Shown here one piece after another: positions 1 through 52,896 of a DNA stretch of 52,896 nt (position 1 is its first letter; each line of letters opens with the position of its first letter). Source of the DNA: Desulfurococcaceae archaeon. Its GTDB lineage: Archaea; Thermoproteota; Thermoprotei_A; Sulfolobales; NBVN01. Below the pieces are notes generated by a model. That model worked only from the letters and a program-made list of their open reading frames with translations. It made no database searches and was not told the DNA's origin. A program made the translations under genes and the position numbers. The stretch spans positions 1 to 52,896 of the forward strand of contig JAJHQR010000003.1 in the NCBI GenBank assembly GCA_020833255.1. The letters run 5' to 3'.

Positions 1-856
1 CAACGTTCTTAAACGCTGTTAGTGGGTGGTTTGGTGGTAGTGGTTCTTCTTCGTATACGTCTAGTCCTGCGCCTGCTATCCAGCCTTCTTGTAGTGCTTT
101 TATTAATGCTTTAGTATCTACTACTCCACCTCTTGAAGTGTTTATTAGTATTGCGTTCTTCTTCATCAACCTCAACAAACCCTCACCAACCAACCACCTA
201 GTCTCAGGAGTAAGAGGAACATGAATACTAACGACGTCGGATTCCTTAAAGACTTCTTCTAAACTCCTAAACTCAACACCTAACTCCCTCTCAGCTTCCA
301 GATCTCTTCTCGGGTCGTAGTATAATACCCTCATACCGAAACCCTTAACCCCTATCTCAGCCACCCTCTTACCGATTCTTCCTAAACCCACTATGCCCAG
401 TGTCTTGCCTCTTAGCTCAGTGCCTAAGAGCATCTTCGGGTGCCAAGCAGTCTTAAGTCTCCACCATTCCCCGAACCTCACGAAAATATCTCCCTCAATA
501 ACCCTCCTAGCCGTGCTTAGTATGAGTGCCCAAGTAAACTCGGCTGTTGCCTCAGTTAAGACTCCCGGCGTGTTGGTTACGTAGATGCCGCGTCTGGTAG
601 CACACTCTAGATCTATATTGTCAAACCCTACAGCTAGCTGAGCTACTATCCGTAACTTAGGGGCCGAAGACAGTAAACCACAATCTATCCTATCACTAAG
701 GAGCGAAATTAACGCGTCAACTTCTTTAACCTTACTGAGTAAGACGTCATGTGGCGGGGCCTGATATCTATCCCAGACCTCAACATCGTAGTATTCTGAT
801 ATCCTCTGTGTAACGTCATCGAATAACTCTCTCGTTATGAAGACCCTGGGCTTCAC
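1..856 (-). CDS. gyaR: Glyoxylate/2-hydroxyacid reductase, C-terminus cut off by window edge
   Basis: NAD(P)H-dependent D-2-hydroxyacid dehydrogenase, probably reducing glyoxylate or hydroxypyruvate in the cytosol. The reverse-strand frame starts VKPRVFITRELFDDV, the typical opening of archaeal glyoxylate reductases, and at the window edge still reads LDVYEEEPLPPNHPL, the segment just before the usual LTPHI motif. About 285 codons are present, so roughly 45-50 C-terminal residues are missing. I prefer the GTG at 856, since a GGTGG ribosome binding site lies just upstream; a GTG at 862 is an alternative. It is a different protein from the SerA-like dehydrogenase at the right edge. The exact substrate is inferred from family resemblance only. 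Confidence 0.85.
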   Translation of the reverse strand, partial: MKPRVFITRELFDDVTQRISEYYDVEVWDRYQAPPHDVLLSKVKEVDALISLLSDRIDCGLLSSAPKLRIVAQLAVGFDNIDLECATRRGIYVTNTPGVLTEATAEFTWALILSTARRVIEGDIFVRFGEWWRLKTAWHPKMLLGTELRGKTLGIVGLGRIGKRVAEIGVKGFGMRVLYYDPRRDLEAERELGVEFRSLEEVFKESDVVSIHVPLTPETRWLVGEGLLRLMKKNAILINTSRGGVVDTKALIKALQEGWIAGAGLDVYEEEPLPPNHPLTAFKNV

Positions 857-899
857 TAACACCACCTTCAATAAAAATCCTTGTGGAGATGCTATTAAA

Positions 900-1568
900 T
901 CACGTAACCTTATATATTAGGTGTATTTCGTCCCCGCACTTACATATCTTGTAATTAATTAGTTTCAGTCTTAACCACTCACTCAAGTCTCCGAAGCCCT
1001 CTCCTCCTACCAAAGCTACGGAATCTTTACCTCCTATCACGTATGGGGAGATGGTTATCCTAAGCTCGTCTACAAGCTTCTTGGATATGAGGTGCCATAG
1101 TAGAGTACCACCTCCCTCAACTAGCAAGTCTCTTAAGCCTTTATCGTGTAGTGCTTCCAGAGCTTTACTCATGTCTATCAACGGTGATTCACTCTCAATA
1201 ACTATGACGTCCACGCCTAAGCTCCTTAACTGCTCTATCTTCTCTCGCTTAGCTGTAGAAGACGTTACTATGATTGTTGGGGCCACGCTCACGTCAAGTA
1301 CTCTCGCGTTGAGAGGTATTTTCAGGGAGCCGTCGACAACAATCCTCACAGGGTTTCTCCCCTCGACGAGCCTGACAGTGAGTTGAGGGTTGTCTCTGAT
1401 GACCGTGTTAGCACCGACCATCACGCCGTCGACGACGGCTCTCATAGAATGCAGCCTTAGCTTGTCGTAAGGGCAGCTAAGTCTTGAGTCACCGGTTCTT
1501 GAAGCTATCTTACCATCAACTGAGGTGGTCGCGTAAACCCTCACGTAAGGTCTTCTCAAGCTCACCAC
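900..1568 (-). CDS. arfC: 2,5-diamino-6-ribosylamino-pyrimidinone 5'-phosphate reductase (archaeal riboflavin pathway)
   Basis: Reduces the ribose side chain of the diaminopyrimidine intermediate to a ribityl chain with NADPH, an early step of archaeal riboflavin/F420 synthesis. The protein is a stand-alone RibD C-terminal reductase domain: SVDGKIAS near the N-terminus, DGVMVGANTVIRDNPQLTVR for substrate and cofactor binding around residues 47-66, and LLVEGGGTLLWHLI near residue 145. At 222 residues it has normal length for ArfC and lacks the RibD deaminase domain, as in other archaea. Its start overlaps the end of the upstream amidohydrolase gene by about 50 nt, so the two are transcribed together and probably translationally coupled. 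The first codon could be the GTG a few bases downstream. Confidence 0.88.
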   Translation of the reverse strand: MVSLRRPYVRVYATTSVDGKIASRTGDSRLSCPYDKLRLHSMRAVVDGVMVGANTVIRDNPQLTVRLVEGRNPVRIVVDGSLKIPLNARVLDVSVAPTIIVTSSTAKREKIEQLRSLGVDVIVIESESPLIDMSKALEALHDKGLRDLLVEGGGTLLWHLISKKLVDELRITISPYVIGGKDSVALVGGEGFGDLSEWLRLKLINYKICKCGDEIHLIYKVT

Positions 1569-2676
1569 CTAAATACACTAACTTACCGTCAAGCATGAGA
1601 GCGGCGACGAACTCACTCCCCCCTCTCTTAACTAACGCTAAGTGCTTATTATGCGCTCTCTCAAACGGCGTGTTCGAGTATCTCAAGAAGAGCAGGTTCG
1701 CGTCACCTCCCTCAACTACGTAATTCCGAGCACCCACGGGGTTAGCGTTAGTTAAGGCTTTAAGAACCCATACCGGGTCATTAACCCCGGCATTGCGGGC
1801 GAGCAGTAAAAGTAGCTCCCCCTCCCTCCACAAGTCAGGCTTTACCCAGCCTAAGTTATCCGTACCTAAAGCTACGTCAACCCCTAACTCGTATATGTTC
1901 CTCAGTTTAGGTAGCCCGGACATAAACCATAGGTTAGACCTGAGGCATAAGACTAACGTGATCCTCAAGTCTTTGAGGAGCTGGAGCTCTTCAGGACCTA
2001 ACCAAACACCGTGAATCAACGCGTTAGGCCTGCCGACAGAGAGTAGTCTCTCTAAATCTCTCTCCTCCCTAGTCTCCCTAGTTTCCGATACGTGCGAATG
2101 AATCAACTTGCCCGAACCCCTCACCAAATCGAAGATAGTTCTTAAGTCTTCTGACGTGAAGTAATGCGGTGATGAAATACCGACCCCGTCCGAGTACTTA
2201 ATTATCTCCTTGATTTCACGGCCTACCCCCGCATGCTTTGAAGGCATGCCGAGAACATAGTGGGTTCTGAGTTTCGCAGTACCTAACCTAAGGCTCTCAA
2301 CCCCTAACTCACGGAACTCCGCGACATAACCCACCCCTGAACTCAGCATCAGGTCCACGGCCTCACCTATTACCGAGTTCAGTGAGTTGACCCCCGCTCT
2401 ATCAAGCACTAGGTACTTAAGCCCGTAGGGTTCCCCGACAACTGAATCGATGTCTAGGTCCCAGCCAATCTCAGGACTCACGTAATCTAGTATGTGTACG
2501 TGCATGTTAGCTAGGGGAGGCATGACTACGTAGCTACGCATGTCGAGAACTCCTCCAACCCCTCTAGATATGCTGTGTATTTTGCCTTCGTCGATGACTA
2601 GGGTGAGGGGGCCCTCAACGAACTCTAACGAGGTGCTTAAGAACCCCCCAGCCACGGTAACGCTGAATTCCTTCAT
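1516..2676 (-). CDS. Metal-dependent amidohydrolase/deaminase; candidate riboflavin-pathway deaminase
   Basis: Amidohydrolase-superfamily enzyme of the cytosine/SAH deaminase type, 386 residues with a TIM-barrel metal site. Visible ligands are HVH at 59-61, HSHVSE with a metal His near 193-195, IHG with His222, and the GTDN aspartate at 273. The LCLRSNLWF stretch matches the C-P-x-S-N region of aminohydrolases that deaminate ring-bound amino groups. Its 3' end overlaps arfC. Family membership is clear; substrate is not. Because archaeal genomes lack a RibD-type deaminase, a role in deaminating the ArfC product is attractive, but this is inference from gene overlap. Alternatives are cytosine, guanine or adenosylhomocysteine-type deaminases. 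Starts at an ATG preceded by AGGAG. Confidence 0.82.
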   Translation of the reverse strand: MKEFSVTVAGGFLSTSLEFVEGPLTLVIDEGKIHSISRGVGGVLDMRSYVVMPPLANMHVHILDYVSPEIGWDLDIDSVVGEPYGLKYLVLDRAGVNSLNSVIGEAVDLMLSSGVGYVAEFRELGVESLRLGTAKLRTHYVLGMPSKHAGVGREIKEIIKYSDGVGISSPHYFTSEDLRTIFDLVRGSGKLIHSHVSETRETREERDLERLLSVGRPNALIHGVWLGPEELQLLKDLRITLVLCLRSNLWFMSGLPKLRNIYELGVDVALGTDNLGWVKPDLWREGELLLLLARNAGVNDPVWVLKALTNANPVGARNYVVEGGDANLLFLRYSNTPFERAHNKHLALVKRGGSEFVAALMLDGKLVYLGGELEKTLREGLRDHLS

Positions 2677-2764
2677 CTCCTAAACCTAAAATATTGTGTG
2701 TCTCAGAGTTATAACCTGCGACGTTGAACATATCTTGGTGATGAGGCGGGACTGGATGATCTAG

Positions 2765-3757
2765 ATGATTAGTAGCGAACCGTCTGACGTCAGGGGTTTC
2801 TTAGACCACGACTTAATAATTGATCGAGATAACAGAATATTCGTTGTCGTCGGGAACACTCATCCTAAGGGCTTGATAATTGCATACCTCAAATACGTTT
2901 CTTCAAGGAAGCCCACGCTTTGGAGGGGGAGGGGTACTTACTATGAGAGGGTGTTGAGGGAGTATAGCGTTGAGGAGGTTCTGCGCGTGTCTTCGGAAGC
3001 GGGCGCCTGGTTCCACGACCCGACGTTAGGGGTCTCGATACCGGTGGTCAAGGTCTCGGATGTCTTGGAGTGGCTTAAGCCTGAGGAGAGGTTGGGGGAG
3101 TTAAGGAAACACGTTAAGGACTTCGTGGAGCTGGTTAGTGTTGAGGTCTCGGATTTTGTCAGTAGTGTGACTGGGCTTAGCGTCGGTAATATGGGAGTCG
3201 CAGGGTCTGTTCTCGCAGGTATTCACGGACCTCATTCAGACGTTGATTTAGTGATATATGGTTGTAGGGAAGCTCTAGAATTCGTTCAAACAAGCTTAGA
3301 GATGAGTAAGTTACCCGCGGAGAGGGTAGCGTCTAAGATACTGGAGAACTCGAGGATCTTAGGGATTGGGCCTGAGACGTACGCTAAGATAATCCCGCCA
3401 TATAAGTTCGCTTGTTTTAAGGGAGTTCCAATAACCTTCACATTCGTTGATAGGAGGACTTACAGGTATGGGGACTTGGTTCTAAGACCTCTCAAGCCTG
3501 TTAACCTGATAGCTGAGGTTGTGGGAGGGGACTGTAAATCCCTTTTCTACCCGTCGAGAACTCAAGTAGTTAGGGTTCTCGAGGGACCCGCTGTTAAGGA
3601 AATAATAAGTTACGAGGCGGAATATAATTACCTCCTGTATAGGGGAGGGGTGTTAAGGGTTTCCGGAATGCTCGAGGAGTCGGTACCGGATAACGAGTAC
3701 TACGTGGTTGTTGGTGGGAGGGAGAGTAAGGGATACGTAATACCTCACGGAGTTTAA
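2765..3757 (+). CDS. Archaeal nucleotidyltransferase-fold protein (pol beta-like)
   Basis: Conserved archaeal protein of 330 residues with a minimal nucleotidyltransferase motif in the middle: GSVLAGIHG followed by HSDVDLVIYG at about residues 148-168, i.e. the G-S...D-x-D signature that binds Mg-nucleotide. The third acidic residue is probably the Asp of TFVDRRTYR near residue 226. The N-terminal 120 residues (FVVVGNTHPKGLIIAYLKY) and the beta-rich C-terminal 90 residues are unlike toxin-type MNT/HEPN proteins, so an antitoxin role is unlikely. It resembles the uncharacterised 'predicted nucleotidyltransferase' families of Crenarchaeota. Substrate unknown. It is divergent from the amidohydrolase gene and convergent with the BCCP gene, so it appears monocistronic. 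Confidence 0.6.
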   Translation: MISSEPSDVRGFLDHDLIIDRDNRIFVVVGNTHPKGLIIAYLKYVSSRKPTLWRGRGTYYERVLREYSVEEVLRVSSEAGAWFHDPTLGVSIPVVKVSDVLEWLKPEERLGELRKHVKDFVELVSVEVSDFVSSVTGLSVGNMGVAGSVLAGIHGPHSDVDLVIYGCREALEFVQTSLEMSKLPAERVASKILENSRILGIGPETYAKIIPPYKFACFKGVPITFTFVDRRTYRYGDLVLRPLKPVNLIAEVVGGDCKSLFYPSRTQVVRVLEGPAVKEIISYEAEYNYLLYRGGVLRVSGMLEESVPDNEYYVVVGGRESKGYVIPHGV

Positions 3758-3768
3758 GAGGTTGCCCT

Positions 3769-4245
3769 CTACCTAATTAAAGCGATTTTATCGCCTACGT
3801 TTATGGTGTCTCCTGGTCTCACGTAAACCTTCTCCACTACGCCGTTTCTAGGAGACTTTATTTCCAGCTCCATCTTCATCGATTCTATGGTGACTACTGT
3901 GTCGCCAACACTTACTTTAGACCCCTCCGTAACTAAGACTTTAAGAATCTTCCCGGGTATTTCCGAAGATATCGCTACGGCTCCTGAAGGTACTTCAGGA
4001 CCTCTTATCTCGAGTACCTGCTCAAGACCTGTCTCCGCTCCCGACGCTGCTTGAGTGACTTCACTCCCTGAAGATTCTTCAGATACGCTGAGCTCAGGTT
4101 CTTGAGTAACCTCAACCTCACTACCCACCCTGACTACCAGGTCCTTATCATTGACTTTAACGAAGTACGTGCCGTTACCGCCGTCCCTTACCTCAACCCT
4201 ATATTTCCTCCCCTCAACCTCCACGACATATACTGAGGTACTCAC
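3769..4245 (-). CDS. Biotin carboxyl carrier protein of an acyl-CoA carboxylase
   Basis: Carries the biotin that moves CO2 between biotin carboxylase and carboxyltransferase. The last 75 residues form a biotinyl domain with the biotinylation motif ESMKMELE (the Lys in MKM), followed by PGDTINVGDKIALI. The N-terminal 45 residues are a small beta domain, and residues 45-80 form a flexible Ser/Glu/Ala-rich linker. The 158-residue size fits stand-alone archaeal BCCPs. It is divergent from the carboxyltransferase gene, with about 105 bp between the starts holding both promoters. No biotin carboxylase gene is in the window. Confidence 0.88.
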   Translation of the reverse strand: MSTSVYVVEVEGRKYRVEVRDGGNGTYFVKVNDKDLVVRVGSEVEVTQEPELSVSEESSGSEVTQAASGAETGLEQVLEIRGPEVPSGAVAISSEIPGKILKVLVTEGSKVSVGDTVVTIESMKMELEIKSPRNGVVEKVYVRPGDTINVGDKIALIR

Positions 4246-4350
4246 TTGCTTGGCACCGTTTCTATAATTAGGTGGTATTCCTTAAAAATAATCAATAAGG
4301 TCTTGTGGAATGTTTTTAACGTTTCTTAAAGTATATCTGGGAGTATAAAA

Positions 4351-5928
4351 TTGGTGGGGGAGTCCTTACCGGCTAAGATACTTGAGTTGAGGAGGCTTAA
4401 GGAGGAGGCTAGGTTAGGTGGTGGTTTAAAAGCTATTGAAGCGCAGCACGCTAAGGGTAAGTTAACTGCGCGGGAGAGGCTTGAACTATTGTTCGACCCT
4501 AACACTATGTTAGAGTTTGATATGTTGGTAACTCATAGAGCAACGGAGTTCGGCATGGCTGAGAGGAGGGCCTACGGTGACGGAGTAGTCACAGTTATGG
4601 GCAGGGTTAATAACAGGCCTGTGATAGGGATAGCCCAGGACTTCACGTTTATGGGCGGCTCACTAGGCGAGATGCACGCCGCTAAGATAGTTAAGGCGAT
4701 GCAGTACGCGGTCTCCGCGGGCATGCCCATCGTATTCCTCAACGACTCCGGCGGCGCTAGGATTCAGGAGGGTGTGGACTCGCTCAGAGGGTATGGCGAC
4801 ATATTCTACATGAACGTTATGGCTTCTGGCGTGGTGCCTCAGATAGCCGTTATAATGGGGCCCTGCGCTGGCGGGGCGGTGTACTCCCCGGCACTCATGG
4901 ACTTCGTGATAATGGTTGATAAAACGTCCTATATGTTCATAACAGGTCCGAGAGTGGTTAAAGCCGCTATAGGGGAGGAGGTCACTGAGGAGGAGTTAGG
5001 AGGTCCTAGAATACACGTGACTAAGAGTGGTGTAGCACACTTCATAGCTAAGGATGATAAAGAAGCGATAGGCTTGGTGAAGAGGTTGCTCAGTTACCTA
5101 CCCTCAAACAATATGGAAGCGCCGCCTAGGACGCCCTCAGGCGATCCGCCGGATAGGGTGGAGGAGAAATTAAATACTCTAGTTCCTGAAGACCCGTTAA
5201 AAGCTTACAACATGTATGAAGTCATTGACGCGGTATTCGATAAAGGCTCGTTCTTCGAGGTGTCGAGAGAGTACGCTAGGAACGCTATAACGGGGTTCGC
5301 GAGACTGAATGGGTGGGTTGTTGGCGTGATAGCTAATCAACCGATGGTCCTCACAGGCGCTTTAGACATAAACGCCTCGGACAAGATAGCTAGGTTTGTC
5401 AGGATACTCAACGCTTTTAACATACCTATAATCACGTTCGTGGACGTCCCCGGGTACATACCCGGCACGTACCAGGAACACAACGGCATAATAAGGCATG
5501 GCGCTAAGGTACTCTACGCCTACAGCGAGGCGACAGTGCCTAAGTTAACGGTCATAGTGAGGAAAGCTTACGGCGGTGCTTACATAGCGATGGGTTCCAG
5601 ACACTTAGGCGCTGACTTCGTAGCTGCTTGGCCTACTGCGGAGATAGCTGTTATGGGTGCTGAGGGGGCTGCCGAGATAATATGGAGGGCTGAGCTCTCT
5701 AAAGCTAAGACGCCTGAGGAGAGGCAAGAACTACTCAACAAGTTAGCCACGGAATACAAGAATAAGTTCCTCCACCCATACATAGCTGCCGCAAGAGGCT
5801 ACATAGACTCCGTCATAGAGCCGGCGGAGACCAGGCCAACACTAGTTAAAGCGCTTGAATTCCTCCTCACTAAGCGGGAGGTAAGGTTTAGAACACCGCC
5901 GAAGAAGCACGGCTTGATCCCGGTATAG
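4351..5928 (+). CDS. pccB: Acyl-CoA (propionyl/methylmalonyl-CoA) carboxyltransferase beta subunit
   Basis: Transfers carboxyl from carboxybiotin to acetyl/propionyl-CoA, or the reverse. At 525 residues it is a normal full-length PccB/MmdA-type subunit. The N-terminal crotonase-like domain contains LNDSGGARIQEGVDSLRGYG and GPCAGGAVYSPAL, the acyl-CoA oxyanion site; the C-terminal domain contains DVPGYIPGTYQEHNGIIRHGA and AYGGAYIAMGS, the carboxybiotin site. Starts at TTG 4351 or the adjacent GTG. The divergent BCCP gene supplies its partner. A methylmalonyl-CoA mutase chaperone (MeaB) lies far downstream in the same window, so a propionyl-/methylmalonyl-CoA branch is likely. Whether it works as a carboxylase or a decarboxylase cannot be read from the sequence. 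Confidence 0.92.
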   Translation: MVGESLPAKILELRRLKEEARLGGGLKAIEAQHAKGKLTARERLELLFDPNTMLEFDMLVTHRATEFGMAERRAYGDGVVTVMGRVNNRPVIGIAQDFTFMGGSLGEMHAAKIVKAMQYAVSAGMPIVFLNDSGGARIQEGVDSLRGYGDIFYMNVMASGVVPQIAVIMGPCAGGAVYSPALMDFVIMVDKTSYMFITGPRVVKAAIGEEVTEEELGGPRIHVTKSGVAHFIAKDDKEAIGLVKRLLSYLPSNNMEAPPRTPSGDPPDRVEEKLNTLVPEDPLKAYNMYEVIDAVFDKGSFFEVSREYARNAITGFARLNGWVVGVIANQPMVLTGALDINASDKIARFVRILNAFNIPIITFVDVPGYIPGTYQEHNGIIRHGAKVLYAYSEATVPKLTVIVRKAYGGAYIAMGSRHLGADFVAAWPTAEIAVMGAEGAAEIIWRAELSKAKTPEERQELLNKLATEYKNKFLHPYIAAARGYIDSVIEPAETRPTLVKALEFLLTKREVRFRTPPKKHGLIPV

Positions 5929-6048
5929 CGCGAGTTATTTTCAAGTAAAGCTATCCTAAGTCAATTAGCCACAACTAAATAGTGTTGGAGGTCGTTTAGA
6001 CTTTAGTTATTTAAGTTTGAGAGCTCTAATTTTGAGTGGGTAGCGAAG

Positions 6049-7350
6049 ATGTTTCACAAGACGCCGGACATAGCGGAGGTTTTTGAGAGATTCGGCGAAG
6101 GGTCTGAAGTAGTTATTCGTGGCTGGGTCTACAGGATATTTAAAGTGGGCGGCAAGGTTTTCGCGTGGGTTAGAGATCACTCAGGCTACATTCAGGTAGT
6201 TTTCGACAAGAGTTACGTGGCTAGTGATTGGGACGCTGTGGAGAAGCTGACTAGAGAGTCTAGTGTGGAGGTTAAGGGTGTTGTGAGGGTTGACGCTAGA
6301 GCTCCCGGCGGTAAAGAGATAGTGGCTAGCAACTTAATCGTTTACGGTTACTCACCCCCCTTCCCGATAAAAGGGGGTGAGGACATAGAGTACTTACTTA
6401 ACGTGAGGCACCTCTGGCTTAGGTCCAGACACATGATAGCGCTACTCAAGATTAAGCACACAGCTATCCAAGCTTTGAGGGATTGGTTGGTGAAGGATGG
6501 GTGGTGGGAGACCACCCCGCCAATACTTACGGGCTCGGCCGTGGAAGGCGGCGCTACCCTATTCGAAGTCAAGTATTTCGACAAGACCGCGTACCTCTCT
6601 CAGTCGGCTCAACTATACCTTGAAGTACTGATATTCCCGCTGAATAAGGTCTGGGCCTTAACCCCCTCCTTCAGAGCCGAGAAATCAAGGACTAGGAGAC
6701 ACCTTAGCGAGTACTGGCACCTGGAGGTTGAGGCCGCGTGGTACGATATGGAGGACATGATGAAGGTCGCTGAAGACATGGTTAGTTACGCGGTAGCTAA
6801 GATACTGGAAGAAAGAAAAGAAGAGCTTAAACTACTTAACAGAGACACTACTAAGCTGGAGAAAGCTCTTGAGACCCCCTACCCTAAGATAACTTACGAC
6901 GAAGCTATTCAAATCCTTCAAAAGAAAGGCTTTAACCTGAAGTGGGGTGATGATTACGGCGCTGATGAGGAGAAAGCACTGACGGAGGAGTTTGAGGTAC
7001 CGTTCTTCGTGACCCACTTCCCCAAACACATAAAAGCGTTTTACATGAAGGAAGATCCTAAGAGACCTGAGGTCGTTCTAGGGTTTGACCTGCTCGCGCC
7101 CGAGGGTTACGGCGAGATCATCGGGGGTTCGCAGAGGGAAGACGATTACGAGAAACTATACAACAGGATAATTTCCGAAGGCCTGAATTATCAAGACTAT
7201 GAGTGGTATCTCGACTTAAGGAAGTACGGGAGCGTCCCCCACTCAGGATTCGGGTTAGGTGTTGAGAGACTCGTCATGTGGGTTTCCGGGATAGATCACA
7301 TAAGAGACGCGATACCTTTCCCAAGGTGGAGGGGGCGCATATACCCCTAA
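6049..7350 (+). CDS. asnS: Asparaginyl-tRNA synthetase (archaeal type)
   Basis: Class IIb aminoacyl-tRNA synthetase. An OB-fold anticodon-binding domain occupies residues 1-110 (VVIRGWVYRIFKVGGKVFAW), then the catalytic core: motif 2 SFRAEKSRTRRHLSEYWHLE near residue 208, APEGYGEIIGGSQRE near 350, and motif 3 GFGLGVERLVMWVSG near 400. The ending IRDAIPFPRWRGRIYP and the GATLFEVKYFDKTAYLSQS segment match archaeal AsnRS rather than AspRS, which usually ends in a VVLFPRDxxRLTP-like sequence. Length 433 is typical. Presence of AsnRS implies direct Asn-tRNA charging. It is convergent with the Nudix gene only 10 bp away. Confidence 0.88.
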   Translation: MFHKTPDIAEVFERFGEGSEVVIRGWVYRIFKVGGKVFAWVRDHSGYIQVVFDKSYVASDWDAVEKLTRESSVEVKGVVRVDARAPGGKEIVASNLIVYGYSPPFPIKGGEDIEYLLNVRHLWLRSRHMIALLKIKHTAIQALRDWLVKDGWWETTPPILTGSAVEGGATLFEVKYFDKTAYLSQSAQLYLEVLIFPLNKVWALTPSFRAEKSRTRRHLSEYWHLEVEAAWYDMEDMMKVAEDMVSYAVAKILEERKEELKLLNRDTTKLEKALETPYPKITYDEAIQILQKKGFNLKWGDDYGADEEKALTEEFEVPFFVTHFPKHIKAFYMKEDPKRPEVVLGFDLLAPEGYGEIIGGSQREDDYEKLYNRIISEGLNYQDYEWYLDLRKYGSVPHSGFGLGVERLVMWVSGIDHIRDAIPFPRWRGRIYP

Positions 7351-7359
7351 CCAAGCCCC

Positions 7360-7821
7360 CTACTCGTAGACTACGTTAACTATATGCTTAACCTTGTCAA
7401 CCCCTTCACACATTATTAAACGTATTAACTCCTTAGTAGTGTCAGTCAACTCTAGCTTTAGAGCGTCTTCGAATTTGAAGAAACCTATGCCGAGAGACTC
7501 CTCGTTCGCTACGGGCTCTCCCTCAGCGTCGGTGATTAGGTAGTCAAGTATTACGTAATGATATTTAACGCTATAATCTTTTCTAAGCCTTATGTACTCG
7601 GTAATAGCTAGTAACGACGCCTTACTAGCCTTAAGCGACGTCTCCTCCTCTAATTCCCTGAATAAAGCTGTGAGCACCGGCTCCCCAGCCTCTATATGCC
7701 CGCCAGGTATGGACCATAAGTTAGGTGATGGCGGGTACTTCCTCTTAATGAGGAGTATCCTACCATCTCTTAAGACTACCGCCCCTACCGCTACCCTAGG
7801 CCACTCAACCACTCCGAACAC
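7360..7821 (-). CDS. Nudix hydrolase
   Basis: Small (153 residues) Nudix-fold pyrophosphohydrolase. The Nudix box spans about residues 40-63 as GGHIEAGE, then RELEEET; the Gly near the end of the consensus box is Ser here, which other active members also tolerate. RVAVGAVVLRDGRILLIKRKYPP and LWSIPGG are typical of ADP-ribose or nucleotide-sugar type members. Substrate not determinable. The start ATG at 7821 is close to a possible GTG 6 nt downstream. It diverges from the threonine-synthase-like gene, with about 75 bp holding both promoters. Confidence 0.85.
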   Translation of the reverse strand: MFGVVEWPRVAVGAVVLRDGRILLIKRKYPPSPNLWSIPGGHIEAGEPVLTALFRELEEETSLKASKASLLAITEYIRLRKDYSVKYHYVILDYLITDAEGEPVANEESLGIGFFKFEDALKLELTDTTKELIRLIMCEGVDKVKHIVNVVYE

Positions 7822-7896
7822 CTACTCAATAAGTTTTACTTGCTAGATTAATGTTTTATCTTGTTATTAAGATTACGTTTTAGGAGTAGTGAGGCG

Positions 7897-9213
7897 ATGC
7901 TTAAATTACGTTGCGTTAGGTGTGGTCACGAAGTGGGTGGGGTTGAGTATGTCAGTAGCTGTCCTCAGTGCGGGGGTCTCTTAATAACCCGGGCTTCAGG
8001 GTGTCTGAGGAAGGGTAAGGGTTCGGGGGTCTGGGTTTGGGGTAACGGCTTATTCACTTCGTTCATGACCCCGAGAGTTACGTTAGGGGAGGGCAACACC
8101 CCGCTCATAAAATCCGTTAAGATAGGTAGGAGCACCGGCTTAACGCTTTATTTCAAGGACGAAACTAAAAACCCTTCAGGCTCCTTCATAGACAGAGGCT
8201 CGGCAACACTAGCTACCGCGTTGAAGTACTTTAAGATCAGGTCTGTGGTGGTGCCCTCTACCGGAGACTTAAGTATTTCGGTCTCAACATACCTGAGACG
8301 TGCCGGGATCTCTAGCAAGGCTTACGTACCATCCAGCGTTACTTTAAGCAAGGCTTACAAAACCCTCTTAGTGAGCGATAGGGTAAAGTTCGTTGATAGC
8401 TATGAGGAAGCGTTGGTTAAGGCTTTAAAGAGTACGCAGTTTTATGACGCGGCTATACTACCCACCAACCCATTCTTGATTGACGGTTACAGGACGGTAG
8501 CTTTCGAGCTGGTTTACTCGCTAGGCAGGGAAAGACCTTTAATGGTCGTAGTACCGATAGGGGACGGTGTCCTAGCTCTAAGCATTCATTACGTGCTTGA
8601 AGATCTTGGAATACATCACAAGATACTCGGTGTTAGAGCGTGTAAGGAATCCCCCCTACTAAGAGATATCTACGTCGCTAAGCCGATGCTTCAAGAATAT
8701 CTGAAAGAACTCGAAGATTCGGGGTTCATAGAAGTCATTAACGTATGTGATGATGAAGCACTTGAGGCAAGTGAATTCATGGTTAAGAAGGAAGGCTTCT
8801 TGGTAGGGCCTGTAGGGGCTTCGTGTGTGGCGGCGCTCAAGAAATTAGTTGGTGAGGGCAGGAAAGATTTCGTTACGGTAGCTTTGATGTCGGGCGATCC
8901 GTTGCAAGACCCCTACGTCATTAAAGCTCTTCTCGAGAGGACCGCGGGACGTGAGGAACAGATAGTGACTCTAGGCTTTACTAAGATGAAGATCTTGGAA
9001 ATCCTCGCTTACGGTAACCCGGCACACCCCTACGTACTCTGGAAGGAACTCAAGCAGAAACACGGTCTTAACTTGAATAGGAGGAGTGTCTACAAACACG
9101 TGGAGGAATTAATTAGCTTAGGCTTCTTGAAGGTAGTCGGTCATGAAAGGGTTGGCGGGAGGATTAGGAAGATAGTGACTATAACCGAGCAGGGTTTGAA
9201 ACACCTCACGTGA
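7897..9213 (+). CDS. Threonine-synthase-like protein without the PLP lysine, fused to a winged-helix domain
   Basis: Probable regulator or sensor, not an enzyme. Residues 5-27 form a zinc ribbon (CVRC, CPQC) as in archaeal threonine synthases; residues 50-360 follow the fold-type II PLP enzyme. In NPSGSFIDRG the PLP-binding Lys of the canonical SFKDR is Ile98 (ATA at 8188-8190), so no Schiff base can form. The canonical S-G-N loop reads PSTGDLSIS and the C-terminal cofactor contact reads MSGDPLQD. Residues about 365-438 (ILEILAYGN, then RRSVYKHVEELISLGFL, then KIVTITEQG) form a winged-helix DNA-binding domain. An intact ThrC is encoded at 43295-44341. I chose ATG 7897 because GTGAGG precedes it; an upstream TTG at 7861 is less likely. 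Only about 80 bp separates it from a co-directional ECF transporter operon, a possible target. Confidence 0.8.
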   Translation: MLKLRCVRCGHEVGGVEYVSSCPQCGGLLITRASGCLRKGKGSGVWVWGNGLFTSFMTPRVTLGEGNTPLIKSVKIGRSTGLTLYFKDETKNPSGSFIDRGSATLATALKYFKIRSVVVPSTGDLSISVSTYLRRAGISSKAYVPSSVTLSKAYKTLLVSDRVKFVDSYEEALVKALKSTQFYDAAILPTNPFLIDGYRTVAFELVYSLGRERPLMVVVPIGDGVLALSIHYVLEDLGIHHKILGVRACKESPLLRDIYVAKPMLQEYLKELEDSGFIEVINVCDDEALEASEFMVKKEGFLVGPVGASCVAALKKLVGEGRKDFVTVALMSGDPLQDPYVIKALLERTAGREEQIVTLGFTKMKILEILAYGNPAHPYVLWKELKQKHGLNLNRRSVYKHVEELISLGFLKVVGHERVGGRIRKIVTITEQGLKHLT

Positions 9214-9294
9214 TATTGCGGCGTCGATAGTGAACTTGATATTGTATTGATCGCCTAAAAACGCTCTTTCCCTTATCTTCACGAGGTGTGCGTG

Positions 9295-10035
9295 ATGAGC
9301 GTGGTCAGGGTCTCCCTATATACCGCGTTGGTTTTGATAGCTACTATAGTGCTCCAGGTTTATACGCCAGCAACCCGCGGATATTTTAACCTTGGTGAGG
9401 TAGCTATATATACTGTCGCAGCCCTGAGCTCGCCGCTCACGGCAGGCATCGCCGGGGGAGTTGGTTCGGCGCTAGCAGATCTCCTGACCGGTTACGGGAT
9501 TTTCGCGCCCGGCACGTTAGTTATTAAGTTTACTGAGGGCTTCGTAGCGTCCTTACTGATCTCCTCTTTTAGGAAGAAGTTAGGGGCTTTCTCCAAGCTA
9601 CGTATAGCGTCGGTAGTGATAGGGGTGCTTCTAGGGATTTTGATAGCTGCGTTAGGGGTGGCCCTCTTCACCGGGGAAATCGAGCTTTATTCAGTGCCTC
9701 TCAGCGTTATGGGCGTTGAGCTCACGGTGCTTTCCGCGAAGTTCTCGCTAGCTACCTGGTTCTGGATTTTAATAGGTTTGGTGATCGTTATTTCGGTGAC
9801 GTACATCGTGGTTAGGGCTAGGGGCGAGAGTTTAAGTTTCGTGATTCCGGTGCTATTCAGCGGGTTAATAATGGTTACGGGGTATTTCCTCTACGAGTAC
9901 TTCGTTTCTAACCCCCTCCAAGGGATACCGCCTGAGGAAGCCTTCGTCGAGGTCCCGGTCAACCTAGGTCAAGCTTTAGTAGGTCTAACGCTTTCGTCAC
10001 CCGTCATCACGTTCGTTAATAGAGCTAGAGGGTAG
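9295..10035 (+). CDS. ECF transporter substrate-binding (S) component
   Basis: Integral membrane substrate-capture subunit of an energy-coupling-factor vitamin/micronutrient importer. Hydrophobic segments suggest about six spans: residues 3-22, 35-60, 75-93, 100-125, 150-175 and 180-200. The GGVGSALADLLTGYGIFAPG stretch followed by TLVIKFTEGFVASL is the usual loop of the broad ECF S-component family. Substrate cannot be told; vitamin B6, thiamine precursors and riboflavin are typical for this family. ATG 9295 is chosen because GAGGTG sits 6 nt upstream. Its stop overlaps the start of the ATPase gene by one base, giving an S-A-T operon. Confidence 0.8.
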   Translation: MSVVRVSLYTALVLIATIVLQVYTPATRGYFNLGEVAIYTVAALSSPLTAGIAGGVGSALADLLTGYGIFAPGTLVIKFTEGFVASLLISSFRKKLGAFSKLRIASVVIGVLLGILIAALGVALFTGEIELYSVPLSVMGVELTVLSAKFSLATWFWILIGLVIVISVTYIVVRARGESLSFVIPVLFSGLIMVTGYFLYEYFVSNPLQGIPPEEAFVEVPVNLGQALVGLTLSSPVITFVNRARG

Positions 10036-11303
10036 TGCATGATTTGATGGAAGTAAGGGATCTCAACGTATGGCTTAGTAACTACCACGTACTGAAGGAT
10101 GTTTCCTTCAACGTCGGCGAGCACGGTGTAGTCTTGTTAGTAGGGCCTTCAGGCTCCGGAAAATCAACTCTGTTGAAGACTTTAAGTGGTGTGATACCTT
10201 CGGTTGTTAAGGGGGTTGTCAGAGGTTTTTCTAGCCCGTCTCTGGAGACTCTTAAGAGTAAGGCCATGTACGTACATCAAGAACCTTGGTTCTTCATCTC
10301 AACACCTTATGTTTGGTCGGAGATCGTTGGCTACACCTCGATAAAGTCTTTAAGTAGTCTTAGGGAGGTTCTCGAGGAATTCAGGCTCGGCCACCACGTC
10401 AACAGGACTACGTACACTTTAAGTGCTGGCGAGATTCAGAGGCTTGCGTTCGTGATAGCGGTGAATTCAGGGAAGGAGATACTCTTACTAGATGAGCCGA
10501 CATCTTACCTCGATAAACGTAATTCCGAGACTCTAGTGAGGTTTGTCGTCAAGCTCAGCAAAGACTACGGTAAGACGTTCATCATAGTGGATCACGACTT
10601 AACGCTGTGGGGTGATTACGTGAGTGAAATACTGTACCTGAGTGAGGGGAGGCTTACTAAGACCTCGAAAAACCCTTTCGAGGAAGTCGTCAGAAATATG
10701 TCCAGCAAGTTAAGTCCCGTAAACTCGAGAAGTAGTGAATGCCTGAAAATACGTGTTGATAGTTTTAGGTTTCCTGACTCGAAGGAGCCTCTGCTAACTA
10801 ACATAAGCTTTGACGTGTGTAGGGGGGAGGTCGTGGTGGTCAAGGGTTCTTCCGGTTCCGGCAAGACCACCCTACTCAAGTTGATAGCTAGTGGGTGTCT
10901 CAGGGGTGGTGGGGTGGTTGACGTCAGCGGGGGTCGATGCAGGGCTGTCTTCGTGCCTGATAACCCTCTACTCTACTTGAGTTCCCCCACCCCCGCCGAG
11001 GAAGTCGGCTTGGAAGGCTTGAAGTACCTTAAGTATCTAGGTATCGCCAGTAAAGCTGAGACCCCGATCATGAGGCTTAGTAGTGGTGAGAGGAGGAGGC
11101 TAGCCATAGCCTCGGCTCTTTCAAGAGGTTATGAGTACGTCTTCGTGGACGAGCCTACAGCCGGTCTAGACCCGTTAAACAAGCTCCTTGTTATTGAAGC
11201 GATTATTAAGGCTGCTGAAATGGGCGTGGGTTTCGTGATAGCTTCTCACGACCCATTCGTAGAGATGATAGCTAATAAGGTGGTGTGTATTGAGCGTTCT
11301 TAA
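10035..11303 (+). CDS. ecfA: ECF transporter ATPase, two fused nucleotide-binding domains
   Basis: Energises the ECF importer. Domain 1 has Walker A VGPSGSGKST near residue 36, signature LSAGEIQRLAF near 130 and Walker B ILLLDEPTSYLD near 152. Domain 2 has KGSSGSGKTTLL near 275, LSSGERRRLA near 350 and VFVDEPTAGLDP near 374. Both domains keep all ABC motifs, so this is an EcfA1-EcfA2 fusion of 422 residues. GTG 10035 overlaps the S-subunit stop; an in-frame ATG lies 12 nt downstream. The EcfT gene overlaps its 3' end by 14 nt. Confidence 0.9.
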   Translation: MHDLMEVRDLNVWLSNYHVLKDVSFNVGEHGVVLLVGPSGSGKSTLLKTLSGVIPSVVKGVVRGFSSPSLETLKSKAMYVHQEPWFFISTPYVWSEIVGYTSIKSLSSLREVLEEFRLGHHVNRTTYTLSAGEIQRLAFVIAVNSGKEILLLDEPTSYLDKRNSETLVRFVVKLSKDYGKTFIIVDHDLTLWGDYVSEILYLSEGRLTKTSKNPFEEVVRNMSSKLSPVNSRSSECLKIRVDSFRFPDSKEPLLTNISFDVCRGEVVVVKGSSGSGKTTLLKLIASGCLRGGGVVDVSGGRCRAVFVPDNPLLYLSSPTPAEEVGLEGLKYLKYLGIASKAETPIMRLSSGERRRLAIASALSRGYEYVFVDEPTAGLDPLNKLLVIEAIIKAAEMGVGFVIASHDPFVEMIANKVVCIERS

Positions 11304-11982
11304 AAGAATTGCTGAGCTCTTTAGGTTGTTTGTTTCGTTGTTGTTTAGATCTATCTTCATTTACGGGGATATTGAGGGGAGGCATGTCCCGTTCTTAATC
11401 AACTTAGCTTTGTTGGTAACCCAGGTCTTGGTGGCTAGAGGGAGTGTTGAGCGTGTGTTGGTTGTTCTCGCATCTGTTTTACTCACGTACCTCGCTCGAG
11501 GGTCTGGTAAGGTGGTCGTTTACTCTAGCGTTTTAGCGTTAATACCTAGTACGTGGTATTTCATAGTATCAACTCCTTTCACGCTGGATCTCTTCGCGTC
11601 GGCTTTAATAGCTTTAAGAGTTTTCACCGTGAGCCTCTCTTTCATCTGCTTCCTCTACTTTTTCAACCCTGTAGAGATCTCGTACTTACTGAAACTACTG
11701 CGTCTGAAGAACGCGTCTTTATATCCTACCCTCACGTGGAGGGTTGTACCGCACATAATGAGGGATATGGAGACGGCGTTGCTCGTCGGCGAGATGAAGG
11801 GGGTTGAGGCTTGGAAGAGTTTAGCTGTTACTGTGTTGACTACTGAGGAGTACGTGTCACTATATGAGGAGGGCTTGTTCAGTAAGCCTGGGTACGAGCC
11901 TTCTTACTACTACAGCGTTAAACACACGCTCACTACCTTGATTATCCTGGCTTTTTTAATGGTTGCGTGCTTCTTCACGTGA
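11290..11982 (+). CDS. ecfT: ECF transporter transmembrane (T) component
   Basis: Membrane scaffold linking the S subunit to the ATPases. About 230 residues with four to five membrane spans in the first 135 residues and one at the C-terminus (TLTTLIILAFLMVACFF). The region after residue 150 (WRVVPHIMRDMETALLVGEM) is the cytosolic coupling-helix area; EcfT proteins usually carry Ala-Arg-Gly motifs here, and the match is weak. The TTG start lies inside the end of the ATPase gene, showing translational coupling. Identification rests on operon position and topology more than on motifs. Confidence 0.75.
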   Translation: MSVLKRIAELFRLFVSLLFRSIFIYGDIEGRHVPFLINLALLVTQVLVARGSVERVLVVLASVLLTYLARGSGKVVVYSSVLALIPSTWYFIVSTPFTLDLFASALIALRVFTVSLSFICFLYFFNPVEISYLLKLLRLKNASLYPTLTWRVVPHIMRDMETALLVGEMKGVEAWKSLAVTVLTTEEYVSLYEEGLFSKPGYEPSYYYSVKHTLTTLIILAFLMVACFFT

Positions 11983-12031
11983 TATTCCTTATAATACCTA
12001 GCTCTATTCATAGTTTGGTTGGTGAGTGGGG

Positions 12032-12412
12032 ATGAGTCTGGCGCCTGGCATGAGGTATGTGAGGAAGTACGTCACAACACAACAGCACTCCGCGAGACAC
12101 GTGGGTTCGGGGAGTGTGGAGGTTCTTTCAACTCCTTCCATGATTCTCTTCATGGAGGAGACGTGCCGTGTTTTCTCTGACGAGCACTTGCCTGAGGGCC
12201 AGACTACCGTGGGGGTTCACGTGGATGTGTACCACGTGCGTCCAGCGCCTATAGGGAGTGAAGTGGAGATACGTTCAACCCTCTTGCAGTTTGACGGCAA
12301 AAAGCTAGTGTTCTGGGTTGAGGCTTGGTGCTCAGGTACTTTAATAGGTTACGGACTGCATGAGAGGGCCGTAGTGGATAGGGAGAAGTTCTTATCGAGG
12401 GTTAAGGGTTAG
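12032..12412 (+). CDS. Hotdog-fold acyl-CoA thioesterase (FlK-like)
   Basis: Small single-hotdog protein, 126 residues from ATG 12032, which has GGTGAG 5 nt upstream. Visible elements: HVGSGSVEVLSTPSMILFME followed by ETCRVF (the hot-dog helix with catalytic Glu), TTVGVHVDVYHVRPAPIGSE in the central strands, and GYGLHERAVVDREKF at the end. This pattern matches the fluoroacetyl-CoA thioesterase-like family that hydrolyses short acyl-CoA or removes toxic thioesters. Substrate not determinable. It stands between ecfT and tyrS with its own apparent ribosome binding site. Confidence 0.78.
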   Translation: MSLAPGMRYVRKYVTTQQHSARHVGSGSVEVLSTPSMILFMEETCRVFSDEHLPEGQTTVGVHVDVYHVRPAPIGSEVEIRSTLLQFDGKKLVFWVEAWCSGTLIGYGLHERAVVDREKFLSRVKG

Positions 12413-12489
12413 CGACGTAGCGGTTCTGCTAGGGAGGAGTTCCCAACTTTATTTTTATTTCTAATGTTTTCTAGTTGGGGTGTGCGTGT

Positions 12490-13578
12490 GTGGATGTTGA
12501 GTCGAGGATTAGGTTGGTTACTAGGGACGTGGCTGAGGTAGTGACTATAGAGGAGTTGAGGAATCTTTTCGAGACTGGAGGGGGGTCTGGCTACTTAGGT
12601 TTTGAGCCTAGCGGTATCTTCCATGTAGGCTGGTTTGTGTGGGCTCTTAAGTTCAAGGACTTAGTTGATGCCGGGATTAAGATGAATCTTCTCGCAGCTA
12701 CCTGGCACGCGTGGGTTAACGATAAATTAGGTGGTGACATGGACTTAATCAGGACAGCGGCTAAGCACGTTGCCGCGGTGATTGACTCGCTAGGTATTGA
12801 GGGTAGGTACAGGCTTGTTTACGCGGAAGACTTAGTCAATGATTCAGGGTATTGGGCTACCTTACTCAGAGTAGCTAAGTCAGCTAGCTTAGCTAGGGTG
12901 AGGAGAGCTCTAACAATACTTGGTAGGAGATCGGATGAGGGTGAGTCGGATTTCTCTAAGTTAATATACCCGCTCATGCAGGTAACCGATATCTTCGAGT
13001 TAGGGGTTGACGTAGCTCTGGGAGGGACTGATCAGAGGAAAGCACACATGCTTCAGAGAGATGTCGCGGAGAAGCTGAAGAAGCGTAAAGTAATAGCTAT
13101 TCACACACCCCTAATACCGTCTCTTCAAGGACTCGGTAGAATGGACTTAGCAGGGCTTAGCGAGGAAGCTCTCGAGGAGCTTATGATGGAGCACAAGATG
13201 AGTAAGTCAAAACCTGAATCAGCTATTTTCGTGACAGACCCGGATGAAGTCATAAGAGATAAGGTGCTTAAAGCCTACTGCCCGCCCAGAATCGTTGAAG
13301 GCAATCCCGTGATAGAGATAGCTAAACACTTAATATTCAGGGGTGAGGAGAGGAAGCTAACCATAGACAGACCGCAGAAATTCGGTGGGTCAATAGATGT
13401 GTGGTCACAGGAAGAGCTGGTGAGGCTGTACGCGAGCGGAGCTATACACCCCCTAGATCTCAAGAACGCCGTAGCTAACTACTTAATCGATTTTATGAAA
13501 CCTATTCGTGAGAAATTACTGAGTAACAGGGAGTATAGGGAGGTAATTGAAATAATATCGCGGTCTGTGTCTAGGTAG
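12490..13578 (+). CDS. tyrS: Tyrosyl-tRNA synthetase (archaeal type)
   Basis: Class Ic synthetase charging tRNA-Tyr. The HIGH-like motif is GIFHVGWF near residue 38 within LGFEPSGIFHVGW, the KMSKS loop is HKMSKSKPES near residue 238, and LGVDVALGGTDQRKAHML near 170 is the tyrosine and tRNA recognition segment conserved in archaeal TyrRS. The C-terminus EKFGG-like block and HPLDLKNAVANYL are typical of archaeal TyrRS and differ from TrpRS. GTG 12490 is chosen because GGGGTG lies 7 nt upstream; an upstream TTG would add five residues. A T-rich promoter element lies about 12450-12462. Confidence 0.92.
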   Translation: MDVESRIRLVTRDVAEVVTIEELRNLFETGGGSGYLGFEPSGIFHVGWFVWALKFKDLVDAGIKMNLLAATWHAWVNDKLGGDMDLIRTAAKHVAAVIDSLGIEGRYRLVYAEDLVNDSGYWATLLRVAKSASLARVRRALTILGRRSDEGESDFSKLIYPLMQVTDIFELGVDVALGGTDQRKAHMLQRDVAEKLKKRKVIAIHTPLIPSLQGLGRMDLAGLSEEALEELMMEHKMSKSKPESAIFVTDPDEVIRDKVLKAYCPPRIVEGNPVIEIAKHLIFRGEERKLTIDRPQKFGGSIDVWSQEELVRLYASGAIHPLDLKNAVANYLIDFMKPIREKLLSNREYREVIEIISRSVSR

Positions 13579-13587
13579 TGTGTTAGA

Positions 13588-13650
13588 AGGGCCGGGGGTG
13601 GCCCTCCCCGCCTCACAATACCCCGATACACGGGGAACTTCAGCGGGGCC
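13588..13650. other. GC-rich inverted repeats after tyrS (terminator or small RNA)
   Basis: Between the tyrS stop and the convergent RHH gene are three complementary pairs: AGGGCC/GGCCCT flanking GGGGGT, CCCCGC/GCGGGG, and inside the latter CCCCG-ATACA-CGGGG. The nested pair leaves an internal loop of about nine and seven bases. This is far more GC-rich than the flanks and is followed by an A-rich run. It could be a transcription-end structure for tyrS, an H/ACA-like element, or an unknown small RNA. No ORF is visible. Confidence 0.4.
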
Positions 13651-13674
13651 GTAAAAATAATTAGATGAGGGTTA

Positions 13675-14023
13675 TTAAGCTTTAACTTGCTGATTCTTGA
13701 GGAGAGGTTTCCTAGTCCTAGCGAGGAGGTTCGGTGACTCCAGCTCCTCCAACCTCCTCTCCAGGTTATCTAACTTATCTACTAAGTCGTTCATAAGTCT
13801 CTCAATCATGTATATCTTGCCCTTAACGTATGTGAGCTCGTCATTATAATCGTTTAATTTCTGGAGTGTTGGATTCTCGACCTGTATGTTCCCGTAAAGT
13901 CCCTGCTTAATAAATATCTTGATTAAATCTGTTACTTGAATACCCATACTATTAGCTAACTGCCGCAACTCCTCATAAAGCTTATCCGGGAGTGATAGGT
14001 GTACTGTCGGAATAGTTCTTCAT
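13675..14023 (-). CDS. RHH DNA-binding protein with coiled coil; apparent frameshift near the start
   Basis: A ribbon-helix-helix repressor-like protein whose first codons are out of frame. The continuous frame encodes TIPTVHLSLPDKLYEELRQL then ANSMGIQVTDLIKIFIKQG, a textbook RHH fold, followed by a coiled coil (residues about 65-95, LMNDLVDKLDNLERRLEEL). A stop lies two codons before TIPT and no ATG/GTG/TTG occurs before the TTG at 13968, which would remove the DNA-binding strand. An ATG at 14023-14021 sits one frame away: ATGAAGAAC...; deletion of one A would give MKTIPTVHL in frame, 115 residues. A TATA box lies about 27 nt upstream of that ATG. Either one base was inserted, or a sequencing/assembly error exists, or rare start/frameshifting occurs. 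Confidence 0.7.
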
Positions 14024-14027
14024 CCTC

Positions 14028-14141
14028 AAGAGTAATATTGTAAGAGGAGTATATAAAGTTATCTTACTTTATGTCTTCTAATTGTAAGAGGAATCCATGT
14101 AGTGATTATCTGCTGTGTATTGAATACCTCTTAAGAGTAAT
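14028..14141. promoter_or_regulatory. Operator-like repeats between two divergent RHH genes
   Basis: The region between the divergent RHH genes holds an exact 12-bp direct repeat, ATTGTAAGAGGA at 14037-14048 and 14081-14092 (44 bp apart, about four helical turns), a second direct repeat AAGAGTAAT at 14028-14036 and 14133-14141, and an inverted repeat ATAAAGT/ACTTTAT at 14053-14059 and 14066-14072 that overlaps the TATA-like ATATAAAG. RHH dimers bind such short repeats in tandem, so autoregulation of one or both genes is likely by inference. Confidence 0.6.
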
Positions 14142-14158
14142 CATTTAATGGTGGCACG

Positions 14159-14338
14159 ATGAGGATAGTGACTTTCAAATTAGATGAGATCACTTTGAGG
14201 AAGCTCGACGAGTTAGCTTCTAAATTAGGTATTTCTAGGTCAGAGATTATAAGGTTGGCGCTCCTCAACTACATGTCTAAAGAAAACATAAGTCCTAAGA
14301 AGCAAGGAGTTAAGATAAGACACGTTGTTCTGACTTAA
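14159..14338 (+). CDS. Small ribbon-helix-helix (CopG-type) regulator, 59 aa
   Basis: Short DNA-binding protein. The translation begins MRIVTFKLDEITLRKLDEL and continues ASKLGISRSEIIRLALLNYM, i.e. a beta strand (RIVTFKL) followed by two helices with the G-x-S-R-S-E turn typical of CopG/NikR/antitoxin RHH domains; a 20-residue Lys-rich tail follows. ATG 14159 is preceded by GGTGG. No toxin partner lies downstream: the next gene is on the other strand. It diverges from the frameshifted RHH gene, and the repeats between them are candidate operators. Confidence 0.85.
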   Translation: MRIVTFKLDEITLRKLDELASKLGISRSEIIRLALLNYMSKENISPKKQGVKIRHVVLT

Positions 14339-14362
14339 AAGAAAATACTGTGGTAAGTATTC

Positions 14363-15031
14363 TTATTTCAACGAAAAGACCACGATTTTAGTTTCTACCC
14401 ATTCCTCTAAATCTTTTGACACGAAGTTGAATTCTTTGCCAACCCTCAGCACTTCGTATGGGGAGAGCTTAAGGAAGTGATCGAGTGGTTTGAGAGGTAG
14501 GGTCGTGCCTTCAAGCCAGTAATGCATTGGTACTACCGCCTTGGGTCTAACGCTCTTGACCAACTCTAAAACTTCTTCAGGTTCTAGAGTGAAGGTCCCC
14601 CCAACCGGGGCGAACATCACGTGCGGTTCTTTAATTAAGTTGATGTCCCGCGGGTCCGGCACCTCCCCTAAGTCGCCTGTGTGGAGAAACTTAATCTTAT
14701 CTACCTCGATCAAGTAGATGAGGTTCTTACCCCTCCTCCTACCCTTAAACTTATCATGATAAGATTCTACGCCGACTACCCTATGCTTACCTACCGTGAA
14801 CTCTCCTTTACGCATACTGAATACCTTGGTTTCCTCACCCTTCTTAACTAATTGGTAAGCGTTGTGATCGAAGTGGTCGTGAGTTATCAGCACCGCATCA
14901 GCCTTAACTTTTGGTGCGGGAAGCCCTAAGCTAGCGCCGTCATGAGGATCGATAACTATTGTGAAACCCTCCTCATCAACTAACTCGAAACATGCGTGTC
15001 CATGCCACCTAACCAGAACCGTAAGACACAC
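14363..15031 (-). CDS. Metallo-beta-lactamase-fold hydrolase (UPF0173/UlaG-like)
   Basis: Cytosolic metal-dependent hydrolase of unknown substrate. Metal ligands are visible: RWHGHACFE at the N-terminus (the UlaG-type opening), LITHDHFDHNAY (HxHxDH) near residue 50, LHTGDLG near residue 115, and VVPMHYW near 167. Length 222 is normal for this family, which includes L-ascorbate-6-phosphate lactonase relatives and many uncharacterised archaeal proteins. GTG start with GTGGG just upstream. It follows the phosphoribosyltransferase gene on the same strand with 65 bp between them. Confidence 0.85.
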   Translation of the reverse strand: MCLTVLVRWHGHACFELVDEEGFTIVIDPHDGASLGLPAPKVKADAVLITHDHFDHNAYQLVKKGEETKVFSMRKGEFTVGKHRVVGVESYHDKFKGRRRGKNLIYLIEVDKIKFLHTGDLGEVPDPRDINLIKEPHVMFAPVGGTFTLEPEEVLELVKSVRPKAVVPMHYWLEGTTLPLKPLDHFLKLSPYEVLRVGKEFNFVSKDLEEWVETKIVVFSLK

Positions 15032-15096
15032 CCACTAAAAATTCTCTTTGAGTAAATAAATAACGTAATGAAATCATGTTGCGGTTTATTCCTGGA

Positions 15097-15678
15097 TCAG
15101 ATCCTGCAAGTTCTCACGAGTTCCTGCAGGGATGTTTCCTCCTCAGGGAATCCTATAGACCTTAGCTTCGCGATGAGGGACTCCGGATCACTTATTTGAT
15201 CCCTTACCCTCAACTCTCTTATGAACTCGCATAATTCCCACGGGAACACAACCCACTCGCTAGTCTCTTGAGCGAAGAAGTCCGGCCTAATTATGGATTT
15301 AGGCTTATAAAACAAGACCGCGGTCCTGACTGATCTAGCACCCCTTAACCTAACCTGTTCAGTAACTATCTCTAAAGTCCTTCCTGAATCAACTACGTCG
15401 TCTACTACTAAGACGTTCTTCCCCTTAACGTCGGCTGTTAGTGGTTGAGTTATTATAGGTCTCTCAGCTCTTTCCTCAATCCCTTTATAAAACTTCACCT
15501 CAACAACCCCTATGTTCTCAGTTCCGAGCATATCGCCAAGTATTCTAGCAATTATATACCCACCCCTCAAGATACCCACGATCAAGTCTATCTCAAGTCC
15601 TTCCCTAGCTATTTCCGAAGCCAGTTTAAGAGAAGCTTCATGTATTTTCTTCCAAGTCAATATCAGAAACCCACTCAT
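15097..15678 (-). CDS. Purine (xanthine/guanine/hypoxanthine) phosphoribosyltransferase
   Basis: Salvages purine bases with PRPP. The PRPP-binding signature VLVVDDVVDSGRTLEI is near residue 90; IVGILRGGYIIARILGDML near residue 33 is the pyrophosphate loop; the ending EWVVFPWELCEFIREL matches archaeal xanthine/guanine-type enzymes, which have a W-x-x-F-P-W motif. 193 residues is usual. Base specificity is inferred from general resemblance to crenarchaeal gpT-type enzymes. It diverges from the acyl-CoA synthetase operon with about 80 bp of shared promoter region. Confidence 0.85.
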   Translation of the reverse strand: MSGFLILTWKKIHEASLKLASEIAREGLEIDLIVGILRGGYIIARILGDMLGTENIGVVEVKFYKGIEERAERPIITQPLTADVKGKNVLVVDDVVDSGRTLEIVTEQVRLRGARSVRTAVLFYKPKSIIRPDFFAQETSEWVVFPWELCEFIRELRVRDQISDPESLIAKLRSIGFPEEETSLQELVRTCRI

Positions 15679-15758
15679 AACCTATCCCTACTCAAGACGC
15701 GTGAGTTCTACTAGAATAATCTAGGTTTAAGTAATTAAGCCTTAAGGTATTAACATGA

Positions 15759-17126
15759 GTGGGTGTTGGTATGAGCCCCACGTTAGCGGAAGCTTTGAAG
15801 TCTTTGAGGTCTGTTGCGGTGATCGGTGGTTCCCCGGTGAAGGGTAAGGTTGGTAACGTAGTGCTTGAGAATATCTTAAGGTATGGTTTTAGAGGGAGGG
15901 TTTACGTAGTTAACCCTAAATATGATTCTGTTCTAGGCGTGAAGTCTTATAAGAGTCTTAAGGAACTTCCCGAAATACCTGACGTGATCGTAGTCGCCGT
16001 CCCCGCTGACGCGGCGGCGCGAGTAGTTGAGGAGGCAGCCGTCATCGGGGTAAGGCTGGCTGTGGTGATCTCATCAGGTTTTAGCGAGGACGAGAGGTCT
16101 AACCTACAGAGAAGGCTGGAAAGCGTGGCCAAGTCCTGCGGTATCAGGATCGTAGGACCTAACTCTGCCGGGATAACCCTCAGTAACTCCCTTCTTCACG
16201 CGAGCATAGAGGTACTCCCTACTAGTGGTAGTGTCGGCGTAGCCGCGCAGAGCGGTGCCGTGGGCGGGGTGATAATCAGTGAGTTAAAGAGGTACTCATC
16301 AGGCGTTTCATTCTTTGTCAGTCTAGGTAACTGCGTTGATGTGTCTCCTGAGGAGGTGCTAGATTACGCTGCCGAGGACGAAGACACTGACGCGCTAATA
16401 CTCTATCTTGAGTGGTTACGTGACGGGAGAAAGTTCGTGGAGAACGGTCTTAAATTACTGAATGCTAGGAAGCCATTATGCGTTATTAAGGGCGGCGTAG
16501 GTAAGCAGAGTTCGGAAGCTGTCAGATCCCATACAGGGGGCTTAACACCTAGTTACGAGGTTTTTAAAGCCGCGGTCTCTAAGATCAGGGGTTACCTAGC
16601 TACGGAGATTCAAGACGCTGTGGAAGTTTGCGAGCTTGCTAGACGTTTAAAGGGCCTCAATCCTTCCAGAGTTATGATAGTCACCAACTCTGGCGGGTTA
16701 GGGGTGCTTACGGCGTCACACCTAGACTTGAGCGGTTTCGAAATTCCTAGGCCGCCGCCTAAGCTCGTTGAAGCCTTAAGTAGGCTAGGCTTAAGGAGCG
16801 CTACGTCTAACCCGCTAGACTTAGGTGGTGACACGTACATTGAGACCCTGACCGATGTTCTAGCGTTGAGAGAGCTTAAAGAATACTATGATTTAGCGGT
16901 ACTCGCTTACGTCCCGACAGCCGCTGAAACTTACGAGAAGATATCTAAAGTCATCGGGGAAAGACACAGGGATTTCGGCTTGCCCGTCATAGGGTACTTC
17001 GCCGGTGAGGGTTCTTACGAGGTAGTTGCCAGGGTTTCGAAGTTCATACCGGTAGTTTCTTCCTCTTGGATCTTAAGTAAAGCATTAATATTCATGAGAG
17101 GATTTAATATGGGTGTTGTGTCGTGA
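15759..17126 (+). CDS. ADP-forming acyl-CoA synthetase, alpha subunit
   Basis: Catalytic alpha subunit of NDP-forming acetyl/aryl-acyl-CoA synthetase: acyl-CoA + ADP + Pi gives acid + CoA + ATP. The N-terminal CoA-binding Rossmann domain shows VAVIGGSPVKGKVG and GRVYVVNPKYD; the succinyl-CoA-synthetase-like domain shows VGPNSAGI, AQSGAVGG and the phospho-histidine loop VRSHTGGLTPSYE near residue 255. At 455 residues it is the usual alpha subunit; no ATP-grasp beta domain is fused and none is encoded nearby. Its stop overlaps iorA by 4 nt, so it probably conserves energy from the acyl-CoA made by IorAB. Confidence 0.88.
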   Translation: MGVGMSPTLAEALKSLRSVAVIGGSPVKGKVGNVVLENILRYGFRGRVYVVNPKYDSVLGVKSYKSLKELPEIPDVIVVAVPADAAARVVEEAAVIGVRLAVVISSGFSEDERSNLQRRLESVAKSCGIRIVGPNSAGITLSNSLLHASIEVLPTSGSVGVAAQSGAVGGVIISELKRYSSGVSFFVSLGNCVDVSPEEVLDYAAEDEDTDALILYLEWLRDGRKFVENGLKLLNARKPLCVIKGGVGKQSSEAVRSHTGGLTPSYEVFKAAVSKIRGYLATEIQDAVEVCELARRLKGLNPSRVMIVTNSGGLGVLTASHLDLSGFEIPRPPPKLVEALSRLGLRSATSNPLDLGGDTYIETLTDVLALRELKEYYDLAVLAYVPTAAETYEKISKVIGERHRDFGLPVIGYFAGEGSYEVVARVSKFIPVVSSSWILSKALIFMRGFNMGVVS

Positions 17127-19009
17127 GTGACTTAAATCCGTTGAAAGCTCCTCCCGGTACGAGACTCGCTCTCATGGGTAACGAAGCTATAGCTAGAGGC
17201 GTTGTTGAGTCAGGTATTTACGTCGTGACGGGGTATCCGGGAACTCCTTCAAGCGAGGTGTTGATGACTATCCACGAGTATGGTAGGGATTTAGACATAT
17301 ACGCTGAGTGGGCCGTGAACGAGAGGGTAGCTTTCGAGGTCGCGTTAGGTGCTTCATTAGGTGGTGCCAGATCTCTCGTGACTATGAAGGGGCCGGGCAT
17401 TAACGTCGCTTCAGACCCTATCCTATCAGCAGCTTACTCAGGAATTAACGGGGGTCTCACAATACTGGTGGCTGACGACCCAGGACCCATAACAACGCAG
17501 ACAGAGCAAGACAGTAGGTGGTATGCCAAGCTCTCTAAACTGCCCATGCTATCCCCCTCATCACCTCAAGAAGCGAAGGACTTCACAGTAATATCTCAGC
17601 TTTTCAGCGAGGACATCATGTTGCCCGTCATACTGAGAACCACTACTAGGGTTAACCACGCGGTGAGCGAGGTCGTAACGGGTGAGGCAAGCCCTCCTAG
17701 AAAGTACCGCGAGTTTCGTAAAGATCCTCCCAGGTACGTGAGAGCTGGTATGGCGTGGAATTTAGAAAGGCATAAGTGGCTTAATAATCAGCTTAAGATC
17801 GCTGAAGACTTAGCGAGGAAGTACGGGTTGAATAAGGTATTGGGCGAGGGCTCTGCCTGCGTAGTTGTTGAGGGAGTGAGTTATAATTACGTGGCGGAAG
17901 TGTTGGATCGTGTTGAGTCATGGGAACGTAAAATTAAGGTCATTAAGGTAGATATGCTGTACCCGATCCCGAGAAATTTTCTGCTTAACTCTTTAAGTGG
18001 TTGCGGTAAGGTCTTAATAGTTGAGGAACTAGATCCTTACTTGGAAGAATCTGTTAAAGCGTTGCTACAAGAGCAGGACTTGAGGGTGGAGGTATTCGGT
18101 AAGTTAAACGGTTACCTACCTCTGGAAGGAGAGCTTAACACGCGTGTAGTGTCTCAAGCAATTTCAAGAGTTTTAGGTTACGACATCGTCAAGTCGTCTC
18201 ATAGTGAGGCGGTTAAGGGTTTCGACGTCCCCTCCCGACCACCCCCCTTATGTCCTGGCTGTCCTCACAGGAACTCGTATATTGCGTTGCTCCTCGGCAT
18301 AGCTAAAGCAGGTTATAAGCGTGATGAGATACCTATCTTCGGCGATATCGGTTGTTACGCGTTAAGCGTTAACCCCCCGTTAAACGCTATATGGACTGAA
18401 CACAGTATGGGAGCCAGCATATCGATGGCCATGGGTCTTAAGGTAGGGGGTTTCAGCAAACCAGTGGTAGCGACCATAGGGGACTCCACGTTCTTCCACG
18501 CAGGACTCCAGCCGTTGATTGAAGCAGTTAATAAGAGGGTGGACCTACTTGTTTTAGTACTTGATAACTCCGTCGTAGCTATGACGGGACATCAATCAAC
18601 CCCTGCCTGGGAAGTTACGGAGTCCGGTAGGGCGGCGAAACCCGTGGATATCGTTGAGTTACTGAAGTCTATCGGTGTTGACAACCTGGCGGTGGTTGAT
18701 CCTTTCAAAATCGATGAGATGATCAGTAAGGTGAGTGAGTTCATTAAGAAGCCTGGCGTTAACGTGATAGTGGCTAAAGCGCCTTGCGCCTTACTTAAGG
18801 TTAGGAGGGAGGGTGTGAGGAGTAGGTACACTGTCTTAAGCGATAAGTGCGTTAGTTGCTTAGCTTGCGTGAGGCTGACAGGCTGTCCGGCCCTATACAT
18901 AGGGGACGATAATAAAGTCAAGATCTCATTAGATGATTGTGTTGGGTGCGGTCTATGCGCTAGGTATTGCCCCTACAAGGCCATCGTTGAGGTGAAGCCT
19001 CATGAGTGA
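17123..19009 (+). CDS. iorA: Indolepyruvate ferredoxin oxidoreductase alpha subunit
   Basis: Oxidatively decarboxylates aryl pyruvates (from Trp, Phe, Tyr) to aryl-acetyl-CoA, reducing ferredoxin. Residues 1-370 hold the pyrimidine/PFOR-like domains (VVTGYPGTPSSEVL, DDPGPITTQTEQDSRW); residues 375-560 hold the TPP domain with LCPGCPHRNSY, IFGDIGCYAL, TIGDSTFFHAG and LVLDNSVVAMTGHQ; the C-terminal 55 residues carry two [4Fe-4S] motifs (CVSCLACVRLTGCP and CVGCGLCARYCPY). 628 residues is normal. GTG start overlaps the upstream stop; its own stop overlaps iorB. Confidence 0.94.
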   Translation: MSDLNPLKAPPGTRLALMGNEAIARGVVESGIYVVTGYPGTPSSEVLMTIHEYGRDLDIYAEWAVNERVAFEVALGASLGGARSLVTMKGPGINVASDPILSAAYSGINGGLTILVADDPGPITTQTEQDSRWYAKLSKLPMLSPSSPQEAKDFTVISQLFSEDIMLPVILRTTTRVNHAVSEVVTGEASPPRKYREFRKDPPRYVRAGMAWNLERHKWLNNQLKIAEDLARKYGLNKVLGEGSACVVVEGVSYNYVAEVLDRVESWERKIKVIKVDMLYPIPRNFLLNSLSGCGKVLIVEELDPYLEESVKALLQEQDLRVEVFGKLNGYLPLEGELNTRVVSQAISRVLGYDIVKSSHSEAVKGFDVPSRPPPLCPGCPHRNSYIALLLGIAKAGYKRDEIPIFGDIGCYALSVNPPLNAIWTEHSMGASISMAMGLKVGGFSKPVVATIGDSTFFHAGLQPLIEAVNKRVDLLVLVLDNSVVAMTGHQSTPAWEVTESGRAAKPVDIVELLKSIGVDNLAVVDPFKIDEMISKVSEFIKKPGVNVIVAKAPCALLKVRREGVRSRYTVLSDKCVSCLACVRLTGCPALYIGDDNKVKISLDDCVGCGLCARYCPYKAIVEVKPHE

Positions 19010-19616
19010 GGGTAGGGTAGTCAACATACTCATATCGTCCGTCGGTGGTCAGGGGGGATTAACGCTATCTAGGATTATAGCGGTTAGCGCTGTCGCTTCA
19101 GGGTATTACGTGAGGACCGGCGAGACTTTAGGCATGGCTCAGAGGTTCGGCAGCGTGGTTAGTTACGTAAGGGTGGGTATTGGTAAGAAGGTGTATTCAC
19201 CGCTCTTCGATCTTAACGAGGCTCATTACATCGTGTGCATGGAGGTAATAGAGTGTGCGAGAACTTTGAAGTACTTACGTGATGACGGTGTATTAATATT
19301 AGATGACGTCATAAAACCGCCGACATCGATGAGTTTAGCGGGTAAGAACTCGTCCTTGAAAGAGCAGGTAATTAAGCAAATCCTGGAGGTAGTGAAGCCT
19401 GAGAGGGTTGTCGTGGTTCCGGCTAGAGACATTGCTTCAGGTCTAGGTAGTTCTAGAGGAGCTAACATGGTTCTGTTTGGGGTTCTAAACAGGATCTCGG
19501 GATTATTCGATAACGGGAAGGTAGAGGAAGCTATATCAAGCTTTTTCGAGGGCAGGGCTAGAGAGCTCTCTTTAAGAGCGTATAGGGAGGGATATAAATA
19601 TTTGGATAAGCGGTAA
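19002..19616 (+). CDS. iorB: Indolepyruvate ferredoxin oxidoreductase beta subunit
   Basis: Small gamma-type POR domain subunit completing IorAB. SSVGGQGGLTLSRIIAVSAV at the N-terminus is the conserved glycine loop of this family; GETLGMAQRFGSVVSYVRVG and ANMVLFGVLNRISGLF are also typical. 204 residues, normal. Overlaps iorA by 8 nt, so subunit production is coupled. Together with the upstream synthetase subunit it forms an aromatic amino acid fermentation operon. Confidence 0.92.
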   Translation: MSEGRVVNILISSVGGQGGLTLSRIIAVSAVASGYYVRTGETLGMAQRFGSVVSYVRVGIGKKVYSPLFDLNEAHYIVCMEVIECARTLKYLRDDGVLILDDVIKPPTSMSLAGKNSSLKEQVIKQILEVVKPERVVVVPARDIASGLGSSRGANMVLFGVLNRISGLFDNGKVEEAISSFFEGRARELSLRAYREGYKYLDKR

Positions 19617-19659
19617 CCACTTAAAACTTAGCGAGAGCTTTAGTAAGGGTTGGGGAAGC

Positions 19660-20328
19660 TTGCTCTGCAAGATAAGCGTAACAGCTTTCGACATGGACGG
19701 GGTCTTAACTAAGTGGAGGTCTTCCTGGAGAGCACTACACGAGTACTTCGGCTCAATAAGCTTAATAAGCGAGAACGACGACGCGGAAAGATTCTTGAGA
19801 GGGGAGATAACTTATGAAGAGTGGATGCGGAGAGACTTAGAAGCTATAATCAAAGCTTTCGGGAGACCTCCGTCTAGGGAAGAAATAATTAAAGCGTTTT
19901 CCACGTACGAGTTAGTTGAAGGCGCTAAAGAATTAATTAACTTCTTGAAAGAGAGGGGGGTGTACACAGCGATTATTAGCGGGGGTATAGATCTGCTTGC
20001 CGAGAAGGTTAGGGAGGAGCTAGGGATTGACGTCGCGTTCGCTAATAAGTTAGTCTTTGATGAGAGAGGGTATTTAATACCGAAGGGTATCGAGGTAGTT
20101 AATCCACTCAAGAAAAGCGAGATCCTGAAGAACCTCTCGAGACAACTTAAGGTGCCGCTCAGCGAGTTCATGTACGTAGGCGATACTGAGTGGGATTTTG
20201 AGGCTCTCAACATCGTGGGTTTCCCGGTTCTCCTCAACTACGGTGAGGTAAGGCTTCCGGCAAAGCATAAGTACATAGTGGTTAACTCTCTTCACGATAT
20301 AGTAGAGTTTTTATCCAAGTGTTTGTAA
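19660..20328 (+). CDS. HAD-family phosphatase (phosphoserine phosphatase-like)
   Basis: HAD hydrolase with nucleophile motif AFDMDGVLTKW near residue 10, motif II IISGG near residue 103, a Lys around 143 and motif IV YVGDTEWDFEAL near 178. The helical cap between residues 20 and 85 matches SerB-like class I members. It may supply the last step of serine synthesis alongside SerA and the class V aminotransferase at the right edge, but homologous HADs act on many phosphomonoesters. TTG start with GGGGAAGC upstream. It ends convergently with the unknown three-gene operon; the gap between them holds a candidate RNA. Confidence 0.75.
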   Translation: MLCKISVTAFDMDGVLTKWRSSWRALHEYFGSISLISENDDAERFLRGEITYEEWMRRDLEAIIKAFGRPPSREEIIKAFSTYELVEGAKELINFLKERGVYTAIISGGIDLLAEKVREELGIDVAFANKLVFDERGYLIPKGIEVVNPLKKSEILKNLSRQLKVPLSEFMYVGDTEWDFEALNIVGFPVLLNYGEVRLPAKHKYIVVNSLHDIVEFLSKCL

Positions 20329-20449
20329 CCGAAGGCGGGGCTGTTTTGTTTTTCATAATCATTTGCAAACGCTCATATTCATTGACGTCTGAGATCTCTT
20401 AATGCTATTAAGTATGCTGACCACGATTTCGTCAGAATCCTCGGTAAGG

Positions 20450-20457
20450 TTTATTAA
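20450..20457 (+). promoter_or_regulatory. TATA box for the candidate RNA at 20480
   Basis: TTTATTAA, an archaeal TATA-like element about 24-28 nt before the G-rich start of the structured segment. It follows the stop of the HAD gene by about 120 bp and no ORF starts downstream on this strand, which argues for a promoter dedicated to an RNA gene. Confidence 0.5.
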
Positions 20458-20479
20458 GCTTTAGCTTATGAATTAATTT

Positions 20480-20655
20480 GGTGACCCCGGGTTTCCGAGA
20501 TCCGTAGAGGCTGTGAACCCTAGGCGACTAGCGGTGAGTCACTGCGGTGAGGGGGCTCGGGGAGACCGTTGAGAAGCAGATGGTGGGGAACAAACAAATG
20601 AACCACTATCTGCTGAGAAACGGTGCAGAATCCCGTCATTCACGGCTGGGAATCA
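20480..20655 (+). ncRNA. Candidate structured noncoding RNA, about 175 nt
   Basis: GC-rich segment between two convergent genes, in an AT-richer surround. Domain 1: GGT-GA-CCCCGGG (20480-20491) can pair with CTCGGGG-AG-ACC (20556-20567), with tandem G.A in the middle; inside are a CTAG-GCGA-CTAG hairpin with a GNRA tetraloop (20520-20531) and GCGGTG-AGT-CACTGC (20531-20545). Domain 2: an 11-bp stem GCAGATGGTGG/CCACTATCTGC (20576-20586, 20603-20613) with a 16-nt A-rich loop, extended through G/A-rich internal strands GAGAA and TGAGA to ACCGTT/AACGGT. A 3' tail contains GCAGAATCCCG. I see no SRP GGAA-loop domain and no RNase P GAGGAAAGTCC block. Identity unknown; strand chosen from the TATA box. 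Confidence 0.55.
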
Positions 20656-20656
20656 A

Positions 20657-21535
20657 TCAGTGCTGTGTTTGTAGTACGTATCTGTTTATCTCTTCCTCGA
20701 TTATGTCCATCAATCTTTGAGGAATCTCTTCAGGCCCTCTTGACGTTTGAAGCAATAACTTCATAGATAACGTAATCCTCTCTTTAAGTAATTCATCAAG
20801 TAAGCCGAGTTTAAGGACCTGTTCCTGAGCTATGTGCTCGAACTCTCTACGAGCTCTTTCAGCCTGGAGCGGCAATCCTAAACTCTTGGAGTAAAAGTGT
20901 ATATACGCAATCAAGGTTAGGTCTACGAAGTATGAGGGATCGAAATACTTGATTGTTTCCCTTAAAAGAGAGCTGAAATACGCTGTTAAGAACTTCACGT
21001 AATTCTTCAAAGAATTCACTAGTGACAACACGCTCCTCCTCTCCACGGAACCCGCGAAAGTTTTTACATATTTCGCTAAAGCCTCGCTGAACTCGTTCAT
21101 CCCCAACGACGAGAGCACGTCATTGAAATCCTGTAATTCCTTTATTAGCTCCCTGTAAAATTCCCATTGCGGGACGTTACCCTTAGTAAGTGTTTGAAGA
21201 ATCTTAAAAGCCGGCTGGATCAGGAAAATGTAGTTGTGGAGATTCCTCATGATAGATTCTCTAATGTTCTGCTGCTCTTTCGTGAAGTAGTAAAGAAACG
21301 TGAAGTACTCTACGTCCTTCCTCACTAGCTCGTTAATCAACATATTCACTACGTCACCGTCCACAGTTTTTATCTCGAGCTTGCCGTCAGGAAGTCTCGT
21401 TACCTCTTTTACGTTCTTGAGAGGTATTCTCTTCGTCTCACCCAACATCTCAAGATTCTCTACCACTAGTACAGCGTCACTAGTTCTCACAACGCATTTA
21501 TACTCGGTTTTATTTTTGTAACATCTAGTAGACAA
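20657..21535 (-). CDS. Unknown protein, beta domain plus helical bundle; third gene of unknown operon
   Basis: I do not recognise the family. The first 75 residues are beta-rich and alternate like a PH/GRAM-type barrel (VVRTSDAVLVVENLEM, KRIPLKNVKEVTRL, KLEIKTVDGDVVNMLI); the remaining 215 residues are nearly all helical and amphipathic (NLHNYIFLIQPAFKILQTL, SVLSLVNSLKNYVKFLTAYF) with no clear membrane span or catalytic motif. It starts 3 nt after the stop of the membrane protein gene, so it is almost certainly co-transcribed and probably interacts with it. A PH-like N-terminus suggests a membrane-proximal or adaptor role, by inference only. Confidence 0.7.
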   Translation of the reverse strand: MSTRCYKNKTEYKCVVRTSDAVLVVENLEMLGETKRIPLKNVKEVTRLPDGKLEIKTVDGDVVNMLINELVRKDVEYFTFLYYFTKEQQNIRESIMRNLHNYIFLIQPAFKILQTLTKGNVPQWEFYRELIKELQDFNDVLSSLGMNEFSEALAKYVKTFAGSVERRSVLSLVNSLKNYVKFLTAYFSSLLRETIKYFDPSYFVDLTLIAYIHFYSKSLGLPLQAERARREFEHIAQEQVLKLGLLDELLKERITLSMKLLLQTSRGPEEIPQRLMDIIEEEINRYVLQTQH

Positions 21536-21537
21536 CC

Positions 21538-23751
21538 TTAACCCCCTCCCTCTTTAAGACGTACTACGCCTTCATAAACTTCTATGTCGCCCCTGCTCAC
21601 CAAGAGTACCCAAATGAGCTGTACTGAGACGTCCGTAGTGAAGGGTAATTCGTTTACGTTGATGGATTTCTTCTCCGTGAGTTCTTGCATTACGTAATCA
21701 CTGAATAAAGCTAGGTGTCTGAATAAATGATTAAGGATTACCAGCCTCTCCAGAACGACCACAGCGTTTTCAAGTATGGTGGGTAACTCTAGGAGTAAGT
21801 TTCCAAGACCCTCCACGAGGTTTGCAGGAGATCTTATGCTGTCTTTGCTCGCCTTAGATTTAATAAGATCTACGTTTCTCTTCATCCTACCTAAAAGCAG
21901 ATCCTCTATTTCCGCGTTCTCTCCGTAGATAGCTCTTATCTTCAGACTTACCTTCCCTAGGTCTGAGTTGAGTGTGTTAATTAATTTATCTAAGATTACC
22001 AATAAGTTGTTGTAGATTGATGAGTATCTCCTCAAGTATGAGAGTACTTCTAACTCGCTAATGATTCCGGACACTTCGTCTAGCTCGCCGTATAGCTCCT
22101 CTAAAATAGCCGGGGATTCAAAACCCTCTAAAGCCTTTTCCTTCAGTTTCCTTAGCTTGTCACCCACCAACCCTTTAATCTCTATGTATTTGCTATGTAA
22201 CTCCCTAAGCTTGGGCAGGGTTGTGTTGATTATGTTGTCGTAGCTCTCAAGCATTAAACGTAAGTCATCTAGTAAAGACTTACTAGTAGCGCAATCTATT
22301 TTCTCTATATTATTAAGCTCTACTGGGGGAGGGGGTAGGTGTTCTGAAACAGCTATGTAGGCGTTTAAGACCAGGTTTTTAAGCGTGGAGCAACTCTCTC
22401 TTAACGTGTTGGCCACTGAACTTACGTATTGCGGTATCTCGCCAACATCCCCCACCTCCTCGAATTTCTGAGAACCTCCCCTAAAGCGCGTGCTGTAGGG
22501 GGTTGCTAGAACTAGAGCTACTATCTTGGAGTGAGTTATTAATGCGTTAGAATACATCGACTTCATGCGCTCCGAGATCTCACCCAGCTCCTTTCTCGTA
22601 TTCTCTAGAACGTCGTTAATTAGCTGAAGCCTACCCACAGAGACTAGCTTCTTCGAGAGGTTACTCCTAGAGATTATCAGCTTATTCCTCGCATTATTTA
22701 ATCTTCTCTCTACATCCCTAAGCGTTTCCTCAGACCATAGACCAGTCTTACTCATCTCATTATAAACTACTTCAAGACCGCGTAGCTCCCGCTCCAAGAC
22801 TTCTAGGAGGGAGCTCAGGCGCTTCCTCCCCTCCGACGTCATTCTCAAATACAACGTCGTCGTAGTTGTTGAAGAGATTATTATAGTTACTAAGAACGTT
22901 GATGTCAGGTTATACCCTAGGAATGCGTAAAACGGGGTTAAGAGGATGACAGACATTGATACGTAGAAGAGCCCAACGAATGCTAAGGTGGTTATGAAGT
23001 ATCTCACGAAGAGCAAGATTAGGTTGACGGTCTCCCTACTCTCGCCTACTATACCGTAGGAGATTATGTTTATGAAGGAAGCTATGGTAAAGCTAACTAA
23101 GAGAGATACGTAAACGTACGTAAATTCTGTTTGGGACCCTGCGTTTATGTGAGGTACTCCAGTGAGGTCAGGTAACACGTAGTAAAGACCTAGGAAGACT
23201 AGGAGTGAGAGTGAGAGGCTCATGAAGCCTGAGAAATACGTTTTTAAATTATTAACGACTATGACGGAAAGAGAGAGTAGCCATATAAACTCGTAGACGC
23301 TGAAGCTAATTCCCCACAAGCCATCACTTAACGTGAACGTTATGAAGAAGAATATTGGTAGGTGAACACATAATTCCCAGACATTAAGTTTTGAGACTAG
23401 ATTCAACGCTACCACGGCCGATAGTAAGAGTGTTGAGAAGAGTACGTAGAGACTCCCCAACAGCGACAACTTAATGCTCGGTAGTGAGAAAACCACGTTG
23501 ATGAGCAGTATGTAGCTCACGAAGAGCGGGGAGAAAACGAGTGAGTCGTAGTAGGGCAGGTCTTTAGAGTAGATCAGTGGAGCGATCATGGTTAACGTTA
23601 CGAGAGCGCCGGCAAGCGGTATCCCTATAGGTTCCCTCATTAATCCTAGCGCGTAACCAGTTAGCACTATCCACAAAGAAATCAGTAGCGATACCCAAAT
23701 AACCTCAAGTCTAGATCTCTTAGCTTTATCTAACTCTGACTTACTCATCAA
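21538..23751 (-). CDS. Unknown polytopic membrane protein with long cytosolic coiled-coil region
   Basis: 737 residues, family not recognised. Residues 14-304 contain about ten hydrophobic membrane segments (e.g. VIWVSLLISLWIVLTGYALG, LSLLVFLGLYYVLPDL, TTLAFVGLFYVSMSVILL). Residues 305-700 are soluble and helical with heptad-like runs (LSSLLEVLERELRGLEVVY, LRDVERRLNNARNKLIISRS, LEELYGELDEVSGIISELEV), suggesting extended coiled coils or a bundle. The last 35 residues (VQLIWVLLVSRGDIEVYEG) may form a small winged or beta domain. Its start overlaps the upstream gene by 4 nt (ATGA) and the next gene follows by 3 nt. No ATPase, protease or transporter motif is seen. Confidence 0.75.
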   Translation of the reverse strand: MMSKSELDKAKRSRLEVIWVSLLISLWIVLTGYALGLMREPIGIPLAGALVTLTMIAPLIYSKDLPYYDSLVFSPLFVSYILLINVVFSLPSIKLSLLGSLYVLFSTLLLSAVVALNLVSKLNVWELCVHLPIFFFITFTLSDGLWGISFSVYEFIWLLSLSVIVVNNLKTYFSGFMSLSLSLLVFLGLYYVLPDLTGVPHINAGSQTEFTYVYVSLLVSFTIASFINIISYGIVGESRETVNLILLFVRYFITTLAFVGLFYVSMSVILLTPFYAFLGYNLTSTFLVTIIISSTTTTTLYLRMTSEGRKRLSSLLEVLERELRGLEVVYNEMSKTGLWSEETLRDVERRLNNARNKLIISRSNLSKKLVSVGRLQLINDVLENTRKELGEISERMKSMYSNALITHSKIVALVLATPYSTRFRGGSQKFEEVGDVGEIPQYVSSVANTLRESCSTLKNLVLNAYIAVSEHLPPPPVELNNIEKIDCATSKSLLDDLRLMLESYDNIINTTLPKLRELHSKYIEIKGLVGDKLRKLKEKALEGFESPAILEELYGELDEVSGIISELEVLSYLRRYSSIYNNLLVILDKLINTLNSDLGKVSLKIRAIYGENAEIEDLLLGRMKRNVDLIKSKASKDSIRSPANLVEGLGNLLLELPTILENAVVVLERLVILNHLFRHLALFSDYVMQELTEKKSINVNELPFTTDVSVQLIWVLLVSRGDIEVYEGVVRLKEGGG

Positions 23752-24827
23752 GGCCCCCTCTCAGTCCTACTCAAGAATTCCCTAGTCAATTTTATTAACG
23801 GGATTAAGACTCTTAAATCTCTTTCCTCCTCACTTAATACTGACATAGCATCCCACACATCTCTCGACAACTTCAGCATCAAATCATCACTACTCTCACT
23901 GATGAGGACACGTATACGATCTTCTGACGTGATTTTAGGGGTGAAGACTTTGTAAACTGTCCACCCGCAGGCCTTGACCATGTCGTTAATATTGACTTGA
24001 TTAAGTAGCTCCGCATTACCTTCTAGGTATGCGTAACCCATAGTCCCGGCAAACGTGGTTCCCCAGGTGAGAAACTTAGCTAGTTGCGAAGCCCCGGCTA
24101 AGTCCTTTATTAGTAGGGAGGCTTCTTCAAGACTCAACAACGATATGAAGTACAGGTGTCTCATCTCTCTAGTGTCAATCAATAAGATATCTTCACCCAA
24201 GCTTTCCGAGTAGAGTCTTAAACCCCAGTTCAAGAGCTCATTAATTGTCTGGCTCTCGAAGTATTTATAGAACCTGTCAATCCTTAACAAGCTCACCTTA
24301 CTGGCTAATCTCTCCTTCAAGACCTTAGCTAAGAACGTGACTAAGTTAAACCTATTAATGAGGGTGAGCTCCCTATCCACTATAATCAAAATCTCCGCTC
24401 TACCGGCACCATTCTTGAGAGACTTGAAGACTTCAAGAGCTTTGTAGGCTATGGATAAATCCTTAGCCTGGGTCGAGGAAAGCAGAAACAACTTGTCAAC
24501 GTCCTCCGTTATTAGGGAGGAAAGCACCTCCTCCTCGAAAGTTGTTTCTTGAGGACCTCCCTCCTTCAAGTAACTTACCCACACACTGTACCGGTGGGCT
24601 TCGTTCGAAGGTCTTGAAACAACGTAAGTATTAGGCTTAAGGAATTCCAGGGATTTCTCAGAACCTTCCTTAACCTTAATGATTAGGTACCCCTTATACG
24701 CCAACACCCCACTCAGCATTTGCTCTATAGACTGCGGGGGAGTCAAGAACACAGCTACCTTATTATGATCTATGAAGTCCAGAGAACTCACGAAGCTCTC
24801 GAATACGTTCATAGACCATATACTCAC
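23748..24827 (-). CDS. Unknown cytosolic alpha/beta protein; first gene of unknown operon
   Basis: 359 residues without a recognisable family. Alternating hydrophobic strands and helices suggest repeated Rossmann-like units: KVAVFLTPPQSIEQMLSGVL, YLIIKVKEG, DKLFLLSSTQAKDLSIAYKA, AEILIIVDRE and DILLIDTRE. No Walker A, nucleotide-binding Gly loop or metal cluster is visible. A segment rich in small residues (LTWGTTFAGTMGYAYLEG) lies near residue 250. GTG 24827 has GGTTGGTGAG 8 nt upstream and a TATA-like TTTATA near 24866-24872. It overlaps the membrane protein gene by 4 nt. A sensing or scaffolding role is a guess. Confidence 0.7.
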   Translation of the reverse strand: MSIWSMNVFESFVSSLDFIDHNKVAVFLTPPQSIEQMLSGVLAYKGYLIIKVKEGSEKSLEFLKPNTYVVSRPSNEAHRYSVWVSYLKEGGPQETTFEEEVLSSLITEDVDKLFLLSSTQAKDLSIAYKALEVFKSLKNGAGRAEILIIVDRELTLINRFNLVTFLAKVLKERLASKVSLLRIDRFYKYFESQTINELLNWGLRLYSESLGEDILLIDTREMRHLYFISLLSLEEASLLIKDLAGASQLAKFLTWGTTFAGTMGYAYLEGNAELLNQVNINDMVKACGWTVYKVFTPKITSEDRIRVLISESSDDLMLKLSRDVWDAMSVLSEEERDLRVLIPLIKLTREFLSRTERGP

Positions 24828-24864
24828 TAAAACTCACCAACCCTACTAATATAACTATACCTAT

Positions 24865-25070
24865 CTATAAATCTTTCTGTGAGCGGGTGGGGTTTCCAGC
24901 GTTTGGCTGGAGCTTTACACCTCCAGCTTCATTTGCTGGTTTGGGGCTCACGACACCCTCATCCCGCAGAGCTCATTACCCTGCGGGCTATGTTTATGCA
25001 CACATGCACGAACTTCCTTCCGCAAAAAGAGCATCCCAAAACTTAATTCAGTAGTGGGCTAAAAGTCTTT
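24865..25070 (-). mobile_element. Decayed IS200/IS605-type right end: tnpB C-terminus and omega-RNA-like scaffold
   Basis: One reverse frame reads ALRDEGVVSPKPANEAGG, then VKLQPNAGNPTRSQKDL and stop at 24865, the characteristic C-terminus of archaeal TnpB/OrfB. A second frame just upstream reads VRACVHKHSPQGNELCGMRV before a stop at 24948, and frame breaks separate the pieces, so the gene is dead and the zinc ribbon and RuvC parts are missing. The same bases fold into consecutive stems: CCAGC/GCTGG, GCTGGAG/CTCCAGC and CCAGC-CAAAC-GCTGG, bracketed by GTGAGC...GCTCAC, as in the guide-RNA scaffold at the right end of these elements. From 25070 to 25230 I see no gene. Confidence 0.75.
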
Positions 25071-25230
25071 CCCGCCACCCTCACCGTGAACAGCAAGGTT
25101 TTCAGTATATAACTCCTGCGAACACTATCACTAAAGCCATCTAATTAAAGCTTCAAACAATACAGGAATTATTGAGGAGATTAGGAGGTTCTGACTCCAC
25201 GCTATTAGGGAGGAACATGTCTTGACTGGG

Positions 25231-26508
25231 TTAGGTTCCCGTGCAAACCTCCTCGACGGGTTCCTTAGCAAGCCTTTCTTTAAGAGATATTATTAATTTT
25301 AGTGCTTCAACGAACACCTCTACCTCCTCTAACGTGTTGTATATGTAATAACTCGCTCTAACAGACCCGTTAAATCCTAGCCTGTAGTGGAGTGGGTGTG
25401 CGCAGTGACCGCCCGTTCTCACAGCTATCCCGAATAGATCTAGTGCCTTGCCGACGGTATGGTAGTGTAGGTCTTTAACGTTGAAAGCCACTAGCCCTGT
25501 TCTTGCGTGAGGATCTTTAGGGCCTAGAATCACTAACTCATCCCCTAGTTCCATAAACCTCTTCAGAGTCTCACTTACTAAGGCTATGTCATGTTCCCTC
25601 ACGTTCTCCATCCCTAACCTCATTAAGTATTTAGCGGCCTCCGCCAGCCCTATCATGCCAGCTATGTTAGGTGTTCCGGCCACGAACCTCCAGGGCAGGT
25701 CATGCCATACTACCGAATCTAGCGTCACGTCTTTTATTGTGTCACCGCCGACCCTGAAAGGCTTCATGGATTCCAGGACGTCTTTCCTACCCCATAAAAC
25801 GCCTGTTCCGGTCGGTCCGAGCATCTTATGACCGCTGAAAGCGATGAAATCTATTTCTAGGTCTTTAACGTTTGTGGGTACGTGTGGCACGTACTGAGCC
25901 CCGTCCCCGACAGCTATGGCTCCTACCGAGTGAGCTAGCCTTGCAATCCTCTTCACGTCATTTATTGTTCCGACGACGTTGCTCGCCATCGGGAAAGCAA
26001 CTACCTTAGTTCTCTCGCTAATCGCTTTCTCTAGCTCTTCGTAATCAAGCGTTCCATCTTCTTTGACGCCCACGTACTTAACCTTAGCGCCCGTTTTCTC
26101 CGCGACAGCTCTCCACGGAAGCATGTTACTGTGGTGATCCATGACCGTGACCACCACCTCATCACCGGGCTTCAGGTTATCCAGTCCCCAACCCCAAGCA
26201 ACGAGGTTTAACCCGTCCGTAGTGTTTGACACGTCGATTATCTCCTCCCACGAATAAGCGTTGATGAACTTAGCTAAGACTTCATGAGCTTCCTCGTAAG
26301 CCTGGCTAGCTTCCTGAGAAAGCGTGTGAAAACCTCTGTGGACGTTGGCGTTGTAGTTAAAGTAGAACTTAACTATAGCTGCTACGACCTGCCTCGGCTT
26401 CTGAGTTGTTGCAGCGTTATCCAGGTATATGAGCCTCCTTCCGTTAACCTTGCGCTTAAGGATCGGGAAGTCCTCCCTAATCTTCTCAACATCTAACGTG
26501 CTGAACAC
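25231..26508 (-). CDS. sufS: Cysteine desulfurase, SufS type
   Basis: PLP enzyme removing sulfur from cysteine for Fe-S cluster and thiocofactor assembly. The N-terminal LDNAATTQKPRQVV is typical; HHSNMLPWR near residue 125, DGAQYVPH near 203 and the PLP lysine in FSGHKMLGPTG near 228 are present; the catalytic cysteine lies in RTGGHCAHPLHYRLG near residue 366, and the ending GSVRASYYIYNT is the SufS signature. 425 residues includes a 10-residue tail with a Cys (EEVCTGT). SufBC are not in the window. A thioredoxin-like gene lies just upstream on the same strand and is likely co-transcribed. Confidence 0.92.
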   Translation of the reverse strand: MFSTLDVEKIREDFPILKRKVNGRRLIYLDNAATTQKPRQVVAAIVKFYFNYNANVHRGFHTLSQEASQAYEEAHEVLAKFINAYSWEEIIDVSNTTDGLNLVAWGWGLDNLKPGDEVVVTVMDHHSNMLPWRAVAEKTGAKVKYVGVKEDGTLDYEELEKAISERTKVVAFPMASNVVGTINDVKRIARLAHSVGAIAVGDGAQYVPHVPTNVKDLEIDFIAFSGHKMLGPTGTGVLWGRKDVLESMKPFRVGGDTIKDVTLDSVVWHDLPWRFVAGTPNIAGMIGLAEAAKYLMRLGMENVREHDIALVSETLKRFMELGDELVILGPKDPHARTGLVAFNVKDLHYHTVGKALDLFGIAVRTGGHCAHPLHYRLGFNGSVRASYYIYNTLEEVEVFVEALKLIISLKERLAKEPVEEVCTGT

Positions 26509-26527
26509 CCCTGCCAGAACAGACCTC

Positions 26528-27070
26528 TCAACACGCTCCCCCCTTCAACAACTTGCTTAAGAGGCTTATGAGTGTGTCCTCCTTACTCAACGGTGGCTTA
26601 ACAGGCTCCCCCCTCAGGTATTTGCTGACTCTCTCAGGGAAGGATGGAACGACGGTCTTCAAATCTAAATCGCTTAAGACGCCGTCGTATTTCTCCTTAT
26701 AGACCACCTTACCATCCATCCAACTCAGGAGGATAGTCGTAGGCGATGAGTGAACGTCGAAATAAGTGAAAGTAGCTGAAGCAACTAAAGACTCGCAATC
26801 TCTAGCAAACCAATTACATAAGACTATGTAGAAATTAAACTCGTTATTCTCGTTGCTTAAGCTCCTAACGAAAGGAAACCAGTATATGTCGTACCTCCTG
26901 CACGCACTACACTTAGCGTTGTCGAAGTACATCACCGCGTACTTATCTTTAGGTATGAAAGGATCTAATCCCTCCACGTCTAGATAAACCCACACATCGT
27001 CTTCCCTCAAGTACTTGTACACGCCGTGCTTGCTTTCAGAGCTTATCTCCTTAAACCTCAAGCCACTCAC
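26528..27070 (-). CDS. Thioredoxin-fold protein with CxxC
   Basis: 180-residue protein with a thioredoxin-like start YAVMYFDNAKCSACRRYDIY, carrying the redox pair C-S-A-C near residue 53, a downstream YIVLCNWFARDCES pair and a cis-Pro-like VHSSPTTILL near residue 123. The C-terminal 50 residues are a Pro/Lys-rich helix extension. No signal peptide, so cytosolic. It precedes sufS by about 20 bp, suggesting it helps regenerate or relay persulfide, but this is inference from context. Confidence 0.68.
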   Translation of the reverse strand: MSGLRFKEISSESKHGVYKYLREDDVWVYLDVEGLDPFIPKDKYAVMYFDNAKCSACRRYDIYWFPFVRSLSNENNEFNFYIVLCNWFARDCESLVASATFTYFDVHSSPTTILLSWMDGKVVYKEKYDGVLSDLDLKTVVPSFPERVSKYLRGEPVKPPLSKEDTLISLLSKLLKGGAC

Positions 27071-27144
27071 TCAATTCACCAAGAATAATACCGTGTAGAG
27101 ACTAAATTAAAAACGAATTAAGGTAATTAACTCGGTGTCTAATA

Positions 27145-28635
27145 TTGAGTAAGATAGATAGGTTACTTCAGGAATACCCCCCGAGATACGGCCCTGAATG
27201 GGGTAGTGGGGGGATCTTCGGGCTTAAGTACTTTAAGGGAGTGCTCTACTACACGCTCGCTTTCGAAGCTTCAGCGTACTTTGTGGATGATGAGATAATG
27301 GAGTATAGGTTTAGTGAGTTAGGCCCCGGCCCCGCCTCAGGAGGGGACACGTATAACGCGGTAGACGTGGTTGATGATAAGATATATTTCGGGGGCTGGG
27401 TTCATAACCCCGCGGTCTTTAAAGGTAAGAAGGGTTTTGCCGGTGAGATAGATTTTAGGAATAAGTATAGTCACGTACACGAGTACGACGTAAAGGAGAG
27501 GAGGGTGAAGCTACTTTGGAAAGACAGTATCCACGACGAGTTCAGGTGGGCTGGGGAAGTGTCTCAAATAATCTACGACCCGGTAAAAGACGTTCTGCTG
27601 ATAGGTAGGTCGGACGGCATGGAGAATTTAGGTGTTTACGAGCTGAGCAGGGATGGGAGGAACTTCATCAAGTTAAGTGATGTGCCGGCTCTTAAGGGTT
27701 CTCTCTACCTTGATTACGCGTGTTTCGATATGCAGCCTGACTGGGTGATAGGGGTTGACGGCGTTCAGTGCCTGGACTTAGTTAGGAGGGTGTGGGTAAG
27801 GTACGAGGTAAGGGACTGGGCCGGGTCTTCTTTAGATGGTTACGGGGTTCAGCGCAGGACGTCTGGCTACGCGGTAAGCGCTTACACCAGGTACTGGCAC
27901 TTCATGAGGGGAGGTGTTTTAGTAGGGAATCCTGTAGAACCTGAGGTCGAAAAACCTGTTTTCGTAAGGTTATTTGATTTCGGCATGAACGTTTACGCAC
28001 CACACAGAAGTAACGCGCTCAACTTGGGCGGAGGGATACTAGCTGTGTTTAATGCTGGTACGCACGGGTTCATACACCCGCATGAGGGCAACCCTGAAGA
28101 AGTTGGTCTCAGAAGGTATTTCAACACGATAGCCGCGCCTACGACGTTAGTTTACATAACGCCTCCTCAAGCAAGGATATTAGCTGTTTTCGGCGCCAGG
28201 ATAACTAGCATGACTAAAGCGGGTAGTAGGGTGCTCCTCGCATATAACACCACCCCGAACCTCGGCGGTAAAGACTCAACCCCTATAGATGGTGGTGTGA
28301 GGGGGATTATGTCAGTGGATGAGTATTCCTTAATAAGCAGTAGCAACCCACCACTAACTATCAGGGTTCACGGCTGGGCGGTAGGCGATTCCTGCTTCGG
28401 GGGTGTGCCGCTCACCGGATATAAAGAAGCTGAGTTAGTCGTGAGGAGCAGTAAACCTAATGAGATAATCATTAACTCTTACGACATCGGTTTGCCACCG
28501 CTAAATTACGGCTCGGAGAAGCATAAGTTGAGTGAGGGGGTGAACAGGATAGATCTGAGAGGTTACAGGAACATAGTTTCTTTCAAGCTGGAGAAGCTGG
28601 ATGCGGACGCGTTAATTAGCATCTACTTGAGCTAA
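27145..28635 (+). CDS. Conserved archaeal propeller-like protein (resembles DUF2139)
   Basis: 496-residue soluble protein made of repeated beta motifs with W/Y-G and D-D patterns: LYYTLAFEASAYFVDDEI, VVDDKIYFGGWVHNP, VSQIIYDPVKDVLLIGRSDG, VLLAYNTTPNLGG. The layout fits a beta-propeller of about six to seven blades with a C-terminal beta domain (last 90 residues). It resembles the uncharacterised archaeal family DUF2139, as best I can recall. No signal peptide or enzyme motif. TTG start about 75 bp from the divergent thioredoxin-like gene. Function unknown. Confidence 0.65.
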   Translation: MSKIDRLLQEYPPRYGPEWGSGGIFGLKYFKGVLYYTLAFEASAYFVDDEIMEYRFSELGPGPASGGDTYNAVDVVDDKIYFGGWVHNPAVFKGKKGFAGEIDFRNKYSHVHEYDVKERRVKLLWKDSIHDEFRWAGEVSQIIYDPVKDVLLIGRSDGMENLGVYELSRDGRNFIKLSDVPALKGSLYLDYACFDMQPDWVIGVDGVQCLDLVRRVWVRYEVRDWAGSSLDGYGVQRRTSGYAVSAYTRYWHFMRGGVLVGNPVEPEVEKPVFVRLFDFGMNVYAPHRSNALNLGGGILAVFNAGTHGFIHPHEGNPEEVGLRRYFNTIAAPTTLVYITPPQARILAVFGARITSMTKAGSRVLLAYNTTPNLGGKDSTPIDGGVRGIMSVDEYSLISSSNPPLTIRVHGWAVGDSCFGGVPLTGYKEAELVVRSSKPNEIIINSYDIGLPPLNYGSEKHKLSEGVNRIDLRGYRNIVSFKLEKLDADALISIYLS

Positions 28636-28683
28636 CCAACGCTTCAGAAATAGTTAATTTAATTCTCGCGAAGTATTTACTCA

Positions 28684-29832
28684 GTGATGAGCGGCATGGA
28701 TTTGAAGACTAGGTTGAGAGAGCTCTTCGTTAAGAATCCTGAAACGCCTGAGATAGTTAGGTTGATAAAGGAACTAGCTCGAAGACTGGGTGGTGAGGTA
28801 GTTAAGATAATGGATTTCTGCGGTACGCATGAATGGACCATAACTAGTTACGGTTTAAGGAGCTTAATGCCGGAAAACGTGGAATTGATCGCAGGTCCTG
28901 GCTGCCCCGTGTGCGTCACCCCGGGACATTACGTTGAGGGTTTGGTTAAGCTAGCTCTTGAAGGGGTTAATGTCTTCACGTATGGCGACGCGTTTAAGTT
29001 GCCTTCAGTTAAGGGAGCCAAGCCTAGGAGTCTGGCTGAGGCTAAGATGCTCGGAGGTAAAGTTACGGTGGTTTACAGTTTCTTAGACGCGATTAAAGAA
29101 GCTGGTAGGAGGGGGAGTGAGGAACACGTCTTTTTCGCTGTAGGGTTTGAGACCACTATGCCAGCCGTAGCTGAGCCCGTATACAACATGGCAATCCCTA
29201 AAAACCTGACTATCTTGAGTGCTCATAGACTCACGCCACCGATCATGAGGTACCTCCTAGAGAACGTGCGTGAGGTAAGGGTGGACGGCATCATAGCGCC
29301 CGGACATGTTTCAGCCGTGATAGGGTATAAGGAGTGGGAATTCCTAGTGAGAGACTTCAACATACCTACCGTGGTTTCCGGGTTTGAACCCGTGGACGTT
29401 CTCCTAGCCATACTCGCGGTACTTAAGTGTAAGGTTGAGGGGAAGCCCTCCTTAATTAACGAATATGTCCGGGTTGTTAAGCCGGACGGCAACCTTAGAG
29501 CTAAGAAGATAATCAACGAGGTCTTCAAGACCGTTGACTCATACTGGAGGGGCATAGGTGTAGTCCCTTCTAGCGGTGCTTTACTTAGAGAGAGGTTCGC
29601 GGATTTCGATGCTTCGTTGAGGTATGGGATAGTGGAGAGACCTGACTTCAGCGATGTCTTGCCTGGGTGTAGGTGCGGTGAGGTAACGCTAGGTAAGGTA
29701 AAGCCTACTTCATGTCCGCTCTTCATGAAGGCCTGCACCCCTGAAAACCCTTACGGTCCCTGCATGGTCAGCTCAGAAGGTACTTGCAGGATATGGGCTG
29801 AGAATCTCCACACCATACTGACAGAATTGTGA
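28684..29832 (+). CDS. hypD: Hydrogenase maturation protein HypD
   Basis: Iron-sulfur scaffold on which the Fe(CN)2CO unit of NiFe hydrogenase is assembled with HypC. Conserved motifs are MDFCGTHEWTITSYG near residue 50, GPGCPVCVTP near residue 78, AVGFETTMPA near 156, APGHVSAVIG near 209 and the [4Fe-4S] cysteines in the C-terminal part (GCRCGEV, CPLFMKACTPENPYGPCMVS). 382 residues is the usual length. Starts at GTG 28684 or the adjacent ATG 28687. HypC, HypE, HypF and hydrogenase subunits are not in the window. A MATE gene follows. Confidence 0.95.
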   Translation: MMSGMDLKTRLRELFVKNPETPEIVRLIKELARRLGGEVVKIMDFCGTHEWTITSYGLRSLMPENVELIAGPGCPVCVTPGHYVEGLVKLALEGVNVFTYGDAFKLPSVKGAKPRSLAEAKMLGGKVTVVYSFLDAIKEAGRRGSEEHVFFAVGFETTMPAVAEPVYNMAIPKNLTILSAHRLTPPIMRYLLENVREVRVDGIIAPGHVSAVIGYKEWEFLVRDFNIPTVVSGFEPVDVLLAILAVLKCKVEGKPSLINEYVRVVKPDGNLRAKKIINEVFKTVDSYWRGIGVVPSSGALLRERFADFDASLRYGIVERPDFSDVLPGCRCGEVTLGKVKPTSCPLFMKACTPENPYGPCMVSSEGTCRIWAENLHTILTEL

Positions 29833-29851
29833 GGCAGGTGTTTACTTTCGA

Positions 29852-31156
29852 ATGGGTTCGGGAGGAGAGGTTTCCAGGATAGCTTTCCCGATACTTTTGG
29901 GTATGGTACCGGACTCGGTAATAAGTCTTATCGCGATGATCACTGCGTCGAGGATCGGTACGGAGGCTCTAGCCGGTACCGGGCTTGCGTCATATCTATT
30001 CATGATAATAAACGCCGTGACTTCGGTCTTCATGGTTGGTTTGCTGGTAATCACTTCCCAGGCTTACGGGGGTAACGATTTAAGACTGATCGAGAGAGCT
30101 TTCGGCGAGACGCTCACGGCTTCAGTTATTTCCTCGCTAGCCGTGGTCGCTACCTCACCGCTCTGGCTACCTATCTATACAAGCTTGCTCTCAGGGGGTC
30201 AGGAATTAGTTAATGAGGTGGCAGTAACTTACTTGAGTCTGAGAGTGTTTTCCATACCTGCATTGATGCTTAACTCCGTGATAGCTACCTTATTCAGAGC
30301 TGTTGAGAAGCCGTGGCCCCCCACGTACTCTTCTATCAGCATAGGCGTGGCTAGTTCTGTACTCATACCGTCACTCGCGTTAGGTTACCTAGGGTTACCG
30401 AGGTTAGGGGTTTCCGGTATGGGCTTGGCTTCCACGATTTCACAGTATGTGGGCTTGCTCGTATACGTTTTCCTAAGACCCCCGGTTAAGGTAGGGTTCT
30501 ACACACCCTCAAAAATAACCGCTAAGATTTTAGCGGTAGGGGTTCCTGCATCCGCTGAGAGATTCGTTGGAAGCGCAGGGCATAACATATACATAAACGC
30601 TGTCGCTAGGTCAGGTGTTGAAGCTTTAGCAGCACATAACATAGGGTTGAGCGTGGAGAACCTGATCATAGGTCCTGTCTTCGCGGTCAACGTAGCTGCT
30701 TCCGCTAAGACAGGGCACCACGTAGGTTCTAACAACATCGGAGATTTGGATAGGGTGGTTAAGGAAGCCCTGAAAATAGGTGTTGTATGGATGTTTATAG
30801 CTACCTTAATACTCGTTGGTCTATCACCCTTCGTCGGCAAGTTCTTCACGGATGATAGGGAGGTGGCTGAGCTAGTTATGGTTTACCTAATAATGGCCGC
30901 TATCTCGGAAATCGGGCTTGGAGCGTCGCAAGCACTTTACGGCGTGTTTAGAGGTGCTGGAAGTACTTGGGTACCGCTCGCGATAAGTTCTACGACGATA
31001 CTGATTTTCAGGGCGGCACTAGCTCAAATCCTCCAACCAATCTACGGGATCTACAGTGTTTGGTTCACTCAAATAACTGATATGTATAGTCGGTTCCTCA
31101 TATCTTACTTAATATACGTTAAGCTCAAGTCGAGACTCCTCGTTAAAGTGATCTAA
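29852..31156 (+). CDS. MATE-family efflux transporter
   Basis: Twelve-span Na+/H+ coupled multidrug/toxin extrusion permease, 434 residues. The N-terminal half has ISLIAMITASRIGTEALAGT and VGLLVITSQAYGG, matching the typical MATE helix 1-2 and G-x-G pattern; ALFRAVEKPW-like ATLFRAVEKPWPPTYSS near residue 144 and ALYGVFRGAGSTWVPL near 368 mark the symmetrical repeats. Substrate unknown. It lies between hypD and hypA, 20 bp after hypD, and so may be co-transcribed with the hydrogenase maturation genes. Confidence 0.88.
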   Translation: MGSGGEVSRIAFPILLGMVPDSVISLIAMITASRIGTEALAGTGLASYLFMIINAVTSVFMVGLLVITSQAYGGNDLRLIERAFGETLTASVISSLAVVATSPLWLPIYTSLLSGGQELVNEVAVTYLSLRVFSIPALMLNSVIATLFRAVEKPWPPTYSSISIGVASSVLIPSLALGYLGLPRLGVSGMGLASTISQYVGLLVYVFLRPPVKVGFYTPSKITAKILAVGVPASAERFVGSAGHNIYINAVARSGVEALAAHNIGLSVENLIIGPVFAVNVAASAKTGHHVGSNNIGDLDRVVKEALKIGVVWMFIATLILVGLSPFVGKFFTDDREVAELVMVYLIMAAISEIGLGASQALYGVFRGAGSTWVPLAISSTTILIFRAALAQILQPIYGIYSVWFTQITDMYSRFLISYLIYVKLKSRLLVKVI

Positions 31157-31162
31157 CCCTTC

Positions 31163-31225
31163 ATAAGGTGCCTTCCTCAAGGTAGTCCCACAATAACTAT
31201 GGTGTGGTTAGCTTCAACACCTTAT
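31163..31225 (+). promoter_or_regulatory. Branched inverted-repeat structure in the hypA leader
   Basis: ATAAGGTG (31163-31170) and CACCTTAT (31218-31225) form an 8-bp closing stem; inside are CCTT-CCTC-AAGG (31171-31182) and CCACA/TGTGG (31188-31192, 31203-31207). The result is a small three-way element between the MATE stop and hypA. It may end MATE transcription or form a leader for hypA. A TATA-like TTATTAATT overlaps its 3' edge, so it may also not be in the hypA mRNA. Confidence 0.4.
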
Positions 31226-31266
31226 TAATTACAGTTCCTATTCTTTTTCTATTTGGTGTTTGAGTG

Positions 31267-31662
31267 ATGCATGAGTGGGCTTTGGCGGAGGGTGTGGCGC
31301 GGTACCTTTGTAGTGTTGCGGGCGGCAGGAAGCTTAAGAGCGTTAAGATAGGGTTAGGTGAGCTACAGTCTATTGATGAGGAGGTTTTCAGGTTCGCTCT
31401 AGCGGAGCTGTTGAGGGTTGAGGGTTGTGAGCTTAGTGAGGATTCGGTAGTTTTCGTTAGGAAACCGGCGGCGTTTCAGTGTAGGAAGTGCGGGTATTCC
31501 TGGACTCTCAATGAGGTAGGTCTTAACGACGAGGAGAGGGAGGCTATCCATTTCATACCTGAGGTAGTGCATGCTTACGTGTCGTGCCCTGCGTGCGGCT
31601 CAAGAGATTTCGATGTTGTGGGGGGTAGGGGTGTGGAGGTAGTGGAGGTGGTTGTTGAGTGA
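31267..31662 (+). CDS. hypA: Nickel metallochaperone HypA
   Basis: Inserts Ni into NiFe hydrogenase. The mature start MHEWALAEGV gives the Ni-binding His2, so ATG 31267 is preferred over the GTG immediately before. The zinc site has CRKC (near residue 73) and CPAC (near residue 115). ELQSIDEEVFRFALAEL is the typical helix region. 131 residues with a longer-than-bacterial insert between the Cys pairs, as in archaea. It overlaps the downstream Mrp/MinD-type ATPase by 4 nt, the arrangement known from Thermococcales HypA-HypB. Confidence 0.92.
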   Translation: MHEWALAEGVARYLCSVAGGRKLKSVKIGLGELQSIDEEVFRFALAELLRVEGCELSEDSVVFVRKPAAFQCRKCGYSWTLNEVGLNDEEREAIHFIPEVVHAYVSCPACGSRDFDVVGGRGVEVVEVVVE

Positions 31663-32411
31663 GTGGCTTGAGACGTCATGACGAAGACCCTAGGAAATTA
31701 CTTATTGAGAGGAGGCTTGCTAACGTCAATAACGTGATCCCGGTTATGAGTCCTAAAGGCGGTGTTGGCAAGACTTTGATCTCAACGCTTATGGCTTTAG
31801 CCATAGCCGAGAACAACTCCAGCGTGGGGATACTAGACCTAGACGTGACTAACCCGTCAATCCACGTAATACTGAACCTGGACCCGGGCGTGAAACCTTC
31901 GGAGGATAAAGGCGTGATACCTCCTAAGGTTCACGGGATTAAGGCAATGAGTATCGCGTACTATACTGAGGGGAAGCCGCTACCTCTAAGAGGTTCCGAA
32001 ATAACTAAGGTTGTTAGGGAAATCCTAGCGATAACTATTTGGGGTAGCCTAGATTACCTCATAATAGATACGCCGCCCGGGATGAGCGACGTACACCTAG
32101 AAATACTCAGTAACGTAGGTAAGGCAAGACCTCTGGTGGTGACAACCCCCCACATCCTCTCAGTTTATTCTGTGAGATCTCTCTTGACAATACTTAAAGA
32201 AGTTGGAACACCTATCGTAGGGCTTGTGGAGAACATGAGCGAGAACCCGACAGACGTTGTGATCGACCTGTGCAGGGAGTTTAAGATTAGGTACTTAGGT
32301 AACGTGCCGTTAGAGTCTTTGCTCGCCTTAAGCGTTGGTAATATGACTTTAATGAAGAAGACGAGAGCATACAGTAGAGTAGCTGAGATAATTAAGCGCT
32401 TAAGTTCTTGA
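31659..32411 (+). CDS. hypB: Mrp/MinD-type ATPase, HypB-like partner of HypA
   Basis: P-loop ATPase with deviant Walker A SPKGGVGKTLIS near residue 33, VGILDLDVTNPSIH near 57 and the Walker B/switch DYLIIDTPPGMSD near 130. The C-x-x-C pair of classical Mrp scaffold proteins is absent, and the gene overlaps hypA, so it fits the archaeal HypB that helps load Ni into HypA rather than an Fe-S carrier. 250 residues. The symbol is used in that archaeal sense; it is unrelated to bacterial GTPase HypB. Confidence 0.82.
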   Translation: MSGLRRHDEDPRKLLIERRLANVNNVIPVMSPKGGVGKTLISTLMALAIAENNSSVGILDLDVTNPSIHVILNLDPGVKPSEDKGVIPPKVHGIKAMSIAYYTEGKPLPLRGSEITKVVREILAITIWGSLDYLIIDTPPGMSDVHLEILSNVGKARPLVVTTPHILSVYSVRSLLTILKEVGTPIVGLVENMSENPTDVVIDLCREFKIRYLGNVPLESLLALSVGNMTLMKKTRAYSRVAEIIKRLSS

Positions 32412-32416
32412 AAACC

Positions 32417-32935
32417 CTACCTGAGACCTAGCTTCCTCCTGCAAGATTCCGTTATGGTTATTGCGTAGTTAAGTAACTCTAGTTTTTCCGACGCCAGCAC
32501 TTTAATCAAGTTAGCGTGTTTTTCTAAGTCTTCCTTACTCAGCATGTTCATGCTTGCTACGTGATTCCTAAACCTTATTTCTAGGGTCCTGCCCCCAACA
32601 CCTATACTTAATCGTTTATTGCTCACTACTACCTTACCCTCCCTGCTATCGTATGAGATCACGGTGAGAGGCGTTCTATGGATTACTGAGGTTACGTGAT
32701 TATCGTTAACGTATGTGAGACCCTCACATAGTTTAACTACGGGAGGCCTCGAACTCTCCAAGGAACCCTCGATTACTGAGAGCGTGGATATTAACGCCCT
32801 CATCTTAGCTAGCACCTCACTTATTAAAGCAGCCCCAACAACCCCTACCCTACTAAGCTCGGAAGACTCTCTGGTCCTGACCTCCTCGTAAGCCCTCTGA
32901 GCCTCCTCAATTACCCTCAAGGCATCCCCAAACAT
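32417..32935 (-). CDS. Hypothetical protein
   Basis: 172 residues, family not recognised. Helical N-terminus (residues 1-65, VIEEAQRAYEEVRTRESSEL), central beta segment (LTVISYDSREGKVVVSNKRL, GGRTLEIRFRN) and helical C-terminus with a lone Cys. No membrane span or motif. Convergent with hypB, 5 bp apart. A TATA-like CTTTAAAAAC about 25 nt before the expected transcript start supports it being a real gene. Confidence 0.6.
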   Translation of the reverse strand: MFGDALRVIEEAQRAYEEVRTRESSELSRVGVVGAALISEVLAKMRALISTLSVIEGSLESSRPPVVKLCEGLTYVNDNHVTSVIHRTPLTVISYDSREGKVVVSNKRLSIGVGGRTLEIRFRNHVASMNMLSKEDLEKHANLIKVLASEKLELLNYAITITESCRRKLGLR

Positions 32936-32993
32936 ACTCCCTTCAACACCACTAAAACATTAAGGTAGGTTTTTAAAGCTTTAAAGAACTTAC

Positions 32994-33205
32994 GTAATCG
33001 CGCATTCTTGAATGATCGGGGATCTCCCCGTTACCTAATAAGGTGTTCTGGAAACGATAAACATGGTGGGTAATAAATTATTATCTGCCGAGATACAGCT
33101 CGGTACTAGTAATCAATCATGAAGGAGTTTTTGAGAATAAGAATGATTCACATGAGGTATGAATTCCTTAACTCTAATGTATTATAAGTAATCGCGCGTT
33201 CTTGA
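32994..33205. repeat. 18-bp near-identical repeat and two hairpins in an intergenic stretch
   Basis: GTAATCGCGCATTCTTGA at 32994-33011 and GTAATCGCGCGTTCTTGA at 33188-33205 differ at one base; the second copy lies in the 3' end of the RHH gene. Between them are the perfect hairpin CGGGG-ATCT-CCCCG (33017-33030) and TGCCGAG-ATACAG-CTCGGTA (33086-33105). No ORF is visible from 32936 to 33173. It may be the remnant of a duplicated 3' end, or a small RNA/terminator. Confidence 0.5.
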
Positions 33206-33464
33206 TGGCGGAAGACTTGAGCTTACCACCTACTCTTACCTTCTCACTGCTTGGGTTAAGATTATGTGTTGATTTTTTGAGGACTTCGTCTATGTATTCT
33301 CTCACGGCTTCTCTTATGAAATCACTCTTAGTTGGGTAGCCTAAGTCTCTGTAAGCTCTCTCAAGCAGGTCGTTAACCCTTGCAGGAACTCTTAGTGTGA
33401 GAGTCCGGGTTCTCCTAACGTCAAGCTCCATCACAAACATTAGTATCACCATTATATTATCCAC
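33174..33464 (-). CDS. Ribbon-helix-helix (CopG-type) regulator
   Basis: DNA-binding protein of up to 96 residues with the RHH core RTRTLTLRVPARVNDLLERA followed by YRDLGYPTKSDFIREAVREY, i.e. strand, helix, G-x-x-x-x-S-D-F-I-R-E turn and second helix as in NikR/CopG. The likely start is the ATG giving MELDVRRTR; the listed start adds a few hydrophobic residues. No toxin or NikR C-terminal domain is attached. It borders the gene-poor stretch with candidate RNAs. Confidence 0.85.
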   Translation of the reverse strand: MDNIMVILMFVMELDVRRTRTLTLRVPARVNDLLERAYRDLGYPTKSDFIREAVREYIDEVLKKSTHNLNPSSEKVRVGGKLKSSAIKNARLLIIH

Positions 33465-33667
33465 ATAACTTCATAAAAACACCATAACCAGAATTTGCTA
33501 AGGCTCTAAAGAATATTAATCATTAAACGTTGAATAATACCTAAACATCTTTTCATTATCTGTGAGGCTCGTATTATTAGGGTTAATGAGTATTACTCTA
33601 CCGGATTTCACGAAGGAATCGTGGAACCACTACCAAAGAATACCGACTCTTAATACTTAAGAATGAA

Positions 33668-33804
33668 CGCTCCAGCCCCCACACGGAGAACTTCGTAGGA
33701 CGGTGTATGGTAGTCCATGGGTCAACGAGATCTGCGGGATAGGGAGTCGTTAGCTCCGAACACTTAGATGAGGGAAGCACCGACTCCCAGGCTGTTACAG
33801 AGCG
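33668..33804. ncRNA. Candidate structured RNA A
   Basis: In the 680-bp gap before 34146. Segments pair as a multibranch fold: CGCTC/GAGCG and CAGCC/GGCTG form the base (33668-33677 with 33790-33804, TTACA bulged), GGGAGTCG/CGACTCCC (33742-33749, 33781-33788) one arm, CCC-ACAC/GTGT...GGG (33678-33721) a second arm containing the hairpin ATGG-TAGT-CCAT. GC-rich against AT-rich flanks. A 60-codon reverse frame covers it but has no family resemblance and no visible ribosome site, so I treat it as noncoding. Strand uncertain. Upstream, 33465-33667 shows only an AT-rich segment and a weak GAGTA/TACTC palindrome. Confidence 0.4.
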
Positions 33805-33861
33805 AACGATAAGTTTGAGTATCTGTGAATGCTTGTAGATACTTAGTGTTGTAGAGTAATG

Positions 33862-33869
33862 TTTAAATA
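33862..33869 (+). promoter_or_regulatory. TATA box for candidate RNA B
   Basis: TTTAAATA, placed 24-31 nt before the G at 33893 where the structured, GC-rich segment begins. No long frame with a credible start lies downstream within 180 nt, which points to an RNA promoter. Confidence 0.55.
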
Positions 33870-33892
33870 CACGAGCCTCATTATAGTTTCTT

Positions 33893-34062
33893 GGATGATC
33901 CGCTCTGCGGTGACATAGAGAGACTCAGATGGGAGTCCCGTGGCGTTGGGCTCGACTGGGGCCCATGGGACGTGGGCGAGGCTAATGAACCCACGCCGAG
34001 GCCCAACCCCTCCAACGGAAATACAAGCACTCACAAACACAGTCAAACACCGTTAGAGGGGA
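33893..34062 (+). ncRNA. Candidate structured RNA B, about 170 nt
   Basis: Starts GGATGATCCGC after a good TATA box. Stems: CCGC-TCT-GCGG (33900-33910); GACTC/GAGTC (33922-33926, 33933-33937); GTTGGGC/GCCCAAC (33945-33951, 34001-34007) enclosing CGTGGG/CCCACG (33971-33976, 33990-33995); and a long 3' hairpin CCCCTCCAACGG/CCGTTAGAGGGG (34007-34018, 34050-34061) with one mismatch and a 31-nt loop of almost only A and C. The A/C-rich loop resembles that of the RNA at 20480. I recognise no known family. The small frames here lack support, so I regard it as noncoding. Confidence 0.55.
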
Positions 34063-34145
34063 AACGCACAGGTAATTCACGAGAGAGTTTTTTATTCTGA
34101 GGTTGTCTTAACTACATTAGGTGTTGGAGTGCTGGGTGATTTAGG

Positions 34146-34883
34146 TTGAACGCTAAGAGGAAGAGGGTGAAGGCTTACGTTAATGCATTGAGTGATTTGA
34201 TAAGTAGTGAGAACCCGAGCAGGGAGTTAGCGATTCAGTTAATTAAGAAGTATTTGGAGAGTGTTAACGTCGAGCCTTTCAGGGGGGCATCAAAACCTGA
34301 GGATATATACGAGAAGGAGATGATAAGTCTTTACGTGATAGCTACTAGAGGTTTAGGCATTAATAGCGAGTTTAAAGAGTTGATGAGCAAGGTTTTCGAT
34401 AAGGAGTTGACTTATGAGGACGCATACCTACTACTATCTCGAGACGCACCGCCGGAGGTCGTGAGGGAAGAGATTCGATCGCTCGTCAGCAATCTCGACG
34501 AATCTTATATAACGAGGGTTTTGAGATACGCACTAACGCTCTACCACCTAGACTTCGAACCCTTCGAGAGCGTGATAAGAGTTCTTAAGAAAGCCCATCA
34601 AGCCTTCCCGGAATTCAGTGACGCGATAAAGAGGTTCACTAAATTCGTTATCTCGGTCAAGCTTGCTGAGGAAATAAGTCAGGGGATAATAAAGAATAAG
34701 ATCGAGAAGGAGATAAGGAAGCAATTAATTTCTTTGGAGATAGGCCTCCCTAAGTCTACGCCTCCGGACGACTACGTGATGAAGGTGGCTAAGGTCACGT
34801 ACGAGATAAACGACGCGGTACTCTCAAGAATTTTCGAGGTATCGAGACCTCAAAACAATAAGACTAGCGACTCCGAGAGTTGA
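34146..34883 (+). CDS. Conserved crenarchaeal hypothetical (resembles DUF2192)
   Basis: 245 residues, almost entirely helical, charged, with no catalytic motif. Recurrent helices (VKAYVNALSDLISSENPSRE, DIYEKEMISLYVIATRGLGI, YITRVLRYALTLYHLDFEP) suggest a helical-repeat fold. It resembles the uncharacterised archaeal family DUF2192, from memory. TTG start about 60 bp after an AT-rich promoter region. Convergent with the small gene at 34893. Confidence 0.6.
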   Translation: MNAKRKRVKAYVNALSDLISSENPSRELAIQLIKKYLESVNVEPFRGASKPEDIYEKEMISLYVIATRGLGINSEFKELMSKVFDKELTYEDAYLLLSRDAPPEVVREEIRSLVSNLDESYITRVLRYALTLYHLDFEPFESVIRVLKKAHQAFPEFSDAIKRFTKFVISVKLAEEISQGIIKNKIEKEIRKQLISLEIGLPKSTPPDDYVMKVAKVTYEINDAVLSRIFEVSRPQNNKTSDSES

Positions 34884-34892
34884 GGTTCTTGA

Positions 34893-35153
34893 TCATCTGT
34901 AGACTTCGGAAATAGCTTTCCTAATCTCCGGTGGTAAGGTCTCGTAATCCACTTCAGTATCTTTAACTTCCTTGAAGTCACTTAATTCTAGTAAGTCCCA
35001 TTCTTTCTCTTCATCCCCGATAGCGTAGGAACCCTTAAGCGTTTTATGAACTACTACGAAGCTCTTCCCGTCAGGCGTCCTGTAATGCTCTACCACGACC
35101 CTCTCCCCACCCTTCCTCACGTGATATATTGACTGCCTCTGAGCCTTCAGCAC
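34893..35153 (-). CDS. Small hypothetical protein
   Basis: 86 residues: beta-rich first half (YHVRKGGERVVVEHYRTP, KSFVVVHKTLKGSYAI) and acidic second half (EEKEWDLLELSDFKEVKDTE). Not recognised. It diverges from the radical SAM gene with about 100 bp between them, enough for both promoters. Reality supported by the even coding pattern and tight packing against the neighbour. Confidence 0.5.
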   Translation of the reverse strand: MLKAQRQSIYHVRKGGERVVVEHYRTPDGKSFVVVHKTLKGSYAIGDEEKEWDLLELSDFKEVKDTEVDYETLPPEIRKAISEVYR

Positions 35154-35291
35154 CTGCCAACACCAACAATAGAGTTCGTGTTAGGTATTTAAGCGTTAGA
35201 ATTAACTAATAAGGTACGTAAAGATATTTTCTGTGGGGACGCATCCTATACCAGGTTGGTCTTGTCTAGGTTTGTCTTGGTGGGTTGTGTG

Positions 35292-36443
35292 ATGGGTAAG
35301 TGTTTAGTGTGTGGTAGGGAGTCTAACACTATTAGTTCGTCTCTATCTATTTGCGGTGATTGTTTGAGGAGCTTGGGTGAGGTTCCTGAGTTTAGTAGAG
35401 CTAAGCGTGCGAGGTTTAGGGATAGCTTAGGACTCCCGATAAAGCCTCCCAGAGTTGGTGAGGGCGTTTTCAGGCAGTGTAATATATGCGTTAATGAGTG
35501 TCAGCTGAGAGAGGGTGAGGTAGGCTTCTGCGGTTTGTGGAGTAACGTAGGGGGCTCAATGAGGTTTAGGTTAGGGCTGGATAAAGCGCTGGGTTTATGG
35601 TATCTTGACCCGCACCCGACGAACTGTGTTGCAGGGCCTGTATGCCCCGCTAACACGGGTAGGGGGTACCCAAAGTACACTAAAACGCCGGGTGTTGAGG
35701 TAGGTTACTACAACCTAGCAGTCTTCTTCGGCGGTTGCTCGCTAGACTGCTTGTTCTGCCAAAACTATGAGCATAAGGAGCTTGCGTCAGAGAGTGTTAA
35801 GGGGAGGGGTAGGAGGATATTCAGTCTTAAAGAACTCGTGGAGACTGCTTTAAGTCCTGAAGTGACTTGCGTTTGTTATTTTGGCGGCGATCCAGGACCT
35901 CACTCCCCTCACGCTATAGCGGCGTCCAGGGAAATACTGAAGAATTCCGGAGATCAAGTAAAGAGGGTGTGTTGGGAGACTAACGGTCTTCAGAACCCGG
36001 CAATCATGCGTGAGATGGCTAGGTTAAGTCTCGAGTCTGGCGGGATAGTTAAGATAGACTGGAAAGCTTGGAGCCCCGCGATCTACGAAGCACTCACAGG
36101 AGTTAACGGGGTTAAAGCTGTTGAGAGATTGAAGCATAACGTGCGGTTAGTCAGCGAGTTAAGGAGCTTGAGAGAGGAGCCCCCTCTCCTAGTCGTGAGT
36201 ACTCTGCTGGTTCCAGGATACGTTGATTTACGCGAGGTAGAGAACATAGCGACTTACCTCGCTAGCGTGGACCCCGGCATACCCTACATACTATTAGCGT
36301 TCCACCCGACACACTTAATGAGAGACCTACCCACCACTAGCTACGACCACGCTATCAAGGCCTTGAAAATAGCTCGTGACTCAGGGTTGAGGGAGGTCTA
36401 CATAGGTAATGAGTGGCTACTCTCGAAGTCTTACACAGTGTAA
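35292..36443 (+). CDS. Radical SAM protein, PflA-like, with N-terminal zinc-finger
   Basis: Iron-sulfur SAM-dependent enzyme. The radical SAM cysteines are in FFGGCSLDCLFCQNYEHKEL (CX3CX2C) near residue 160. Before it are CLVC...CGDC at the N-terminus (possible zinc or rubredoxin-like knuckle) and CNICVNECQLREG...GFCGLW, seen in PflX/AmmeMemoRadiSam-type proteins. VCYFGGDPGPH and VCWETNGLQNP are the conserved SAM-binding strands. ATG 35292 is chosen because GGTGGG lies 7 nt upstream. Target of activation is unknown; neighbours give no hint. Confidence 0.82.
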   Translation: MGKCLVCGRESNTISSSLSICGDCLRSLGEVPEFSRAKRARFRDSLGLPIKPPRVGEGVFRQCNICVNECQLREGEVGFCGLWSNVGGSMRFRLGLDKALGLWYLDPHPTNCVAGPVCPANTGRGYPKYTKTPGVEVGYYNLAVFFGGCSLDCLFCQNYEHKELASESVKGRGRRIFSLKELVETALSPEVTCVCYFGGDPGPHSPHAIAASREILKNSGDQVKRVCWETNGLQNPAIMREMARLSLESGGIVKIDWKAWSPAIYEALTGVNGVKAVERLKHNVRLVSELRSLREEPPLLVVSTLLVPGYVDLREVENIATYLASVDPGIPYILLAFHPTHLMRDLPTTSYDHAIKALKIARDSGLREVYIGNEWLLSKSYTV

Positions 36444-36512
36444 TGAGTTAGTCCCGTCGATCCACTACTCACGGTTTTTAATGCTATAGTACCTTTATGA
36501 GGGGGTGTCGAG

Positions 36513-37412
36513 TTGGGTGAGAGAAGACTTGCTTCAGCTATTTCCTACCTCACGCTCCTGAGCGTTGTCATTACTCAATGCGTGATCGCGTTCCCTACAC
36601 TACACGCCCAGACCCAAACTTTCGAGAGATTGATGTATATGACGAATAACGACATCATATTAACGTATAACATAACCAGGAATGTCAAGATAACTAACGT
36701 TAGCGGTCTCCCAATGAGTTACAGTGTGGGTCAGGAATACCTCGTCAGAATTAAGGCAATCAACGGCACGCACGTGGTTGTTCAGGGGTTTAGGTTTCCT
36801 GGATCAGCAATACACCTAACCTTAAGTAGTTCTGAGTGGGTAGGTATAGGAGGGCTTATTTACTGGATCCTCAGCAATTACACGGACTTTATTACGAAGA
36901 ACGCTTTACTGGAGTATAACGTTACTCTAGTTAGGAGTTCCGCGGTAAACTTCGTGAACACAGTATTTCTGCTCCCCCTACTACGTGAAGTAACCGCGAG
37001 TGCTTGTAGCAGGGTCCCTATAGCGAACACCTACATAGACGGTTTCGCTGTGGTGGTTTCCACCAGCTTAGGCAACGGTAACGCCTACTATGACTGCAAG
37101 TACGGAATTCTCTTTAAAGCATACATAGCTAAAACAACCTACCAGCGTTTAGGTAACGCAACATACTTAATTGAGGACTCAATAAACTTAGAGCTCCATA
37201 AAGCTAATACAGAGATACTGAACGAGATAGTGGTTAGGGAGCAAGCATGGGGTTTCTACGAGGCCTTGATTTACGTGATCCCCGCGATCTCTATAGCGGC
37301 AGTCACTACATCTATTCTTCTCTTCCTAAGGTCTAGGAGAAAAACTCGGGAAAGCCCTCAACGAGTGATGGGTGAGGGGGTTGAGGGGGGATCTGAAGCT
37401 AATAATGGATAG
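36513..37412 (+). CDS. Secreted/membrane-anchored glycoprotein-like protein
   Basis: Probable surface protein of 299 residues: N-terminal hydrophobic leader (SYLTLLSVVITQCVIAF, residues 11-27), a beta-rich extracellular domain with many N-x-S/T sites (NIT, NVS, NGT, NYT, NVT, NAT), and a C-terminal anchor (LIYVIPAISIAAVTTSILLF, about residues 251-270) followed by an Arg/Lys-rich tail. Two lone cysteines near 165 and 193 may form a disulfide. Function unknown. Its 3' end overlaps nth by 8-41 nt depending on the nth start. Confidence 0.65.
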   Translation: MGERRLASAISYLTLLSVVITQCVIAFPTLHAQTQTFERLMYMTNNDIILTYNITRNVKITNVSGLPMSYSVGQEYLVRIKAINGTHVVVQGFRFPGSAIHLTLSSSEWVGIGGLIYWILSNYTDFITKNALLEYNVTLVRSSAVNFVNTVFLLPLLREVTASACSRVPIANTYIDGFAVVVSTSLGNGNAYYDCKYGILFKAYIAKTTYQRLGNATYLIEDSINLELHKANTEILNEIVVREQAWGFYEALIYVIPAISIAAVTTSILLFLRSRRKTRESPQRVMGEGVEGGSEANNG

Positions 37413-38061
37413 GTTGATCGCTAGGCACTCGAGAGCGTTAGAGGATGACTCGTTTATCCCCACGAGAGCTAGGAGAGCTTCCTTAACCCCTCTAGAATCA
37501 TTGATTGGGATAATACTCTCGCAAAACTCTACTGACAAGAACGCTTGGAGAGCTCTAGAGAATTTGCTCGCGTATTATGGTGGTAGAGTAACGGCTGAGA
37601 AAATAAGCGGTACTGATTTAAGGGTTTTAGAGTCTTTGATAAAGCCTGCAGGTATCTACAGATCTAAAGCTAGGGCTATTAAGAACCTGGTGTCCGTCTT
37701 GAGTGAGGAGGAGCTGGCGAGCCTGGACGTGAATGAGTTAAGGAAGAGATTATCTTCCGTACGCGGCATAGGGCCGAAAACTGTTGATGTTTTCTTAGCT
37801 AGCGTGCGCGGGGTGCCTACCTTCCCTATAGACACGCACATCAGGAGAATTCTTTACAGGCTTGGAGCGATAAGCAAGAAAACAGAGAGTTACGATAAGA
37901 TAAGGTCTTTAGTCATGAGTCAGATACCGCCTGATAAGCTCTTAATAACACATTACGTGTTAATACTTCACGGAAGAACCATATGTAAGGCTAGGAACCC
38001 TAGATGCTCTGAATGCCCCGTGGAAGACTTATGCGAGAAGAGAGGTTTAACACCTGGCTGA
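37372..38061 (+). CDS. nth: Endonuclease III (DNA glycosylase/AP lyase)
   Basis: Base-excision repair of oxidised pyrimidines. Helix-hairpin-helix LSSVRGIGPKTVDVFLAS near residue 125 and the catalytic Asp in PTFPIDTHIRRILYRLG near residue 146; catalytic Lys expected in the HhH (GPKT). The C-terminal [4Fe-4S] loop is present as C-x6-C-x2-C-x5-C (CKARNPRCSECPVEDLCEK). Start could be GTG 37372, TTG 37381 or ATG 37405; the first gives a 41-nt overlap with the membrane protein gene. Confidence 0.9.
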   Translation: MRGLRGDLKLIMDRLIARHSRALEDDSFIPTRARRASLTPLESLIGIILSQNSTDKNAWRALENLLAYYGGRVTAEKISGTDLRVLESLIKPAGIYRSKARAIKNLVSVLSEEELASLDVNELRKRLSSVRGIGPKTVDVFLASVRGVPTFPIDTHIRRILYRLGAISKKTESYDKIRSLVMSQIPPDKLLITHYVLILHGRTICKARNPRCSECPVEDLCEKRGLTPG

Positions 38062-38104
38062 AGACCGTGTTACGGTCCTACACGAATAATTTACTTAATT
38101 CTCT

Positions 38105-39982
38105 CTAAAATACTGTAACTGTTTTCGCTAAGTTTCTGGGTTTGTCGGGATCTAAGCCTTTCTTGACGGCCGTATAGTAAGCTAGTAGCTGTAGGGGCAC
38201 GACGTATGAGGTCGCTGAAGCTACTTCATGTAGGGCGGGCATTACGAAGCTGAAGTCCGCTAGTGATAAGGCTTCCTCAGCGTTGTTCGGCGAGACCAGT
38301 ATCGCGTAAGCCCCTCTAGCTTTCATTTCCTCGATATTACTCTTTATTAACTCTTCTTCCTCCTTGCTTAAGATAACAAACACTACCGGGAAGCCTTCCT
38401 CCACTAAGGCTATAGGGCCGTGCTTTGATTCCCCGGCAGGGTATGCTTCAGCGTGCACGTACGCGATCTCCTTCATTTTAAGCGCTCCCTCCATAGCGAC
38501 AGGTAATCCGAGACCTCTCCCGAGGTAGTACGCGTTATTCTTAAAGCTCATCTTATCAGCTAGTAATGAAGCTAGCCTCTCACTCTCTTTCAAAGTCCTC
38601 GCTACTATCTCGGGAGTCTCACGTAAGGCGTTGTAGATGTTGGCGGCTACGGAAGGCTTTAAAACACTTCTTAACTCCCCTGTCTTGATCGCTAGGTATG
38701 AGAGGAGCGCTACCTGCGACGTGAAGGTTTTAGTAGCTGCTACCCCTATTTCCGGCCCCGCTCTTATGTAGATAGCCATGTCAGCTTCTCTGGCTATGGC
38801 AGACTCCACCACGTTAGTTACTGCAATTGTTAAAGCTCCTCTCTCCTTGGCTTCCCTAATCCCTCTCAAGGTGTCTATGGTCTCTCCAGACTGGCTAACC
38901 CCGATTACTACGTCGCCTTGACTCAACGCGTTGAGCCACCAACGACTCTCCGAGGATATGAGGGCCTCAGCCCATAAGTTAGCGTATTTCCTGAATAAGA
39001 GCGCGGTTATTAGCGTGGCGTGGTAGGAAGTCCCGGCACCAAGCAACAACACTCTCTCGGATTTAGCGAGTACTCTAGCCACGTCACTCACGGACTCGTT
39101 AGCTGCGCTTAACGTGGAGGCCAGAGCGTACGGCTGCTCGTGGATTTCCTTAAGCATGAAGAAATCATACCCTTCCTTCAAAGCCATTTCAGGGCTCCAC
39201 TCAACAACCCTAACCCTACGCTCCACGTCGACGGGGAGCCACCTGACAGAACCCCCCTCCCGAACCATCCTCTCCACCACAACCTCCCTCGGCGTGATGT
39301 AGCCTGCCTCGCCATCAACTAACACGATGACCCTCCTAGTGTGGTTTAAGAAAGCCACCACATCGCTCGCGACGAAATTACCCTTATTTCCTAAGCCTAT
39401 TATTAGGGGCGACATCTTCTTAGCGAAAAATATCTTTCCGGGATCCTCTAAATCTATCATTGCTAGCGCGTAAGCTCCCTCAAGCAACTCAATAGTTTTC
39501 TTGAAGGCCTCGTAAGTGCTGAGCCCCCTCTTCTTAAAGGATTCTACTAGGTGCGGGATTACCTCAGTATCCGTGTCTGAGGCGAATCTATGTCCCTCAC
39601 CAATTAAGAACTCCTTAAGCTTCTTGTAGTTCTCTATGATCCCGTTATGCACCACGGCTACGCGGCCTAAGCAATCGGTGTGTGGGTGAGCGTTCTCGTC
39701 ACTCGGTTTCCCGTGTGTTGCCCACCTAGTATGCCCGATACCGTTAAATCCTGAAATAGAGTCAAAACCTAGTCTCTGGGATACTGCGTCTATCATGCCC
39801 TTAGACTTCCTAATCTTGAGTAACCCCTCCTCAGTTATCACCGCCAAGCCTACTGAGTCATACCCCCTATACTCAAGCCTCTTCAAAGCATCCTTAATCA
39901 GCTTGCCGAGAGGTTCTTGAGTGAACCCCTCCTCGGTAGTTATACCTATTATGCCGCAAACCACGCGCTCGCAGCCTCGCAC
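38105..39982 (-). CDS. glmS: Glutamine-fructose-6-phosphate aminotransferase
   Basis: First step of hexosamine synthesis. N-terminal class II glutaminase: CGIIGITTEEGF, then GHTRWATHG, NGIIENY and ASDTDTEVIPHL; the C-terminal half has two SIS domains (LLLGAGTSYHA, GVSQSGETIDT, AATKTFTSQ, SKHGPIALVEEG). 625 residues, normal. Oddity: the nucleophile Cys should follow Met directly, but here it follows V-V: nearest start GTG gives M-V-C, and the GTG at 39982 gives eight extra residues (RGCERVV included). The Cys codon is preceded by GTT, not a usual start. Either a short propeptide is cleaved or a rare start is used. Confidence 0.93.
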   Translation of the reverse strand: MRGCERVVCGIIGITTEEGFTQEPLGKLIKDALKRLEYRGYDSVGLAVITEEGLLKIRKSKGMIDAVSQRLGFDSISGFNGIGHTRWATHGKPSDENAHPHTDCLGRVAVVHNGIIENYKKLKEFLIGEGHRFASDTDTEVIPHLVESFKKRGLSTYEAFKKTIELLEGAYALAMIDLEDPGKIFFAKKMSPLIIGLGNKGNFVASDVVAFLNHTRRVIVLVDGEAGYITPREVVVERMVREGGSVRWLPVDVERRVRVVEWSPEMALKEGYDFFMLKEIHEQPYALASTLSAANESVSDVARVLAKSERVLLLGAGTSYHATLITALLFRKYANLWAEALISSESRWWLNALSQGDVVIGVSQSGETIDTLRGIREAKERGALTIAVTNVVESAIAREADMAIYIRAGPEIGVAATKTFTSQVALLSYLAIKTGELRSVLKPSVAANIYNALRETPEIVARTLKESERLASLLADKMSFKNNAYYLGRGLGLPVAMEGALKMKEIAYVHAEAYPAGESKHGPIALVEEGFPVVFVILSKEEEELIKSNIEEMKARGAYAILVSPNNAEEALSLADFSFVMPALHEVASATSYVVPLQLLAYYTAVKKGLDPDKPRNLAKTVTVF

Positions 39983-40031
39983 TTATTTTACTCGTTTAAA
40001 GAAATAAATAGTTTGAGTGAGGTAGTCCGTC

Positions 40032-40835
40032 TTGAAGTTCTTGTTAGTTAATGATGACGGATTCGTGACTAAAGCACTACCCCTAACCTACCACACACTA
40101 TCTTCTTTCGGTGAGGTACTGGCTATAGTTCCTGAAATACCTAAGTCGGGAGGCGCTCACTCACTAACCCTACACAAACCATTATTCCTGAGGGAACTCT
40201 TAATACACGATACTAAGATCTACGTAATAAACGGGACTCCCGTGGACGCTGTCCACGCAGCTCTACAAATACTCAACTATAGACCATCCCTAGTAGTTTC
40301 AGGCGTGAATATAGGGGAGAACACGTCGTCGCAAAACATCCTCTACTCAGGTACTGTGGGGGCCGCGCTGGAAGCGGGTTTGCTGGGGATCCCGTCCGTA
40401 GCTTTCTCAGCTGACGTGGAGAGCGATGAGGAATTAATAGAGCCTCGATACTCCTCCAAGGTTAGGAAAATAATAGAGGCCGTAGTAAGCTTCATCACGA
40501 GTAAGGGGTGGTTCAGCGGGGTGGACACGATATCGATAAACATCCCTAGGTCTGGTTTTAAGGGAGTGGTCATGCCTAGGACTCAGAGACTAAGATTTCA
40601 TCAAAGGTTTGAGAGCAGGGTGGACCCTAGGGGGAGGAGGTATTATTGGTTAGTTGGGGATAAGATCGTTGAGGAAGGCACGGACTCGCACTACTTAAGT
40701 GAGGGCTACGTAGTCGTCACACCGTTAAGAGTGGACTTAACGCATCCCGCGTTAAGCGGTTGCGGCGAGCTAGACCCGCTCCTCACCGAGCTGATAAATC
40801 ACCTTAACAAAACATTAAGCTACTCACCTAGATAG
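40032..40835 (+). CDS. surE: 5'/3'-nucleotidase SurE
   Basis: Metal-dependent nucleoside monophosphatase. LLVNDDGF at residues 4-11 gives the metal Asp pair; PKSGGAHSLTL holds the S-G motif; INGTPVDAVHAAL and VVSGVNIGENTS give the metal Asn; YSGTVGAALEAGL completes the signature. 267 residues, normal. TTG start, 50 bp from the divergent glmS. The stop is 9 bp from moeA, so surE-moeA may form an operon. Confidence 0.92.
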   Translation: MKFLLVNDDGFVTKALPLTYHTLSSFGEVLAIVPEIPKSGGAHSLTLHKPLFLRELLIHDTKIYVINGTPVDAVHAALQILNYRPSLVVSGVNIGENTSSQNILYSGTVGAALEAGLLGIPSVAFSADVESDEELIEPRYSSKVRKIIEAVVSFITSKGWFSGVDTISINIPRSGFKGVVMPRTQRLRFHQRFESRVDPRGRRYYWLVGDKIVEEGTDSHYLSEGYVVVTPLRVDLTHPALSGCGELDPLLTELINHLNKTLSYSPR

Positions 40836-40844
40836 CTACGGGGG

Positions 40845-42143
40845 TTGAGGTTGATGAGCAGGAAGAGACTAGAAGGTTTCACACGCTTCGAGAAGTATGA
40901 GGACGCTCTCTCAAGGCTATTGACTCAAGTCAGTGTAGCCATTGAGTCGGAGATGGTGCCGGTTACGGACGCTGCCGGCAGGGTGGCTGCTGAAGACACG
41001 TATAGTTTGAGAGACTACCCGCCCGTTGATAGGGCCGCGTTAGACGGCTACGCGGTGAAATCGCTGGACGTGCTGAGCGCCTCGCCTAGCAACCCGGTAA
41101 TACTGAGACTCGTGGGGAGTGTTGAGGCAGGGGAGATCCCTAAATTCACCGTTAACGTTGGGGAGGCAGCCATAGTTTTCACGGGTGCTACGATGCCGGA
41201 AGGCTCGGACGCGGTAATCCCTTTCGAGGAAGCGGTCAGGAAAGAGAGCTATGTCTACGTATTAAGACCTGCTCAAAAATACAAGAACGTTAGTAGGGCT
41301 GGCGAGGATATCAAGAAAGGCGACTTAATAATTAAGAGGGGTCTTACCGTAAGACCTTGGCACGTGGCCGCGTTAATTGAGGCAGGAATCACGGAAATAA
41401 AGGTTTTTAAGAAGCCTAGGGTAGGGATCGTAAACGTCGGGAATGAGTTGCTGGCCGGGGGAGGCGGTAAGATACCTAATTCAACGGGACCTCTAATACA
41501 CGCGTACCTGAAAGAACTTGGTTGCGAGCCCGTCTTAATAGGTGTGGTGCCTGACGACGTGGAAGAAATATCTAGCACGGTCTCAAGGGTTTTAAGAGAC
41601 TTCGACATCCTCGTAATGACCGGGGGGACTTCTGTTGGAGGTAAGGATTTAGTTCCTGAAGCTCTCTCTAGGGTTAAGAGCGCGAGCTTAATTTTCCACG
41701 GCGTTAACCTGAGGCCCGGCAGAACTGCTGGGGCATACTTAATTGAGGGTAAGCCGGTGCTAATGTTTTCAGGCCTGCCCGTAGCAGCTTTAGTAGGTCT
41801 TGAAGCGTTCGTTAAACCCTTAATAAGGAAGCTCATGGGAGCCGCCCCGTTACCGGAACCAACCGTGAGGGTTAGGGTGCGTAGGAGGGTGGCCAACGTC
41901 GTGGGTTTCAAGTCTTTCTTTAGAGTAGTTGTTTACCGCGAAAACAACGAACTCTTCATGGAACCCCTTAGATTATCAGGGTCCGGAATCATATCAACCC
42001 TCTTAAAAGGTAACGCTATATTGGTCGTTGACGAGAATATAGAGGGATATGATGAGGACGACTACGTGAACGTTATTTTAATAGGGCCTATATACGAGAA
42101 GAGACCTGAGTTCTTAGATCAAGAAGCCTCGACATCTTCTTAA
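40845..42143 (+). CDS. moeA: Molybdopterin molybdenumtransferase MoeA
   Basis: Inserts Mo or W into molybdopterin. Conserved motifs: YPPVDRAALDGYAVKS near residue 58, GEAAIVFTGATMPEGSDAVI near 108, GEDIKKGDLIIKRG near 148, VGIVNVGNEL near 190 and MTGGTSVGGKDL near 259; RPGRTAGAYLIEGKPV and FSGLPVAAL complete the core. 432 residues. Start is TTG 40845 or ATG 40854 with GAGG just upstream. It implies Mo/W enzymes such as aldehyde or formate oxidoreductases elsewhere. Confidence 0.93.
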   Translation: MRLMSRKRLEGFTRFEKYEDALSRLLTQVSVAIESEMVPVTDAAGRVAAEDTYSLRDYPPVDRAALDGYAVKSLDVLSASPSNPVILRLVGSVEAGEIPKFTVNVGEAAIVFTGATMPEGSDAVIPFEEAVRKESYVYVLRPAQKYKNVSRAGEDIKKGDLIIKRGLTVRPWHVAALIEAGITEIKVFKKPRVGIVNVGNELLAGGGGKIPNSTGPLIHAYLKELGCEPVLIGVVPDDVEEISSTVSRVLRDFDILVMTGGTSVGGKDLVPEALSRVKSASLIFHGVNLRPGRTAGAYLIEGKPVLMFSGLPVAALVGLEAFVKPLIRKLMGAAPLPEPTVRVRVRRRVANVVGFKSFFRVVVYRENNELFMEPLRLSGSGIISTLLKGNAILVVDENIEGYDEDDYVNVILIGPIYEKRPEFLDQEASTSS

Positions 42144-42195
42144 AGCTTGAACATATCTCACGAACCGAAGAATGCGTTCATGACACGTTGTTAGT

Positions 42196-42268
42196 GGGGC
42201 CGCGGGGATTTGAACCCCGGACCACGGGGACCCAAGCCCCGCATTCTACCAAGCTAAACTACGGCCCC
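42196..42268 (-). tRNA. tRNA-Pro (anticodon TGG)
   Basis: 73-nt cloverleaf on the reverse strand: acceptor GGGGCCG/CGGCCCC, D arm GTTT with AGCTTGGTA loop, anticodon stem CGGGG/CCCCG around loop CTTGGGT (anticodon TGG), variable TGGTC, T arm CGGGG-TTCAAAT-CCCCG. No intron is seen and the 3' CCA is not encoded. Confidence 0.95.
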
Positions 42269-42332
42269 TAACCTACAAAACAATAAGGAACCAGACATAT
42301 ATATTTCTTATGATGTTCGGGGCGGCGCGAAC

Positions 42333-43298
42333 TTACTCAGTAACCAACACTTCAATCTTGTTCGTTATCTCTTCCTTTATTTTCTTAGTGAATTCCTTAA
42401 GTGAGCCACCGTCTTTCAAGAGTTTCTCGAATTCTTTGAATAGGTTGGTTTGCGGCATGCTTACCTCCTTGATTACTTTGTTGAGTTTCTCGCTTATTAC
42501 TAAATAAAGTTCTAGAGATCTTCTTAAGGCCCTCTTCTCTATGTCTAGTCCGTTCATTCTCGTGAAGGCTGCGTGTTCTTTAATCGTTTTTGCTAGCGGC
42601 TCCACGCTAGCTATGCTCAGAGCGTTCGTTAAGATGACTTTCGGAGTCCAACCCCTCTTCACAACGGAGTCTAACGCGAAGAGTACTTGGTTGTAGGTTA
42701 GGTTAGCTCCCGGTAGGTCGGCTTTATTTACTACGTACACGTCCCCGATCTCCATTATGCCGGCTTTAATAGCTTGTATCTCATCGCCTGACTCAGGCAT
42801 TAAGACGACGACTATAGTGTCAGCTACGCTCATTATCCTCGTGCTGAACTGCCCTGCCCCAGGAGTTTCTAGGATTATGTAATCAAATCCTAGACGCTCA
42901 AGCAACTCGATGGTGAGTAAAGTCTTCAGAGGTAATGATTCCTCCTCACGCGTCGTCATAGACCTGATGTACACTTCCTTAGGAACGTCCTTCATCCTGA
43001 CCCTATCACCCATTACGGCTCCCCCAGTAATAGGGGATCTAGGATCAACCGCTATGACGGCGATCGAGTTGCCCTCACGAGCTAAGAGGGTGGCTACAGC
43101 GTTTATTAATGTAGACTTGCCCACGCCGGCCGACCCAGTGAACCCTACCACGTGAGCGGTTTTAGGCTGGTACGGGATTTGAGTAATCACTGAAATCGAG
43201 TTTAGCGGGTTTTCCTCAATTAAGGTTATTAGCTTACTTATTGATGCCTTATCTCTCTTAAGAGCTCCGTTAATGAGTCTCGCGACGTCGATACTCAT
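42333..43298 (-). CDS. meaB: Methylmalonyl-CoA mutase-associated GTPase MeaB (ArgK)
   Basis: G3E-family GTPase chaperone that protects B12-dependent methylmalonyl-CoA mutase. Walker A GFTGSAGVGKSTLINA near residue 55; AVDPRSPITGGAVMGDRVRM near 85 is the characteristic MeaB stretch; ILETPGAGQFS with switch II and VNKADLPGANL (NKxD) follow. 321 residues. It overlaps thrC by 4 nt. With the BCCP/carboxyltransferase pair it supports a propionyl- or succinyl-CoA route. Confidence 0.92.
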   Translation of the reverse strand: MSIDVARLINGALKRDKASISKLITLIEENPLNSISVITQIPYQPKTAHVVGFTGSAGVGKSTLINAVATLLAREGNSIAVIAVDPRSPITGGAVMGDRVRMKDVPKEVYIRSMTTREEESLPLKTLLTIELLERLGFDYIILETPGAGQFSTRIMSVADTIVVVLMPESGDEIQAIKAGIMEIGDVYVVNKADLPGANLTYNQVLFALDSVVKRGWTPKVILTNALSIASVEPLAKTIKEHAAFTRMNGLDIEKRALRRSLELYLVISEKLNKVIKEVSMPQTNLFKEFEKLLKDGGSLKEFTKKIKEEITNKIEVLVTE

Positions 43299-44341
43299 AT
43301 AGTCATTCCTCCGGAAACGTGTTTGATGCCGTTACCCGTTAATATGACCACGACCTTCCCGGAAATACTCTTCTCCTTCATTAACTCTCTCGCTACCGCA
43401 TAGCCGTAAGCGCTCGTGGGCTCGGCTACAACCCCCTCCCTCCACAACTCCCTCAGGTACGGCACCGCTAACTCGTCATCTATTACCGCGTATAAGCCCT
43501 CTAATTCTTTAAGGATTTTAGCAACGTGCTGTAGCCTCGGGGCGTCAGTTAACCTTATCCCGTCAGGGAGCTGAGCTCTAGACCTGCAAACACTCACGCA
43601 AGGTTTGTAATACTTGGTGAGTGACTCATAACCGCATGCTTGAACAGCCACCAGCTTCGGAACACGCTTAACTACCCCGGCCTCAACTAACTCCATATAA
43701 CCCTTCCACAAACCTATGAGGAGGGTGCCGCTAGCTAGCGGACTAACGACGTAGTCTACCTCGCCTAACCCCCTAACTAGTTCTAGCGCTAGATCTTTCA
43801 TACCTTCTAGGAAGTAGGGGTTGATTCTATGCCCTACGTAACACCCCTCCGGATCACTTACGGCAAGCCTAGCAGCCTCGTCCCTCGTAGGAGCCTCCAC
43901 CACCTCAGCACCCAGAGCTTTAAGCATGTTTTTCTTGCCTGCCGGCGCGTCGTAGGGTACGTAAATCCTGGCTTTTATGCCGGCACGCCCGGCGTAAGCA
44001 GAGTATGAAATCCCCGCATTACCTGATGAATCCTCGATAACCAGCTTACAACCCCTGCTCAAAGCTTCTGAAACCGCCGTGACAGCGCCTCTGTCTTTGA
44101 ACGAACCTGATGGGTTAAGGTAATCTAACTTCAAGTAAATACCTTCCCTAGACTTTATCACGGGGGTCCTACCCTCGCCGAGGGTTACGAGCCTTAACTC
44201 CCTAGGAATTAACGTGCCGTCCTCCCTCAAAGACGTACGAAAATCACTATCTACTAAGAGCGGCTCACCGCAGTGCTCGCACACATATAACCCGGGCCTG
44301 TACTCAGTCTGAAAACCACACCTCCAACACACTAACCTCAC
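43295..44341 (-). CDS. thrC: Threonine synthase
   Basis: PLP enzyme making threonine from phosphohomoserine. Zinc ribbon CWRC...CEHC at the N-terminus; the PLP lysine is intact in NPSGSFKDRGAVTA near residue 80; DSSGNAGISYSAYAGRAG binds the cofactor ring; VSPLASGTLLIG is the phosphate cup, VILTGNGIKH the C-terminal contact. 348 residues. This is the functional counterpart of the lysine-less protein at 7897. It is co-transcribed with meaB (4-nt overlap). Confidence 0.9.
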   Translation of the reverse strand: MRLVCWRCGFQTEYRPGLYVCEHCGEPLLVDSDFRTSLREDGTLIPRELRLVTLGEGRTPVIKSREGIYLKLDYLNPSGSFKDRGAVTAVSEALSRGCKLVIEDSSGNAGISYSAYAGRAGIKARIYVPYDAPAGKKNMLKALGAEVVEAPTRDEAARLAVSDPEGCYVGHRINPYFLEGMKDLALELVRGLGEVDYVVSPLASGTLLIGLWKGYMELVEAGVVKRVPKLVAVQACGYESLTKYYKPCVSVCRSRAQLPDGIRLTDAPRLQHVAKILKELEGLYAVIDDELAVPYLRELWREGVVAEPTSAYGYAVARELMKEKSISGKVVVILTGNGIKHVSGGMTI

Positions 44342-44408
44342 GTCATCACACCGACAAAATATTTTCTCAAATTATTATAAGAACACATTAAAGACCTGAA
44401 AAATTTGA

Positions 44409-45881
44409 TTAAGTGCTGGAACGCATCATCATGGGGAAGGGGATTACTTCCTTTATTGATGTCTGCCCGGTGAATATCATCACTAACCTATCTATCCCTA
44501 ACCCTAAGCCGCCTGCCGGCGGCATCCCGTACTCGAGAGCTTCCACGAAGTCCCAATCATAAGGGTGTGCTTCAGCATCACCTAACTTCCTCCTCTCCTC
44601 CTCCTGCTTAAAGTACGTTTCCTGAAGTACCGGGTCGTTTAACTCTGTGAAGGCGTTAGCTAACTCCATGCCGGCGATGTATAACTCAAACCTCTCAGCA
44701 TACTCGGGGTTCAGCCTATGAGGCTTGGCTAGAGGAGATGATGACGCTGGGAAATCAATCACGAAAGTAGGCTGTATTAAGTGTTGAGCCCCCACCAACC
44801 TATCGAAAAGCTTTACTATAGCCCTACCCCTATCGTAACCACCCGGTAGTGTGAGGCTGTATGTCCTTAGAAGATCTCTTAAGTCGTCATCACTCAATAC
44901 ATCGACGTTGACCCCCGCAAACTCCCTCAACCCATCAACCATCCTAACCCTCCTGTAAGGAGGTCTCAAATCTATCTCAACGTTTGATTCCCCGACGGGA
45001 TAGCTCACCTTAGTAGTTCCTAGAACCTTCTCAGCCACAGTGCTTATTAGTTCTTCCGTAAGCCTCATCACGTCATTGTAATCCGCGTAAGCTTGGTAAG
45101 CCTCCATCATAGTGAATTCCGGGTTGTGTTGCACGTCTATGTCCTCGTTCCTGAAGTTCTTACCTATCTCGAAAACCTTGTTGAAGCCCCCTACCAAAAA
45201 CCTCTTCAAGTACAGCTCGAGAGATATCCTCAAATACCAGTCCTCGCCGAGTGCTTGAATCCTGGTTATGAAGGGTTTCGCGGCGGCGCCGCCGTAAACC
45301 GGCTGAAGTATGGGGGTCTCAACCTCTATGAATCCCTTACCCCACATGAACTTCCTTATCTCAGCTATGGTATTGAATCGCGTTTCAAAAATCTTCCTTA
45401 CTTGCGGGGTCATCATTAAGTCTAGGTAGCGCTTCCTGTACCTGACTTCAGGATCCAGTATTTTATGACCCCACTTAACGGGAGGGGATCTCAGAGCCTT
45501 CACTATGAGCTGGTATTCCCTGACGTTAATGGTTAGCTCCCCTTTCTGAGTGTAGAAGAGCTCCCCCCTCACGTTTATGAAATCACCTAAGTTAACGTAC
45601 CTCAAGAATTGCTCGAAACCCTCATTACCTACGTTACCAGCGTTTACTGAGAGCTGTATTCTGTAGCCGTCGTCTATTAAGTCAACGAACACTAGCTTAC
45701 CATGCCTTCTGAGACTAGCCACCCTGCCGGCGGTAGCGACTACCTCACCAACCTTGGGGTTACTGACTATGTTCTTGACGGGCACGTAACCTAGGCTAAG
45801 CACGTGTGGGTAGGGGTTAATCCCCTTCCTCATCAACTCCTCTCTTAAACTCTTCCTGAAATCCCTCTCAACACTCATCAA
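44409..45881 (-). CDS. lysS: Lysyl-tRNA synthetase, class II
   Basis: Class IIb LysRS. OB-fold anticodon domain in residues 45-140 (VATAGRVASLRRHGKLVFVD); linker DPEVRYRKRYLDLM, motif 1 region GFIEVETPILQPVYGGAAAK, motif 2 NKVFEIGKNFRNEDIDVQHNP, motif 3 AGGLGLGIDRLVMIFTG, ending IKEVIPFPMM. 490 residues. Many euryarchaea use class I LysRS instead; class II here fits a crenarchaeote. Confidence 0.93.
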   Translation of the reverse strand: MMSVERDFRKSLREELMRKGINPYPHVLSLGYVPVKNIVSNPKVGEVVATAGRVASLRRHGKLVFVDLIDDGYRIQLSVNAGNVGNEGFEQFLRYVNLGDFINVRGELFYTQKGELTINVREYQLIVKALRSPPVKWGHKILDPEVRYRKRYLDLMMTPQVRKIFETRFNTIAEIRKFMWGKGFIEVETPILQPVYGGAAAKPFITRIQALGEDWYLRISLELYLKRFLVGGFNKVFEIGKNFRNEDIDVQHNPEFTMMEAYQAYADYNDVMRLTEELISTVAEKVLGTTKVSYPVGESNVEIDLRPPYRRVRMVDGLREFAGVNVDVLSDDDLRDLLRTYSLTLPGGYDRGRAIVKLFDRLVGAQHLIQPTFVIDFPASSSPLAKPHRLNPEYAERFELYIAGMELANAFTELNDPVLQETYFKQEEERRKLGDAEAHPYDWDFVEALEYGMPPAGGLGLGIDRLVMIFTGQTSIKEVIPFPMMMRSST

Positions 45882-45976
45882 GCCCTACCTAACCTAACAA
45901 TACGTGATGGGTTAAAAATATGTGAGTCACGAGAGACACTTAAAAATCTCCCTTAATGTAGTATTCGGTGAGTAGT

Positions 45977-46195
45977 GTGCCCGTCGAAGTATACGACAAG
46001 AACAAATTTATAGAGTTGTCGGCTAGGGCGGAGGTATGTAGGGTCGTGAGGAAAGAGAAGGAAGGGATAGCTAAGGTCAAGGCTAGAACGAAAAGATATC
46101 TCTACACGATAAAAATACCTTTAAACGAATTAGAGGAATTCGTTAAGCAACTGAAGTGTAAGGAAGTTGTTGAAGTAGGTAAGAAGACCTCATAA
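45977..46195 (+). CDS. rpl38e: Ribosomal protein eL38
   Basis: Small 60S-type ribosomal protein found in eukaryotes and Thermoproteota. The translation from GTG 45977 (MPVEVYDKNKFIEL) shows the eL38 pattern: SARAEVCRVVRKEKEGIAKV, KARTKRYLYTIKI and a C-terminal VKQLKCKEVVEV. 72 residues. I prefer this start over GTG 45968 because GGTGAG then sits 4-5 nt upstream and M-P-V-E is the usual beginning. Divergent from lysS. Its presence supports the crenarchaeal assignment. Confidence 0.82.
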   Translation: MPVEVYDKNKFIELSARAEVCRVVRKEKEGIAKVKARTKRYLYTIKIPLNELEEFVKQLKCKEVVEVGKKTS

Positions 46196-46249
46196 ACTTT
46201 TTATGTTGAAGAACCGGGAAGCACGCAATTAGTGAGCTCTTTAGGGTCA

Positions 46250-46308
46250 GGTTTTCAGAGCGGATTACTCACATCATTACTTCAGAGATCGAGGACTTCA
46301 TCACGATG
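46250..46308 (-). ncRNA. C/D box sRNA (2'-O-methylation guide)
   Basis: On the reverse strand all four boxes are present in order: C GTGATGA (46304-46298), guide AGTCCTCGATCT, D' CTGA (46285-46282), spacer, C' TGATGTGA (46276-46269), guide GTAATCCGCT, D CTGA (46258-46255). Box spacing matches archaeal dual-guide sRNAs. By the D+5 rule the guides would direct Cm within AGATCGAGGACT and Gm within AGCGGATTAC of rRNA or tRNA. A TATA-like ATTAATAT about 25 nt upstream supports transcription on this strand. Confidence 0.8.
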
Positions 46309-46321
46309 TTTAAAGCCGCTT

Positions 46322-46365
46322 CACCCCATATTAATTCTTGAACTGAAGTTAATATGTTCGGGGTG
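46322..46365. promoter_or_regulatory. Palindromic bidirectional promoter between C/D sRNA and rpiA
   Basis: CACCCC-ATATTAATTC (46322-46337) is the inverted complement of GAAGTTAATAT...GGGGTG (46345-46365) around a 7-nt centre, with small bulges. Each AT-rich arm is a TATA-like box: the left one lies about 25 nt from the sRNA C box, the right one about 23 nt from the rpiA start. If transcribed instead, the hairpin would hide the rpiA GGTGAGGG ribosome site. Confidence 0.6.
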
Positions 46366-46370
46366 AGGGT

Positions 46371-47066
46371 TTGGAGGAAGCTCAGGTAGCTCGCTTAGCC
46401 GCGGTTACTGAAGCACTCAAGTTCTTGGAGGGGAGGGAATTAATAGGTTTAGGGACTGGCAACACCACGGAACTCTTCATTAAAAAAGCTCATGAGAGGG
46501 GGTTGCTGAGGGGTAAGTCTTTAGTAACCACTTCAGCGAGGACCGCGACTGTCTTAGCGGAGCTAGGTTATATGGACGTTAACGTCTTATCCGTTGAGGA
46601 ACTCGACCTCTACGTGGACTCAGCTGACGAGGTAGATTTAGAGGGTAGGATGCTTAAGGGTGGTGGGGCGGCTCTGACCATGGAGAAGCTACTGGCTAAG
46701 CACTCACGATTAAGAGTCTTCGTCGTTGATGAATCTAAGCTAGTAAGTAAGCTCTGCGTGAAGCACCCTATACCGGTCGAGGTCTTACCTAACGCGTTGA
46801 GAATGATCTTAAATGACTTGAGGAAGCTCGGCGCGCGAGCCTCACCCAGAGAATGCAACGGAAAGAAAGGACCTGTGGTGAGCGATGTAGGAGGCTTCAT
46901 AATCGACGTAATACCGCCGGATAACATGGAGTTAAGCGAGTTCACTAAAAAATTGAAGAGCCTTACCGGAGTCATAGAAGTAGGTCTCTTCCTAGATGAG
47001 GCGGACATAGTCATCGTAGGTTTAAAGGACGGGAGTGTGAGGTATATAAGAAGAACTCGCGAGTAG
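46371..47066 (+). CDS. rpiA: Ribose-5-phosphate isomerase A
   Basis: Interconverts ribose-5-P and ribulose-5-P. IGLGTGNTTELFIKKAHERG near residue 25 is the phosphate loop; YVDSADEVDLEGRMLKGGGA near 79 holds the catalytic Asp/Glu; VDESKLVSKL and PVEVLPNAL follow, and SDVGGFIIDV is conserved. 231 residues. TTG start, GGTGAGGG 2-3 nt upstream, very close to the right TATA-like box, so the transcript is nearly leaderless. Confidence 0.93.
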   Translation: MEEAQVARLAAVTEALKFLEGRELIGLGTGNTTELFIKKAHERGLLRGKSLVTTSARTATVLAELGYMDVNVLSVEELDLYVDSADEVDLEGRMLKGGGAALTMEKLLAKHSRLRVFVVDESKLVSKLCVKHPIPVEVLPNALRMILNDLRKLGARASPRECNGKKGPVVSDVGGFIIDVIPPDNMELSEFTKKLKSLTGVIEVGLFLDEADIVIVGLKDGSVRYIRRTRE

Positions 47067-47071
47067 CTAAC

Positions 47072-48067
47072 TCAGTACCCTACCTCCCCCTTCTCAACCC
47101 CTCTTTTAACTAAGTACTCGTAGGCAGATAACGCTGCGAGAGCGCCTTCAGCAACCGCAGTAACTACCTGATCAAACTTCTTTTTATGGGGTCCGCCCGT
47201 GCAGTCGCCTGCAGCGAATAAGCCTTCCACGTTTGTTTTCTGCCCGGGCTCCACCACCACGTAGCCATACTCATCTAGCTTAAGCCCTATCCTAGCGAAG
47301 AATTCCTTAGGTGGTTCTGACCCTATCTCTATCAACACCCCTTCTACCTCGATCTTCCTGGCCTCGTGCGTGACTAGATTCTCTACCTCAACCCACTCAA
47401 CGGACTTACTGCCTCCGATACTCTTGATCACTGAATTCAATACTAGCTCTATTTTCGGGTGGTTAGTTACGGACTTAACGTACACGTCGTATGCTCTGAA
47501 AGAATCTCTCCTATGTATTAAGTAGACTTTAGTAGCGTATGAGGTCATCAGCAGAGCTGATTGAAGAGCTGAGTTGCCGCCACCTACTACAGCAACTACC
47601 TTGTCTTTGAATAAGGGGGCGTCGCACGCGGCACAATACGTAACACCCCTACCAGCGAATTCCGCCTCGCCCGGAACGCCTAGTCTTCGCCTCCTACTAC
47701 CTACAGCTAAGATCACCGTCCTGGCCTTGAAGACAGTTCCCGACTTAGTCGAGACTCTGAATAGGTCGTTCTCTTTCGCGACCTCCGTCACGGAATCCAT
47801 ATAGATCGGTACATCATACTTCTTAACATGCTCTATGAACTTCTTAGCTAACTCCGGACCGAAAATCTCTTGTATCCCTATGTAGTCATCGACTATGCCC
47901 GCCTCGTTCAGGGTCCCCCCTAGGTTCTCGCCGACGCAGGCGGTCTTAAGCCCTAACCTCTTAGAGTATAGAGCTGCTGAAAGCCCTGCCGGGCCAGCCC
48001 CAATAATCAAGACGTCCAGGACTTCCGCTTCACGAGGTTTTCTCGGAATCCCGAGCCTGAAACCCAT
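47072..48067 (-). CDS. trxB: Thioredoxin reductase
   Basis: FAD flavoprotein passing electrons to thioredoxin. FAD motif DVLIIGAGPAGLSAALYSKR near residue 17, redox pair CAACD near residue 147, second dinucleotide motif VAVVGGGNSALQSALL near 163, and the FAD end FAAGDCTGGPHKKFDQVV-like block near 290. 331 residues. Convergent with rpiA, 5 bp apart. Possible partner of the thioredoxin-like protein at 26528. Confidence 0.92.
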   Translation of the reverse strand: MGFRLGIPRKPREAEVLDVLIIGAGPAGLSAALYSKRLGLKTACVGENLGGTLNEAGIVDDYIGIQEIFGPELAKKFIEHVKKYDVPIYMDSVTEVAKENDLFRVSTKSGTVFKARTVILAVGSRRRRLGVPGEAEFAGRGVTYCAACDAPLFKDKVVAVVGGGNSALQSALLMTSYATKVYLIHRRDSFRAYDVYVKSVTNHPKIELVLNSVIKSIGGSKSVEWVEVENLVTHEARKIEVEGVLIEIGSEPPKEFFARIGLKLDEYGYVVVEPGQKTNVEGLFAAGDCTGGPHKKKFDQVVTAVAEGALAALSAYEYLVKRGVEKGEVGY

Positions 48068-48134
48068 CTCAAACCCTCAATAACTAGTTATTTGAGGAGG
48101 AGTAAATAAAGATGTGTGAGAATGGTGTGGGTTC

Positions 48135-48818
48135 ATGAAGTATCGTGAGCTACTCTACGACCTATTGTTTAACTACGTGGAAGCTCTTGAGTGCAGGGAT
48201 CTCAGCGTGACGGTTAATAGACCGGATATTAGGCAAGAGCTAATTAACGTGGTTAAATCGCTGAATGCTTCGGAAGGGTTGAGGAAGAACCTGAATTACT
48301 ACACTCAAGTCTACAAAGACTTCTTAAAGAACTACCTTAAGGCACCGTACAGCAAGACAGGGTACTCACCTGAGAATCTAGCCAGGACGTTCCTGAGAAA
48401 CCCACTCGCTAGAGTCAAGAACGATCTCGAAGGGATTAGATACGTGACAGAGTTGAAGACCTTCATACCCACGCTAATGGTGGATAGCGATAAGGTAAGC
48501 CTACCCCTAATACTCCGTAAAGCACTTAAACGTGAGACCATCCCCAGCCTTAAGTCAGTCTTAGAACTCTCGGGGTATGAGTTAGTCTTAGCAGATAGCG
48601 CGAACAGACCTATCTACGTACTCTTCTCGAAAAGGAACAAGCTCTACGCAGTAAGCAGGAATACCGCGAGAGTGATAGTGTTATCGTTCGGAGTGCACGG
48701 ACTCCCCAGATACTTCGTCAACCAATCAGTCAATACTTTCAAGAAATTAATAGCTATGTACTATCCTCAAAGCGTTTGCGAGCACTTGAACGTGAGGACA
48801 GTAGTGAAAACACCCTGA
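48135..48818 (+). CDS. Hypothetical protein
   Basis: 227 residues, not recognised. Helical first 130 residues (ELLYDLLFNYVEALECRDLS, RKNLNYYTQVYKDFLKNYL), then a beta-containing part (YELVLADSANRPIYVLFSKR, LYAVSRNTARVIVLSFG) and a helical tail. No membrane span. Divergent from trxB with about 67 bp between starts. Function unknown. Confidence 0.6.
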   Translation: MKYRELLYDLLFNYVEALECRDLSVTVNRPDIRQELINVVKSLNASEGLRKNLNYYTQVYKDFLKNYLKAPYSKTGYSPENLARTFLRNPLARVKNDLEGIRYVTELKTFIPTLMVDSDKVSLPLILRKALKRETIPSLKSVLELSGYELVLADSANRPIYVLFSKRNKLYAVSRNTARVIVLSFGVHGLPRYFVNQSVNTFKKLIAMYYPQSVCEHLNVRTVVKTP

Positions 48819-48892
48819 AAACTAAAGACTAAGACTTAAAGACTTATTTGATATTCTCAGAGTTTATGAGGGGGTCTTAAACGACGATTAAA

Positions 48893-49987
48893 GTGAACTC
48901 TCCGTACATAACGGAGGATGAGGTGCGGGAAGTAGTTAAGGTTCTGAGAAGTGGTAATCTGGCTGCGGGGGAGTACACTCGTTTATTCGAGGAGTCGTTC
49001 GCTAGGTACTTAGGGGTGAGACACGTCCTCACGGTAAGTAACGGTACGGTGGCTCTCTACCTAGCTCTCAAAGCCTTAGGTATCGGTCCTGGGGACGAGG
49101 TGGCTGTGCCGGATTTCACTTTCTTCGCAACCGCCTCGTCAGTAGTTCTAGCCGGGGGTAGGGTGATTCCAGTAGATATAGATTTGGAGACCTACAACAT
49201 AGACCCTAACGACTTAAGAGAAAGACTTACTGGGAAAACCAAGGCCGTCATACTCGTTCATTTATACGGTCAGCCAGCGGACGTGGATGGTGTGAGGGAG
49301 GTACTGGATGGTAAGACCGTCTTCCTGATTGAGGATTGCGCGCAGTCGCACGGGGCTGAGTATAAGGGGGTTAAGACAGGGTCTCTAGGCGTGGTAGCTG
49401 CTTTCAGCTTCTACGCTACGAAGAACTTGACTATGGGTGAGGGGGGTGCTGTAGCGACTAACCGAGACGATATAGCTGAGTATGTGAAGCTTCAGAGGAA
49501 TCACGGGCAGGTTGAGAAGTATTTCCATTCGGTGATTGGCTGGAACTTCAGGATAACCGATCTGCAAGCAGTGTTAGGCTACGTTCAGCTAGCTAAGCTG
49601 GATAAGATGAATGAGAGGAGGCGTGCTATAGCTAAGATATATAACGAGGAACTCACGGGAATTAAGTTTCTGAAGCTTCCTGTTGAGAAGTCGTACGCTA
49701 AGCACGTCTACCATCAATACACTGTGTGGGTTCACGGTGACGGCGTTAGGGATAGGTTGAGTGAGTTCCTCAGGGCTAGGGGGGTGCAGACAGCAGTTCA
49801 CTACCCCAATCCCGTACACATGCAGCCTGCTCTCAGGGATTACTTGGTCATGAGTAGGAAGCTAGTTAATTCTGTGGAAGCGTCTAAGCACGTCCTCTCA
49901 CTCCCTATGCACCCAGGCTTAAGCGACGAAGACGTTTTGACCGTCGTTGAATATATTAAGGAGTTTTTCAGGGATCTTAAAGTTTAG
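48893..49987 (+). CDS. DegT/DnrJ/EryC1/StrS-family aminotransferase
   Basis: PLP-dependent sugar aminotransferase. NSPYITEDEVREVVKVLRSG and SNGTVALYLALKALGIGPGD at the N-terminus, EDCAQSHGAEYKG (cofactor Asp/Gln) near 151, the PLP lysine in SFYATKNLTMGEGGAV near 182, and NFRITDLQAVLG near 223. 364 residues. These enzymes make amino sugars for surface glycans; no other sugar genes adjoin it, so substrate is open. GTG start. Confidence 0.9.
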   Translation: MNSPYITEDEVREVVKVLRSGNLAAGEYTRLFEESFARYLGVRHVLTVSNGTVALYLALKALGIGPGDEVAVPDFTFFATASSVVLAGGRVIPVDIDLETYNIDPNDLRERLTGKTKAVILVHLYGQPADVDGVREVLDGKTVFLIEDCAQSHGAEYKGVKTGSLGVVAAFSFYATKNLTMGEGGAVATNRDDIAEYVKLQRNHGQVEKYFHSVIGWNFRITDLQAVLGYVQLAKLDKMNERRRAIAKIYNEELTGIKFLKLPVEKSYAKHVYHQYTVWVHGDGVRDRLSEFLRARGVQTAVHYPNPVHMQPALRDYLVMSRKLVNSVEASKHVLSLPMHPGLSDEDVLTVVEYIKEFFRDLKV

Positions 49988-50036
49988 AGAAGTCTAAATT
50001 TTATTTATCTCTAAGCAAGTTATACTCGGTGATGGG

Positions 50037-50699
50037 ATGGGGAGACGCATGAGTGAGTCCATAGAGGATTATATTCTCACGGTGTACCGCTTAGAGAAGC
50101 TTTGCGGGGTGGCTAAGACATCTCAGATTTCCAGGGAACTGAACTTGAGGGAGGGTACCGTGAGTAAGGTGTTGAGGAAGTTACGTGATGAGGGATTCGT
50201 TGTCTTGAGTAGGTATAGGGGGGTTAAGCTAAGTGATTTAGGTAGGGAGGTAGCTGAGAGGATATTGAGGAAGCACGCGATAATAGAGGTCTTCCTCACG
50301 GATTTCCTAGGCTTTGATAAGCTTAAAGCACACTACCTAGCGGATAAAATGGAGCACCTGCCTGATGAGGTGGTTGAGGCCATATACCACAAGTTAGGTA
50401 AGCCGAGCTTACGTCACCACATATCGTTCGTGAGGGAGTTAAGCGAGGAAGATTATAAGCGGGTGATTCCTCTCACGAAGGTCGCCCCTAACAAGTGTTA
50501 TGTGGTCACCCACCTCTACGTCGAGTTAAGCACCGTTCTCGAAAAGCTATCTAAGTCTAATTGCGGGTACCCGTGCGTGATACGTGTTGAGGGCCTAGGT
50601 TCTAAAGGGGTTTCAGTGAGTGTTTCCGGCGTTGAAGTAGTTTTTACCTACCAGGAAGGAGAGTCTATATTCGTTAAGGAGGTGCAGTGCGGTGAGTAA
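50037..50699 (+). CDS. DtxR/MntR-family metal-dependent repressor
   Basis: Fe/Mn-responsive transcription factor. N-terminal winged helix ESIEDYILTVYRLEKLCGVA then TSQISRELNLREGTVSKVLR, dimerisation/metal helices with HAIIEVFLTDFLGF, ADKMEHLPDEVVEAIYHKLG (His/Glu metal ligands) and a C-terminal SH3-like domain (residues 165-220). 220 residues. It overlaps a FeoA gene by 8 nt, so iron is the likely signal. ATG 50037; ATG 50049 is also possible. Confidence 0.9.
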   Translation: MGRRMSESIEDYILTVYRLEKLCGVAKTSQISRELNLREGTVSKVLRKLRDEGFVVLSRYRGVKLSDLGREVAERILRKHAIIEVFLTDFLGFDKLKAHYLADKMEHLPDEVVEAIYHKLGKPSLRHHISFVRELSEEDYKRVIPLTKVAPNKCYVVTHLYVELSTVLEKLSKSNCGYPCVIRVEGLGSKGVSVSVSGVEVVFTYQEGESIFVKEVQCGE

Positions 50700-50937
50700 G
50701 CAGGTTTCCCCTCTTTCCAGCGTGCCCGAAGGTTGTAGGGTGCGCGTGTACAGGGTGTGTGCCGGTAGAGGCCTCTCAACAAGGCTTTACCAGATGGGGG
50801 TAGTGCCTGGCGAGGAGGTATTGGTGAAGCACAATAATAAAGGCTTCATCATACTAGAGGTTAGGGGGGTGGAGATAAGTCTTAGTAAGGGCATTGCTTC
50901 GAAGATAGAGGTTGAGTGCTTGACTAACCGTCTTTAA
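50692..50937 (+). CDS. feoA: FeoA-domain protein
   Basis: Small SH3-like FeoA protein, 81 residues: SSVPEGCRVRVYRVCAGRGL, LYQMGVVPGEEVLVKHNNKG, GVEISLSKGIASKIEVE. Normally it stimulates the ferrous iron permease FeoB. No feoB follows; the next gene is an aminotransferase after 90 bp. Co-translated with the DtxR regulator (8-nt overlap), so it may instead modulate that regulator. Confidence 0.88.
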   Translation: MSKQVSPLSSVPEGCRVRVYRVCAGRGLSTRLYQMGVVPGEEVLVKHNNKGFIILEVRGVEISLSKGIASKIEVECLTNRL

Positions 50938-51026
50938 ACGTTATACTTATTCACCGACGCGTGAGACCATCCGTTTTAGCCTGTTTAGTAGAAACAATAA
51001 TTATTAACTCTATCTGCGAAACCTAA

Positions 51027-52202
51027 TTGGTGGATGCTTTGAGTCAGGAAAAATTAAATAGTAAGGTAATTGATGAAGTCCGGAAGATTGTCTGGCCCAG
51101 GAACCTCAAGCTTTTCACGGCAGGTCCTGTCGCATGCTTCCCCGAAGTTCTTGAGGTCATGAAGTTTCAGATGTTTAGCCACAGGTCTAAGGAGTATAGG
51201 GAGCTACATAAGGATACTGTTGAGAGGCTTGCCAGGTTTGTTGAGGCTAGCGAGGGCACCGTCCTCTTATTCCCGAGTAGCGGTACCGGCGTCATGGAGG
51301 CTAGCGTGAGGAATTTCGTCTCGTTAGGCGGTGCCGTCCTCACCACGATAATAGGCGAGTTTGGCTCCAGGTATAGGGAGGTGGTTGAGAGTAATGGTAG
51401 GAGAGCGGTTGTTTTAGAGAAGAACGCTGGCGAGCCTGTTTTCCCCGACGAGTTAGATGAGGCTCTGAGGAAGCATCCTGAAGTGGAGGCTGTGACAATA
51501 ACGTATAATGAGACCAGCACGGGCGTCTTAAACCCGCTTAAGGAGTTAGCTGAGGTTGCTAAGAAACACGGTAAGCTAGTCTTCGTGGACGCGGTCTCCG
51601 CGATGGGGGCTGCTGAGATAAAGTTTGACGCGTGGGGTCTTGACGTCGTGTTCACGAGTAGTCAGAAAGCTTTCGGGGTGCCTCCGGGCTTGGCTGTCGG
51701 GGTGTTCAGTAAGGAGGCTCTGAAGAAAGCTGAGGCAATACCTAGCAGGGGCTGGTATTTCGACGTGCTGAAGTACCTACACTACCAAGAGAAAGAGTGG
51801 TCGACCCCCTCAACACCCCCGATACCTCAGATAATAGGCCTGAACGTCATGTTGAGGGTGGTTGATGAGATGGGCGGTAAGAGTGCTTGGCTTTCCATGT
51901 ATTCCGAGAGAGCTAAGATGGTTAGGGACGGGGTTACGAGACTCGGGCTAGAACTCTTCGCTAGGAGAGGCTACGAGTCACCCACAATCACCTCCGTTAA
52001 GTCTCCTGAAGGTATTGACGGGTACGAGGTCTACAGCAGGGTTCGTGAGAGGGGTTACGAGATAGCGGCTGGTTACGGGAAGTTTAAGAAGACTTCGTTC
52101 AGGATAGGGCACATGGGTTACATGCCTAAAGAGTACATAGAGGAGGTGCTGGGAGTGATTAAGGAGGTGTTAGCTGAGCTCGGGTGGGTGGGAAAGAAAT
52201 GA
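51027..52202 (+). CDS. Class V aminotransferase (serine/alanine-glyoxylate type; probable phosphoserine aminotransferase role)
   Basis: PLP enzyme with LFTAGPVACFPEVLEVMKFQ and HRSKEYRELHKDTVERL at the N-terminus, FPSSGTGVMEASVRN, FVDAVSAMGAAEIKFDAWG and the PLP lysine in FTSSQKAFGVPPGLAVGVF near residue 212. 391 residues from TTG 51027; TTG 51039 has GGTGG 5 nt upstream and may be the real start. Its stop overlaps serA (ATGA), so it most likely makes phosphoserine from 3-phosphohydroxypyruvate, as proposed for crenarchaea lacking SerC. Alanine-glyoxylate aminotransferase is the alternative. Confidence 0.85.
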   Translation: MVDALSQEKLNSKVIDEVRKIVWPRNLKLFTAGPVACFPEVLEVMKFQMFSHRSKEYRELHKDTVERLARFVEASEGTVLLFPSSGTGVMEASVRNFVSLGGAVLTTIIGEFGSRYREVVESNGRRAVVLEKNAGEPVFPDELDEALRKHPEVEAVTITYNETSTGVLNPLKELAEVAKKHGKLVFVDAVSAMGAAEIKFDAWGLDVVFTSSQKAFGVPPGLAVGVFSKEALKKAEAIPSRGWYFDVLKYLHYQEKEWSTPSTPPIPQIIGLNVMLRVVDEMGGKSAWLSMYSERAKMVRDGVTRLGLELFARRGYESPTITSVKSPEGIDGYEVYSRVRERGYEIAAGYGKFKKTSFRIGHMGYMPKEYIEEVLGVIKEVLAELGWVGKK

Positions 52203-52896
52203 AGGCGTTAATAGCTGCCCCAGTCCACAGAGACGCCATAAAGATGCTTGAGGACGCAGGTATTCAGGTAGTTTATAAGGAGTACCCCTCGGAAAAAGAG
52301 TTAAGTGAGTTGATAGTGGACGCGGACATCTTATTCGTCAGGAGTAAGCCGTTGGTCACGGCCGAAGTAATAAGCAAAGCCGGGAAACTGAAGGTAATTG
52401 CTAGAGCTGGTGTAGGGCTTGACAACATAGACGTTAAAGCGGCTGAGGCTAGGGGAATCAAGGTAATTAACACCCCTGAAGCAACGAGCAGGAGCGTGGC
52501 CGAGCTAACCATAGGTTTAATGCTCTCCGTAGCTAGGAAGATAGCTTACTCTGACAGGAAGATGCGTGAGGGTAAGTGGGTAAAGAAAGAAGCTGAGGGA
52601 ATAGAGCTTAAGGGCAAGACGTTAGGGATAATAGGGTTTGGCAGGATAGGTAGGGAGGTTGCCGCGATAGCTTCTAAAGGCTTGGGCATGAGAGTACTGT
52701 ATTACGACGTCTACAGAGCGAGCCCAGAGATAGAGAGGGAATTAGGCGCCACTTTCGTGGACTTGGAGACTTTAGCGAGGGAGTCTGATGTTGTTAGTGT
52801 TCATGTTCCTCTTACTCCTGAGACTAGGTGGTTGGTTGGTGAGGGTTTGTTGAGGTTGATGAAGAAGAACGCAATACTAATAAACACTTCAAGAGG
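52199..52896 (+). CDS. serA: D-3-phosphoglycerate dehydrogenase, 3' end beyond window
   Basis: First step of serine synthesis. Translation starts MKALIAAPVHRDAIKMLEDA and shows ARAGVGLDNIDVKAAEARGI, NTPEATSRSVAELTIGLML, the NAD motif LGIIGFGRIGREVAAIASKG near residue 143, and HVPLTPETRWLVG, ending in INTSR at the edge. About 232 codons are present of the usual 305-315. ATG overlaps the aminotransferase stop by 4 nt, so the two form a serine operon. Confidence 0.9.
   Translation, partial: MKALIAAPVHRDAIKMLEDAGIQVVYKEYPSEKELSELIVDADILFVRSKPLVTAEVISKAGKLKVIARAGVGLDNIDVKAAEARGIKVINTPEATSRSVAELTIGLMLSVARKIAYSDRKMREGKWVKKEAEGIELKGKTLGIIGFGRIGREVAAIASKGLGMRVLYYDVYRASPEIERELGATFVDLETLARESDVVSVHVPLTPETRWLVGEGLLRLMKKNAILINTSR

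Follow-up and report, generated by a model that had tools for sequence, protein, structure and literature searches.

The locus described here raises the question of what a threonine-synthase-like protein that has lost its Schiff-base lysine and gained a winged helix might do directly in front of the genes of an ECF importer. The locus lies in a stretch of 52,896 nucleotides from a Desulfurococcaceae archaeon (contig JAJHQR010000003.1), which is called the window below. Our reading, held as likely with a probability of about 0.77, is that the protein is a vitamin B6-sensing regulator of the B6 import encoded downstream, following a logic like that of MocR/PdxR on a fold-type II scaffold; ligand, DNA binding and sign of control are all inferences, with no binding or expression data behind them.

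The open reading frame opens at an in-frame TTG at 7861 and runs to 9213, and the protein of 438 aa is counted from the ATG at 7897, as shown in Table 1. Pfam placed a PALP domain (PF00291) at residues 61–333 (E 2e-39) and a PadR-like winged helix at residues 366–437 (E 5e-5, just short of the Pfam cut-off). The AlphaFold2 model, built from 20 window and locus sequences, reached a pLDDT of 88.7 and combines a threonine-synthase fold with a winged helix at 361–437; threonine synthases ranked first in a Foldseek search, and the last 77 residues of the protein fold as a winged helix. In the family alignment, Ile98 stands in the context NPSGSFIDRG, as against FKDRG in ThrC. The Cys pairs of the zinc ribbon are retained, and the cofactor loops are changed from STGN to STGD and from PVGNAGN to PIGDGVL. 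In clade A, which includes the window protein, Asp replaces the Asn contacting PLP O3', and the phosphate loop is rewritten. The fold as such is well preserved, with invariant residues surrounding the old pocket. An intact ThrC with the motif GSFKDRG is encoded on the minus strand of the same window (43295–44341), and a further Lys-bearing ThrC-like protein (L002) was found in the same genome.

The initial annotation, made from the sequence alone, was right about where the open reading frame, the codon for Ile98, the C-terminal winged helix, the intact ThrC and the importer operon lie. Its description of a kept zinc ribbon and PLP-enzyme fold with altered cofactor loops was likewise borne out by the Cys pairs, the PALP match, the model and the loop alignment. 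The gene was also said to lie about 80 bp before a co-directional S-A-T ECF operon, which held (72 bp, or 81 bp measured to the ATG at 9295) with the reservation that the T component is only putative, as the membrane protein has no Pfam match and was named from its position and co-conservation. In nearly all genomes of the same family, a NUDIX hydrolase gene and the regulator gene are divergently oriented, and a FlK-like thioesterase gene (12026–12412) comes after the importer.

Table 1. Features of the regulator and importer locus, in positions of the window.
Feature	Position	Strand	Evidence
NUDIX hydrolase, divergent neighbour conserved in the family	7360..7821	-	Pfam, neighbourhood comparison
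Threonine-synthase-like pseudoenzyme without the Schiff-base Lys, ending in a winged helix; proposed regulator responding to vitamin B6	7897..9213	+	ORF, Pfam, AlphaFold2 model, fold search, family alignment
Position of the Schiff-base Lys: ATA codon, Ile98	8188..8190	+	ORF translation, family alignment
C-terminal winged helix, residues 361–437	8977..9207	+	PadR-like Pfam match, AlphaFold2 secondary structure
Predicted operator, 12-bp direct repeat ATAGTGAACTTGATATTGTA	9227..9246	+	promoter comparison, genome scans
TATA-like element CCTAAAAAC (inferred), just 3' of the operator	9254..9262	+	conserved in same-genus S promoters
ECF S component, PF07155 (PdxU/HmpT family), likely start ATG 9295	9286..10035	+	Pfam 1.2e-23; sole PDB relative HmpT 4hzu_S
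ECF ATPase (A), two fused nucleotide-binding domains	10035..11303	+	Pfam ABC_tran, 2 stretches
Membrane protein, putative ECF T component	11290..11982	+	conserved as the operon's third gene

Searches of related genomes and their flanks revealed that the window protein is a member of a large family spanning Thermoproteota; a contig search with the single protein gave just one close relative, and more relatives were obtained through whole-genome searches. In a tree built from the enzyme domain only, the winged-helix proteins form three groups, clades A, B and C, with good support for clade A, for clade C and for B and C jointly; the data neither establish nor exclude a single origin of these proteins (AU p 0.36). 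At the lysine position, clade A, with the window protein, carries I, L or M, clade B mostly R and also Y or F, and clade C A, S or V. Lys-bearing homologues with a winged helix were looked for as a refutation of the initial annotation and none was found, either among the 63 winged-helix members of the tree or among 20 more sampled across the phylum. The winged helix, whose conservation was checked for the same purpose, is conserved throughout the family; the Lys-bearing threonine synthases (n = 9) extend only 3–23 residues past the domain and have no winged helix, and every ThrC without a winged helix that was sampled retains the Lys. The phosphate loop and the SDGN motif are still present in clade B, and the cofactor loops have diverged most strongly in clade C, which represents a second Lys-less, winged-helix, threonine-synthase-like type of 344–387 aa (L187, 3505–4641; homologues L188–L207).

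The linkage to the importer was assessed in a class survey of 144 genomes, some of them fragmented, in which 43 carry a regulator, a term used here for the window protein and any winged-helix homologue from clade A or B. Of these 43 carriers, 40 have the S component, as against 27 of the 101 non-carriers (Fisher p 3e-14, kinship uncorrected). The three carriers without it are G052, where the locus meets a contig edge and the A and T genes adjoin the regulator gene, G056, where the regulator gene directly adjoins pdxS-pdxT, and G060. S adjoins the regulator gene in 28 carriers from 14 genera and is not beside it in the other 15, and among 20 distant loci sampled from the phylum, all with Lys-less winged-helix proteins, S was adjacent in about 14. 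The neighbourhood link to ECF genes on which the initial annotation relied is thus upheld. As the loss of Lys, the winged helix and the importer linkage recur across many genera, the observation is genuine and not due to chance. The genes of the sister clade C adjoin pdxST in at least 16 genomes.

Evidence on the identity of the vitamin comes in part from the S component. PF07155 contains PdxU and PdxU2/HmpT. These count among just three characterised B6/PLP transporters (PMC9997740) and are the sole B6 ECF S components known, and the window S belongs to their family. HmpT (4hzu_S) is the only PDB relative of the window S found by sequence, and its substrate-contact residue Glu41 corresponds in the alignment to an invariant residue, Glu38, in the window S. 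Pyridoxamine was extracted from HmpT, which was formerly thought to carry hydroxymethylpyrimidine (PMC4860826). Riboflavin, which the name of PF07155 would imply, was not adopted as the substrate because the known B6 S components share this family. Substrate specificity cannot be read from the sequence of S, and transport of B6 by it remains an inference. In archaea, PLP is reportedly synthesised only via PdxST (PMC9997740). PdxS is absent from the window's own genome, which is 99% complete, and it is missing in 31 of the 43 carriers as against 35 of the 101 other genomes, with 12 carriers retaining it. Vitamin B6 is accordingly favoured as the ligand because of the family of S, the loss of PdxS, the linkage to pdxST and the operators common to importer and pdxS promoters, which are described below. 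Separately, 18 of the 144 genomes lack both PdxS and this S component, so these must have some other source or importer of B6.

The predicted operators were first spotted by eye and afterwards tested in genome scans. A 12-bp direct repeat followed by a TATA-like stretch precedes S in the window's genus and beyond, and the only exact match to ATADTGAANNNNATADTGWA in the window's own genome is at 9227–9246. The repeat is kept at S even in G005 and G039, whose S operons are located elsewhere or inverted and are not beside the regulator gene. The form of the operator varies by family, being a 12-bp repeat, a 13-bp repeat or a palindrome. Family f2 has a period of 13 bp, and in G123 two matches were obtained, at the promoters of S and pdxS and nowhere else. 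The family f9 site consists of two direct half-sites and one inverted half-site over the TATA box, and a genome-wide scan of G102 again gave just two exact matches, one at the S promoter and one at the pdxS promoter. Such sharing of one operator by importer and pdxS promoters in related genomes extends to cases in which the regulator gene is located elsewhere. Upstream of pdxS, related sites were seen in G041 and G005; sites of the clade A type are present near pdxS in G005 and, in G056, between the regulator gene and pdxS, in reverse orientation. Across the regulon scan, exact sites were limited to S, or to S and pdxS, in several genomes, while matches with one mismatch were in many genomes mostly at chance level (reversed-pattern control). 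Five f9 genomes without the regulator gave no match to the G102 motif. An f9-type site was nonetheless seen at S in G105, although no clade A or B protein was found there. Some pdxS promoters of carriers bear a different palindrome, GAACGTTC, and in some f9 genomes without the regulator, S and pdxS have a common palindrome, TTGAACGTTCA, for which clade C is, by inference, the natural candidate binder. The pdxS promoters at the clade C loci (set L187–L207) mostly carry a TTGAACGTTCAA-like palindrome. Autoregulation is not supported, since the repeat seen at S was not observed upstream of the regulator gene itself.

In the proposed mechanism, the regulator would sense the vitamin B6 status of the cell and control the downstream ECF importer of B6 (pyridoxal, pyridoxine or pyridoxamine). 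The former PLP-enzyme domain, in which no Schiff base is possible, would bind PLP or another B6 vitamer non-covalently, ligand binding would shift the seating of the winged helix on the direct-repeat operator, and the importer would be expressed when B6 is scarce. This sign of control is inferred and unsettled: the clade A site, upstream of the TATA-like element, would suit an activator, and the clade B site, overlapping that element, would suit a repressor. The usual phosphate loop is lost in clade A, so an unphosphorylated vitamer is possible there and phosphorylated PLP is perhaps not the ligand; it is kept in clade B, for which PLP is the likelier ligand. DNA binding by the window protein is likewise inferred, without binding data. 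Several points weigh against the proposed reading: the altered clade A loops, the 12 carriers that retain PdxS, the 15 in which S does not adjoin the regulator gene, the different palindrome at some pdxS promoters, the variation of the operator between families, the substrate of S that sequence does not reveal, the G105 site and the lack of binding or expression data. The initial annotation had proposed a regulator of the importer and left the ligand open between PLP, an amino acid and a vitamin; the regulator hypothesis is supported, and the ligand now points to B6, with binding of both DNA and B6 vitamers still inferred.

Three other explanations were considered. The best surviving of them, which we regard as unlikely, accepts a regulator of the importer with an amino acid or an intermediate of the threonine pathway as its ligand and a cargo other than B6. 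In its favour, the sensor has a threonine-synthase fold and no ligand specificity has been demonstrated, PF07155 takes its name from riboflavin, and hydroxymethylpyrimidine was formerly assigned to HmpT (PMC4860826). Against it, the operator is common to pdxS promoters, relatives adjoin pdxST, S is related to HmpT, and the exact sites occur only at S, or at S and pdxS, in several genomes. Much less credible is an unusual but active enzyme, a variant threonine synthase or lyase whose winged helix serves protein contacts: the closest NCBIfam model is named 'threonine synthase' and clade B retains the phosphate loop and SDGN, but no member has the Schiff-base Lys, in whose place I, L, M, V, A, S, R, Y or F is found, the same genome also encodes a Lys-bearing ThrC, and the linkage is to B6 genes and not to threonine genes. 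A ligand-free regulator, with the dead enzyme domain as a mere dimerisation scaffold or reader of another protein, could draw on the divergence of the cofactor loops, chiefly in clade C, but is hardly tenable given the well-kept fold, the invariant residues round the old pocket and the fact that MocR and similar vitamin regulators bind their ligand.

The preferred reading, a B6-sensing regulator of B6 import, can be extended to a bolder one, towards which the balance tips only slightly: phylum-wide archaeal B6-sensing factors derived from a fold-type II pseudoenzyme independently of MocR, with clades A and B controlling import and clade C PLP synthesis, and with an AIR-synthase-family protein of the regulon as a possible unknown B6 kinase. 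As a side lead, the exact clade A operator ATATTGAAGTAGATATTGAA was found 47 bp upstream of an AIR-synthase-family gene (L157 and L158, 1501–1520; G008 and G016), the product of which is HypE/ThiL/SelD-like. Homologues of it neighbour the regulator gene and S in L215, L218, L221, L225 and L228, and S in L120. This protein is a candidate for an unknown B6 kinase.

Compared with known systems, the window protein has the fold, zinc ribbon and loop framework of threonine synthase in common with that enzyme and differs from it in the missing Schiff-base Lys, the extra winged helix and the B6 gene context. Judged from its sequence, without an assay on O-phosphohomoserine, it does not count as a threonine synthase, since it lacks the catalytic Lys. 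The NCBIfam model NF004170 (PRK05638) has a cut-off of 421 bits, which the window protein, at 146, does not meet, while a clade B relative (L057, 6618–7925), which has a winged helix and carries Arg in place of the catalytic Lys, scores 695 bits. This curated 'threonine synthase' equivalog model thus apparently labels regulators as enzymes, and its naming of Lys-less winged-helix proteins is probably a misannotation. The importer shares an S component of PF07155 with the ECF-HmpT/PdxU2 and PdxU importers, but the window S is about 80 residues longer and archaeal; this type of importer is a candidate B6 importer for many archaea without PdxS. Among archaeal regulators, RbkR and ThiR are vitamin-pathway enzyme domains fused to an HTH that control vitamin genes, but they differ in their riboflavin kinase and ThiN domains, their vitamins and the placement of the HTH. 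No threonine-synthase-like or fold-type II regulator was described in the literature searched, most subscription papers being outside the search.

The closest parallel is MocR/PdxR of the GntR family, likewise a sensor derived from a PLP enzyme (a fold-type I aminotransferase domain) and joined to a winged helix, and the comparison with MocR made in the initial annotation is apt in logic. The regulons of MocR/PdxR include pdxST and pdxU, and their operators are direct repeats, or two direct boxes with one inverted (PMC5320631), similar to the direct repeats or direct and inverted half-sites found here. In contrast to MocR/PdxR, the window protein carries a C-terminal, PadR-like winged helix instead of an N-terminal GntR one, and its sensor is a fold-type II threonine synthase without Lys instead of fold type I. 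It is not a member of MocR/PdxR because both defining domains differ. Linkage and shared operators favour control of pdxST and B6 transport genes by this family, an inference without experiment. If this is true, it would provide a vitamin B6 regulon for the Archaea, from which MocR is stated to be absent (PMC5320631) and for which the literature searched contained no previous account of one, and a second, independent PLP-enzyme fold turned into a B6 sensor, a test of how pseudoenzymes become regulators.
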